DNA of 43,557 bases from a virus, in the IMG/VR virus record IMGVR_UViG_3300032323_001396, positions 1-43,557 of that record; one strand, given 5' to 3'. The position numbers and the translations under genes were made by a program. Of this stretch, positions 1 to 43,557 are shown piece after piece. Under the pieces are notes generated by a model, which was given only the letters and a program-made list of their open reading frames with translations, had not been told where the DNA came from and did not search any database. The number at the start of each line of letters is the position of its first letter. The stretch's first letter is position 1.

Positions 1-1
1 A

Positions 2-46
2 GCAATTGAAGTTTTAGATGATACTGAGATTGAAAAAGTAGATTAA
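2..46 (+). CDS. C-terminal end of an unidentified gene (partial)
   Basis: An open frame enters from the left edge and ends at a TAA at 44-46, giving the last 14 residues AIEVLDDTEIEKVD. The acidic tail is too short to assign to a family. It lies just ahead of a promoter-like element and the next plus-strand gene, so it belongs to the preceding transcription unit. Only the stop codon and frame are supported. Confidence 0.5.
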   Translation, partial: AIEVLDDTEIEKVD

Positions 47-58
47 TCTATTTATTTG

Positions 59-68
59 TATATTTATA
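59..68 (+). promoter_or_regulatory. Putative phage late promoter element TATATTTATA
   Basis: TATATTTATA lies 17 nt before the ATG at 86. It matches the element found in the same orientation ahead of eight other gene clusters in this window. A second, weaker copy of the core (TATTTATT, 49-56) sits 12 nt upstream in tandem. Promoter function is inferred from recurrence and placement. Confidence 0.6.
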
Positions 69-85
69 ACAAAAATACAAACATA

Positions 86-688
86 ATGGCAGCAGAAAAT
101 TTTGATTTACAAGGCTGGATGAGGGAACAAAAACAAGGTCCTTTTAACCAAAAAGCACTACAAGAAAGTATTGGTGGATACGTAGATTTTACAAATTATA
201 ATTCTCTTTCAGAGGCAGAAGAAGAGGAAGAAGATATGATGGATATGGAAGATGATTGGAATAAACCAGAAGTAGATGATACTCCTGATGAAGAAACAAT
301 GCACGCTACGGCAATGAAGCAAGCTAAAAAGGCTGCTAAATCTATAAAAGGTTTAAACCCAGACAAAGACATTCAAGATTTACTTTACGGTACTGATGAT
401 GACGATCTTTATGAAGGTATGGGCATGAGTCCTGAAGCATTAGATAGAATGGAAGGCGTAGTAAACACTAAGCATTTACAAGCGTTTAAGCAGATTTTTA
501 AATCATTAGTTGGTGATTGGATGAACGATGGCTTTGATCAAGAAGATATTGTTAATTATATTAGCGGTATTGGCGGATTCTCTACTTCACATCCTTTTAT
601 GAATCAAAGCGATGATTTAGAAGATGACTTGTCTAACGATGTTGCATACGGAACAGCTTTTGATTCAATGGATGACGATTTGTACTAA
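86..688 (+). CDS. Acidic hypothetical protein (200 aa)
   Basis: I do not recognise this family. The protein is markedly acidic, with Glu/Asp runs near residues 45-65 and again near 105-110 (YGTDDDDLYEGMG). A more ordinary helical stretch follows at about 120-170 (ALDRMEGVV, FKQIFKSLVGDWMNDG). I chose the ATG at 86, giving MAAENFDLQGWM, over an in-frame TTG at 56 because that TTG lies upstream of, and its frame runs through, the promoter-like element at 59-68. The gene stands alone between that element and a strong hairpin terminator at 725-752, so it is probably transcribed by itself, late. It faces the minus-strand tail block convergently. A structural or assembly role is possible but nothing in the sequence shows it. 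Confidence 0.75.
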   Translation: MAAENFDLQGWMREQKQGPFNQKALQESIGGYVDFTNYNSLSEAEEEEEDMMDMEDDWNKPEVDDTPDEETMHATAMKQAKKAAKSIKGLNPDKDIQDLLYGTDDDDLYEGMGMSPEALDRMEGVVNTKHLQAFKQIFKSLVGDWMNDGFDQEDIVNYISGIGGFSTSHPFMNQSDDLEDDLSNDVAYGTAFDSMDDDLY

Positions 689-724
689 GAATAACTACAA
701 TCTAATACAGCATATATAAAAAAG

Positions 725-752
725 AAAAAGAGCTCATTTGGGCTCTTTTTTT
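725..752. terminator. Probable bidirectional intrinsic terminator
   Basis: A nine-base-pair perfect stem, AAAAAGAGC (725-733) with GCTCTTTTT (742-750), closes an 8-nt loop and is followed by more T residues. The A-run on the left gives an equivalent U-tract when read on the minus strand. It lies between two convergent genes (stops at 688 and 796), where a two-way terminator is expected. Confidence 0.8.
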
Positions 753-795
753 ATGCTTATGATATAATATATCTAATAGGAATTATGCGCTAGAT

Positions 796-1260
796 TTAAG
801 CATCGGGAGCGCTAGGAATGACTGATTGGGTGTCTTTTCTATAGAATTTACCCAAAATATTATCATTAAAGCTTTCCACATGTAAAACTTTGTACTCAAA
901 CTGAAAATATGTCTCATAATATGACAATTCTTTTTTTGAGTAACAGACTCTTAGTATTTCTCTAATAAAATCTGACTTAGAACTTTGTTTTATGTCTTCG
1001 AGTAGAGTCTTTGAACTTCCGTAGTAGTTTTGCCAATCACTTTCTTTTACTACAAGTTTCTTTTTTGGGATTCTTCCTGGTTTACTCCATTCAGATTGCT
1101 CTTTTTTTGTGAGTAATTTATTGGTTTTTGATTCTAGACTCTTTTTACCAATATAAAATTTACCAGTTTTAGTGTTTGTAATCTTATATACAAATCCAAT
1201 GGCGCCAGTGTTAAACTGGTCTATACTTAAAACCTCTTTACCTTCTAATAACCAATTCAT
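796..1260 (-). CDS. GIY-YIG nuclease-like protein (154 aa)
   Basis: Residues 22-40 hold a GIY-YIG signature in the form GFVYKI then FYIGKK, with the usual ten-odd residues between the two halves. A candidate catalytic Glu lies in ELSYYETYF near residue 115, and the C-terminus carries ESFNDNILGKFYR, a pattern I associate with Seg-type phage nucleases. The family comprises single-domain endonucleases that nick or cut DNA. Some are homing enzymes and others act in repair or exclusion of competing phages. No DNA-binding repeat domain follows, so it is shorter than T4 SegA-type enzymes. It is the last gene of the minus-strand structural operon, a place where mobile nucleases often sit. A degenerate ATTAAATATC at 1273-1282 precedes it, but I do not call it as a promoter. 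Homing activity is inference. Confidence 0.7.
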   Translation of the reverse strand: MNWLLEGKEVLSIDQFNTGAIGFVYKITNTKTGKFYIGKKSLESKTNKLLTKKEQSEWSKPGRIPKKKLVVKESDWQNYYGSSKTLLEDIKQSSKSDFIREILRVCYSKKELSYYETYFQFEYKVLHVESFNDNILGKFYRKDTQSVIPSAPDA

Positions 1261-1274
1261 AATCTTTGTTTATA

Positions 1275-1580
1275 TTAAATATCGTACTTTACTACGAATG
1301 TAATGTCCGAATGTCCAGGGATAGCATAGGGAGTACCAAACTTTCCTACGATAAGTAATTCACCTTGATCATTATACAGTCCTATTGTAGTTGCAAATGG
1401 CATAAAATCTGATCCTGTAACATTATTGTTTAATTGTCCAAGACTGCCTGATTTTACAGCAGATGGATTCGTAGTGTAATTAAAATCATTTTCATTAACA
1501 TGACATCTTATCTCTCTTTGGTAGATAGTAGATTCTGCCTGAAAAGACATTGTAAATGCGTTAGTGTTAGTTACTGGCAT
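1275..1580 (-). CDS. Small structural protein, stand-alone copy of a C-terminal domain (101 aa)
   Basis: This short protein lines up with the last 95 or so residues of the 354-aa protein encoded at 2938-4002. Shared marks are a DFNYTTNPS / DYNYSNNPS motif, a run of Gly/Ser then GQL, and LYNDQGELLIVGKF versus LYNNNGDLLAVAKM near the C-terminus. It therefore looks like a domain that exists both free and fused. The start overlaps the end of the upstream gene by 14 nt, and the frame is closed by a TAG just before its ATG, so it is expressed by translational coupling rather than by frameshifting. A role in the virion tail or fibre is inferred from neighbours and Ser/Thr/Asn-rich beta composition. 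Confidence 0.75.
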   Translation of the reverse strand: MPVTNTNAFTMSFQAESTIYQREIRCHVNENDFNYTTNPSAVKSGSLGQLNNNVTGSDFMPFATTIGLYNDQGELLIVGKFGTPYAIPGHSDITFVVKYDI

Positions 1581-2904
1581 ATTCTAATTGTATATTAACG
1601 CTTGCATAATTTATAGGGAAACTCCAACCATAAGATATATTTTTTAAACCAAATCTATATCTAACATCCGATCCACGTTCACCAGATGATCCTACTTTAG
1701 CAAAAACTCTTATTGGTGAAGATGAGCCATCTGTTCTAGTTACATCAGCTATATCGACTACTAAATTTTGTCCTGCATAAACAGGCGTTTGTATAAGATA
1801 TGCATAAGTGTTATCAGAGACTACGTTTGCTATTGTTTTATCGAAAAAAATACTGCTTGGATTAGCCGCATCATATATTACTACTCTTGCTCCTGGATTT
1901 AAAGTTGTGTCAAAGTGATTAAATACTACTGATACACACTGTCTTACAATAGGCACTAATGCTATTTCTAATGTTGGTATAGAACCCGTATTTGTAGGCA
2001 GAAATATTGCTTCAGTTTCAAAATCACTAGTATCAGTAGCCGTATTCCATGCATATTGATTACTTTCAAAAAAATTAGTTCCTATGGGATTAACATTATC
2101 AAATATTATAGCGGCTGCAGCCGGTGCGCCAAAACCGGATGTACTTGAATTTTGTAAATTATCAAAAGTTGCAAAAATAGGAAATGTACCAGATGCATAA
2201 TTAAGATCATACGCATTAAATCCAGATACAATACTATAATCAGTAGGACCAGGAATTCCGGCTGTTTTAAATCTACCGTATTCAGCTAATCTAATACTTG
2301 CGCTTACACTTCCACTAATATTTACAGTGTTATTAATATAAAAATTAAAATTACTGTAAAAAGGAGTAAAAACTGGAACGTATGTTGCATTTGTAATTAT
2401 TACCATGCCTTGAGCATATAATATATTACCGACGTGAACATTAGAATTATCAAGGTCTATGATATTTCCATTACCATCATCTACTAAATGATATCCAAAA
2501 TTATCAAAAGTAATATTAAAGCTTCTTCTACCAATTCTTTCTCCAAAAGCAGACATTGGAATAGATAATGTGGCTATAGTAGAATTACTAGCAGTAGGAA
2601 ATACTCTAAAATCATTATCAAAAGTACCGCTTGCAGCAGTAGATTGAAGATTATCATTATACCCACTTCCACTATTTAATATAGAGCCAGTTATATAGCT
2701 CTTATAATACAGTTGTCTTGCAGAAGCATAATTAAGAAATTCCTGAGTAAAATTACCATCTGCATCTACTGGTGTATTAGTACCATGATACACAGATATT
2801 CCATAATTATCCATTGTATTAGAAGAATATGATTGCGAATACTTTAGCCTAATAGGCGTAGTAGTCACATCAGATCCTTTTAATGTATTCGAAGCTCGAC
2901 CCAT
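1567..2904 (-). CDS. Putative tail/fibre structural protein (445 aa)
   Basis: The protein is rich in Ser, Thr, Asn, Tyr and Phe with few charged residues, as is usual for beta-rich phage fibres and appendages. Around residues 115-185 it carries an element also seen in the 354-aa neighbour: an IPMSAFGERIGRRSF segment, a DDGNGN turn, then VGNILYAQGMVIIT (compare IGTIILNP there). The two are therefore likely paralogues. In this protein the shared part is followed by about 250 unrelated residues, and the matching C-terminal module is supplied by the separate 101-aa gene immediately downstream. The exact virion location cannot be read from sequence. I infer a late structural role from the operon that starts at the promoter element at 4705. 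Confidence 0.7.
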   Translation of the reverse strand: MGRASNTLKGSDVTTTPIRLKYSQSYSSNTMDNYGISVYHGTNTPVDADGNFTQEFLNYASARQLYYKSYITGSILNSGSGYNDNLQSTAASGTFDNDFRVFPTASNSTIATLSIPMSAFGERIGRRSFNITFDNFGYHLVDDGNGNIIDLDNSNVHVGNILYAQGMVIITNATYVPVFTPFYSNFNFYINNTVNISGSVSASIRLAEYGRFKTAGIPGPTDYSIVSGFNAYDLNYASGTFPIFATFDNLQNSSTSGFGAPAAAAIIFDNVNPIGTNFFESNQYAWNTATDTSDFETEAIFLPTNTGSIPTLEIALVPIVRQCVSVVFNHFDTTLNPGARVVIYDAANPSSIFFDKTIANVVSDNTYAYLIQTPVYAGQNLVVDIADVTRTDGSSSPIRVFAKVGSSGERGSDVRYRFGLKNISYGWSFPINYASVNIQLEYASN

Positions 2905-2937
2905 TTAATAATTTTAATTTTATAACCTATTTAATTT

Positions 2938-4002
2938 TTACCAATCTAACTTAACACGTATTAATGCCTCATGTGTGAAATCTTTCAATAAAGGCCTACT
3001 CATTTTAGCTACAGCCAATAGATCTCCATTGTTATTATAAAGACCAACTGTAGTTGGGAATGTTTGTGGACTATTAATCAATGTTGGGTAGATTAACTGG
3101 CCACTAGAACCTGATAAGAATGATGGGTTATTACTGTAATTATAGTCTTGGTTACCAACACGTACAAAGACATAGTTAGCAGATATTGTCTCTTGTGAAT
3201 TTAATTGAAAACAGTTACCAGCTTTTAGCGCATTAAATACTGCATTATTAGTTAATGAAGAAGATGGTAATGTTCCATTGGCATAGCTAGTTCTATCATA
3301 GAAAAGATTTATTCCTCCAGAAGCTGCTGGTAGAGCCAATGCTCTTGGGTTTAAGATAATAGTTCCAATATCTGGTAAGAAGAATCCATAAGATCCAGAT
3401 GGTGTATATCCTTTTGCCGCAGTTCCTACAGTTGCACTTGTTGGCTCACCATAAGATCCTGAAATAAGATTAAATACACGGCCAGCATCACTATATGTAA
3501 TAGTTAGATTGTTATTTGTCGTATAAACACTATCATCAGTAAGATTAACCGTAGTACTACCAGAAGTTAAGACTAGTTTAAGAGTACCTGGAAATAGGCT
3601 TTCTTTATATCTATTTCTATCTATATTTATAGCAATCATTTCTCTAGCTGCCGTATTTCCAGCGCCAAAATTGAATAGCATAGTTTCATCTGCATACACA
3701 AGATTTCTATACTGTCCATAAGTAGTTCTAGAAGGGCTTTTTCCTGCAACTAAATTATTATATAATTGAGATCCTGAACCTAGTTCATTACCATAAGCAA
3801 TAGAAAATTGCACTTGAGCAGATGATCCTGTTAAAGTTGAATCATATACATCTAAGTAAAACTGCGGAGCAGGAGATCCTGCAATTGATGAGGTGAACAT
3901 ATTAAGGCCGGTTAAAGTAGGAAGCCCTGTAGACCAAGCTGGAGCTACTACTGAATCTGAACTGACTACAAAATCAGTCGCGGCAAGTGTTGTATAAGAC
4001 AT
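2938..4002 (-). CDS. Putative tail/fibre structural protein (354 aa)
   Basis: A beta-rich, Ser/Gly/Thr/Asn-rich protein starting MSYTTLAATDFVVSS. The middle has a pattern NIDRNRYKESLFPGTLKL then an acidic turn and later PDIGTIILNP. The C-terminal 95 residues contain DYNYSNNPSFLSG and TVGLYNNNGDLLAVAKM, ending in a VKLDW-type strand. I know this C-terminal pattern from structural proteins of marine T4-like phages, but no precise function is established to my knowledge. The C-terminal unit recurs as the free 101-aa protein at 1275-1580. It sits 20 nt after the 219-aa gene in the same operon. Candidate roles are a long or short tail fibre, or a decoration of the baseplate rim. All are inference. 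Confidence 0.72.
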   Translation of the reverse strand: MSYTTLAATDFVVSSDSVVAPAWSTGLPTLTGLNMFTSSIAGSPAPQFYLDVYDSTLTGSSAQVQFSIAYGNELGSGSQLYNNLVAGKSPSRTTYGQYRNLVYADETMLFNFGAGNTAAREMIAINIDRNRYKESLFPGTLKLVLTSGSTTVNLTDDSVYTTNNNLTITYSDAGRVFNLISGSYGEPTSATVGTAAKGYTPSGSYGFFLPDIGTIILNPRALALPAASGGINLFYDRTSYANGTLPSSSLTNNAVFNALKAGNCFQLNSQETISANYVFVRVGNQDYNYSNNPSFLSGSSGQLIYPTLINSPQTFPTTVGLYNNNGDLLAVAKMSRPLLKDFTHEALIRVKLDW

Positions 4003-4022
4003 ACGTTATATTAAGTTTTTAA

Positions 4023-4682
4023 TTAGCTTTGTGTTACTGTTACTGGAATTGTTACTCTTGCACCTGAATCTCTACCAACAACGGTAATAGTTGTAGAAAG
4101 AGTTGAAGTTGTGCTTGATCCAAATAGTGATTTAATTGTAGTAGCTGTTAGATTTAAAGTAGTTCCAATTACTGTTTTAGATTGGTTAGTTCCAATAGTT
4201 ACAGTTGAATTTAAAGCAGCTGCGGCCGGTGTATTAATACCAATACCTGTAAAGCTTGACATTGTTCTAACATCACCAATAGTAAATTGATATCCAGATG
4301 TTTCAAAGAATGTACTAGATCCATTGTAGTTTGCTGTAGATGGAGTAATACTTAGTGGCTGTCCAATTACAATTCTAACATTTGTTGGTATAGAACTAAT
4401 AACAGGAATAGCACCAGTACCTCTTGGAAGAGTTAAAAGTTTATACTTCATAATCTCTTGATCTTCTGGGTATGCTTGAATTATTGGCATAGCTTGTATT
4501 GCTTCACCATAAAAAGCTGAACCAGATGGATGCGTAGGATTATAAAGACTATAATCAATTTCATCATCAGCTAGACTGAATTGAGTTATTTGGAAAGATC
4601 CATCATTTCTTGCAAGAAGTTCTCTTCCTTTTTTTGTAAGGATGGCGTCGATCACCACCGATGTGCTATTTAAATAAGCCAT
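4023..4682 (-). CDS. Putative virion structural protein (219 aa)
   Basis: The N-terminus is distinctive: MAYLNSTSVVIDAILTKKGR followed by ELLAR and ITQFSLADDEIDYSLYNPTHP. I recognise this pattern from uncharacterised structural proteins of marine T4-like phages, always near the baseplate and fibre genes. Residues 1-100 form this conserved part. The remainder is a Thr/Ser-rich, beta-looking domain with short hydrophobic alternations (TITVVGRDSGARVTIPVTV at the end) that resembles an Ig-like or similar sandwich. It is the first gene behind the promoter element at 4705-4714, so it probably heads the late operon that also encodes the 354-, 445- and 101-aa proteins and the GIY-YIG protein. Its exact place in the virion is unknown. 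Confidence 0.72.
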   Translation of the reverse strand: MAYLNSTSVVIDAILTKKGRELLARNDGSFQITQFSLADDEIDYSLYNPTHPSGSAFYGEAIQAMPIIQAYPEDQEIMKYKLLTLPRGTGAIPVISSIPTNVRIVIGQPLSITPSTANYNGSSTFFETSGYQFTIGDVRTMSSFTGIGINTPAAAALNSTVTIGTNQSKTVIGTTLNLTATTIKSLFGSSTTSTLSTTITVVGRDSGARVTIPVTVTQS

Positions 4683-4704
4683 TTTTTATTATTTCGTTTA
4701 TGTT

Positions 4705-4714
4705 TATAAATATC
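4705..4714 (-). promoter_or_regulatory. Putative late promoter element GATATTTATA (minus strand)
   Basis: Read on the minus strand this is GATATTTATA, ending 22 nt before the start codon at 4682. It lies in the 46-nt gap between the 1780-aa gene and the 219-aa gene, marking the start of a new transcription unit. Confidence 0.6.
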
Positions 4715-4728
4715 TGAATATTGGATTA

Positions 4729-7700
4729 TTAATAATCAAGAATCTGTGATTGTATTGATGATTGTAGTGTATTGATATTCTGTAAAATATATGGATCAAT
4801 ATCTTGTGGTACTAAAAATCCATATGATGTTTTACCAGCACGCTTAACTCCTTGTAATATTACTACAGATTCATCGGGTTGTTTTTTTATAAATGCTATT
4901 TTTTGATAATCATTAATATTTGCTGCTAATATGTATGGTGGCATATTTGGATAAACCTGTATTGATTTTTGAGTACCATCATCTATTATATCAATAACTC
5001 TTCTAGATATAGGATATACTTGAGGACCATCCATTCCTAAATCTTTTCCATTATAATATAATATTATAAAGTCTCCCGGTTCAATTTCAGTAGAATAATT
5101 AACATCTCCAAGTAATGGATATAATGAAGAAGTTATTTCTGGTACATATGTTGTAGATCCAGATATATTAAAATATACACTCATTGGTTTAGTTATTGGC
5201 AATATACTACTACTAGCAGAATAACTGGAGCTAAATAAGTTAAAAGCGCTATCATTAATAGGAATACAATAATTACCTTCTAAATTCGTCAGTTCGGTTG
5301 CACTATAAAATTCAAATGCGTTAACAAGTGATTGAGTATAGCCAGCTGGCCAGTCATTGATACCGTACGTCATCATTGTCCAATCTCTTATAACTACTTT
5401 AGTAAATATCCTATCATTTTTATTCAAATAGGTTGTAGTTGAAGCTTCTACTTTATATAAAGTAGGTTCAGAAGTACCCATTAATACTCCAGATGCTATA
5501 ATAGTCCCCCCATCTAGATAACCAGATGCTGTATTTGGATTTTTGATTATGTATATATCTATACCAAATCCTGGAGGTGTCGCTGCTTTTGTTGTCCCTC
5601 TTGGTCCTGAAGGGGGAATAACAACGGTACTAAAACCAATATAAGGATAAAATTTAGAATATGTGTCATATACGCCGTCTTGAGGAACATTGTAATATGA
5701 CCCAGTAATAAACCTAGTGCCAGGTGTTGAACCGACTACCTCATAATAATATGGTACTAGATTATTTCCTCCATTAACAGTACCATTTGCAACTAAGCTT
5801 AATTGATAATCATTAGCCGAAAAAGGAGAACTCGATTCTGAAGACCCCGTTGAAATAAATGGAAAATCTACGCCTATTGCAGTAATCTGCCTATTTATTA
5901 TAGTTCCACTACGGCGAGATCTAAAAGAACTAAAACCTTGTTGACTTGATCCACTACTAGCAGCATAATTAGATCTATAACACTCCTGCGTATCGGCATT
6001 AGATCTATACCAATATGGTTGATAAGAGTATCCACTCTCTACTACTTTAAATTGTTTATCTAAATAATATTGATTACTAAACTGTGTCGCATTAAACTGT
6101 TTAATAGTAGCAATGCTCTCTGGTTTATAGATATTTTGCATATAAACCCAGTTGTTATTTTGCAGATTCAAATCATTTAAACCACCTGATGTATCTGAAA
6201 AATAAGCCAGTTTAACCACCATTTGATCTGGGAAATATGAACTAGATTCTACATTTGTCAATAGACCAGTATAGCCAACATAATTATCAATAGCTGCATA
6301 TCCAGGATATGAATCATCTCCTTTTGTAAATACATTATATTTTGCGCTTATACTTTTAGCGCCTTCATATTTTGAACGTAAAGCGCTTGTTCTATTATAG
6401 TTATATTCTTGGATTTCTACAGGAGTCCTACTTCCAGTATATGGCGTAGGATCTTCATAAAATCCGCAATAGGACAAAGAACCGGTTAGTATATTAACTC
6501 CTCCTCCTCCAGTGACAACTAAAGATCCACTTCTTACACATTTGTTTATGGGTATATTACAAAATCCGCCAAATGGGACATTACAAACTCCAGATCCACT
6601 TTCTTCTATTCCGGCGCATGTTATATACTTATATGTATATGCTCCTTCGGGCGTACCTAAATTATTTAAAAACTCACAATATTTAGTAAAATTACTAAGA
6701 GTATATGGAAATGGATAATTACAAAATCCATAATCAAAAATAGTATAATCTGATGGGGGAACTGGGGGTAGAAAAATACTTCCTATGCGTAAAGTATCTG
6801 GGTCTAGACAAACTGGAGATGTAATTGAACCATTTGAAACTGTTACAGTTCTACTTATGCCAGTACAATCTATATATGATATATCAAAAGATGATGTTAA
6901 TGGTCCAATGTTATTTTCAACAGATATGTATTTACAATTTGCAACATATGGATAATTTGAAAATGCTGCGCCGCATATTCCGCCTTGTTCAACTACTAAA
7001 GAAGCAGTAGCCGCGTATAGAAAATTTAAAGTATTAGATTTTGCACAAATTTCTGCTTCTTGAGAACCGCTTAAAGTAATAACGTATGTTTCATTATTAC
7101 AATCTTGATATGTGAAAGTTTCTAATGATGAAGATTGATTAAAAATAGTTAAATTATAACAATTAAGTCTATTACAATTTTGACATGAAGATTCAGATAC
7201 TATGCTTGACATATTGACTGGTATGTCAATACCATAACTATATTCTGCATCTATAAATCTAGTAGATGTTACTGATTTATTAACATTATTATAAGTAGCA
7301 CCATCATTATAAAATACAGTAGGTATTTCAATACTAGAAGTACATAGTCCAATTGATGTTTTTGGAATTAAAAAAATACCTAAAGTTATATCATATATAC
7401 TTATAGTTGAGTTAGTACTGCATATATTAAATGTTGTATTTGTTGCAAGAATACCTGTATCTATTTGTTGTACAACTGAATTACAATTAGTATATGATCC
7501 TGTATATGCAGAACCCGATGGCAGTATAAATACAAAATTATTACATCCGGTTATTGGTCCTGAATGTGGTCCTGGATTAGTCATTGAAGAAGCTTCTATT
7601 TGACTAAAATCACCAGTAACTATATCTAAAGTACTACCTCCAAATTCGCCCGTGTATTTTTCCCAAGAGTAATCATTATTTATTTTAACTGGAATATAAT

Positions 7701-10071
7701 TAACATCTGAACCAGTATTATTAGATAAAGGTTGATCAATAAACTGAGAGAATGTAGTATTCGCAGTTGACCATGGAATTTCATCAGGATCAGTACCAGA
7801 GACAGTTAATAGTTCTATAGATTCAGAATAATTATTAGTTATTTCTACTTCTGGTTCATATCTTTCGTACTTATTTCTTTCTAAGATATGAGATTTTACA
7901 ATAAGACCAGTAGATAAATTAGAACGTGCTGGAACGTAATCCTGCACCATTTTAAATATGGAATTATCATAGTATTTTAATAATCTAATATACTCATAAA
8001 TGTTATGATAGAAATTATAATTATTAAAAAAGTTATTTTTAGTTTTGTCTAGAGCGGGATATGTGTTATTATACTGATCATTAGGATTTCCTATAAATTG
8101 ATCAATATTAAAATATCCAAGTGATGATGTAATTGTAGAATTTAATGCATCAGAAGGTGAAAATCCAAACTCTAAATTTTTTGAATTAAGTCTAGTATCA
8201 TCACTATAGTATTGTAAAGTAGTATATGGATTTAGTACTGATGCACTAATCTCTAATACAGATGTAGATCCTGTTACTTTAGTATTAAATATTTCATCAA
8301 TACCATCTGTTGTATATCTATCATATCCACCAAATTCATTGATAGTAAGAATTGATTTTGGTATACCGAAAATATTAACAATAGCTTCTATGCTTGCACG
8401 AGTACCTTTTGTTTTATAAAGATATGGTATATTGTGATAAATTCTTTTATAAATTTCCTTTTTTATATTAGCTTCTGGTAATGTTGTTAGACTAGAAGTA
8501 ACATACGTTGAAATTTTCTCAGATCCAGTTGGTGGTAGTAGACTTCCATCTTCATTAATACCAAATAGACTATAATATAGATTGTTTGATAAGTTTGTAT
8601 TAGTATATAATGTTGTACCTAAGTTAATTAAAGCGTCTGCGACTATGTCCGGAGATATACCAGTTGTAGGATTATTAGTTGCATCAAATCTATTTGTTAC
8701 ATCCTTATAATATATCCAAATATTATCAAAATGCTGCCCAATCATGTTTACAAACGTAATATAAGGCTCATTATTTGTATCATCAGAAATAAACTGAGGT
8801 ACTACATTTGTCAATAGATCCTTATTTGTAGCATCATAAAATGAAGCAGAATAAAGAATCGATAATCCAGTAGAAGTTGGCAAAGTTGTTTCAGATCCAA
8901 GCCAATTTATAGCCTGAGATGATGTTACAGAGTATAAAGAATACGGTTGTGTAGAATTAGATTTTGGCCACGCAGTAGAACCAGAACTATAGTATAAATA
9001 GTATTCGTAATTATCAAAATTAGTTGTAATACTCTCTATAGATTTCCTTAAATTGACTACAGATGATGAAATAGCCGGACTTGTTGAACTACCTACTAAT
9101 GATAATTGTTGAGATATCTGAGCGTTGTATCTTTCAATATCACTTAATTTACTTACAAAATTATTTATTCTAGATGTTGCACTAGAAAAATGAATAAAGT
9201 TACTAAAATCTGAATAGTCTACATTAATTGCTACTGCTCTATCCTGATAATAGCTCATCATTTTCTGGAATGAACTAGATATAGGAGTAGTTATAAGACT
9301 TGAATATGAATAATATGGAGTAGTCTCTCCTACTTTTTCATTACGTTTTACATTGTAATTTGGGCCTCTAAGAGCAAATTCTTGAGTAGTAACTACTGAT
9401 TCAATTTGAATATCAATATTGTATCTTGCAGATTCTGCTATTTTTTCTACAAGCCAAAGTTGATCTTTTTCATCAAAATTGCTAGGTAGTGGTTCATATA
9501 ATTTGATTAATAGATATGCGCCATCATCATCTTCTGTATATGCAACATTTGTAGCAATAATATGTTGATTATCACCAAAATTTAAATAGAAATCAGGGTA
9601 ATAATTAAGACCGGCTATATATGCTTGATATTGATTAAAACCATCTAATATCTCAATATTACTTAGGTTTTGAGAAGCAAGTTTTAATTCTGTTCTACTA
9701 ATAGAAACTTCTTTAATCCAATAAAATCTTCCATATGTAGAATTAAATAAATTTCTTAGAAAATTATATTGTATATTTAGTGTACCTCTATCATATCCAT
9801 TAGCCTCTAAATCCTTTTTAGGATCTAGCGTTATTGAACTATATAAACCAGAAACAGGATTTACTGAAGGACTTGGTATATAGTTACTTGCATTGTATAT
9901 TCTATCTAATAGAGTATCAGTCGTATCATAGATAAAATACTCTATAACATCATTTGGATCACCAAATTTAGTGTAGATAAAACTATTTGTAATTAAAGAA
10001 TTATCTTTTTCACTATAATTTTGAGATTCTACTCCTTCTCCTGTATATACTATATTTACTATCTCTGCCAT
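4729..10071 (-). CDS. Giant tail/baseplate structural protein (1780 aa)
   Basis: This is the largest protein in the window. The N-terminal third (YFIYDTTDTLLDRIYNASNY, then LDPKKDLEANGYDRGTLN) resembles large structural proteins of marine T4-like phages. Near residues 545-570, IPYLYKTKGTRASIEAIVNI followed by FGIPKSIL resembles the P2 gpI type of tail-adaptor sequence. Residues 840-1180 are a Cys-rich repeat insert, annotated separately. The C-terminal part is Ser/Tyr/Asn-rich and ends in strands such as VVILQGVKRAGKTSYGFLVP. T4 places gp7, a large wedge protein, directly after gp6; here two small genes intervene, but the size and position make a wedge or fibre-attachment role the best guess. 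The start overlaps the previous stop by one base (TAATG), which argues for coupled translation. Confidence 0.7.
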   Translation of the reverse strand: MAEIVNIVYTGEGVESQNYSEKDNSLITNSFIYTKFGDPNDVIEYFIYDTTDTLLDRIYNASNYIPSPSVNPVSGLYSSITLDPKKDLEANGYDRGTLNIQYNFLRNLFNSTYGRFYWIKEVSISRTELKLASQNLSNIEILDGFNQYQAYIAGLNYYPDFYLNFGDNQHIIATNVAYTEDDDGAYLLIKLYEPLPSNFDEKDQLWLVEKIAESARYNIDIQIESVVTTQEFALRGPNYNVKRNEKVGETTPYYSYSSLITTPISSSFQKMMSYYQDRAVAINVDYSDFSNFIHFSSATSRINNFVSKLSDIERYNAQISQQLSLVGSSTSPAISSSVVNLRKSIESITTNFDNYEYYLYYSSGSTAWPKSNSTQPYSLYSVTSSQAINWLGSETTLPTSTGLSILYSASFYDATNKDLLTNVVPQFISDDTNNEPYITFVNMIGQHFDNIWIYYKDVTNRFDATNNPTTGISPDIVADALINLGTTLYTNTNLSNNLYYSLFGINEDGSLLPPTGSEKISTYVTSSLTTLPEANIKKEIYKRIYHNIPYLYKTKGTRASIEAIVNIFGIPKSILTINEFGGYDRYTTDGIDEIFNTKVTGSTSVLEISASVLNPYTTLQYYSDDTRLNSKNLEFGFSPSDALNSTITSSLGYFNIDQFIGNPNDQYNNTYPALDKTKNNFFNNYNFYHNIYEYIRLLKYYDNSIFKMVQDYVPARSNLSTGLIVKSHILERNKYERYEPEVEITNNYSESIELLTVSGTDPDEIPWSTANTTFSQFIDQPLSNNTGSDVNYIPVKINNDYSWEKYTGEFGGSTLDIVTGDFSQIEASSMTNPGPHSGPITGCNNFVFILPSGSAYTGSYTNCNSVVQQIDTGILATNTTFNICSTNSTISIYDITLGIFLIPKTSIGLCTSSIEIPTVFYNDGATYNNVNKSVTSTRFIDAEYSYGIDIPVNMSSIVSESSCQNCNRLNCYNLTIFNQSSSLETFTYQDCNNETYVITLSGSQEAEICAKSNTLNFLYAATASLVVEQGGICGAAFSNYPYVANCKYISVENNIGPLTSSFDISYIDCTGISRTVTVSNGSITSPVCLDPDTLRIGSIFLPPVPPSDYTIFDYGFCNYPFPYTLSNFTKYCEFLNNLGTPEGAYTYKYITCAGIEESGSGVCNVPFGGFCNIPINKCVRSGSLVVTGGGGVNILTGSLSYCGFYEDPTPYTGSRTPVEIQEYNYNRTSALRSKYEGAKSISAKYNVFTKGDDSYPGYAAIDNYVGYTGLLTNVESSSYFPDQMVVKLAYFSDTSGGLNDLNLQNNNWVYMQNIYKPESIATIKQFNATQFSNQYYLDKQFKVVESGYSYQPYWYRSNADTQECYRSNYAASSGSSQQGFSSFRSRRSGTIINRQITAIGVDFPFISTGSSESSSPFSANDYQLSLVANGTVNGGNNLVPYYYEVVGSTPGTRFITGSYYNVPQDGVYDTYSKFYPYIGFSTVVIPPSGPRGTTKAATPPGFGIDIYIIKNPNTASGYLDGGTIIASGVLMGTSEPTLYKVEASTTTYLNKNDRIFTKVVIRDWTMMTYGINDWPAGYTQSLVNAFEFYSATELTNLEGNYCIPINDSAFNLFSSSYSASSSILPITKPMSVYFNISGSTTYVPEITSSLYPLLGDVNYSTEIEPGDFIILYYNGKDLGMDGPQVYPISRRVIDIIDDGTQKSIQVYPNMPPYILAANINDYQKIAFIKKQPDESVVILQGVKRAGKTSYGFLVPQDIDPYILQNINTLQSSIQSQILDY
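6530..7555 (-). repeat. Four degenerate Cys-rich beta repeats inside the 1780-aa protein
   Basis: Between residues about 840 and 1180, units open with a Cys followed by a strand (CNNFVFIL, CYNLTIFNQ, CKYISVEN, CEFLNNLG), then reach Y-x-x-C or similar in mid-unit (YTNC, YQDC, YIDC, YITC), and close with a later Cys (FNICST, EICAKSN, PVCLDPD, GVCNVP). Spacing between openings is about 75-130 residues. The diverged repeats are visible at protein level only. The Cys pairs could form disulfides or bind metal in the mature virion. Confidence 0.65.
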
Positions 10072-10409
10072 TATGTTAATTGTGAGATGTTAAGAAATGT
10101 TGATGAAATCTCAACCAACTGTTCTCTTAATGAATTAATTTCTTCTATTAGTGCTTCTTTTTCTTGATCTATTACTGATCCTCCTACATACTCTGTACTT
10201 CTTACTATCAAATAATTATGAGAATTTATTGAACCTGAAATAGGTATATCAAAAAATAACTCATCGTAGTATCTAAAAAAGTCAGCTACAGTTACTATTG
10301 GTTGATCTATTACAGGAACTGGTGTGACTAATTCGGTAAAATTAGTATCTATTACTTTTTTGTAAGTATTAATGCCCCTAACTGTTTTAGTAAATTGTAC
10401 TTCTTCCAT
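10071..10409 (-). CDS. Small hypothetical structural-operon protein (112 aa)
   Basis: I do not recognise this family. The first half, MEEVQFTKTVRGINTYKKVI and the following PVPVIDQPIVTVADFFRYYD, looks mixed alpha/beta. The last 30 residues (EKEALIEEINSLREQLVEIS) show a heptad-like spacing of Leu/Ile that predicts a short coiled coil. Its stop shares one base with the start of the 1780-aa gene, so the two are probably made in a fixed ratio and may interact. It sits between a DNRLRE-like protein and the giant protein in the operon that also makes gp25 and gp6, which suggests a small baseplate or fibre-joining part. That function is inference from context. Confidence 0.7.
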   Translation of the reverse strand: MEEVQFTKTVRGINTYKKVIDTNFTELVTPVPVIDQPIVTVADFFRYYDELFFDIPISGSINSHNYLIVRSTEYVGGSVIDQEKEALIEEINSLREQLVEISSTFLNISQLT

Positions 10410-10412
10410 TGT

Positions 10413-11510
10413 CTATCTTACTAATTTAAACATATTATTGTTATCTATATCAACAATCTCCCCAGTTGCTAAATTAGTTTTAACTAATATTTTATAAAAT
10501 CTCTCTGGTTCTAGTCCATTCATGTAAATTGAAAAATAAGAACCATTAGAGTCGCAACTTATTTTAGTATAAATAGTGTCAAAGTCAATTACTCTCTCGC
10601 CTGTTTTTACATCTTCTAAAGCCCAATAAGAAGAACTTGGTAATGCTTTGTTTGTAGTGTATATTGATGATGTTACAAATGCTCTAGTTGGATATTTATC
10701 TCTTGCGTTTACTCTGAAAATATATTTGCCAGTATCATTTTTAAATATGCCAGCATTATTTCCTAGTGTTATAACTGTATTAGAGTTTGATACTACTGAA
10801 AGACTTCCTGTATTATAAACAGCATCATTCCATTTAAATTCTAATGTAGGAGGATATATTGTATGAGTATCAATACTAAAGAAACTTAAACCAATAAAGC
10901 TTCCACTATTTCTTTCTATTGCAAGAGGATGCTTAATTATAAAACCATAGTTATTTCCTGATCCAGTTAACCAATTAGATACTATCGGTGTTACATCTAC
11001 ATTAATATCTTTATTAGCTTTATAATCAAAAGATTGAGTAGAGAATAAGCCTGTCCATGATCCACCACCCGGAGTATTAAAATATTGAGATCCTATCCAG
11101 TTAGTAATAGATCCTGTAGGGCTATAAGACGATGTAGTATACCAACAAACTCCATTTTTAGTAGGAGGATCGTCCATGAACTTACCAGTTCCCATATCCC
11201 AAGATTGAGAAACTTGTCTTACTTCAATTGAATATACAGTGTTTAAATTTGAAGCATTGGCTAAATATAATCTTAAGTTCGATGCCCAAGTAGAGCCGCT
11301 AACTAATGAATATCCTAATTGTAAATCACTATCATTGAATTTAATAACCGCTCTTCTAATATCATCAGAAGTACCTTCAGATAATATACTAGATGGTACC
11401 TCACTATTTTTAGAAGCTATTTCTAAGATCTCATCTAGTCCTGTATTATCTTCAGGATTCGCTGAATAGAGTGTTGCATCAGCCGATGCAAATATTTTAT
11501 ATACTGCCAT
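10413..11510 (-). CDS. DNRLRE-like structural protein (365 aa)
   Basis: The N-terminus (AVYKIFASADATLYS then NTGLDEILEIAS) and an internal VDVTPIVSNWLTGSGNNYGF at about residues 170-190 followed by IIKHP match the pattern of DNRLRE-type beta-sandwich domains. In those, a chain of surface strands leads to a V-x-x-W-x-x-G-x-x-NYGF motif. The C-terminal 110 residues, including YIFRVNARDKYPTRAF and FYKILVKTNLATGEIVDI, look like a further beta domain. DNRLRE domains occur on extracellular and cell-surface proteins, and in phages on tail or fibre proteins. The gene lies directly after gp6, in the place where T4 has other wedge and fibre-socket genes. A baseplate-periphery role is inferred; adhesion is an alternative. 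Confidence 0.65.
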   Translation of the reverse strand: MAVYKIFASADATLYSANPEDNTGLDEILEIASKNSEVPSSILSEGTSDDIRRAVIKFNDSDLQLGYSLVSGSTWASNLRLYLANASNLNTVYSIEVRQVSQSWDMGTGKFMDDPPTKNGVCWYTTSSYSPTGSITNWIGSQYFNTPGGGSWTGLFSTQSFDYKANKDINVDVTPIVSNWLTGSGNNYGFIIKHPLAIERNSGSFIGLSFFSIDTHTIYPPTLEFKWNDAVYNTGSLSVVSNSNTVITLGNNAGIFKNDTGKYIFRVNARDKYPTRAFVTSSIYTTNKALPSSSYWALEDVKTGERVIDFDTIYTKISCDSNGSYFSIYMNGLEPERFYKILVKTNLATGEIVDIDNNNMFKLVR

Positions 11511-11519
11511 TTTATTTAA

Positions 11520-13355
11520 TTATAAAGTTACTATACGACCTTGAATATCTGTATTTGGATACTTAACTTCAAATATTGAAGGATCTAATGAAGGGTATAT
11601 TACATTATCATTTGTTGCACCCGGTATATCATAACTATATTTAGAATATCCTTTTGATACATCAGATAAATTACTGATAGCTATATTTTTAACAGTTTGA
11701 ACTCCTTCTACTCTATCAATAATTGTATATAGATCTGATAGAATAATTGGCTCATTTATTTGCCAATTATTAATATTAAAGAAGCTTTGAACAGCTGATA
11801 GTGTTCTTGTTAACACATCTTGCGCATTGTAATTTGGTCTTAATACAATATCATAATTTACTCCTATATTAATAATGTATGCCGGTTTAATATTGATAGC
11901 ATCAGTTAGCATTCTATAGTTTTGTATATAGTTACTAATGTTTTTAATTAAACTATTAGAAGGATCTGCTAAGTTACCATTACTATCTAAACCTAAAACG
12001 TATAGACTTACTAAAATAGGATCTCTATCAGCTGGATTGTTTGCTTGGTAGCTTGCAAATGTTACATCATCACTAGTTACATATGCTTTAGAAACTTTAC
12101 CATATTCTCCAGGCATGCTTAGTGTTCTTGCTAAATAGTCTTCTTGAGTTACTGCTCTATATTGAGTAGCAAACTCTCCCATAGCATTCATTCTAATCTC
12201 TTCGATAGTATCACCATCGCCTCCACCAGAAGCCGGATTTGGGTTATTTACTACTACAGTATTTTGATAACTTGTATTAACACCTGTAACAGTAAATGAT
12301 CCAACGGATGTTAGTTGATTGGCTAAAACGTTATCAGCAGCTCCACCTGCAACTAAATAAGAAAATGTTATAGTTGTATTACTTGGAGCAAGTCCATATG
12401 TTTGAGTAGTTACGAAGTTTGTAGGATCAAAAGCGGTACCCATTTGACTAAGACCGCCGCCAGTAAGACCTACGCTAACTGAATTTGGGTTAGGAATATA
12501 TGATGTATCAGTATTTGAATTAATACCAGATCCAAATTCTATAGATAGAGTATTATTTGATAAAAATCTTGATGTAAATCTTCTTGGAACTGATACTTTT
12601 TGTAGCATATAAGGCACCTGATTATTATCAGACATTGAATTCAATGAACCAGTTATAATAAAGTCTTGAGCCAAATAAGGTACCTCATACCAATTATTAC
12701 CAGAAGAGTCTACAGCTGATACTATTGATACTATATTAGAATCATTTAATGTTACAGTAGTAAATCTTTCAGACGCTCCAAATGTATATGATGTTGTTTT
12801 TAGTTGACCAGATATAGCCTGAGCAGATTTTTGAAGTAAATACGATTGAGGTACGCCATTAACGTCTACTTCATATACAGATACATTTGTAGGGTTTAAT
12901 GATGAAGATATTGTAAAGTCTACTTTTTCAGGCACATAAAAAGCAGTATTAGAATTTATATTTGATTTAACTTGTAAACCAGGTTGTATAACTAACGCAT
13001 AGTCAAAATCAGGAATTTGATTACCGCCAACTGTTTTTGCTGGTATTTGTTGGTATACGTCTAGATCTACAATAGCACTAGAGATAACTTTTGGTCTATA
13101 ACCAAGCATATATGCTAAAGTATATAGATTGTTATTTTGTTTGGCATATTGAACAAAAGTCTCTTGTATTTGATTATCTAAATAAAAAGACAATACATCT
13201 CCGACATAAGAAGCCATTTCAATAAACATACTACCGGGAGATGCTTGACTGAAATCAGTATATGTAGTAGGATAATATGCTTTTGCATACTCTATTAAAT
13301 CGCCTCTAAATGAGTCAAAATTCTTATTTATGTAATTAATTGTCTTGTTTGACAT
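11520..13355 (-). CDS. 6: Baseplate wedge protein, T4 gp6-like (611 aa)
   Basis: The N-terminal third has the hallmark of the gp6/gpJ family: FDSFRGDLIEYAKAYYP, then SPGSMFIEMASYVGDVLSFY near residues 40-60. A second family mark, GGGDGDTIEEIRMNA then QYRAVTQEDYLA, lies around 375-405. Length (611 aa) is close to T4 gp6 (660 aa). In T4, gp6 dimers form the inner ring of the baseplate, binding gp25, gp53 and gp7 and changing shape when the tail contracts. It follows gp25 by 10 nt, as a unit of baseplate wedge genes. I am confident of the family. The exact boundaries of the dimerisation and needle-facing parts cannot be seen without structural modelling. Confidence 0.92.
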   Translation of the reverse strand: MSNKTINYINKNFDSFRGDLIEYAKAYYPTTYTDFSQASPGSMFIEMASYVGDVLSFYLDNQIQETFVQYAKQNNNLYTLAYMLGYRPKVISSAIVDLDVYQQIPAKTVGGNQIPDFDYALVIQPGLQVKSNINSNTAFYVPEKVDFTISSSLNPTNVSVYEVDVNGVPQSYLLQKSAQAISGQLKTTSYTFGASERFTTVTLNDSNIVSIVSAVDSSGNNWYEVPYLAQDFIITGSLNSMSDNNQVPYMLQKVSVPRRFTSRFLSNNTLSIEFGSGINSNTDTSYIPNPNSVSVGLTGGGLSQMGTAFDPTNFVTTQTYGLAPSNTTITFSYLVAGGAADNVLANQLTSVGSFTVTGVNTSYQNTVVVNNPNPASGGGDGDTIEEIRMNAMGEFATQYRAVTQEDYLARTLSMPGEYGKVSKAYVTSDDVTFASYQANNPADRDPILVSLYVLGLDSNGNLADPSNSLIKNISNYIQNYRMLTDAINIKPAYIINIGVNYDIVLRPNYNAQDVLTRTLSAVQSFFNINNWQINEPIILSDLYTIIDRVEGVQTVKNIAISNLSDVSKGYSKYSYDIPGATNDNVIYPSLDPSIFEVKYPNTDIQGRIVTL

Positions 13356-13365
13356 GTTTATATTT

Positions 13366-13779
13366 TTATGCGTTTTGTATTTTTAAAACTAGACTATCGA
13401 TTGATTTGATATTTCTTAAAGAGTATGTTAATTCAACAGAAATAGAGTTATCATCTGGGTTACCCTGGATGCTCAAAGAGTTAACTAAAACATTAGGAAA
13501 GTATGATTCTATCTGATTAGAAATAGTAGCCTTAAGGCTATCTAGATCTGTTTCTGTGATCTGTTCAAATAGTCTTGATCTAAGACCTGCTCCGAAATTA
13601 GGATTAAATGGCCTTTCTCTTGTATCAGTCAACATAAAATTGATGATATTATACTTAGTTTGTTCTAATGTAGTGTATACAGATGTAAATACATTGGGTG
13701 CACTAAAAGGTATTGCTACCCCTAAGGCAGTAGATGGTCTAAGATCTGCTATTGGAATTTGAACTAAGTTATATGCCAT
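13366..13779 (-). CDS. 25: Baseplate wedge protein, T4 gp25-like (137 aa)
   Basis: A central segment, LTDTRERPFNPNFGAGLRS at about residues 50-70, holds the E-x-P-F-x-P-x-F-G core that defines the gp25/GPW family. LFEQITETDLDSLKATISN follows, then a hydrophobic C-terminal strand pair. T4 gp25 is 132 aa. The family has a lysozyme-like label in databases, but in T4 it joins the tube/sheath initiation layer to gp6 and is not a cell-wall enzyme. It lies immediately upstream of gp6 and one base after the 153-aa gene, the classic pairing seen across contractile systems. Start codon and length agree with the family. Confidence 0.93.
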   Translation of the reverse strand: MAYNLVQIPIADLRPSTALGVAIPFSAPNVFTSVYTTLEQTKYNIINFMLTDTRERPFNPNFGAGLRSRLFEQITETDLDSLKATISNQIESYFPNVLVNSLSIQGNPDDNSISVELTYSLRNIKSIDSLVLKIQNA

Positions 13780-13780
13780 T

Positions 13781-14242
13781 TTACTTTATATCTCCTTGTT
13801 GTAATAATTTATCCATTAAACCATTAAAATCTGGTACAGCATTAACGGTAACCGCTTCAATACTACCAGCACCTCTAGCTGTAGATAGCATATCTTGAAC
13901 TGTTCCTACTCTATCTACAGCTGGTTGGAATACCATTGATGGATGTTGATCTCCCATGCTTGAACCAAATTGCATAGCATCATCACTTGTCATGCTAATA
14001 AAAGTTTCATTTAAAAGACTTGATATTGGATCATTGCTATTAAATGGCATTTGTTTTGGTTTACTTGTTTTGGGTTGATTTAATGTCAATGGAACGCCAT
14101 ACATATCTTCAACTGCTTCTTTTATTTTAGATTTTTTTTCAACAGGTTGCACATTTTCCTTAAGCATTTTGGGTAATTCTTCTCGAATTGCCTCAAGACA
14201 TGCTTCTTTTATTAGTTTTTTTAGTAATTGTGACTTTGTCAT
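13781..14242 (-). CDS. Hypothetical protein with a Lys/Glu-rich helical N-terminus (153 aa)
   Basis: I do not recognise the family. The first 30 residues (MTKSQLLKKLIKEACLEAIR then EELPKMLKEN) form an amphipathic helix containing LIKE|A, which fits the (I/L)-x-E rule of T4 gp21 cleavage. The middle is Lys/Glu-rich and probably flexible. The C-terminal half has SMGDQHPSMVFQPAVD and a short helix ending in MDKLLQQGDIK. It is the first gene behind the promoter element at 14247-14256, only 4 nt upstream, so any mRNA from that element would be nearly or fully leaderless. It heads the gp25-gp6 operon. A baseplate-assembly role or an internal head protein are both possible. Confidence 0.68.
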   Translation of the reverse strand: MTKSQLLKKLIKEACLEAIREELPKMLKENVQPVEKKSKIKEAVEDMYGVPLTLNQPKTSKPKQMPFNSNDPISSLLNETFISMTSDDAMQFGSSMGDQHPSMVFQPAVDRVGTVQDMLSTARGAGSIEAVTVNAVPDFNGLMDKLLQQGDIK

Positions 14243-14246
14243 ATGT

Positions 14247-14256
14247 TATAAATATC
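14247..14256 (-). promoter_or_regulatory. Putative late promoter element GATATTTATA (minus strand)
   Basis: On the minus strand the element is GATATTTATA and ends only 4 nt before the ATG at 14242. It separates the 618-aa gene from the gp25-gp6 cluster. The very short gap implies a leaderless or nearly leaderless message if the element is a -10 type box. Confidence 0.58.
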
Positions 14257-14265
14257 TTTTAATTA

Positions 14266-16122
14266 TTATTTTCTTGACGATTGTAGATTTGATTTTAGTT
14301 TTTCTTTACTTTGACTCATTGATTTCCTAATTCTTTCTCTTAATTTTTTTCCACCTTTTAATTTATTAATAAATGCATTTAGTCCTAATCCATCATTTTC
14401 ATCTTCATTATCAGGAGAATCTAGATAGGTTTGATCCTCAATATCCTCTAGTGTAATTTCATTACTACCTAAAATAAGCAATGAGTCAGTAATAACATTT
14501 AATTCAGCATCAGTAAATAAACCTACAGGATTTTTAATTAGGTTTTTTTGTATTAGTAATAATTTTACTTCTGATATTATAACATTATCATCTGATGCAA
14601 ATGTGGCTGTAGATTGTACTACCGCTATACCATCACTATTTAAAGCAATACCGAATCTTCTAGGTCTTACTGTTAATTGTACAGCTGGATCAGCTATTTT
14701 TTCTGTTAATATTTCAATAGTATATCCAAAATAAGACCTACTTTTAGCAAATTCTTTATTTCTATAATTTTCTGTAAATGCTTTAATCTCATTATTAGCT
14801 TGTTCAATTTCTAGTATATCATTTTGAATAGAAATCATTACTGGATCACGCGCTTCATTACTGTTTCTATCGCATGACATCAGATTGTCTACTATTTGTT
14901 TTAAATTAGATAGTAATAAATCTATAGCAGAAGTTATACCCTCTAAAAGAGATACTATTATAGCAACTATTTTATTTATCGAATTTAAAATTCTTATAGT
15001 AATTTCTGATTTTTTTAATAGTTTTTGATACTTAGCAGCTTGAGTTGTAGTAACACCAGACGTTGTTACCATATTTGGTAATGGCAATATTAATAAAAAA
15101 TTAAGTATTATCTTAAAAATTTTTACTACTATTATTAAAATTCTAATTAGTGATTGTATTCCTCTTAATGCTTTTACAGTCTCTCTTAATACAGCTATTA
15201 TGGGTTTTAGTGCCTTGGCTATTTGAGAAACAACCCTATTTAATTTCTCAGGGTCAATATTATCAACACCCAATTTATCAATAGCTTCATATGTTGCGGG
15301 CGGTAATGCTCTTAGTGCAAGTGCTACAAGACTTGCTGGTGATGATAAACCTTGTATTAATACACAAATTTGTCTAACCGCTGCTACTTTTTTCCTAAAC
15401 TTATCAATATTTTCTTTATCAGCATTACTTATTGTTAATCTATCTGATAACCATCTTACAGAATCTTCAATAAAATTATTAAACTGACTTGTTTGAGGAA
15501 AATTACTTTTTATAACTTCATCCCCTAAATAGTTAGGACCGCCTAGTTCTATAAGCTCAGGTGCTACTGTTCTTATTAGATTAGTTATTTGGCTAGCTGG
15601 ATCAGATGTAACGGCATATGCTGCTTCAAAAGCATCAATTAAAACTTGTATATCATATGCTTTTCTTTGTATTTTCCAAAGAGGATCATTTGGAGGAGGA
15701 TCTGCATTAGGATTAAAACCAGCACCTTGTATTCCATTTGCTAAATTCTGAATCGTTTGTATAATAGAACAAAGATCTAAAGAAGCAAGTAGACCAGTTA
15801 AATATACTAGACCTAGATCCAGTGGATTAGTAGACTTTGCACCTTTTTTGGCTCCTTTTTTACCGAGAAGTAAACCAGATACAGCATCACGTATACCTTT
15901 AACTATTTTTTTCCAAAGACTATTAAATACTTTGCCAGTTCCTTTTGCATTAGTTTCTCCGGCATCTTGTAAATTTTTTTTTATTTTTTCATAGCCGGCA
16001 AAAAATCTTTTTATTTTTGTTATCTCTCTACGTAATTGCCCTAGGGTGGTATTGTCTTGTTCTCTATTCGCACTAGATTCTATAGCGTCAAGTTCATCAA
16101 TAAATTTTTTATTATCAGGCAT
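14266..16122 (-). CDS. Large helical, partly hydrophobic structural protein (618 aa)
   Basis: The N-terminal part is helical and basic (RREITKIKRFFAGYEKIKKN, then LLLGKKGAKKGAKST). The centre, about residues 300-410, is very rich in Ile, Leu and Val, for example IRILIIVVKIFKIILNFLLI and the later IVAIIVSLLEGITSAIDLLL, which could form membrane-inserting or bundled helices. The C-terminal third is more soluble and ends in a Lys/Arg/Ser tail. I do not know a named family for it. Its neighbours are the spike-like and OB-type hub proteins on one side and gp25/gp6 on the other, so a baseplate-hub or tape-measure-related role is plausible. A tape measure would usually be longer and more repetitive. 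Context, not sequence identity, supports this. Confidence 0.6.
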   Translation of the reverse strand: MPDNKKFIDELDAIESSANREQDNTTLGQLRREITKIKRFFAGYEKIKKNLQDAGETNAKGTGKVFNSLWKKIVKGIRDAVSGLLLGKKGAKKGAKSTNPLDLGLVYLTGLLASLDLCSIIQTIQNLANGIQGAGFNPNADPPPNDPLWKIQRKAYDIQVLIDAFEAAYAVTSDPASQITNLIRTVAPELIELGGPNYLGDEVIKSNFPQTSQFNNFIEDSVRWLSDRLTISNADKENIDKFRKKVAAVRQICVLIQGLSSPASLVALALRALPPATYEAIDKLGVDNIDPEKLNRVVSQIAKALKPIIAVLRETVKALRGIQSLIRILIIVVKIFKIILNFLLILPLPNMVTTSGVTTTQAAKYQKLLKKSEITIRILNSINKIVAIIVSLLEGITSAIDLLLSNLKQIVDNLMSCDRNSNEARDPVMISIQNDILEIEQANNEIKAFTENYRNKEFAKSRSYFGYTIEILTEKIADPAVQLTVRPRRFGIALNSDGIAVVQSTATFASDDNVIISEVKLLLIQKNLIKNPVGLFTDAELNVITDSLLILGSNEITLEDIEDQTYLDSPDNEDENDGLGLNAFINKLKGGKKLRERIRKSMSQSKEKLKSNLQSSRK

Positions 16123-16123
16123 T

Positions 16124-16558
16124 TTATAATGTATATGTTTTTTTTGATAAAATATTCTCTATTGCTGCCGCTGCATTATCAGTAGCTTGTACCAATGATT
16201 CACCTGATACTTTTATATCATCAAAAGAATCAGAAACTGCTTCTTCTGAAGTTCCATCAGCTTTACTAAGAGCGACTGCGACAACTTGTAATGCCTGTAT
16301 CAACTCGTCTAATAATTCTGATAATTCTAATCCTAAAACAAGTGGCTGGCCGAGATCTTTAGCATTTAAACCCAGTTCTATTAACGGTGCACTTATCTTC
16401 AATGCTTCATTAGACTCAACATTAATAGTACCAGTTGATGATAAACATACAGTTGCTTTTCCAAAAAGATATATTCCATCTTTTCTAGAGTGTAATGTAA
16501 CTCTATCTGATGTAATAATACACTGGTTGCCTAAATATGGAAATTGTGGTTTAATCAT
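16124..16558 (-). CDS. Putative baseplate spike/needle protein (144 aa)
   Basis: The first half consists of short alternating strands (CIITSDRVTLHSRKDGIYLF, then GKATVCLSSTGTINVES and LKISAPLIELG) that resemble the stacked beta-helix turns of T4 gp5 C-terminal needle or VgrG-type spikes. The second half is a helical segment rich in Leu and Ala (LSELLDELIQALQVVAVAL). It lies 2 nt after the OB-type protein, so the pair could together replace the single T4 gp5 chain (OB domain, then needle). No lysozyme domain is present in either. The family pattern is one I associate with marine T4-like phages. The assignment to the spike is likely but not certain. Confidence 0.62.
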   Translation of the reverse strand: MIKPQFPYLGNQCIITSDRVTLHSRKDGIYLFGKATVCLSSTGTINVESNEALKISAPLIELGLNAKDLGQPLVLGLELSELLDELIQALQVVAVALSKADGTSEEAVSDSFDDIKVSGESLVQATDNAAAAIENILSKKTYTL

Positions 16559-16560
16559 GA

Positions 16561-17466
16561 CTAACTAAATGTTTTTGTATCTTGATCTGCTGCAGAAGTA
16601 TATTCAGTTGCAACTGGTTTTTCAAATATGGCTACCGTTTTAGCAACTGCAGTAGATGCTACACTTCTACCGTATGTATTTAGAGGAAATTTATTTAAAT
16701 CATCAATAACTATTCTCTGTGATGTTGTTAAATATATAGAAGCGCCATCTGAATTAATATTTTCTACAGTAGTAGAGAATGGATCTAGAGGATCTGTTAG
16801 TCTACCTTGTCCATTTCTTATAATAGTTATAGGACTGCCATTCTCTCCAACGTCTGACCATGGATTAAAGCCCTTAAAATCAGTTACTGTTGAACCAAAT
16901 CTAATAGATTGCCCATATCTTCCTTCTATAATACTATCACCTTCAAAAGGAGTTAAAGATCTTATTCCTGGAGACTCTGTAAAGGTGTTTCCTTTTGGCA
17001 TTTCAGGAGCTTTTACAGTACTTCCTTGATATTCTGGCTGTGTTGTAAAACTTGATAAAAAACTGCTATATTCTAAAGGATCTGGCATTGCATTATGATT
17101 AATTGCACTCCATAAAGCATATGCTGGTAGATAAAATAACTTTTGAGAGTCTCTATTATCATTTAATCCTTCAGAAGGTCCGTAAAATATAGCAACTATT
17201 TCATTAATTACTGGATATTGTTTAATAAAACTAAACATTGGATATGCAAAATCATTCTCAAATCCATTTATAGATGCTACATTTGATGAATATAATCTAT
17301 CAAATCTTATTTTACCTATATCGGCTGCTGATTTATAATCAGGATTTGGCTTTCTTTTATTATTAACAAATTGATTTAGCACAATTGATTTAACCCTTCC
17401 AATATAGAAGGGCGCACTTAAAGAATTATTGGTACTACTTGTACTTCTGCCTGTATTACTTGCCAT
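16561..17466 (-). CDS. Putative baseplate hub OB-fold protein, gp5 N-terminal-like (301 aa)
   Basis: Residues 20-100 read as an OB-type barrel: FYIGRVKSIVLNQF, later IGKIRFDRLYSS, then PVINEIVAIFYGPS. Around residues 180-195 a GDSIIEGRYGQSIRFGSTV motif recurs in hub or spike proteins of marine T4-like phages, followed by NPWSDVGENGSPITIIRNGQ and TSQRIVIDDL. These strands suggest the mouth of a spike that continues in the next gene product. T4 gp5 combines OB, lysozyme and needle domains in one chain. Here no lysozyme motif is visible, so cell-wall cutting during entry must be done by another protein. The start at 17466 overlaps the upstream gene by 11 nt, which implies coupled translation. 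Confidence 0.66.
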   Translation of the reverse strand: MASNTGRSTSSTNNSLSAPFYIGRVKSIVLNQFVNNKRKPNPDYKSAADIGKIRFDRLYSSNVASINGFENDFAYPMFSFIKQYPVINEIVAIFYGPSEGLNDNRDSQKLFYLPAYALWSAINHNAMPDPLEYSSFLSSFTTQPEYQGSTVKAPEMPKGNTFTESPGIRSLTPFEGDSIIEGRYGQSIRFGSTVTDFKGFNPWSDVGENGSPITIIRNGQGRLTDPLDPFSTTVENINSDGASIYLTTSQRIVIDDLNKFPLNTYGRSVASTAVAKTVAIFEKPVATEYTSAADQDTKTFS

Positions 17467-17836
17467 CTACAATATTTACTGTGTCCTTTTTATCTTTTGG
17501 AGCCTTAATTATATTTATTTCACTAAATAATTGTTCTACATCTTTTTCAGTTAGAATACCTAAATCATCTTCAGTATCTTTTTTAGTATCACTTGATTTT
17601 TGAAATACTTGAACTAGTTTTAATATGCTTTCATCATTTTTTAAGCTAGAATCCATCAGACTTTTTATCATTGGGATAATAACAATAGCATCACCGGGAC
17701 TAGATATCATACCAAGCAGTCTTGCTATTTCTTTTTTAAGAGTTTCATCTTGACTTTTATGATTGTCATATACTTCCTTAATTAAGTCTTCTAGTTTTTT
17801 ATCTTGAAATACTAATTGCGCTAAGTCTAAAGCCAT
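17456..17836 (-). CDS. Hypothetical helical protein at the head of the hub operon (126 aa)
   Basis: I do not recognise the family. The protein is alpha-helical and charged: LAQLVFQDKKLEDLIKEVYD, a mid-segment with IVIIPMIKSLMDSSLKND, and a Lys/Asp-rich tail. It is the first gene after the promoter element at 17846-17855 and overlaps the hub OB-type gene by 11 nt. T4 has gp26, gp51 and gp27-29 as assembly or hub factors in comparable positions, so a small hub chaperone is a possible role, but there is no motif that proves it. Its start codon is only 9 nt from the promoter element, again predicting a very short leader. Confidence 0.65.
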   Translation of the reverse strand: MALDLAQLVFQDKKLEDLIKEVYDNHKSQDETLKKEIARLLGMISSPGDAIVIIPMIKSLMDSSLKNDESILKLVQVFQKSSDTKKDTEDDLGILTEKDVEQLFSEINIIKAPKDKKDTVNIVDGK

Positions 17837-17845
17837 AAGTTTTTG

Positions 17846-17855
17846 TATAAATATT
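17846..17855 (-). promoter_or_regulatory. Putative late promoter element AATATTTATA (minus strand)
   Basis: On the minus strand this reads AATATTTATA and ends 9 nt before the start codon at 17836. It overlaps the stop codon of gp55 by two bases. Tail-hub transcription thus begins exactly where the sigma gene ends, which fits a switch from gp55 production to gp55-driven transcription. Confidence 0.6.
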
Positions 17856-18591
17856 AGTAATCGTCGTTTTCTATTTTTCTATCAAGTATTCTTCTATAAA
17901 CTACTTTTATTTTATTGATAACGTTTGTTATTGTTGTTGATTTAACATTTGCCATCTCTTTTACATAAACATAAAGAACTTTTTTATTATTAATATCTAT
18001 ATGATCTGATCTTTTTAGAATTTCTATGATAGCATCAGCCGCTTTAATGTCATCTTCTTTTTCAAACATATTGAACATATTAGATTCCATATATTCTATT
18101 AATTCAAGTATGACATCTGATTTTTCTAATTCACCAGAACTACTAGGATTCATTATTAACATATCAATAGTTCTTTCATCATTATCAACATTCTCTATTG
18201 ATTTTTTTTCAACTACTCTATTGTAGTTTCTTTGACAATATGCAATTAGATATCTTTTTGCGATAGTACCAAAGTAAGAATAGGCTTTTCCTTTTGTTGT
18301 ATCATACAAATGAAGTTTCTGTAACATAAAAGAAATGACTTCATACTTTAAATCTTCAATATTTTCAACTTCTGTATGATAAAACTTAAAAGTATGAATA
18401 ATATTTTCTGCTAGTTTATATAAAGCATTATGAATTTCTGCATTATAGATTCTATTTCTTTCTGAAATCTTATCACAAGCTCTATACTTTAATATAGATT
18501 CTTGTGTATCTAAAGTAAAATAGTCTATTTTTGATTTTGGTTTTCTCTTTCTAGGAAGACCTTTTTTTGTTAATAAAACCTGCTCTTCCAT
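17854..18591 (-). CDS. 55: Late-transcription sigma factor, T4 gp55-like (245 aa)
   Basis: Residues 60-125 hold a sigma region-2-like segment. VISFMLQKLHLYDTTKGKAY runs straight into SYFGTIAKRYLIAYCQRNYN, matching the pattern of a long helix followed by the A-x-x-YF-x-TIA-x-R-x-LI signature of gp55. T4 gp55 (185 aa) binds host core RNA polymerase and recognises the late promoter TATAAATA, with gp33 and the sliding clamp gp45 as co-activators. This protein is longer by about 60 residues, with an Arg/Lys-rich N-terminus (GLPRKRKPKSK) and extra helices at the C-terminus. No NATATTTATA element precedes it, which suits expression before the late phase. Family call is firm; its binding site is inferred from the recurrent element. 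Confidence 0.85.
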   Translation of the reverse strand: MEEQVLLTKKGLPRKRKPKSKIDYFTLDTQESILKYRACDKISERNRIYNAEIHNALYKLAENIIHTFKFYHTEVENIEDLKYEVISFMLQKLHLYDTTKGKAYSYFGTIAKRYLIAYCQRNYNRVVEKKSIENVDNDERTIDMLIMNPSSSGELEKSDVILELIEYMESNMFNMFEKEDDIKAADAIIEILKRSDHIDINNKKVLYVYVKEMANVKSTTITNVINKIKVVYRRILDRKIENDDY

Positions 18592-18593
18592 GA

Positions 18594-18866
18594 TTATAAT
18601 TTACTTGTAAATTGTTTAATATTCTCTTGCATTGTTTTAATATCGTCAAACATTATTTTAAGTTCTGGATCTGCCGATACCCACATTGTTGAATCAATTT
18701 TTTGTGCAGTTTTATCTATATTATCAGCCAGAGATAAAATATTTTTAATAAAACTAGATTGGTTATTAATTATTTTTTCTAGTTTTACGTTTTTATTAAA
18801 AAGATTAAATATTATATAGCCTATAATTGTAATTGGCCAGATGGCTATTGAGATTATTGTCATCAT
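18594..18866 (-). CDS. Small single-pass membrane protein (90 aa)
   Basis: Residues 1-22 (MMTIISIAIWPITIIGYIIF) are a clear hydrophobic span with almost no charge. The rest is a charged helical tail with heptad-like Leu/Ile positions (NVKLEKIINNQSSFIKNILS) ending in MQENIKQFTSKL. The expected topology is an inner-membrane anchor with a cytoplasmic or periplasmic coiled coil. I do not recognise a function. Similar small membrane proteins occur near gp55 in other marine T4-like phages as I recall. Lysis regulation or superinfection exclusion are possible roles, but the real lysis genes appear to lie around 30 kb. It is 2 nt from the gp55 start and probably co-transcribed. Confidence 0.65.
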   Translation of the reverse strand: MMTIISIAIWPITIIGYIIFNLFNKNVKLEKIINNQSSFIKNILSLADNIDKTAQKIDSTMWVSADPELKIMFDDIKTMQENIKQFTSKL

Positions 18867-18877
18867 ATTTTTTAGAT

Positions 18878-19522
18878 TTATGCTTTATTTACATCATTTT
18901 CTACTCGTGAAGCCATTAAATCTGCTTGATGTAAAATAGCAGGTAAATGACTTTTTAATTGAGATTCTGGAGTGTGAGTTATAAGATAGGCCTCGTTTCC
19001 AGGTTCGTATAAACCATCATGTATTTTTATAGCAATATATTCATTTTCACTTACAGGAATACTAGCTTGCTGTAGATAGAATAGACTGCGGTCTGCTATC
19101 CTCATATGCGCAATTGATGGATTATATGTAAAATATTTTCCTTGATTTTTTTGATGCCATTCTGACGTTTGTGGAATATAAAAAGGTTCAGAGTTAGTAC
19201 CTAATTTTCCTAGATCGTGGTTGATTGCAGAGAATACTAATTCTTCTGTTGTGTGATTTCTAGTCTGACCAAATTTATCCCAAACTTTATCCATAACAAG
19301 AGCTGCTTCTGTTACTCTAATTACATGATCTACATATCCGCCAATAAAACAATTGTGATGATTTATTTTTGTAGATGCTGGAGATGTCATCAACGTAATT
19401 TCAATTCCTTTATAGAAATTAATTAATTTAGTCCTTCTTTCTCCAGCTGGAAGGTACTTTTCAATAATTTCATAAAACTTAGCAACATTGTCTATAAGTT
19501 GCTGCTCTGTTAATTTTTTCAT
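18878..19522 (-). CDS. HD-domain phosphohydrolase (214 aa)
   Basis: The metal ligands of an HD domain are visible in order: His55/His56, Asp65-His66 in GGYVDHVIRV, the defining His102-Asp103 in AINHDLGKLG, and a later Asp near residue 205 in HQADLMASR. HD enzymes cleave phosphate esters of nucleotides, such as dNTPs, deoxynucleoside monophosphates, (p)ppGpp or cyclic nucleotides. The substrate cannot be deduced here. Cyanophages and pelagiphages of the T4 type carry related genes. It lies between the small membrane protein and the glutaredoxin in what seems to be an early operon with gp55. Nucleotide-pool control or removal of a host signal molecule are both sensible. Family call is strong. 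Confidence 0.85.
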   Translation of the reverse strand: MKKLTEQQLIDNVAKFYEIIEKYLPAGERRTKLINFYKGIEITLMTSPASTKINHHNCFIGGYVDHVIRVTEAALVMDKVWDKFGQTRNHTTEELVFSAINHDLGKLGTNSEPFYIPQTSEWHQKNQGKYFTYNPSIAHMRIADRSLFYLQQASIPVSENEYIAIKIHDGLYEPGNEAYLITHTPESQLKSHLPAILHQADLMASRVENDVNKA

Positions 19523-19527
19523 AGTCT

Positions 19528-19857
19528 TTATTTTACTTTTTTTAAGATGGCATTAATGATTGAATGAGATGAAAATACACCAATAGTAGACACTCTATCA
19601 TCTATTTTAGTTTCTTTCTCTAATTGAATATAATCATTAGTCATGAAATAAACAGTATCTTTATTTTGAGTACCATCTTTTATAATAGCCATTGGGTATC
19701 TGGTGCTCTTTGTTAAAGCCTCTAATTGATCACATACTGATGGATCTTTTTCACATGGAATTTCTGTATAAGGCACACTATACTCATCCAGTACTCTTTT
19801 TACTTCTTTGCAGATTTTACAATTTTCTAAAGTAGTTAATAAAATTTTATTATTCAT
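19528..19857 (-). CDS. Glutaredoxin/NrdC-like thiol-disulfide protein (109 aa)
   Basis: A thioredoxin-fold protein with the redox pair Cys13-Lys-Ile-Cys16 in LTTLENCKICKEVKRVLDEY and the cis-proline in STRYPMAII at Pro55. The helix after the CxxC and the strand before the proline are in the expected places. Extra cysteines occur at 35 and 42. T4 encodes NrdC and related proteins that reduce ribonucleotide reductase, so nucleotide synthesis support is the natural guess, although no reductase gene lies in this window. The C-terminal 35 residues carry a short extra segment with no known match. Its start overlaps the stop of the 57-aa gene by 8 nt. Confidence 0.82.
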   Translation of the reverse strand: MNNKILLTTLENCKICKEVKRVLDEYSVPYTEIPCEKDPSVCDQLEALTKSTRYPMAIIKDGTQNKDTVYFMTNDYIQLEKETKIDDRVSTIGVFSSHSIINAILKKVK

Positions 19858-20023
19858 CTGGGTCTATTTTGTTTAATATTTCGTACCACATAGCTTTATC
19901 TTCATCGGACATATCATCCAATTCCAGATCCAAATAGGCATATAGTAAATCCATCTCCTTATCAGAAAGATTAATCTTACCAGCACTGTCTACTATACTA
20001 TCTATATTTAGTATATTATCCAT
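19850..20023 (-). CDS. Small acidic protein (57 aa)
   Basis: ATG at 20021-20023 to TAA at 19850-19852 encodes a 57-residue, very acidic helical protein beginning MDNILNIDSIVDSAGKINLS, with later LYAYLDLELDDMSDEDKAMW and the end NKIDPDE. It overlaps the glutaredoxin gene by 8 nt, the usual compact phage arrangement, and is the first gene transcribed leftward from the divergent gap. No family is known to me. Such tiny acidic first genes are often early host-takeover or DNA-mimic proteins, but that is only analogy. The composition and spacing support a real gene. Confidence 0.7.
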   Translation of the reverse strand: MDNILNIDSIVDSAGKINLSDKEMDLLYAYLDLELDDMSDEDKAMWYEILNKIDPDE

Positions 20024-20205
20024 ATTTCTTATAATTCTTAATTATTTTATTATATTTCTTATATTATACTTATATTCTAATATTCCTCTCCCGTTCCCCT
20101 TATTTAATATACTATTAATTATTGATTAAATAAAAATATTTCTTCTAAGTAGAGACTTTTTTTTTAAATTTTTTATTTTAGACAGATTCTTTTATTATTG
20201 ATAAT
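20024..20205. promoter_or_regulatory. Divergent early control region
   Basis: This 182-bp gap separates the leftward gp55/HD/glutaredoxin group from the rightward primase and recombination genes. It is almost pure A/T except for a C-rich stretch CCTCTCCCGTTCCCC at about 20085-20099. None of the NATATTTATA elements occurs in it, so transcription of both arms must use a different, presumably early host-type, promoter. I could not identify a clear -7/-33 pair. A role as replication origin is possible but unsupported. Confidence 0.45.
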
Positions 20206-21144
20206 ATGGATAATTCTAATTTAGTAAAAAGTTTATTGGATGTATATCTTGGAAAAGGTAAAATAATCTCTAAGGGAGACGTAGCATACTATTGTCCAAT
20301 TTGTAAACATAAGAACGCTAAATTGATGGTTAACGTTAAAACTGGAAACTATAACTGTTTTACGTGCCACCCTAAAACCACTGGCAAAACGCCCGTAAGT
20401 CTTTTAAAAAAAATAGGTTCTCCATCTGAAGCTATTATTGAGATGAAAGGTTATTTCATTAATGATACCACATCAATCAAAGCAGAAGAAGAAGTTAAAC
20501 TTGTACATTTACCAAAAGAATTTATAAATCTTATAGACACGTCTGATACATGTTTAGAAAAACGTCAAGCTATTACCTATCTTAAAAAAAGAGGTGTTTC
20601 CAGTATAGATATCGTAAAATACAATATTGGTTATTGTAAAACTGGAAGATATAGAAACAAAGTTATTATTCCATCTTATAATTCTAATGGAAGACTTAAT
20701 TATTTCATCGCTCGTTCATTTGAAAAAGAGCCTAAACTTAAGATAGACTCTCCAGAATGTAAAAAATCAGAATTAATCGGCTTTGAATATTACATAAATT
20801 GGAATACACCAGTAATACTATGCGAAGGCATATTCGATGCTATGGCTATTAAAAGAAATGCGATTCCTCTTTTTGGTAAAACTATATCAAAAGCTTTAAT
20901 GATTAAACTTTTACAGTCAGACGTTCAAACAGTCTATTTAGCTTTGGATGATGATGCTATTAGAGAATCAATTGACCATGCACAAAAACTTTTAGATTTA
21001 GGAAAAGAAGTGTATATTATTAAACTAGAGGGCAAGGATCCATCTGAATTAGGTTTTGAAAATATGATTAGTTGTTTACAATCAGCAAAACCATTGACAG
21101 CTACAGATTTATTATTATTAAAAATGCAAACAGCGCTATGCTAA
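20206..21144 (+). CDS. 61: DNA primase, T4 gp61-like (312 aa)
   Basis: An N-terminal zinc ribbon is formed by Cys30, Cys33, Cys51 and Cys54 (YYCPICKHKN, then YNCFTCHPK). A Toprim catalytic core follows: Glu207 in VILCEGIFDAMA and the acidic run YLALDDDAIRE near 246-251. The family makes short RNA primers for lagging-strand synthesis and works with a gp41-type helicase, which is not in this window. T4 gp61 is 342 aa. The gene opens the rightward replication operon, and its end overlaps the start of the gp47-gp46 gene by 7 nt. The start at 20206 is the only ATG before the zinc ribbon and directly follows the divergent gap. Confidence 0.88.
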   Translation: MDNSNLVKSLLDVYLGKGKIISKGDVAYYCPICKHKNAKLMVNVKTGNYNCFTCHPKTTGKTPVSLLKKIGSPSEAIIEMKGYFINDTTSIKAEEEVKLVHLPKEFINLIDTSDTCLEKRQAITYLKKRGVSSIDIVKYNIGYCKTGRYRNKVIIPSYNSNGRLNYFIARSFEKEPKLKIDSPECKKSELIGFEYYINWNTPVILCEGIFDAMAIKRNAIPLFGKTISKALMIKLLQSDVQTVYLALDDDAIRESIDHAQKLLDLGKEVYIIKLEGKDPSELGFENMISCLQSAKPLTATDLLLLKMQTALC

Positions 21145-24100
21145 ATATAAAAAATATAGACAAGATTTATCACGTATCTGATATTCACATAAGAAATTTT
21201 AAAAGACATAGTGAATATAAAAGAGTATTTGAAAGTTTAGCCGACTATATTTCTAAAACAAAAACAGAAAATAGTATTATTTGCGTTACTGGAGATATTG
21301 TTCATTCAAAAACAGACATAACTCCTGAATTAGTTCAAGAGACTCAAGACTTTTTTAAGCTAATGAGCAATTTGCTACCTACGATTGTAATACCAGGAAA
21401 TCATGATGCTAATTTAAATAATAATAATAGATTAGATAGTCTAAGCCCTATTATAAATGCAATGGCTGATTCTAATATAGCTTATTTAAAAGACAGTGGA
21501 GTTTATAAAATTGGAAATATTGATTTTGTTCACTGGTCTGTATTTGATGATACAAAATCTTATATAAAAGCCAATAAAGTAAAATCGGATTACAAAATAT
21601 GTTTGTATCATGGCGCTGTAAATAATTCATTAACTGAGATTGACTTTAAGCTTTCTGGAAATGCGATTAGCGTTAGTGATTTTAATGGATTTGATCTTGT
21701 TCTTCTTGGAGATATCCATAAGAGACAATTTTTAAATGAAGAAAAGACTATTGCTTATCCCGGTAGTTTGGTACAACAAAATCATGGAGAGTCTTTAGAT
21801 CACGGTATTTTAGTATGGGACGTGGCTACTAAAAGTGCAGAGTTTGTAGAAATTAAAAATGACACTGCGTTTTATACTTTATACGTAGAAAATGGAATTC
21901 ATCTTGACCTTCCAGAATTTTTACCTGAGAATTTATATTTAAGACTTAGATCAAAAAATACATCCTCTACTAGCATTAAACAAATTACTGCTGACATTAA
22001 AAAGAGTAGAAATATTGTAGAATTATCACATCAGACAATGAATGATTTTTCTGCAACGTCTATGCATCAGAGTGCAAATATGATTAATGTCAGAGATATA
22101 GCTTATCAAAATGAACTATTATCAAAGTACTTAAAATCTAAATTTGACATATCAGAAGATGACATTATAAAAGTATGTGAACTTAATAAGCAAATTAACG
22201 ATAACATTCCAAAAAATGAAATTACTAGAAATATTCAGTGGAATCCAAAGAGATTTGAGTTCTCAAATATGTTTAGTTATGGTAAGAAAAACGTAATAGA
22301 TTTTTCCAATATGGAAGGCATCTATGGAATATTTGCAGAAAATGCTTCTGGAAAAAGCTCTAGTATTGAAGCCTTAGTATACTGTTTATTTGATAAATGT
22401 TCTAAGACTTCAAAAGCTGGAATGGTTATGAATAATAAAAGTCGAGAGTTTTCTTGTAAATTAGACTTTGAATTAGATGGCAAAATATACACTATTGAAA
22501 GAAAAGCATCTTATAGACCAAAATCTGAAAATGTAAAACAAGATGTAACTTTTTCATATACTGATTCTGATCAAAATGTTGTTTCTTTAAATGGAAAAGA
22601 TAGAAGTGATACCAACTCAATCATAAGAAGTATAATAGGATCTTACGAAGACTTTATCCTAACCAGTATGTCAATGCAGAATAATAATACTGGTTTTATA
22701 GATATGGGTCAAACTGAAAGAAAAGATTTGCTTTCTCAATTTTTAGATATTAAAGTATTTGAAGAGCTAAATTTATCAGCAAGTGAAAGTCTAAAAGAGT
22801 ATTCAGTATTGATTAAAGAATACAAGAAAATTGATCATTTTACAAATCTTAAAGAAATAGAATCTAAGATACAAAATCACTCTATAGAATACAGAGATTT
22901 ACAAAATGAAAAAGATACTACAGAAAAGCTAATAGAATTAGAGACAGAAAAATACTTACAAATTAACTCTAAATTAGTCTCTATTGATTCCAGTATTATT
23001 GATATTGAAAAATTAGAAAATCTAAAAATATCAACTAGTAAAAATATTGAAAAACTAAATGACAGTATTAAAAACTTAGATATTCAAATTACAGATGTAG
23101 AAAATAGCATAGTAGAAATACAAAAAGACTTAGATAAGTACGATATAGAATTAATAAAAGATAATGTAAAACATTTGCCGTCTCTTATTGAAAAAGAAAA
23201 AGAACTTACAGTTAAAGTAGAAACTTTAAAGTCTGAGATTAAGCATAAATTAGAAAAAATGCAAAAACTTGACACATTAAAATATGATGAAAATTGTCAA
23301 TTTTGCATGGATAATGTTTTTGTAAAAGATGCAATTGCAACTAGAGATTCTATCGAAGAAGATAAACAAAAAGCACTAATAACTATTGATAGTCTTAAAA
23401 TTGAAAGATCTGCGATACAAACTTTAAAAGTTTATGATGAACAATTAAAAGAGTACGAAGCAATACAGCAATCATTAAATAAAAAGAAAAATGAAAAGCT
23501 TAAGATAGAATCTGATAATCATAAGAACGCTTTAGAGCTACATAGACAGTCTCAAATATTAACAGATGTAGAACATAAGATTAATGAATATAGACAAAAA
23601 GAGGCGGCTATAATTTCAAATAGGGATATAAATAGACAGCTTAAAGATGTGCAAGACGGAATTGTTTACTTTAAAAAACAACTATCTACCATTAACGATT
23701 CAATTATGAATTGTAATACTGGCATTCAATTATTAGAAAAAGAAAAAGCGGTATCTGAATCTAGTATAGAAAATTTAAAAGCATTAGAAAGTAAATACAA
23801 GTATTATGAATACTATCTGGCCGCTATGAGTCGTGATGGTTTACCATATGAAATCATTAGTTCTATTATCCCCAGAATACAAGATGATATTAATAATATA
23901 TTAACTCAAGTTGTAGATTTTCAAATATCTATTCAATCTGATGGTAAAAATATTAATGCTTTTATTGTCTATGATGATAGCAAAATGTGGCCTATAGAAT
24001 TATCAAGTGGAATGGAAAAGTTTGTATCTTCTTTGGCAATAAGATCATCTTTAATAAATGCAACTTCATTACCAAGACCTAACTTTTTAGCAATTGATGA

Positions 24101-24281
24101 AGGCTTTGGAGCATTAGATCAAAGCAATATGGGCAACATATCTATTCTTTTAGAGTACTTAAAAACACAATTTAAATTTATTATTATGATATCACACATT
24201 GATAGTATTAGAGATGTTGTAGATTCTCATATTGAAATAGTAAAAGATAAAGATGGTTTTTCTAAAGTAAGCTACGAATAA
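21138..24281 (+). CDS. 47/46: Fused gp47-gp46 (SbcD-SbcC / Mre11-Rad50-like) nuclease-ATPase (1047 aa)
   Basis: Residues 1-300 are a metallophosphoesterase: Asp15 and His17 in VSDIHIR, VTGDIVHS near 50, GNHD at 87-90, YHGAV and LLGDIHKRQ near 191. Residues 370-1047 are an SMC-type ATPase: Walker A in FAENASGKSSS near 403, a long coiled coil, a zinc hook Cys720-Gln-Phe-Cys723, the signature LSSGMEKFVSS near 955, and Walker B FLAIDEGFGALDQ near 985. In T4 these are two genes, 47 and 46, whose complex resects DNA ends for recombination-dependent replication. Here one unbroken frame carries both. I start it at ATG 21138, giving MLNIKNIDKIYHVSD, because an upstream in-frame option would add 22 residues inside the primase gene. 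Confidence 0.92.
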   Translation: MLNIKNIDKIYHVSDIHIRNFKRHSEYKRVFESLADYISKTKTENSIICVTGDIVHSKTDITPELVQETQDFFKLMSNLLPTIVIPGNHDANLNNNNRLDSLSPIINAMADSNIAYLKDSGVYKIGNIDFVHWSVFDDTKSYIKANKVKSDYKICLYHGAVNNSLTEIDFKLSGNAISVSDFNGFDLVLLGDIHKRQFLNEEKTIAYPGSLVQQNHGESLDHGILVWDVATKSAEFVEIKNDTAFYTLYVENGIHLDLPEFLPENLYLRLRSKNTSSTSIKQITADIKKSRNIVELSHQTMNDFSATSMHQSANMINVRDIAYQNELLSKYLKSKFDISEDDIIKVCELNKQINDNIPKNEITRNIQWNPKRFEFSNMFSYGKKNVIDFSNMEGIYGIFAENASGKSSSIEALVYCLFDKCSKTSKAGMVMNNKSREFSCKLDFELDGKIYTIERKASYRPKSENVKQDVTFSYTDSDQNVVSLNGKDRSDTNSIIRSIIGSYEDFILTSMSMQNNNTGFIDMGQTERKDLLSQFLDIKVFEELNLSASESLKEYSVLIKEYKKIDHFTNLKEIESKIQNHSIEYRDLQNEKDTTEKLIELETEKYLQINSKLVSIDSSIIDIEKLENLKISTSKNIEKLNDSIKNLDIQITDVENSIVEIQKDLDKYDIELIKDNVKHLPSLIEKEKELTVKVETLKSEIKHKLEKMQKLDTLKYDENCQFCMDNVFVKDAIATRDSIEEDKQKALITIDSLKIERSAIQTLKVYDEQLKEYEAIQQSLNKKKNEKLKIESDNHKNALELHRQSQILTDVEHKINEYRQKEAAIISNRDINRQLKDVQDGIVYFKKQLSTINDSIMNCNTGIQLLEKEKAVSESSIENLKALESKYKYYEYYLAAMSRDGLPYEIISSIIPRIQDDINNILTQVVDFQISIQSDGKNINAFIVYDDSKMWPIELSSGMEKFVSSLAIRSSLINATSLPRPNFLAIDEGFGALDQSNMGNISILLEYLKTQFKFIIMISHIDSIRDVVDSHIEIVKDKDGFSKVSYE

Positions 24282-24283
24282 TG

Positions 24284-24293
24284 TATATTTATA
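24284..24293 (+). promoter_or_regulatory. Putative late promoter element TATATTTATA
   Basis: TATATTTATA begins two bases after the gp47-gp46 stop and ends 14 nt before the TTG start at 24308. A short inverted repeat, TTTATA (24288-24293) and TATAAA (24300-24305), overlaps it. It divides replication genes from the accessory block and fits the recurring element. Confidence 0.62.
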
Positions 24294-24307
24294 GTAAATT
24301 ATAAACT

Positions 24308-26032
24308 TTGATAAAAAATATTATAGCAATTTACCCTGGACGATTCCAGCCATTTTCAAGACATCATGCCGATGCTTTTAAGTGGTTGGTTTCTAAGTTT
24401 GGACAAGATAGTTATATCGCTACTACTGATAAAGTTGATCCTCCAAAAAGTCCTTTGAATTTTTCTGAAAAGAAAATGATTATTGATAAATTTGGATATG
24501 GTGCAAATCTAGTTCAAGTTAAAAATCCATATAAATCAGAAGAAATAACTTCAAAATATAATCCAAAAGACACTGCTATAGTGTTTATGGTTGGTGAAAA
24601 AGATATGACTGATGATCCAAGATTTGCAATGAAACCAAAAAAAGATGGATCTGCTGGATATTTTAAACCATATGAAGGAAATGAAGACGATCTTCAAGGC
24701 TTTGATAGACATGGATATTTAATCGTATCACCGAACGATCCAGAAGAAGGTCAGAAATATGAAATTCCTGGATACGGTAGACTAAATGGTACAAATGTAA
24801 GAAAAGCATTATCATCAACAACTAATCCAGAAGAGAGAAAAAAACTATTTATTTCTATTTTTGGATGGTATGATCCTAAGATTGATGCAATGTTACAAAG
24901 TAAATTTGAAACTCAAACAATGAATGAATCTTCAATTTTTTTTAATAAACTAATACTAGAACATGCTATTAAAGCTTTATTAGCAGAAGGCGGTGCAGCT
25001 GGTCATATGGCACATCCATTTGATCTTCCACAAGTTAAAACTGGTAAAGATCTTATTAAAGTATTTGATCAAACAACTGATTACTTAAAGAAAAATACTG
25101 TTAATGTTAAGATTGATGGTGTAAATGCGTCTATAAGATTAGCCAATATTGATGGTAAAAAACAGTTTGTAATGGATAGAGGTTCTAATAAACCTCTTGA
25201 TGTTAAAGGTGTGACTAAAGCAGAACTAAATGATAGATTTGGCGAAGGTCATGGTATGATTAAAGTAGGAGGAGTAGTACTAGATATATTTAACGAAGGA
25301 CTACCTAAGATTAAACCAGAATTAGAGAAACTTGGAATGCTAGAAGATCCAAATATTATGCTTAATATTGAGTATGTTGAAGGCGGTGGATCTAAATCAA
25401 ATGTTCAAGAGTATGAAAAAAATTATATAGTAATTCACGGCTTATTAAAAATAGAGCAAGTCACTCCTACAAAAAGATCTACAACAGCAATACCATATGA
25501 TAAAGATGCTGTAAATAGCATGATAAAAAAATTAGAACCTATTGCAAATAAAAAAGGTTTTAATTTTATGTATAATGAAGATCGACAAGCTAAACTTGAA
25601 AAAGCTCCAAATTATTCATCTGTATTATCTGATAAGTATATTATTAATATGGATGGTAAAAATAAAGAATCAAAGTCTTTACAAGATTTACTAAATTCAG
25701 CATCTAATACAAAAGGTGAAAAAATAAAACTAGCAGACGGAAAAACTGTAGATGCATTAAGTAAACAAGTTTTCTTATGGGTTAAAGATGGCAAACCTAT
25801 TTTAGATTTAATTCAAGATCCTAAAGATGCTAAAAAAGTAATAGATTCATTTGCTATTTATATGGCAACTATGCAATTAGGAGATGAATTATTAAAATCG
25901 ATGAATTCTCCTATTGGTTCTCCAGATCAACAAGAAGGTATAGTTATTGATAATCCAAAAGTATACAAGGGTCTTTATAAAATTACTGGATCATTTATAG
26001 TAAGAGGCATGGCTTCTGCATTTCAAAAATAG
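24308..26032 (+). CDS. Nucleotidylyltransferase-ligase-like fusion protein (574 aa)
   Basis: Residues 1-190 resemble a nucleotidylyltransferase of the NMNAT/cytidylyltransferase kind: AIYPGRFQPFSRHHADAF holds a changed (H/T)xGH loop, and GRLNGTNVRKAL near 160 matches the (I)SxTxxR-type motif. A linker AEGGAAGHMAHPFDLP leads to a second domain with ligase-like marks: Lys268-Ile-Asp-Gly (motif I KxDG) in VNVKIDGVNASIRL, IEYVEGG near 358, Glu543-GIVI (motif IV) and YKGLYKITGSF (motif V). Such enzymes use a lysyl-AMP or lysyl-GMP intermediate. TTG 24308 is the only possible start before the first motif, since a stop lies two codons upstream. Whether it makes NAD, joins nucleic acid or does something new is not visible. 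I know related sequences from marine T4-like phages. Confidence 0.75.
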   Translation: MIKNIIAIYPGRFQPFSRHHADAFKWLVSKFGQDSYIATTDKVDPPKSPLNFSEKKMIIDKFGYGANLVQVKNPYKSEEITSKYNPKDTAIVFMVGEKDMTDDPRFAMKPKKDGSAGYFKPYEGNEDDLQGFDRHGYLIVSPNDPEEGQKYEIPGYGRLNGTNVRKALSSTTNPEERKKLFISIFGWYDPKIDAMLQSKFETQTMNESSIFFNKLILEHAIKALLAEGGAAGHMAHPFDLPQVKTGKDLIKVFDQTTDYLKKNTVNVKIDGVNASIRLANIDGKKQFVMDRGSNKPLDVKGVTKAELNDRFGEGHGMIKVGGVVLDIFNEGLPKIKPELEKLGMLEDPNIMLNIEYVEGGGSKSNVQEYEKNYIVIHGLLKIEQVTPTKRSTTAIPYDKDAVNSMIKKLEPIANKKGFNFMYNEDRQAKLEKAPNYSSVLSDKYIINMDGKNKESKSLQDLLNSASNTKGEKIKLADGKTVDALSKQVFLWVKDGKPILDLIQDPKDAKKVIDSFAIYMATMQLGDELLKSMNSPIGSPDQQEGIVIDNPKVYKGLYKITGSFIVRGMASAFQK

Positions 26033-26037
26033 TAATA

Positions 26038-26457
26038 ATGGAAATACAACAAAAGGCAGAGATACTAGCTGATTTTATTAGTTTTTGTAAAGAAACATTA
26101 GATATTGAATCGTTACCAAAAATACAATTTATATCAGATAACTCTTGGGCAAAGAACAATAGATCATTTGGCCAGTATAATATATTAACTAAGTCTCTTA
26201 TAGTCTATATAGGTAATAGAAATCTAGGAGACATATGTAGAACATTATCTCATGAACTAGTACATCATAAGCAAAATGAATTAGGACTATTAAATAGTAT
26301 GTCAGGAGAGACTGGATCAGATATAGAAAATCAAGCTAATAGTATTGCTGGAATATGTCTTAGAAATTACGGCAAAATAGAACCTTTAATATACGAATCA
26401 ACAAATAAAGTTACGAATAATGGCAAAAGAAACAAATCTAAAAAAGGAATTCTCTAA
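26038..26457 (+). CDS. HExxH zinc metalloprotease-like protein (139 aa)
   Basis: The zinc-binding motif is clear: His72-Glu-Leu-Val-His76 in TLSHELVHHKQNELG. A likely third ligand, Glu97 in SDIENQANSIAG, lies about 20 residues later, as in gluzincin-type enzymes. The protein is about the minimal size for such a domain and has no signal peptide. It follows the nucleotidylyltransferase-ligase fusion by 5 nt and overlaps the next gene by 38 nt, so it is translated in the same unit. Possible roles are processing of a phage protein or attack on a host protein. The tail (NKVTNNGKRNKSKKGIL) is basic. Family call is firm; substrate is unknown. Confidence 0.82.
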   Translation: MEIQQKAEILADFISFCKETLDIESLPKIQFISDNSWAKNNRSFGQYNILTKSLIVYIGNRNLGDICRTLSHELVHHKQNELGLLNSMSGETGSDIENQANSIAGICLRNYGKIEPLIYESTNKVTNNGKRNKSKKGIL

Positions 26458-26995
26458 AAGAGATATTCAAAGAGCTAGAAATCTTATAACTGGTAAGACA
26501 GGAGATAAGACACAGATTCAAGCAGGATATGAAAAAAAGATAGAAGATCACAAAGAAGGTGATATCTGGGATGAAGATGGAAAAAAGTGGACTATAAAAA
26601 ATGGTATAAAACAAACCATAACTAAACTAGACTCTATAAAGAAAATACTTTCTCTTCCACTAGTCTGTCCTAAGTGTAGTAAACCAATGAAGTCTCATGA
26701 TATAAACAAAAAGATGTATGCAATACATACAATGTGTTTTGATTGTGTAATTGATATGGAAGCCGAAATTAAAAAACAAGGCAAGTGGGAAGAATACACA
26801 AAAGGAGTAATGAACTCTAATAAAGATGCAACTTTGGAAGACATTGAAAAAGCAATAGACTCATGGTTTGCAGAAAAAGCAGATTCATTTATATCTGAAA
26901 ATGGAGAAGTAGAAAACTGGGCTGGAGGAGATAAATCAAAAGTATACGAAGAAGTAAAAAAAGAACTAGAGAAAGCAAAAGCTTTTAAAATCTAG
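26420..26995 (+). CDS. Zinc-ribbon hypothetical protein (191 aa)
   Basis: A Lys-rich N-terminus (MAKETNLKKEFSKRDIQRAR) leads to GDIWDEDGKKWTIKNGIKQT, a pattern I recognise from marine T4-like phage proteins of unknown role. A four-Cys/His site follows: CPKCSKPMKSH near residue 82, then HTMCFDCVIDME about 25 residues later. The C-terminal 60 residues are charged and helical. The start lies 38 nt inside the metalloprotease gene, in a different frame. The zinc site suggests nucleic-acid or protein binding. It ends just before the next promoter element, closing the short operon that starts at 24284. Confidence 0.75.
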   Translation: MAKETNLKKEFSKRDIQRARNLITGKTGDKTQIQAGYEKKIEDHKEGDIWDEDGKKWTIKNGIKQTITKLDSIKKILSLPLVCPKCSKPMKSHDINKKMYAIHTMCFDCVIDMEAEIKKQGKWEEYTKGVMNSNKDATLEDIEKAIDSWFAEKADSFISENGEVENWAGGDKSKVYEEVKKELEKAKAFKI

Positions 26996-27005
26996 TATAT
27001 TTATA
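26996..27005 (+). promoter_or_regulatory. Putative late promoter element TATATTTATA
   Basis: TATATTTATA starts immediately after the stop codon of the 191-aa gene (stop ends at 26995) and ends 19 nt before the ATG at 27025. It would drive the long accessory and lysis unit up to 33421. Confidence 0.62.
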
Positions 27006-27024
27006 GAAAATAGTCAACTACAAT

Positions 27025-28914
27025 ATGCCAAGTAAGTCAGTAAAACAACAACGTTTAATGGGAATGGTTCGCGCTGCTCAAAAAGGAGAACTAGAAGATC
27101 CATCGCCAACAGTCAAAAAATTAGCTAAAACAATGACAAAAAAATCCGCAGCTGAGTTTGCATCAACAAAGCATAAAGGTCTTCCTAAAGTAGTAAAAAA
27201 GACTAAGAAAGCAATCAAAGAAAATTACGAAAATAAAGTAGGCATGTTACACATTGTACAAAAACCGTATGATGGATGTTCATGTGATAAAATGATGCAT
27301 CAAGTAGATCCTATGCATGGTCATAGCCTAGATCCACAAACAATTCATGGAATATATGGTACTCCAGAAGAGGCTATGAAAGTAGCCGAATCTCTTTATA
27401 AAGGTCATATGGATTCAATGAAAAAACTTGAAGAGAAAAAAGATAGAGTTGTTAATAAATTGAATTCTACAATCGATATGCTTGAAAGAAAGCGTAAAGA
27501 TTATATGAAAATGGCAAAAGAAGATCCTAAAAATGCCTCAGCTCATAAGTCTAAAATGACAGAAATCTCTACTCAAATTGAAGGTTTAATGGATAAACTT
27601 GAAAATGTGAGTAAAAGTAAAAAAGAAATGCTTGAAGAAGGAGATGATACTCTAGAAACAATAATTGGAGATTTAGATGGCGGATATATCAAATCAAATG
27701 ATGGCGGATTTGAAGTAAGATATAAATATTTTAAAGAAATGCCACCTTCTATTCTAAAGAAATTAAAATCTAGTGGATTTGATTGGAGAGAAATAAATAC
27801 TGATTCAGAAGAAGGGGGCGTTGTATATCAAATAACTAAAAAACAAATTTCAGAGGGTAAAAAATCAGATATGGACGGAGACGGAGATATCGATTCTAAA
27901 GACTATCTTTTAAAACGTGATGCTGCTATTAAAAAATCAAAAGCAAAATCAATGAAAGAAGAGTTTAACCCAGCAGATAAAATCACAATGGATGTTCCTC
28001 TTTTTATTCGTATGATGGAATATGCTCGTGAAGATGCAAAGACTGATATGGACTTACATAATGTTGCAGAAAAGGCAATTGCGCTAAGTTCTTCTGGTAA
28101 AACACTGTCTATGTCCGATTATTCAACAATAGTAGGAGAAACAGAATCAATAAATGAATATCAAAAATCTACCAACACTGGTACACTGACTATTGAAAAA
28201 AAAGAAGACAATAAATACTACTGGACATTTGAGTTTATTAATTCAGGTAAAACCTTTAGCGGCACTGAAGGACTTAATAGTAAAACAGCCGCTCAAAGAG
28301 ATTTCATGTCTAAATCAACATATATAAAAGAAGCACTAAGAGAAGACGACTGGATGCAAGCGGATGATGAATCCGATATGGCTAAATCACAATTAAAATC
28401 AATCCAATCAAATGCTTCTAAATTAATGAGCATGATTGATAATAATGAACAATTAGATGCGTGGGTACAAGCCAAAATAACTAAAGCTGAAGACTATTTA
28501 AACTCAGTTGAAGGATATTTAAAAGGTGAAGAAACAAAGCAGTACGGTTTATATGAAAATGTAAATGAGTCTTTAGCAAAAAAAGTAGAAGAAATAATAA
28601 AAGCGATTACTATACTTCATAATAATACATTAAAAAATCAAAATATACCAGAAATCGATAAAAAAGGACTACTTCGCGCTTTTGATATATTAAAAGCAGA
28701 TTTAGAAACTGTAATCACAAATCTTAAAGGTGGATTATCTGAAAATATGAATACCTATGAGGAAGATTTATTAAGTATTATATTGACTTATGTAGAAGAT
28801 ACAGACAAAGCTGAAGAATATGCAAAATCGGATATGAAAAATTGGCCTAGTTACGTTGTAGCAGATGTGAAAAAAGATCCAAGATACAAGGAATATCTAA
28901 AAAATAATATGTAA
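27025..28914 (+). CDS. Multi-domain hypothetical protein with DUF3008-like N-terminus and EF-hand loop (629 aa)
   Basis: Residues 1-55 (MPSKSVKQQRLMGMVRAAQK, then KKLAKTMTKKSAAEFASTKHK) match the small DUF3008 family. Residues 140-205 are a coiled-coil-like Lys/Glu region. A perfect EF-hand calcium loop, DMDGDGDIDSKD, lies near 282-293 with Asp at loop positions 1, 3, 5 and 12, Gly at 6 and Ile at 8. Residues about 447-505 (ESDMAKSQLKSIQSNASKLM, then LDAWVQAKITKAEDYLNSV) form a helical domain also found in the 143-aa protein at 32527-32958. The C-terminus ends EDTDKAEEYAKSDMKNWPSY. The string of small, unrelated domains with flexible links suggests an internal or core-packaged protein, but no function is known to me. 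Confidence 0.7.
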   Translation: MPSKSVKQQRLMGMVRAAQKGELEDPSPTVKKLAKTMTKKSAAEFASTKHKGLPKVVKKTKKAIKENYENKVGMLHIVQKPYDGCSCDKMMHQVDPMHGHSLDPQTIHGIYGTPEEAMKVAESLYKGHMDSMKKLEEKKDRVVNKLNSTIDMLERKRKDYMKMAKEDPKNASAHKSKMTEISTQIEGLMDKLENVSKSKKEMLEEGDDTLETIIGDLDGGYIKSNDGGFEVRYKYFKEMPPSILKKLKSSGFDWREINTDSEEGGVVYQITKKQISEGKKSDMDGDGDIDSKDYLLKRDAAIKKSKAKSMKEEFNPADKITMDVPLFIRMMEYAREDAKTDMDLHNVAEKAIALSSSGKTLSMSDYSTIVGETESINEYQKSTNTGTLTIEKKEDNKYYWTFEFINSGKTFSGTEGLNSKTAAQRDFMSKSTYIKEALREDDWMQADDESDMAKSQLKSIQSNASKLMSMIDNNEQLDAWVQAKITKAEDYLNSVEGYLKGEETKQYGLYENVNESLAKKVEEIIKAITILHNNTLKNQNIPEIDKKGLLRAFDILKADLETVITNLKGGLSENMNTYEEDLLSIILTYVEDTDKAEEYAKSDMKNWPSYVVADVKKDPRYKEYLKNNM

Positions 28915-29513
28915 TGGGTTGCTGCGATAGAAATAAAATATCACTCCACGAATCTGTAAATAGACTGCTTATATCAGAAGGATTGGCTTACCATATAGAT
29001 AACGACTTAGAACTTAATGAGAATATCTATAGACCGCAGTCAGCTAACTATATAGCTCTTTTCACAGAAGCGCGTCAGCTGCTAAATAACGGCCTAATTC
29101 AGCTTTCTGAACAAGATCTTTGGTATTTTAATACGACTGATTTGGGTAGCACTGGGGCATATAAGAACATAACTGTGCCATTAGATTACCCAGTTACTAT
29201 AGAATACTTAGAAGAAGTTAAAAAATCTACTTCTAAAAAGAATGTAGTACTTAATAAACCAAAAAGAGGCGGTAGTAAAAAGTTTTATGTGTTTGTTAAG
29301 AATCCTAAAACAGGAAAAATAAAGAAAGTTTCTTTTGGAGACACTACTGGACTTAAAGCCAAGATTAATGATCCAAAAGCAAGAAAATCTTTTGCAGCAA
29401 GACATAAGTGTGCACAAAAAACAAATAAGACTACTCCAGGTTATTGGGCATGCAGACTTCCAAGATATGCTAAATTACTTGGTATCAAATCAAACTTTAC
29501 AGGATTCTGGTAA
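28914..29513 (+). CDS. DUF5872-like hypothetical protein (199 aa)
   Basis: The C-terminal half has the highly conserved run KKFYVFVKNPKTGKIKKVSF, GDTTGLKAKINDPKARKSFA and then TPGYWACRLPRYAKLLG, which I recognise as a family of marine T4-like phages (DUF5872). The N-terminal half begins MGCCDRNKISLHESVNRLLI and contains LLISE|G, a possible gp21-type cleavage site. The conserved part is rich in Lys, Arg and aromatic residues and so may bind nucleic acid. It overlaps the previous stop by one base (TAATG). Function is unknown; its position among the tagged proteins makes a virion-packaged role worth considering. Confidence 0.74.
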   Translation: MGCCDRNKISLHESVNRLLISEGLAYHIDNDLELNENIYRPQSANYIALFTEARQLLNNGLIQLSEQDLWYFNTTDLGSTGAYKNITVPLDYPVTIEYLEEVKKSTSKKNVVLNKPKRGGSKKFYVFVKNPKTGKIKKVSFGDTTGLKAKINDPKARKSFAARHKCAQKTNKTTPGYWACRLPRYAKLLGIKSNFTGFW

Positions 29514-29530
29514 TATTAATAAAATAAAAA

Positions 29531-29869
29531 ATGATTAAATTAGTAGACATAATAAAAGAGATCTTATCGGATAAAATATACGAAACTAAAGGTACTCTTA
29601 TGGCAGACACAACAAAGAGAGCTCTAGCTGATATACTTTCAGATATTAGATCTATTGAAGGTATTACTGTAGTTAGGGTAACAAATAATCGTCAACCTTC
29701 TGCTGAAAAATTAAAAAAATATGTTGTTGATATTAGTGTAAAAATAGATCCATCGCCATTTGATTCATTTGGTACAGATCAAGTAAAAATAATACAACAA
29801 GAGATTAATAATGTACCAGGAGTAAGAAGAGCAACATTTGAAGATAATATTAAACTAGTAAAAAAATAA
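29531..29869 (+). CDS. Small MIKL-tagged protein, candidate internal head protein (112 aa)
   Basis: The N-terminus MIKLVDIIKEILSDKIYE is almost the same as those of the proteins at 30943, 32527 and 32960. It ends in I-x-E, fitting the cleavage rule of T4 gp21. The remaining 85 residues alternate strands and helices (ITVVRVTNNRQPSAEKL, YVVDISVKIDPSPF, VKIIQQEINNVPGVRRATF), suggesting a ferredoxin-like fold of two beta-alpha-beta units. No known family is apparent to me. It lies ahead of the endolysin in the same unit. If the tag is a capsid-targeting sequence, the folded part would be delivered into the host with the DNA. Confidence 0.68.
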   Translation: MIKLVDIIKEILSDKIYETKGTLMADTTKRALADILSDIRSIEGITVVRVTNNRQPSAEKLKKYVVDISVKIDPSPFDSFGTDQVKIIQQEINNVPGVRRATFEDNIKLVKK

Positions 29870-29876
29870 AAACAAT

Positions 29877-30695
29877 ATGTTATTAAAAAACGGATCAAAA
29901 GGAGAAGAAGTTAAACAACTTCAAACAAAATTAGGATTAACTGCAGACGGTTCATTTGGACCTGGTACAGAAGCCAAAGTAAAAGAATGGCAAGCAGCAA
30001 ATGGCTTAACAGCAGATGGACTTGTTGGTCCCGGTACTTGGACTAAGATGTTTGGTGAATCTGTTGCTGCACCATCAGTAGCTATTCCTCCATCAAGTTT
30101 TAAATTGCAAGCATTAAAAGGTCATATTCCTGACGCAGTAATTGCTCAAATTCCTGATACTGCTGCAAAATTTGGTATTACTACTCCATTAAGATTAGCT
30201 CATTTCTTGGCACAATGCGGACACGAATCTGCTGGTTTTAAAGCTGTAAATGAAAACTTAAACTATTCAGCAGATGGTTTAGTTAAAATCTTTGGAAAAT
30301 ATTTCAATGCAAGTACTGCTCCTGGATATGCTCGTAATCCTGAAAAGATTGCAAATAGAGTATACTCATCAAGAATGGGTAATGGTAATGAAGCTTCTGG
30401 TGAAGGTTGGAAATATAGAGGTCGTGGATATATTCAATTGACTGGTAAAGATAATTACAAAGCATTTGATGCAACTGTAGATGATGATATTCTTACAACC
30501 CCAGATTTAGTAGCTACTAAATACCCACTATCTAGTGCAGCATTCTTTTTTAATAAAAATGGTCTTTGGTCTATTTGCGATAAAGGCGCTGATGTTGCTA
30601 CGGTAACTGCTGTGACTAAAAGAGTAAATGGTGGTACCATCGGCTTAGATGATAGAATTAAACATTTTAATGAGTATTATGCTTTATTAAAATAA
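29877..30695 (+). CDS. Endolysin: peptidoglycan-binding domain plus GH19 lysozyme (272 aa)
   Basis: Residues 1-60 are a PG_binding_1 domain with two half-repeats, LQTKLGLTADGSFGPGT and WQAANGLTADGLVGPGTW. Residues 75-272 form a glycoside hydrolase family 19 (chitinase-like lysozyme) domain: Glu117 in LAQCGHESAGF is the likely acid, and GEGWKYRGRGYIQLTG (175-190) is the family signature, with a second acidic residue expected in this region. The enzyme cuts peptidoglycan at the end of infection. There is no signal peptide or membrane anchor, so it needs a holin, for which the next gene is a candidate. It replaces the T4 e-type lysozyme, a different fold, and agrees with the absence of a lysozyme domain in the hub proteins. 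Confidence 0.9.
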   Translation: MLLKNGSKGEEVKQLQTKLGLTADGSFGPGTEAKVKEWQAANGLTADGLVGPGTWTKMFGESVAAPSVAIPPSSFKLQALKGHIPDAVIAQIPDTAAKFGITTPLRLAHFLAQCGHESAGFKAVNENLNYSADGLVKIFGKYFNASTAPGYARNPEKIANRVYSSRMGNGNEASGEGWKYRGRGYIQLTGKDNYKAFDATVDDDILTTPDLVATKYPLSSAAFFFNKNGLWSICDKGADVATVTAVTKRVNGGTIGLDDRIKHFNEYYALLK

Positions 30696-30736
30696 TTGAT
30701 AACTATAAACGCCCTATATGGATACTGATAGTAAAC

Positions 30737-30946
30737 ATGAAAACTTGGAATCAAACACTAAAACAAAATATAGCAACCCTTTGTCTAATGACGGCGGTGT
30801 TTTTCAATCCATTTGGGTTCGATATAGTTCAATATTCATTAATCAAAAAGTTAGGAAATTTATGGAAAGCCAACATAGCTATGTATGCTATTGCGGCTTT
30901 CTTTTTTGGACTATATATCTTATTACGTCATAAAAATAAAAAATGA
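30737..30946 (+). CDS. Small membrane protein, possible holin (69 aa)
   Basis: Two hydrophobic stretches lie near residues 14-28 (LCLMTAVFFNPFGF) and 46-63 (ANIAMYAIAAFFFGLYILLR), with a basic end HKNKK. The frame overlaps the next start by four bases (ATGA), which supports it over the alternative frame in the same stretch that would start at 30718. Position just after the endolysin and the two-span topology suit a small holin of class II type, but a membrane protein with another function cannot be excluded. I recall similar proteins in marine T4-like phages. Confidence 0.62.
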   Translation: MKTWNQTLKQNIATLCLMTAVFFNPFGFDIVQYSLIKKLGNLWKANIAMYAIAAFFFGLYILLRHKNKK

Positions 30947-32268
30947 TTAAATTAATAGACATATTACTTGAAGCCACTAAACCTTTAAACTTAGTAGATA
31001 TCATAAAAAAAGAATTTGATAGTACTGGGTATAAAGGAGCAAAGAGTAGTAAACACGGGTCTCATTTAAGATATGATCTAGGAAGCTCAAAAGACACAGA
31101 GAGTACACTATCAAATATTCTTAATATTTTAGGATTAGATTATAAGATCACAGTAATAGATGCTAATGATTTTAAAAATGGCGCTAAATCTGGTACATAT
31201 AAAACATACAAGGTAGATAGCGGTGATCAAACAGTTTATATAGTAAATCAACAAAGAGAGAATTCTACTATTGTATCAAAATCTCTTAGTCCTACTAATC
31301 TAGGAGTAATAGGAAAAACATTCTCAAGTACTGAATCATTAATTAAAACAGTAAATTCTAATTTAACTACTAATAAAGATTTACTTAGTTCTTTAATGAA
31401 TGATGTAGCGAATAATACAAAAAAAGAATCTTTAGATAAACTACAAGATTTTAAAGAAGATATCGCATTATCTAGCACTACAATTGATGCAGCAAAAGAT
31501 CTTTCTCCAGCAGATATTAATACAATTGGAAAAGATTTTGGAGAAATACTAGGTTCTATTTTTTTACTTAAAAAAGTAAAATCTCCTAGTTTAGAATTTC
31601 CTAGTGGTAATAATCCTTTAATTGATTTTATCATAAATGATTATAAAGTATCTTCTAAGTATAAATCAGGCGCAGCTGCAACTTTGACTGATATTACAAA
31701 TGGCATAGATAAAAAAACTCTAAAAAAACAAAATCAAAAAAATCTATATACGGTATTAGATATAATTGTAAATAAAAATGTATCTAGCGGATATTTAGAA
31801 GTTGCTAAATATTTTAATTTACCAGGTATTCAGGAATTAGCTAGAATAATGAAAATGCCAGTAGAGAATGTAACAACTGCTTCTATTAATGACTATGTAC
31901 GAGCAGACAAAGAAAAAGCATTAAAAGCCCTAAATCCTTTTTATAAAACTATTAATAGAGGGCCTAAAAATAATGAAGTAAATTGGGATAAATTATCTGA
32001 TAAAAAATTATATGGAATAGTCATAGGACCATTATCATATTATGTAGTAGATTATTTAAATAGTAATAAAGAATATAAAGACGCTTTAGCTGAACTATTA
32101 TCCAAAATAGAAGTAAAACAATTATATTTAAATATTCAATTAGGAAAACAGAAATTAGATTTTAATTTAAAATCATTTTCAGATCCTAATGCGCAATTCA
32201 CATTTGAATCCCCAAATCAATCTATCTATAATCCAGATAATGGTAGATTAGGTTTTAAAATGAAATAG
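30943..32268 (+). CDS. MIKL-tagged protein, possible packaged nuclease (441 aa)
   Basis: The N-terminus MIKLIDILLEATKPLNL carries the shared tag followed by LLE|A, a good gp21-type site. The first 23 codons match the 112-aa gene at 29531 closely, even at DNA level. Residues 195-250 hold a suggestive block: a Glu in DFGEILGSIFLL, FPSGNNPLIDFIINDYKVSS and then KYKSGAAATL. Its spacing of acidic residue and S-x-K after a strand recalls PD-(D/E)xK-type nuclease cores, but with Ser in the middle position. The rest is helical. If the tag is correct, this is the largest candidate internal head protein, comparable in being injected to T4 Alt or IPs. The nuclease idea is only pattern-based. Confidence 0.66.
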   Translation: MIKLIDILLEATKPLNLVDIIKKEFDSTGYKGAKSSKHGSHLRYDLGSSKDTESTLSNILNILGLDYKITVIDANDFKNGAKSGTYKTYKVDSGDQTVYIVNQQRENSTIVSKSLSPTNLGVIGKTFSSTESLIKTVNSNLTTNKDLLSSLMNDVANNTKKESLDKLQDFKEDIALSSTTIDAAKDLSPADINTIGKDFGEILGSIFLLKKVKSPSLEFPSGNNPLIDFIINDYKVSSKYKSGAAATLTDITNGIDKKTLKKQNQKNLYTVLDIIVNKNVSSGYLEVAKYFNLPGIQELARIMKMPVENVTTASINDYVRADKEKALKALNPFYKTINRGPKNNEVNWDKLSDKKLYGIVIGPLSYYVVDYLNSNKEYKDALAELLSKIEVKQLYLNIQLGKQKLDFNLKSFSDPNAQFTFESPNQSIYNPDNGRLGFKMK

Positions 32269-32269
32269 A

Positions 32270-32530
32270 TTGAAACCATATAAAGATACAGAAATAAAGG
32301 AAAATTATGTTATAAGAGAATTCTCAGTTGATTTAGATTCTGAAGAATTAAAGTGGCATAGAGATTATGAAGATAGAATAGTAGAGTCTATAGGTAAAAC
32401 AGACTGGAAAATTCAATTAGAAAATGAATTACCGATTACGATAAAAAATAAAGTATTTATTCCTAAAGGCGTTTGGCATAGAGCGATCAAGGGATCGGAT
32501 AATTTAAAAGTAAAAATAACAAAGCTGTGA
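32270..32530 (+). CDS. Small cupin-like protein (86 aa)
   Basis: REFSVDLDSEELKWHRDYED near residues 16-35 and NELPITIKNKVFIPKGVWHR near 52-71 are the two halves of a compact cupin-like barrel: candidate metal ligands are His29 and a late His70, with an acidic residue near each. I recognise the pattern from marine T4-like phages. The start is TTG at 32270, one base after the preceding stop; the first residues are MKPYKDTEIKENY, and no ATG is available before the conserved part. The stop overlaps the next gene, whose start is GTG (GTGA). Metal-dependent catalysis or a small-molecule binding role cannot be told apart. Confidence 0.7.
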   Translation: MKPYKDTEIKENYVIREFSVDLDSEELKWHRDYEDRIVESIGKTDWKIQLENELPITIKNKVFIPKGVWHRAIKGSDNLKVKITKL

Positions 32531-32958
32531 TAAAATTAACAACAATCCTACAAGAGTATACGCCTAATCCGCATGAAGTTCCTCAGATTAGATATGGTAA
32601 TGAAGTAAGACCTTCATATTCTAAGCCATCTCTTTCAAAAACAGATATGAATGCTATTGTAGACATGAATAAGTTTGTTTGCAAAGATTGTGGATCTGTA
32701 ATGGCGCCTTTAGGAGAATGTTATGAGTGTGAAACTCCAGCATACGATAACGAAGTATATGGTAATCCTTCTCAAGATAATGAAGCACAGATGGCTAAAG
32801 GAGAACTAAAAAGCATGATTAAAAATGCAGTAGAACTATATAATAGTATTCAACCAAATACAGAATTACCAGGATGGATGTCTGCATATATAACACTATC
32901 AAGTGATTATGTTAATAGCGTAAACCAATTTGCACAATCACAAGTTAAACGTAAATAA
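32527..32958 (+). CDS. MIKL-tagged zinc-ribbon protein (143 aa)
   Basis: It begins at GTG 32527 with MIKLTTILQEYTPNPHEVPQ, the shared N-terminal tag with I-L-Q-E as the likely cleavage point. Four cysteines then form a compact zinc ribbon: CKDCGSVMAPLGECYECET (residues about 56-74). The C-terminal half, from DNEAQMAKGELKSMIKNAVE to GWMSAYITLSSDYVNSVNQF, matches the helical domain of the 629-aa protein at residues 447-505: the MAK, LKS, NA, W, A-x-IT and DY-NSV positions coincide. The domain thus occurs in two proteins of one operon, one of them tagged. Function of the domain is unknown. Confidence 0.7.
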   Translation: MIKLTTILQEYTPNPHEVPQIRYGNEVRPSYSKPSLSKTDMNAIVDMNKFVCKDCGSVMAPLGECYECETPAYDNEVYGNPSQDNEAQMAKGELKSMIKNAVELYNSIQPNTELPGWMSAYITLSSDYVNSVNQFAQSQVKRK

Positions 32959-32959
32959 A

Positions 32960-33421
32960 ATGATAAAACTTAAAGATATACTGAAATTAATAATTGAAGA
33001 GGCTGAAATAGGAGCTCCTAAACAAAATGTAGCTTTTGAAGAAGATCCTATGAATTATATTCTAACCAAATATAAGATGTTAACTTCTCATTTAAAAACA
33101 TTAATGGGAGATCAATTTAAAGAGTATCTTGGAGGAGTATTTATTGTATCTGGAAAGCCTACTACATTTAAAATACTTCTTAAGAATGGTCAATACTTTT
33201 ACATGGTTTATATGGGTAAAACATATGAAGCAAACGTTTTAGGTAAAAGATACTATCTTATGAATATTGGTGAAATACAAATGGCAACTATGGCTGTATC
33301 AAGAATATTAAGATTTGGTAATGTTTCAAAAGCACAAGGACCAGATAGCGAAGAAGGACCACGTTCAGAATCAATGCCAACCGAAGAACCAGCAAAAGAA
33401 ACTCCAGCAGAGGAGGCTTAA
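32960..33421 (+). CDS. MIKL-tagged hypothetical protein (153 aa)
   Basis: I start it at ATG 32960, giving MIKLKDILKLIIEEAEIGAP. An in-frame TTG ten codons upstream lies inside the previous gene and would bury the tag. The sequence IIEE|AEIG is strikingly like the T4 gp23 maturation site (FLTE|AEIG). A globular middle follows (YKMLTSHLKTLMGDQFKEYL, then FKILLKNGQYFYMVYMGKTY), and the tail is acidic and Pro/Glu-rich (EEPAKETPAEEA). It closes the accessory unit, 121 nt before the terminase. A packaged internal head protein is the best guess. The fold is not recognised. Confidence 0.68.
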   Translation: MIKLKDILKLIIEEAEIGAPKQNVAFEEDPMNYILTKYKMLTSHLKTLMGDQFKEYLGGVFIVSGKPTTFKILLKNGQYFYMVYMGKTYEANVLGKRYYLMNIGEIQMATMAVSRILRFGNVSKAQGPDSEEGPRSESMPTEEPAKETPAEEA

Positions 33422-33497
33422 TACACACTAAGAACAAAGATTTTTAATACTCGAAAAAAAGTCTTATTATCAATTAAATATAGGTTATAACATATCC

Positions 33498-33530
33498 TAT
33501 AAATAGATTCGAATATTCGATATATTTATA
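33498..33530. promoter_or_regulatory. 33-bp dyad flanking the terminase promoter
   Basis: TATAAATA (33498-33505) and TATTTATA (33523-33530) form an inverted pair around a perfect 12-bp palindrome TCGAATATTCGA (33509-33520), with 3-nt and 2-nt gaps. A smaller inverted repeat, TATAGG (33479-33484) and CCTATA (33496-33501), overlaps its left edge. This is an unusually symmetric site for an otherwise simple promoter and may bind a dimeric regulator. Confidence 0.55.
33521..33530 (+). promoter_or_regulatory. Putative late promoter element TATATTTATA (terminase)
   Basis: TATATTTATA ends 12 nt before the terminase ATG at 33543 and abuts the palindrome TCGAATATTCGA. It would start the terminase-portal transcription unit. 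The leader is A-rich with no Shine-Dalgarno-like run. Confidence 0.65.
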
Positions 33531-33542
33531 AACAAAACTTTT

Positions 33543-35150
33543 ATGTCTGAACAAGTTAATAGACAGACTACAATTAAAGATAAAATTCGTGAAGAGTTTA
33601 TAAAATGTGCCACTGATCCGGTATATTTTATGAAGAAGTACTACATGATTCAGCATCCTCAAAAAGGTAGACAATTATTTGATCTGTATCCTTTTCAAGA
33701 GTCAATGATGAAAGTATTTACTGGGGATAAGAATGTAATCATAAATAAATCAAGACAATTAGGTATATCAACATTAGTATCAGCCTATTCATTATGGCTT
33801 ATGCTATTCCATAAAGATAAAAACGTTCTGGTAATTGCGACTAAGCAAGAGACAGCCAAGAACATGGTTACCAAAGTTAGATTTGCATATGATAATCTAC
33901 CTGCTTGGTTAAAAATAGGAACAACTGAAGACAATAGATTAAGTCTTAGACTTACTAATGGATCTCAAATTAAGGCTGTATCAGGAGCAAGTGACTCTGC
34001 TCGTTCTGAAGCCGTATCTCTTTTAGCAATGGATGAAGCTGCATTTATAGATAATGCAGAAGAACTATTTGGTTCCGCTCAACAAACGTTGGCAACCGGT
34101 GGTAAGTGTATTGCTTTATCAACTCCAAATGGTGTTGGTAACTGGTTCCATAAAACATATTCTAGAGCACAAAAGAAAGAAAATAGTTTTGTCCCAGTCT
34201 CTCTTCCATGGACTGTTCACCCTGATAGAAATCAAGAGTGGAGAGATCAGCAAGACAAAGATCTTGGATTAAGAATGGCCGCACAAGAGTGTGACTGTGA
34301 CTTTTCAAGTTCTGGTGCTACGGTAATCATTCCAGATATATTAGCTTGGTATGAAGAAAATATAATATTAGAGCCAATTGAAAGAAGAGGTTTAGATAGA
34401 TCATTATGGATTTGGGAATATCCTAGTCCAATGAAAACATATCTATTAACGGCTGACGTTGCTCGTGGAGATGGTGGAGACTATTCTGCATTTCATATTA
34501 TAGATATAGAAACATTGACTCAGGTTGCAGAATTTCAATCTCAATGCGATACAAGAGAGTATGCTAATATAATTATTGCTGCAGCTTCTGAGTATAATAA
34601 TGCTTTAGTTGCAGTTGAGAATGCTAATATTGGATGGGACGTTTTACAATCATTAATAGAAAGAGGATATAACAATCTTCACTATAGTCATAAATCTGAT
34701 ACTAGTCTAGATGCAGAAAAACATTTAGATAGATTCGATAATTCAAGTACATTAGTTCCAGGATTTACAACATCTACAAAATCAAGACCTCTTATTGTTG
34801 AAAGAATGAGAGACTTTGTAGAAACAAAACAAGTTGTAATAAGATCTATTAGATTATTAGAAGAACTAAGAGTATTTATATGGAAAAATAGTAAAGCTCA
34901 AGCAATGAGCGGATATAATGATGATCTGGTAATGTCTTTTGCAATTGGCATGTACATGAGAGACTCATCAATAAGATTTAAAAGAAATGCTGAAAGCTTA
35001 ACATATGCTAGTTTAAATAGTTTTACAAGAACTACTGATAACTCAGCAGTATATAACGCAAGTAGTCATTTAAATAGCAATCCATGGGCAATGGAAGTAC
35101 AAAATAATGCGGGATCTTCTGTTGAAGATTTATCGTGGTTAATAGGATAA
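33543..35150 (+). CDS. 17: Terminase large subunit, T4 gp17-like (535 aa)
   Basis: The ATPase half shows the adapted Walker A SRQLGIST at residues 70-77, Walker B LLAMDEAAF with Asp164-Glu165, and the coupling motif LSTPNGVGNWF near 192-202. The RNase H-like nuclease half has its acidic triad at Asp305 (LTADVARGDGGD), Glu359 (VAVENANIG) and Asp460/461 (YNDDLVMSFAIGM). T4 gp17 is 610 aa. The protein cuts concatemeric DNA and pumps it into the prohead at the portal. It heads its unit behind its own promoter element and is followed 10 nt later by the portal gene. No small terminase (gp16) or gp18/gp19 gene is seen next to it, unlike T4. Confidence 0.95.
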   Translation: MSEQVNRQTTIKDKIREEFIKCATDPVYFMKKYYMIQHPQKGRQLFDLYPFQESMMKVFTGDKNVIINKSRQLGISTLVSAYSLWLMLFHKDKNVLVIATKQETAKNMVTKVRFAYDNLPAWLKIGTTEDNRLSLRLTNGSQIKAVSGASDSARSEAVSLLAMDEAAFIDNAEELFGSAQQTLATGGKCIALSTPNGVGNWFHKTYSRAQKKENSFVPVSLPWTVHPDRNQEWRDQQDKDLGLRMAAQECDCDFSSSGATVIIPDILAWYEENIILEPIERRGLDRSLWIWEYPSPMKTYLLTADVARGDGGDYSAFHIIDIETLTQVAEFQSQCDTREYANIIIAAASEYNNALVAVENANIGWDVLQSLIERGYNNLHYSHKSDTSLDAEKHLDRFDNSSTLVPGFTTSTKSRPLIVERMRDFVETKQVVIRSIRLLEELRVFIWKNSKAQAMSGYNDDLVMSFAIGMYMRDSSIRFKRNAESLTYASLNSFTRTTDNSAVYNASSHLNSNPWAMEVQNNAGSSVEDLSWLIG

Positions 35151-35160
35151 AAAAAGAAAA

Positions 35161-37092
35161 ATGGCAGAAGTACAACAGAATTTATTTTCAACACTACGTA
35201 GACTTTTTAGTACAGACGTAATTATTCGTAATGATGGCGGTGGCAATATGCTACGCGTTATGGATACTGATAACATACAAGCAAATGGTGTTATTCAGAC
35301 AAACTCTATAATCGACCGTTTTCATAGAGTTTATACAACATCTACTGCGTATGGTGTTAATTTAAATCTAGCAATGAACTATCAGTCTGCTAGGGTTCAA
35401 ATCTATGCAGACTATGATGCTATGGATACAGATGCTATTATCGCATCTGCATTAGATATTATAGCAGATGAGTGTACATTAAAGAATGAACAAGGTCAAG
35501 TATTGACAATTAGATCATCTGATGAAAATATTCAAAGACTATTAGAAAATCTATTTTATTCTGTATTAAATATTGAATTTAATCTATGGTCTTGGATTAG
35601 AAATATGTGTAAATATGGTGATTTTTATCTTAAGATGGAAATTTCTGAAGAATATGGTGTTTACAATGTAATACCATTCTCTGCATTTAATATAGTTCGT
35701 CAAGAGGGTTATAATCCTACTAATCCAAATGAAGTAAGATTTAAATTTGATCCTAATGCTGCATTGGCTTCTACTTCAGGTTACACATCAGCTATGAATA
35801 ATCAAGATCCTGGTGTATGGTTTGACAACTATGAAATGGCTCACTTTAGATTAATAGGAGACGTTAACTATCTTCCATACGGTAGATCTTATTTAGAACC
35901 AGCAAGAAAACTATTTAAACAATACACTCTTATTGAAGATGCGATGCTGATTCATAGAGTTACTCGTGCTCCAGAAAGAAGAACATTCTATGTAAACGTA
36001 GGAGCTATTCCTCCAAATGAGGTTGAAAACTATGTACAAAAGATGATTAGTAAGATGAAGAAAACTCCTCTTATTGATCCTCATACTGGAAATTATAACT
36101 TAAAATATAACCAACAAAACCTATTAGAAGACTTCTTTATCCCAGTTCGTGGTAATGATACTTCTACAAGAATTGATACTGCGAAAGGTTTAGAGTACAA
36201 CGCCATTGAAGACGTTCAGTATTTTAGAGAGAAGCTATTTGCTGCGTTAAAGATTCCTAAAGCATTCATGGGATATGAAAAGGATCTTACTGGTAAAGCA
36301 ACATTGGCAGCAGAAGATATTAGATTTGCTCGTACTATTGAAAGATTGCAAAGAATAATAGTATCTGAACTTAAAAAAATAGCGCTTGTTCATTTATATG
36401 CAAATGGTTATACAGATGAATCTATGGCTAATTTTAGCCTTAGTTTAACTAATCCTTCTATTATCTATGATCAAGAAAGGATTGCAATGTTTAAAGAAAA
36501 AATAGATCTTGCAACTCAAGCTATAGATGGTCATATTTTACCAAGAGAATACATATGGGAGAATATTTTCCATCTATCTCCAGATTCATTTGGGGAACTT
36601 GAAGATATGATTGTACAAGACTTAAAAAATAAATTTAGATACGATCAAATTGAAACTGAAGGAAATGATCCTTTAGAATCAGGTGAAGCATTTGGAACTC
36701 CTTCTCAAATTGCTGGTTTATATGGAGGAAAAACAGCATTACATGTACCTCCTGGATATAATGAAAATGATCCAACAGAACCAGTTAAATTACCAGGACG
36801 TCCAGAAAAATATAAATCTACATTTAGAACAGACGATAGTGCATTCGGAAGAGATGCTATTGGTAGATACGGAATGAAATCTAATGCAGAAAAAGGCGAA
36901 GATTCTTTTAAAAGATCAGAATATAAAGGTGGTCCTTTAAGTTTTGAAAGTACAAAAGCCGTTTATTTTCAAAATAAAGAGAGTCTAGGAAAGATATTTT
37001 CAAATAGAAAAATTAATCTTTTTGAAGCAAGTGTTGATGATAATAACTTGCTAGATGAAAGAAACATTAAAGAAGATTTAACCGAATCATAA
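35161..37092 (+). CDS. 20: Portal protein, T4 gp20-like (643 aa)
   Basis: Family marks include a central EDAMLIHRVTRAPERRTFYV followed by NVG near residues 258-280 and DLTGKATLAAEDIRFARTIE around 373-392. The dodecameric portal is the head vertex through which DNA passes and the docking site of the terminase. T4 gp20 has 524 aa; this one has a C-terminal extension of roughly 120 residues that is rich in Gly, Pro, Asn and charged residues and looks flexible. Near its end lies INLFEASVDD, containing LFE|A, a possible gp21 cleavage site. The gene is 10 nt after terminase. Whether the extension is trimmed in the mature head is an open point. Confidence 0.93.
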   Translation: MAEVQQNLFSTLRRLFSTDVIIRNDGGGNMLRVMDTDNIQANGVIQTNSIIDRFHRVYTTSTAYGVNLNLAMNYQSARVQIYADYDAMDTDAIIASALDIIADECTLKNEQGQVLTIRSSDENIQRLLENLFYSVLNIEFNLWSWIRNMCKYGDFYLKMEISEEYGVYNVIPFSAFNIVRQEGYNPTNPNEVRFKFDPNAALASTSGYTSAMNNQDPGVWFDNYEMAHFRLIGDVNYLPYGRSYLEPARKLFKQYTLIEDAMLIHRVTRAPERRTFYVNVGAIPPNEVENYVQKMISKMKKTPLIDPHTGNYNLKYNQQNLLEDFFIPVRGNDTSTRIDTAKGLEYNAIEDVQYFREKLFAALKIPKAFMGYEKDLTGKATLAAEDIRFARTIERLQRIIVSELKKIALVHLYANGYTDESMANFSLSLTNPSIIYDQERIAMFKEKIDLATQAIDGHILPREYIWENIFHLSPDSFGELEDMIVQDLKNKFRYDQIETEGNDPLESGEAFGTPSQIAGLYGGKTALHVPPGYNENDPTEPVKLPGRPEKYKSTFRTDDSAFGRDAIGRYGMKSNAEKGEDSFKRSEYKGGPLSFESTKAVYFQNKESLGKIFSNRKINLFEASVDDNNLLDERNIKEDLTES

Positions 37093-37097
37093 TTAGA

Positions 37098-37107
37098 TAT
37101 ATTTATT
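37098..37107 (+). promoter_or_regulatory. Putative late promoter element TATATTTATT
   Basis: TATATTTATT lies 5 nt after the portal stop codon and 19 nt before ATG 37127. It differs from the common form only in the last base. It would start the prohead-core and protease unit that ends at the terminator near 40605-40630. Confidence 0.55.
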
Positions 37108-37126
37108 AATAGAATCCATTCAAAAT

Positions 37127-37984
37127 ATGGCATCAATAAAACATTCAAAATATAGGAATTCAGGAATACTATTTGAGTTGTTAGTTAGACAAACTACAGC
37201 TGATTTAGTAGCGAATAGAGATTCCAAAGCAGTAAAAATACTTAAAAAATATTTTGCTAATACTGAATTAGGCAGAGAATATGCACTATATAATAATATA
37301 GTAACTAGTCCTAAGCTATCTGAGACAAAAGCAAATATGCTTATTACAACAGTATTAGAACAGTATGCTAAACTTAATAAAGAGGCTATCCAAAAACTTA
37401 AATTTAATTTAATTAGAGAAATTAAAGCTAATTATGAAATTAATGAGTTTTTTAAAGCAAAAATAGATAATTACAAAACATATGCATCTATTTTTAACAT
37501 ATTCGAATCTCAAGTACAAAAGAATATTGATGCTAAACAAATCTTCTTAAATAAAGTTGTTATATTAGAACATGTAACAAAATCTAAAATTGAAGACATG
37601 CAAGCTCCTAAGAGTATAGTGGAAGACTTGATGAAAGAAGATAAAGAGATTAGATTATTAACATATAAAATACTTGTTGAGAAATTTAACGATAAGTATC
37701 AGGGTTTATCAGAAAGACAAAAGTATGTTCTTAAAACGTATATTACCAGCGTATCTGATACAACAAAACTTAATTCTTTTGTAAATACACAACTACAAGA
37801 AATTAAAACAGACTTACAAAAACTATCTGCTAAAATCTCAGATCAAGTAATGAAAATCAAACTTGATGAAGTGGTTAAACTAGTTACTCCTATAAAAGAA
37901 GGTAGCAGTATAAAAGATGAAACTATTTCTGGATTATTACAGTATATAGATCTTATAGAAGAACTTAAAAAATCACAGAAATGA
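37127..37984 (+). CDS. Conserved head-region protein of marine T4-like phages (285 aa)
   Basis: The N-terminus MASIKHSKYRNSGILFELLV followed by RQTTADLVANRDSKAV and LKKYFANTELGREYALYN is a pattern I recognise from marine T4-like phages, always close to the portal. The protein is nearly all helical and rich in Lys and Glu. It occupies the place where T4 has gp67 and gp68 (prohead core), between portal and protease, which suggests a role in the prohead core or in assembly. Its last bases overlap the next gene (ATGA at 37981), so translation is coupled. No enzymatic motif is seen. Function remains inferred from gene order. Confidence 0.75.
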   Translation: MASIKHSKYRNSGILFELLVRQTTADLVANRDSKAVKILKKYFANTELGREYALYNNIVTSPKLSETKANMLITTVLEQYAKLNKEAIQKLKFNLIREIKANYEINEFFKAKIDNYKTYASIFNIFESQVQKNIDAKQIFLNKVVILEHVTKSKIEDMQAPKSIVEDLMKEDKEIRLLTYKILVEKFNDKYQGLSERQKYVLKTYITSVSDTTKLNSFVNTQLQEIKTDLQKLSAKISDQVMKIKLDEVVKLVTPIKEGSSIKDETISGLLQYIDLIEELKKSQK

Positions 37985-38652
37985 ATTTAGAATCAATGCA
38001 ATCTATGGTTTATAGACTTCGTGAAGACGAAAATGCTATGAGTACTGGAGAAAATCAAGAGATGCAAGATCTTATTGATAAATTAGTAGATGCTATTATG
38101 TCAGGACAAATGACAATAGATCAAGCTAACGCAATGATTGATAGTCCAGTTGATATGGAAGAAATGTCAGTTTCTGGTGGCGGTATGGCTTATAATCCTG
38201 GATTAGATGTACCAAAAAAGAAATATGCTGCGCCTTATGCAGAAGATAAAAAAGATAAAGAACCAAAATTAGCCGCTGGTAAGATTAAAAAGAATTACGC
38301 AGTAGACAAATTTGGTTTTACTCCAGCTCCTTCAATTCCAAATAGACCATCTACTGGCGGAATGCAATACAAAGCTCTTTGGGCAGAAAAGCAAGAAGAA
38401 TTGAAAGAAGGCTATATGTCATTTAAAAAAGAAGCAATGCTTAGAAATAAATCGCAACAATACCATGAAGGTGTTAAGATTGTGAGAAAAAATCTAAAAG
38501 ACATAGCAAAAATGACAGAGTATTTAAGTAAATTAAAAGAAGAGCTTAATACTGATGGTGAAATCAAAGAAATGAAATCAACATTAAAAGGAGTACATGA
38601 GATAATAAATCACATTAAAGAGATTTATTCAAATTGCAAAAAAATAAAATAG
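37981..38652 (+). CDS. Prohead-core-like hypothetical protein (223 aa)
   Basis: I do not recognise a named family. The first 60 residues (MNLESMQSMVYRLREDENAM, then QEMQDLIDKLVDAIMSGQMT) are acidic and helical. A middle Gly/Pro/Lys part includes AYNPGLDVPKKKYAAPYAED and FGFTPAPSIPNRPSTGGMQY. The last 80 residues (VRKNLKDIAKMTEYLSKLKE) form a Lys/Glu-rich helix with heptad pattern. The mixed disordered-helical build resembles scaffold or core proteins. It overlaps the previous stop by four bases and precedes the 42-aa basic protein by 5 nt. A core or assembly role fits its place between portal and protease. Confidence 0.68.
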   Translation: MNLESMQSMVYRLREDENAMSTGENQEMQDLIDKLVDAIMSGQMTIDQANAMIDSPVDMEEMSVSGGGMAYNPGLDVPKKKYAAPYAEDKKDKEPKLAAGKIKKNYAVDKFGFTPAPSIPNRPSTGGMQYKALWAEKQEELKEGYMSFKKEAMLRNKSQQYHEGVKIVRKNLKDIAKMTEYLSKLKEELNTDGEIKEMKSTLKGVHEIINHIKEIYSNCKKIK

Positions 38653-38657
38653 TATAA

Positions 38658-38786
38658 ATGGCAACAAAAACAAGTTCTAATCAATCAGCTAAAGTTACAT
38701 TTGGAGTAAAGAAAAAAGGTAAGGCGAAAAAATCATATAATAAGCACGTCAAAAGACCAAAGAAATACAGAGGACAAGGCAGATAA
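38658..38786 (+). CDS. Very basic 42-residue protein
   Basis: ATG 38658-38660 to TAA 38784-38786 encodes 42 residues with 15 Lys/Arg and no Asp or Glu, beginning MATKTSSNQSAKVTFGVKKK and ending KRPKKYRGQGR. The strong positive charge suits binding DNA or the acidic scaffold. It lies in the prohead-core cluster, 5 nt after the preceding gene. I recall a similar small basic protein with the same KKYRGQGR end in marine T4-like phages. In T4 the core gene 67 encodes a small acidic protein in a similar place, so this is not a simple counterpart. Confidence 0.7.
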   Translation: MATKTSSNQSAKVTFGVKKKGKAKKSYNKHVKRPKKYRGQGR

Positions 38787-38814
38787 TTAAAAACAACTAT
38801 AAAATAATATAAAG

Positions 38815-39915
38815 ATGACAATAGCAAATCTATTTGCAAAGCATAAAGCTGGAGAAATTTCTAAAGAGAAATTTTTATATGAAGCTCGTAAAGATTCTAA
38901 TCTACCATGGATTACTAATCTGACTTCATACACTGATGCTGTTAGTATTTTAAAAAATAAAGGCGTTATAAAAGAAGCAGTAGTAGAAAATAAAAATACT
39001 GATACTTTTGATTTAAACGCATCTACTGGGTTCTTAACTGAGCAAAAAGATTTTCATCTTGAAATTGATAGACTAAATCCTATATTAGTAAATAAAGCTA
39101 TCAATTCTGAGCTAGAAAAACTTGATAAAATAGATGCAGAGTCTTATCAAAATACAGTCAAGAAAGTAGTTAAAAAGCTACAGAAAGATCCACGTGCGTA
39201 TGATGATGTAGTAGTATCTAATGCTAAAGAAGTAGATAAAGCAGATGAGAAGCTTAAAATGGCTCCAATCAAAGACAATAACTTTAAAGATGAGCAAAAT
39301 CAGATGAAAAAAGTTAAAGGTGTTGAAGTTGCAAAAGCTAATGTAAAGGCTACAAAAAAAGAAAATAAAAAAGGAAAACCCAAAGGCGTAAAAGAAATGC
39401 AAAGCGTTGCAAAAAACCAAAAAGGTTTAGCAATTATGGAGTCTCTTTTATCATTTGTGTTTAAAAAAAAACTAAATGAGGATGTGCATCATAGTTATGC
39501 CGTTGGTCAGCAAATAAAAACTCCTGAAGGTGAAGGCATACTTGATGGTATTGTTGGCGATACTCTATCTGTAAAATTTGAAAATGGTAATATTAAAGAT
39601 TATCAACTTAATATGATAGAGCGTTTAAAAGAAATGGATAAACAACCCGATATCGCTCCAGAAATAGTAAAACATGAACCTGAAGTAACAGAAGCTAAAG
39701 ATAAAAAAGATGCTATTATTAAAAAAATAATGGAGCTTCTTAAAAAGAAAAAGAACATTAAAAAAGAAGTTACAATAGTGGGTCCTATGACACCTCCGGG
39801 AGAAGCACAGGCTATAGCTAAAGGTGAAAAAACAGATGTAAAAACTGTTCAAGCTGCAATGGTCCAAGCTAAACAAACAAACCAACCTGTACGAGTAGCT
39901 GAATCTAAAAAATAA
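38815..39915 (+). CDS. Lys-rich prohead core-like protein with several possible gp21 sites (366 aa)
   Basis: The N-terminal 80 residues contain KFLYE|ARKD near 20, VIKE|AVVE near 53 and GFLTE|QKDF near 75, each fitting (I/L)-x-E cleavage; FLTE is identical to the T4 gp23 site. Residues 140-210 are extremely Lys-rich (KATKKENKKGKPKGVKEMQS). A short KOW/SH3-like patch follows at about 225-268 (YAVGQQIKTPEGEGILDGIV, then LSVKFENGNIKDYQLN). The C-terminus is again Lys-rich. The composition and repeated sites suggest a core protein cut into basic peptides that stay in the head, as T4 gp22 and gp67 do. No named family is known to me. Confidence 0.66.
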   Translation: MTIANLFAKHKAGEISKEKFLYEARKDSNLPWITNLTSYTDAVSILKNKGVIKEAVVENKNTDTFDLNASTGFLTEQKDFHLEIDRLNPILVNKAINSELEKLDKIDAESYQNTVKKVVKKLQKDPRAYDDVVVSNAKEVDKADEKLKMAPIKDNNFKDEQNQMKKVKGVEVAKANVKATKKENKKGKPKGVKEMQSVAKNQKGLAIMESLLSFVFKKKLNEDVHHSYAVGQQIKTPEGEGILDGIVGDTLSVKFENGNIKDYQLNMIERLKEMDKQPDIAPEIVKHEPEVTEAKDKKDAIIKKIMELLKKKKNIKKEVTIVGPMTPPGEAQAIAKGEKTDVKTVQAAMVQAKQTNQPVRVAESKK

Positions 39916-39956
39916 TTAAAAAAGCTTTTAAAAAAGCGAAACAATAGACATTTAAT

Positions 39957-40589
39957 ATGAGCAAACAATTACTTGTAGAATATTCAATATTTAAACCTAC
40001 GCAATCCTTAAAAGAAGGAGTTCATGGTTCTAATGGAACTATAATGGTTGTTGGTAAATTATCGTCTGCTGATATTCCAAATGCTAACAGAAGAGTCTAT
40101 CCATTTGATATTTTAATGGAGCAATCTAAAAAATATGCTGATGGTCCTATTAGAGAACGTAGAGCATACGGTGAATTAGACCATCCAGAATCTTCTATAA
40201 TTAATTTAAAAAATGTAAGTCATAATATTGTAGATATTTGGTGGGAAGGAAAAGATCTTTATGGTAAAGTAGAAATATTACCTACACCATCTGGAGATAT
40301 TCTAAAAAAACTATTTGAAAATAATCTATCTGTAGGTATATCATCAAGAGCTATGGGATCAGTAACTCAGATAGGAGAAGGTCTAGTTCAAGTAGAAGAT
40401 GATTTAGACATTATATGTTGGGACTTTGTTTCTACTCCTTCAAACTTTGGAAGCTATATGAGACCAGAAGGAAAAGCAGGATTAAAAGAGTCAATATCTT
40501 ACGAAAAAGAAGTTGATCGATACGCAAAAGCTCACATGATGATTCGAGATTTAATCTGTTCTCAATCGGGAATTTGTTGCATAAATTAA
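39957..40589 (+). CDS. 21: Prohead protease, T4 gp21-like (210 aa)
   Basis: The catalytic residues of the phage prohead serine protease family are visible: His76 in GELDHPESS, Ser129/130 in LSVGISSRAMGS, and a downstream acidic residue in IICWDFVSTPSNFG near 151-156. The opening MSKQLLVEYS resembles the start of T4 gp21 (QLLIE), where the enzyme processes itself. T4 gp21 cleaves scaffold, capsid and internal proteins after (I/L)-x-E during head maturation. Length is close to T4 gp21 (212 aa). It is the last gene of its unit, with a hairpin terminator 16 nt after the stop, so it is not co-transcribed with scaffold and capsid. Confidence 0.93.
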   Translation: MSKQLLVEYSIFKPTQSLKEGVHGSNGTIMVVGKLSSADIPNANRRVYPFDILMEQSKKYADGPIRERRAYGELDHPESSIINLKNVSHNIVDIWWEGKDLYGKVEILPTPSGDILKKLFENNLSVGISSRAMGSVTQIGEGLVQVEDDLDIICWDFVSTPSNFGSYMRPEGKAGLKESISYEKEVDRYAKAHMMIRDLICSQSGICCIN

Positions 40590-40604
40590 TAAAAAAATAA
40601 AAAT

Positions 40605-40630
40605 ATACGCTTTTATAGCGTATTTTTTTT
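40605..40630 (+). terminator. Intrinsic terminator after gp21
   Basis: ATACGC (40605-40610) pairs with GCGTAT (40618-40623) around a 7-nt loop TTTTATA, and flanking A/T bases can lengthen the stem. The downstream side continues as a run of eight T residues to 40630. This separates the protease gene from the gp22-gp23 unit, which has its own promoter element at 40659. Confidence 0.82.
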
Positions 40631-40658
40631 GTAAAAAATTGATTTGTAGAAAAATGTA

Positions 40659-40668
40659 TATATTTATG
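40659..40668 (+). promoter_or_regulatory. Putative late promoter element TATATTTATG (gp22-gp23)
   Basis: TATATTTATG follows the gp21 terminator and lies 106 nt before the gp22 ATG, a far longer gap than at the other eight sites (4-22 nt). The resulting long leader holds the palindrome and hairpin at 40689-40744. Confidence 0.58.
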
Positions 40669-40688
40669 ATCAGATGTGCTATTTTCTA

Positions 40689-40744
40689 ATATAGCGCTAT
40701 ATACAAAATTCTAAATATTGCCTCTCTCAAATCTAATAGGCAAT
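40689..40744 (+). other. Structured leader of the gp22-gp23 unit
   Basis: Two elements stand in the leader. A perfect 14-bp palindrome ATATAGCGCTATAT covers 40689-40702. A hairpin pairs ATTGCCT (40717-40723) with AGGCAAT (40738-40744) around a 14-nt loop and ends 30 nt before the ATG. No coding signal is seen. The structure could act in RNA stability, protein binding or translation control. Confidence 0.5.
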
Positions 40745-40774
40745 TACAATCCAAAAAAACTAATTAAAAAAAGT

Positions 40775-41872
40775 ATGGAAAACATTTACCAACAAGCGGT
40801 ACTTGATGCTAAAGCTGTACGTGCTAGTGCAATGGCCAATGCAAAAGCTACAATTCAGGAAGCATTCGAACCAAAAATTAAAGCAATGTTGAAAAAACAC
40901 ATTGTAGAATCTGAAGAAGATCTAGATGAAGAATACGGCAGTAAACATGAAATGGCTTATGATGAAGCTAAAGAAATGGAAGAAGCTGAATACATGGATA
41001 CTTCAAAAATGAATGTTGCAGATGACGGCTCTTCAATGGATGACATGCCAATGGAAGAAGAAATGTTAGACGAAACTGCACTTGATGAAATCTTAGCAGA
41101 ACTAGAAGCAATGACTGAAGAAGAAGTAGAAGATGAAGAAGAGATGGAAAACGATCTTGAAGACATGAGCATACAAGAAATGTATGACGTAGGCGGACTA
41201 GAAGAAGCTGAAGAAGACGAAGAGGAAGCTGAAGAAGAAGAATCAGAAGACGAAGAGTCTGAAGAGGAAGAAGAATCAGAAGAAATGGAAGACGAAGAAT
41301 CTAATGAAGAAACTAAAGTTGTAGACATCACTCTTGGAGATCTTGTTGATGCAATTAAAGCAGCAATGGGCAGTCAATCAGCAATGTCTGACATGGAAGC
41401 TTCTGAAGATGATAGCATTTCACTTGACGAAATCTTAGCTGAATTAGATGAAGAAGAGAAAATGGAAGAAGCTGATGATTATATGGAAGAAAAGAAAAAA
41501 GACGATCATTCAATGGAAGAAGCTAAAAAAGAACTTGAAAAAGCTAAAAAAGCTATTGAAGAAATGAGAGCTGAGCTTAATGAAGTTAATCTTTTGAATG
41601 CAAAACTTCTTTACGTTAATAAAATCTTCAAATCAAAATCTCTTACAGAATCACAAAAAGTAAAAGTATTGAACGCTTTTGACAGAGCAACAAATGTTAA
41701 AGAAGTTAAAAATGTATATGCTACAATTAACGAATCAGTAACAGCAGCTCCTAAAACGCAAATAAAAGAATCTTACGGTTTTGCATCTAAGCCAACTGGA
41801 TACTCTCAAAAAACAAACACAGTAGAGTCTGATCCATTTATCGCAAGAATGCAAAAACTAGCAGGACTTTAA
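40775..41872 (+). CDS. 22: Prohead scaffold protein, T4 gp22-like (365 aa)
   Basis: ATG 40775 gives MENIYQQAVLDAKAVRASAM, a typical helical gp22 start; a TTG 57 nt upstream lies inside the leader hairpin and adds no conserved residues. The middle, about residues 50-200, is one of the most acidic stretches in the window, with long Glu/Asp runs. A Lys/Glu coiled coil (AKKELEKAKKAIEEMRAELN) follows near 250-275. The end DPFIARMQKLAGL resembles the C-terminus of gp22 proteins. T4 gp22 (269 aa) forms the inner core of the prohead and is degraded by gp21. This one is about 95 residues longer, mainly in the acidic part. It directly precedes the capsid gene (42 nt). Confidence 0.9.
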   Translation: MENIYQQAVLDAKAVRASAMANAKATIQEAFEPKIKAMLKKHIVESEEDLDEEYGSKHEMAYDEAKEMEEAEYMDTSKMNVADDGSSMDDMPMEEEMLDETALDEILAELEAMTEEEVEDEEEMENDLEDMSIQEMYDVGGLEEAEEDEEEAEEEESEDEESEEEEESEEMEDEESNEETKVVDITLGDLVDAIKAAMGSQSAMSDMEASEDDSISLDEILAELDEEEKMEEADDYMEEKKKDDHSMEEAKKELEKAKKAIEEMRAELNEVNLLNAKLLYVNKIFKSKSLTESQKVKVLNAFDRATNVKEVKNVYATINESVTAAPKTQIKESYGFASKPTGYSQKTNTVESDPFIARMQKLAGL

Positions 41873-41914
41873 TCTAAACAAAATTATAAAAACTAAAAAC
41901 AAAAAACAAACAAA

Positions 41915-43557
41915 ATGAATCTAGTAAATTCCCTTTTACAAGAATCTGCTCAGAACGCGTATACGTCGACTCTGACAGTTGCTCAACGCCTAGTTAAAAA
42001 ATGGGGCAAATCAGGTCTTTTGAAGAACTTGAACGAGCATGATGCAAGAAACATGGCAATGATTCTTGAAAACCAATCTAAGCAATTAGTAACTGAATCT
42101 TCAGCTTCTACAGGTGGTGTTAGCAATGGCGCAACTTTCCAAGCTGGTAACGGTGAACAATGGGCTGGTGTAGCTTTACCATTGGTTCGTAAGATCTTTG
42201 GTCAATTGGCTTCTAAAGAATTCGTAAGTGTTCAACCAATGAACTTACCTGCTGGTCTAGTATTCTATCTAGATTTCCAATATGGTACTACAAACCCTGA
42301 AGGTTTTACTGCTGGTAATTCTTTATATGGTAACAGAACTGGTACTAGTTTTAGTAATAGCACTGAAGGCGGTCTTTATGGCGCTGGTAAATTTGGTTAT
42401 TCTTTGAACGTATTTAGCGGATCAGGTACAGGTACTGTTACTTCTGGATCTATGTTAAATCTTGAGTTTGACACTACTTACTCTGCATCAGTTGCTGCTC
42501 AGCAAATTAAAGCAATTGCTGTACCAACATCATCAATACCTAATTTTAACACACTTGGAATTAGAGCTTTCTCTATTACATCTGGATCTACTGTAGGAAC
42601 TCAAAACACTATTGCTCAAGCTACAGCTTTAGTTGGCGGTGATATCGTATTCTATGTATCTGGTTCAAGTACTGCTATTCCTAATGGTGGAACTTATGTA
42701 ATCAACTACAACAAAGCTACTGATTTCAACAAAATGGGTGACTTTGAAGATCGTACTGTTACTCAAGGCGTGTCTGTACCTAATGCTTACTCACCATCTT
42801 CAATCGCTATCCCAGAGGTTAACGTACAAATGGTAAGTCAAACTATTTCTGCTAAAACACGTAAGTTGAAAGCACAATGGACTCCAGAATTTGCACAAGA
42901 TCTTAATGCTTACCATTCTTTGGATGCTGAAGCTGAATTGACTGGTATTCTTTCTGAGTACATCACTCTTGAAATTGATCTTGAAGTATTGGATATGTTA
43001 ATTCAATCAGCTCCAACAAGAGATTTCTGGTCTGCTAAAGTAGGTGAGCAAATCAATAGCACTGGTACTGCATTTACTTCTAACACTTCTGGTGTTTATT
43101 ACACTCAAATGAGCTGGTTCCAAACTATCGGTATTAAGCTTCAAAAATTATCTAACGTTATTCACCAGAAAACAATGCGTGGTGGTGCTAACTTTATGGT
43201 AGTTTCTCCAGCTGTTGCAACAATTCTTGAATCAATCCCAGGATTTGCAGCTGATACTGACGGTGCAGCAGATACAATGAAATATGCATTTGGTGTTCAA
43301 AAAGTAGGTGCTTTGAATAGCCGTTACAAAGTTTATAAGAATCCTTATATGACTGAGAACGTTATCTTGATGGGTTTCCGTGGTAATCAATTCTTGGAGT
43401 CTGGTGCTGTATATGCTCCTTACGTTCCATTGATCATGACTCCTCTAGTGTACGATCCAAATACATTTACACCAAGAAAAGGTATCATGACTCGTTACGC
43501 GATGACTATGGTTCGTCCAGAATTCTACGCTAACTTGTTTATATCTGATTTGCAAAT
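41915..43557 (+). CDS. 23: Major capsid protein, T4 gp23-like (3' end beyond window)
   Basis: ATG 41915 opens a frame that stays open to the window end (547 complete codons). The start MNLVNSLLQESAQNAYTSTL, the segment KIFGQLASKEFVSVQPMNLP near 98-117, and the C-terminal KYAFGVQKVGALNSRYKVYK and VYDPNTFTPRKGIMTRYAMT followed by RPEFYANLF are those of gp23. A likely maturation site is QLVTE|SSAS after Glu61, close to the T4 cleavage after residue 65. T4 gp23 has 521 aa, so little is missing at the 3' end. Codons look ordered and highly expressed compared with the neighbours (more GGT, CGT, AAC). Family call is certain. Confidence 0.97.
   Translation, partial: MNLVNSLLQESAQNAYTSTLTVAQRLVKKWGKSGLLKNLNEHDARNMAMILENQSKQLVTESSASTGGVSNGATFQAGNGEQWAGVALPLVRKIFGQLASKEFVSVQPMNLPAGLVFYLDFQYGTTNPEGFTAGNSLYGNRTGTSFSNSTEGGLYGAGKFGYSLNVFSGSGTGTVTSGSMLNLEFDTTYSASVAAQQIKAIAVPTSSIPNFNTLGIRAFSITSGSTVGTQNTIAQATALVGGDIVFYVSGSSTAIPNGGTYVINYNKATDFNKMGDFEDRTVTQGVSVPNAYSPSSIAIPEVNVQMVSQTISAKTRKLKAQWTPEFAQDLNAYHSLDAEAELTGILSEYITLEIDLEVLDMLIQSAPTRDFWSAKVGEQINSTGTAFTSNTSGVYYTQMSWFQTIGIKLQKLSNVIHQKTMRGGANFMVVSPAVATILESIPGFAADTDGAADTMKYAFGVQKVGALNSRYKVYKNPYMTENVILMGFRGNQFLESGAVYAPYVPLIMTPLVYDPNTFTPRKGIMTRYAMTMVRPEFYANLFISDLQ

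Follow-up and report, generated by a model that had tools for sequence, protein, structure and literature searches.

In phage T4, the internal head proteins IPII and IPIII begin with a removable capsid-targeting sequence of 10 residues (MKTYQEFIAE/A; a slash marks the cut), with hydrophobic residues at positions 4 and 7, Ile or Leu at 8 and Glu at 10, placed in front of unrelated bodies in a genome with T4-type head genes and gp21. In IPIII, residues 4 and 7 govern targeting while residues 8 and 10 govern processing, and even among T4 relatives the bodies of the internal proteins do not show high conservation (PMC9026906). IPII, IPIII and gp24 are established gp21 substrates (PMC9958956, PMC5694885). 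The first 10 residues of gp24 (MAKINELLRE/S) are likewise removed by the prohead protease, although gp24 is a vertex shell protein and not an ejected cargo (PMC9958956). Alt (MELITELFDEDTT...) is an ejected enzyme that is packaged in the head and cut at its N-terminus; its annotated start fits the pattern of hydrophobic residues at 4, 7 and 8 and Glu at 10, but mass spectrometry placed the N-terminal cut at ITE-6 and showed a further cut at the C-terminus (PMC5694885). Outside the T4 system, the N-terminal 30 residues of phage P1 DarB send a foreign protein to the capsid (PMC9024508), but the Dar proteins are without a common consensus and do not carry a gp21/T4 tag. Ejection proteins of phiKZ and SPN3US are internal proteins whose N-termini are removed by the prohead protease at a short motif ending in Glu; these propeptides, however, are mostly longer than 100 residues, and the specificity in phiKZ is S/A-x-E (PMC5694885, PMC9026906).

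The window, which is the whole 43,557-base IMG/VR record analysed here, comes from an uncultured T4-type phage in which PHROG profiles recognise gp17, gp20, gp21 and gp23. By terminase, its nearest annotated phages are Flavobacterium phage Immuto (55%) and Microcystis phage Mel-JY01 (51%). Four ORFs with a common start, MIKL, lie between an NMN-adenylyltransferase-like fusion gene on one side and gp17 on the other, and the protease gene that a T4-type capsid-targeting sequence requires is present in the same genome (39957-40589). The features are as follows.

24308..26032, + strand, NMN-adenylyltransferase-like fusion, with an internal tag-like LEHAIKALLAE (24956-24988) before the GGAAGHMAHPFD domain
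29531..29869, + strand, tagged protein 1, 112 aa, tag MIKLVDIIKE (29531-29560), predicted cut after E10
29877..30695, + strand, endolysin (PG-binding and GH19), untagged, internal negative control
30943..32268, + strand, tagged protein 2, 441 aa, tag MIKLIDILLE (30943-30972), predicted cut between E10 and A11
32527..32958, + strand, tagged protein 3, 143 aa, GTG start, tag MIKLTTILQE (32527-32556)
32960..33421, + strand, tagged protein 4, 153 aa, tag MIKLKDILKLIIEE (32960-33001), predicted cut between E14 and A15
33543..35150, + strand, gp17 terminase, context and anchor for collecting relatives
35161..37092, + strand, gp20 portal, context, by PHROG profile
39957..40589, + strand, gp21-type prohead protease (phrog_207, E=1.7e-43)
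40718..41872, + strand, gp22-like scaffold, by position; its C-terminal RMQKLAGL (41846-41869) is the motif of a second tag
41915..43555, + strand, gp23 major capsid protein (phrog_138, E=1.3e-71), also compared through the N-termini of relatives

The original prediction held that four ORFs, at 29531, 30943, 32527 and 32960, share their N-termini, and this is confirmed. Over residues 2-10, the six pairs of tags score 17-31, whereas the window's 940 remaining ORF pairs average -6.4 (SD 7.1); the observed sixth-best pair score of 19 was never reached in 2,000 random-position controls (maximum 16). The likeness of the first ten residues is above chance within the window. The bodies were said to be unrelated, which stands insofar as residues 16 onward have no homology (best BLASTP E = 0.3), but needs amending because relatives have counterparts of the 441-aa and 153-aa proteins joined in a single protein. 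Each tag was said to end in a match or near match to (I/L)xE; residues 8-10 match in the first three, while in the fourth position 10 is Leu and IEE occupies 12-14. The EAEIG that follows the fourth tag, likened to the T4 gp23 site, differs in orthologues (KETHEDHS, KEAGEEQS, KEQDEQQ), and the identity is probably due to chance. Orthologues of tagged protein 1 (MIKLIDILNESYNP..., MIKLVELFNEEASA...) retain both tag and body. The 143-aa body has two CxxC pairs (by eye), and the 153-aa ORF starts at an internal ATG inside a longer TTG ORF. The label 'nuclease-like' for the 441-aa body finds no support: no Pfam family scored above cut-off, and neither the model of this protein nor that of the 153-aa protein matched a PDB fold at E <= 0.001. 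Among the full-length orthologues of the endolysin that were listed, none has the tag, as one would expect if lysis requires this protein to be in the cytoplasm.

The tags follow the geometry of the T4 sequence. Around the head genes of relatives, 44 distinct N-termini were chosen on their first four residues (MIKL) only. All 44 carry a hydrophobic residue at position 7, one of the two targeting positions of T4 (the other, position 4, being fixed by the selection); Ile or Leu occupies the processing position 8 in 40 of 44, and Glu10 is found in 40 of 44 compared with a background of 6.5%, the fourth tag of the window having its Glu at 14. Expressed as a decapeptide rule (hydrophobic 4 and 7, I/L/M/V/F at 8, Glu at 10), the pattern matches 4 of 276 T4 ORFs, namely IPII, IPIII, gp24 and 61.1. 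Further, a profile built from the MIKL tags alone, with no T4 input, ranked gp24 first of the 276 T4 ORFs and IPIII 58th, so the likeness to the internal proteins is geometric and not at the level of residues. The residues of the T4 consensus MKT[FY]xEFIxE are not shared, as T3, Y/F4, E6 and F7 are missing from the MIKL tags, which suggests a variant equivalent to the T4 tag in its working but outside its sequence family.

Matches to the rule are concentrated upstream of gp17. Across nine clade contigs, 27 of 161 ORFs in this unit match, compared with 4 of 857 elsewhere; since the contigs are related, the location p-value of 6e-19 is only indicative. The enrichment is without significance in some single contigs (e.g. 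G002, G003 and the window), and with a profile of the window's four tags alone it was significant only in G001, so that the general rule applied to the nine contigs gave the clearer picture. One of the four matches outside the unit is the window's own gp23, whose N-terminus MNLVNSLLQE/SA (41915-41944) fits the rule.

The original prediction proposed a search of related genomes for the tag fused to other bodies, and such fusions are abundant. A DNA scan of IMG/VR for MIKLxDILxE covered at least 120 contigs, without being a census, and gave at least 151 matches; 149 of the 151 matches listed start ORFs of at least 50 aa. Among the matches listed, an in-frame stop lies a median of six codons upstream of the tag start, and the bodies form at least 63 unrelated clusters, defined by single-linkage BLASTP so that remote homologues are possibly split apart. 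As a control, a scrambled decapeptide of equal degeneracy was found in 10 contigs. At 109 of the 120 tag loci listed, one or more proteins of the window, Immuto or T4 find a match (the window's gp17 at 26 loci and its gp21 at 12), a rough sign of T4-type context only, because the query set includes the tagged proteins. The corresponding gene stretch of relatives is rich in short proteins with recurring N-termini. For example, contig G008 has seven rule-fitting MIKL ORFs in the unit, including a HAD nucleotidase (MIKLMSLLKE/VEEAPKKLYCDLDGVLVDFE), and its eighth rule match is a P-loop protein that starts MVKLINLLRE. Enzymes among the tagged cargos comprise NUDIX, zeta-toxin-like kinase, HAD nucleotidase, RNase_T and ATP-grasp proteins, and the Pfam domain starts right behind the tag (at residue 15 for NUDIX and 13 for the zeta-toxin kinase). 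Like the T4 sequence, the MIKL tag is a short leader of about 10 residues that is independent of the body behind it and occurs with T4-type head genes and gp21; unlike it, it uses other residues (MIKLxDILxE), carries many more cargo families per lineage and is known here from sequence alone.

The MIKL and T4-type tags also appear interchangeable on homologous bodies. Scanned for in the same manner, the positive control MKT[FY]xEFIxE behaved just as the MIKL tag did, with 132 matches, 130 ORFs of at least 50 aa and 53 body clusters. For eight MKT[FY]-tagged proteins, the clade set contains a homologue of the body; these cases are few and assigned by homology only. In the clearest of them, HAD nucleotidase bodies that are 36% identical (E=2e-24) follow MKTFLEFITE in one phage and MIKLMSLLKE in another, which suggests that lineages place their own tag on the same enzyme. 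Split and fused genes also favour the capsid-targeting reading. In L060, L102, L055 and L215, single proteins align at residues about 30-165 to the 153-aa protein and at 200-670 to the 441-aa protein; these fused relatives measure 530-700 aa, the 153-aa protein being homologous to the N-terminal domain and the 441-aa protein to the C-terminal two thirds. The separate halves in the window each carry their own tag, and the fused forms have a tag-like site at the domain border (LIKE/A, LLLQE/A). Conversely, the NMN-adenylyltransferase-like fusion of the window has ALLAE/GG at its border, and in G001 the GGAAGHMAHPFD domain is a separate ORF starting MNLIKILLSE/GGTGGHM.

Based on these comparisons, MIKLxDILxE is very probably a lineage-specific capsid-targeting propeptide that gp21 would remove. 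The tag would bring unrelated cargo proteins into the prohead core, gp21 would then cleave after Glu10 (Glu14 in the 153-aa protein), and the mature bodies would stay inside the head, from where they could exit with the DNA. Confidence is high for the first two steps, binding of the tag to the core and its cutting by gp21, both of which are very likely; somewhat lower for the presence of tagged cargo in mature virions, which is likely; and lower again for injection and action in the host, which by analogy is rather more probable than not. The arsenal of delivered effectors first proposed is best called plausible; some tagged bodies of other phages resemble cell-wall hydrolases, which would be odd for injected effectors. 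The capsid-targeting reading is strongly supported by comparison, through the T4 geometry, the sharp bounds, the many cargos, the tag swap and the gp21 gene, and lost two of its original supports, the T4 gp23 identity and the start at 13781. The latter (LIKE/A) belongs to the tail cluster and shows no clear tag, whereas another start considered related, at 28914, is ambiguous in the window but has homologous bodies in L142, L152 and L153 that begin MIKL.

The strongest competing explanation keeps the tag as a signal for the prohead core and has the cargo serve assembly, as core or scaffold accessories or in DNA condensation, to be degraded or to stay in the head, with no injected arsenal. The fit of the window's gp23 (MNLVNSLLQE) and the case of the T4 shell protein gp24 favour it, as does the 153-aa family, which many relatives encode shortly upstream of gp17. 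However, many cargos are typical enzymes that vary strongly among relatives, unlike core assembly parts, and this explanation is unlikely, if far from negligible.

It is much less probable that the tag is an amphipathic helix for localisation to a host membrane or protein complex during infection, unrelated to the head. Hydrophobic residues 4, 7 and 8 would fall on one helical face, and the models show a separate N-terminal helix: in the 153-aa protein a helix at 4-17 is followed by a weak linker and a body (30-119) at pLDDT about 95, and in the 441-aa protein there is a low-confidence helix at 2-12. Against such a role stand the fixed Glu10, the match to known gp21-cut leaders, the similar decapeptide of gp23 and the clustering upstream of gp17.

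Slightly less probable still is an element acting at the DNA or RNA level, such as a translation start enhancer or recombination linker, with the peptide incidental. Across 63 representatives, the information content climbs at the ATG and is back at background beyond codon 10. Conservation at the DNA level is limited to codons 1-10, synonymous sites vary, Glu10 is retained with either codon and the upstream bases are nearly unconserved apart from A-rich positions immediately 5' of the start; the synonymous variation argues for selection on the peptide, and the peptide rule also picks known T4 gp21 substrates. A DNA-level origin of the tag was mostly rejected on this codon-level conservation. 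In its favour stand the A-rich positions and one bias: the D6-I7 codon pair is GACATA in 64% of tags compared with 9% elsewhere in the same contigs (L128-L246), which may reflect common ancestry of the tag DNA or an additional constraint on the nucleic acid. Finally, the identical kind of start in all these proteins could mark one diverged family with a shared fold past residue 20, the condition under which the original prediction would have fallen and which the at least 63 body clusters, several named folds among them, and the loss of conservation after residue 10 refute almost completely.

The MIKL tag is accompanied by further repeated N-termini. Among the ORFs of the gp17-anchored set, 20 have [QKE]x[LIM]AG[ILV] at or very close to the C-terminus, all at the position of a gp22-like scaffold; the window's scaffold ends FIARMQKLAGL, and Immuto and Mel-JY01 are also in the set. 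Many small proteins near the scaffold-bearing region start MKKQxLNExxRMQKLAGIITE (e.g. L086 11676-12140 and the G001 unit), and an IMG/VR scan for MQxLAGI[ILMVF]xE gave 135 matches, of which 123 fall in the first 30 residues, with 88 unrelated body clusters. We infer a putative second tag, RMQKLAGIxxE, by which cargo would enter the core through a copy of the scaffold's C-terminal peptide, with a gp21 site behind it. Another N-terminus that recurs, FNLxKFLVENxLTxxSxxxEE, is the third of its kind and occurs both in Immuto proteins (99, 171, 182 and 333 aa) and in about 16 ORFs of relatives (L086, which is Immuto, G005, G006, L030, L049 and others), usually 0.4-1.4 kb upstream of gp17.

Several observations stand beside these results. 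The gp23 of the clade (window 41915-42100 and relatives) has a conserved N-terminal peptide, M(A)NLVxSLLxE/SA, and a likely maturation site QLVVE/S with Val at P3; the candidate site in the window is LVTE/SS at residue 61. Maturation of gp23 in this clade seems to occur at (V)xE and not at strict (I/L)xE, a point against the capsid-targeting reading, and with Val at P3 the gp21 of the clade may accept V-x-E. T4 gene 61.1 (54 aa; NC_000866 18966-19130) starts MKTFKEFIKEDM and fits the capsid-targeting rule; its uncharacterised product may be an unrecognised internal head protein. The tail-cluster protein MTKSQLLKKLIKEACLEAIREEL (window 13781-14242, minus strand) is conserved in relatives and resembles the MKKSQLRxIIKEEL starts upstream of gp17 in Immuto. 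MIKL-tagged bodies of L239, L153, L208, L179 and L221 contain YHxT/YHFT-like stretches reminiscent, by eye, of ADP-ribosyltransferases; Pfam gave no match for the three searched (L239, L153, L208).

In open-access texts, where peptides in figures are not searchable, no mention of the tag peptides was found. Open-access literature likewise yielded no virion proteomics of this phage or its relatives, the paper on Baltic Sea Flavobacterium phages omitting Immuto. For Immuto, the predicted mature N-termini, after Glu, are MISIYNILKE/V, MRLLELLRE/A, MKKVMGNLADLLLE/E and ...RMQKLAGIITE/S.

To our knowledge, phage proteins that enter the host with the DNA are known in few phages only. In the MIKL tag we very probably see a lineage dialect of the T4 capsid-targeting sequence, alike in its mode of working and different in its residues. 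On balance, we favour a cargo code that is portable and comes in lineage dialects (MKT[FY]xEFIxE, MIKLxDILxE), with a second, independent scaffold-copy tag (RMQKLAGI then xxE), by which well over 100 unrelated families of environmental phages would be recognisable as head cargo from their first 10-25 residues, many of them probably delivered effectors. A tag that can be read from sequence turns into a testable list of candidate delivered proteins, including kinases, NUDIX hydrolases, nucleotidases and many unknown folds, in widespread and mostly uncultured T4-type phages. The tag predicts mature N-termini, which are open to direct mass-spectrometry tests, and it may offer a loading signal for phages of other hosts.
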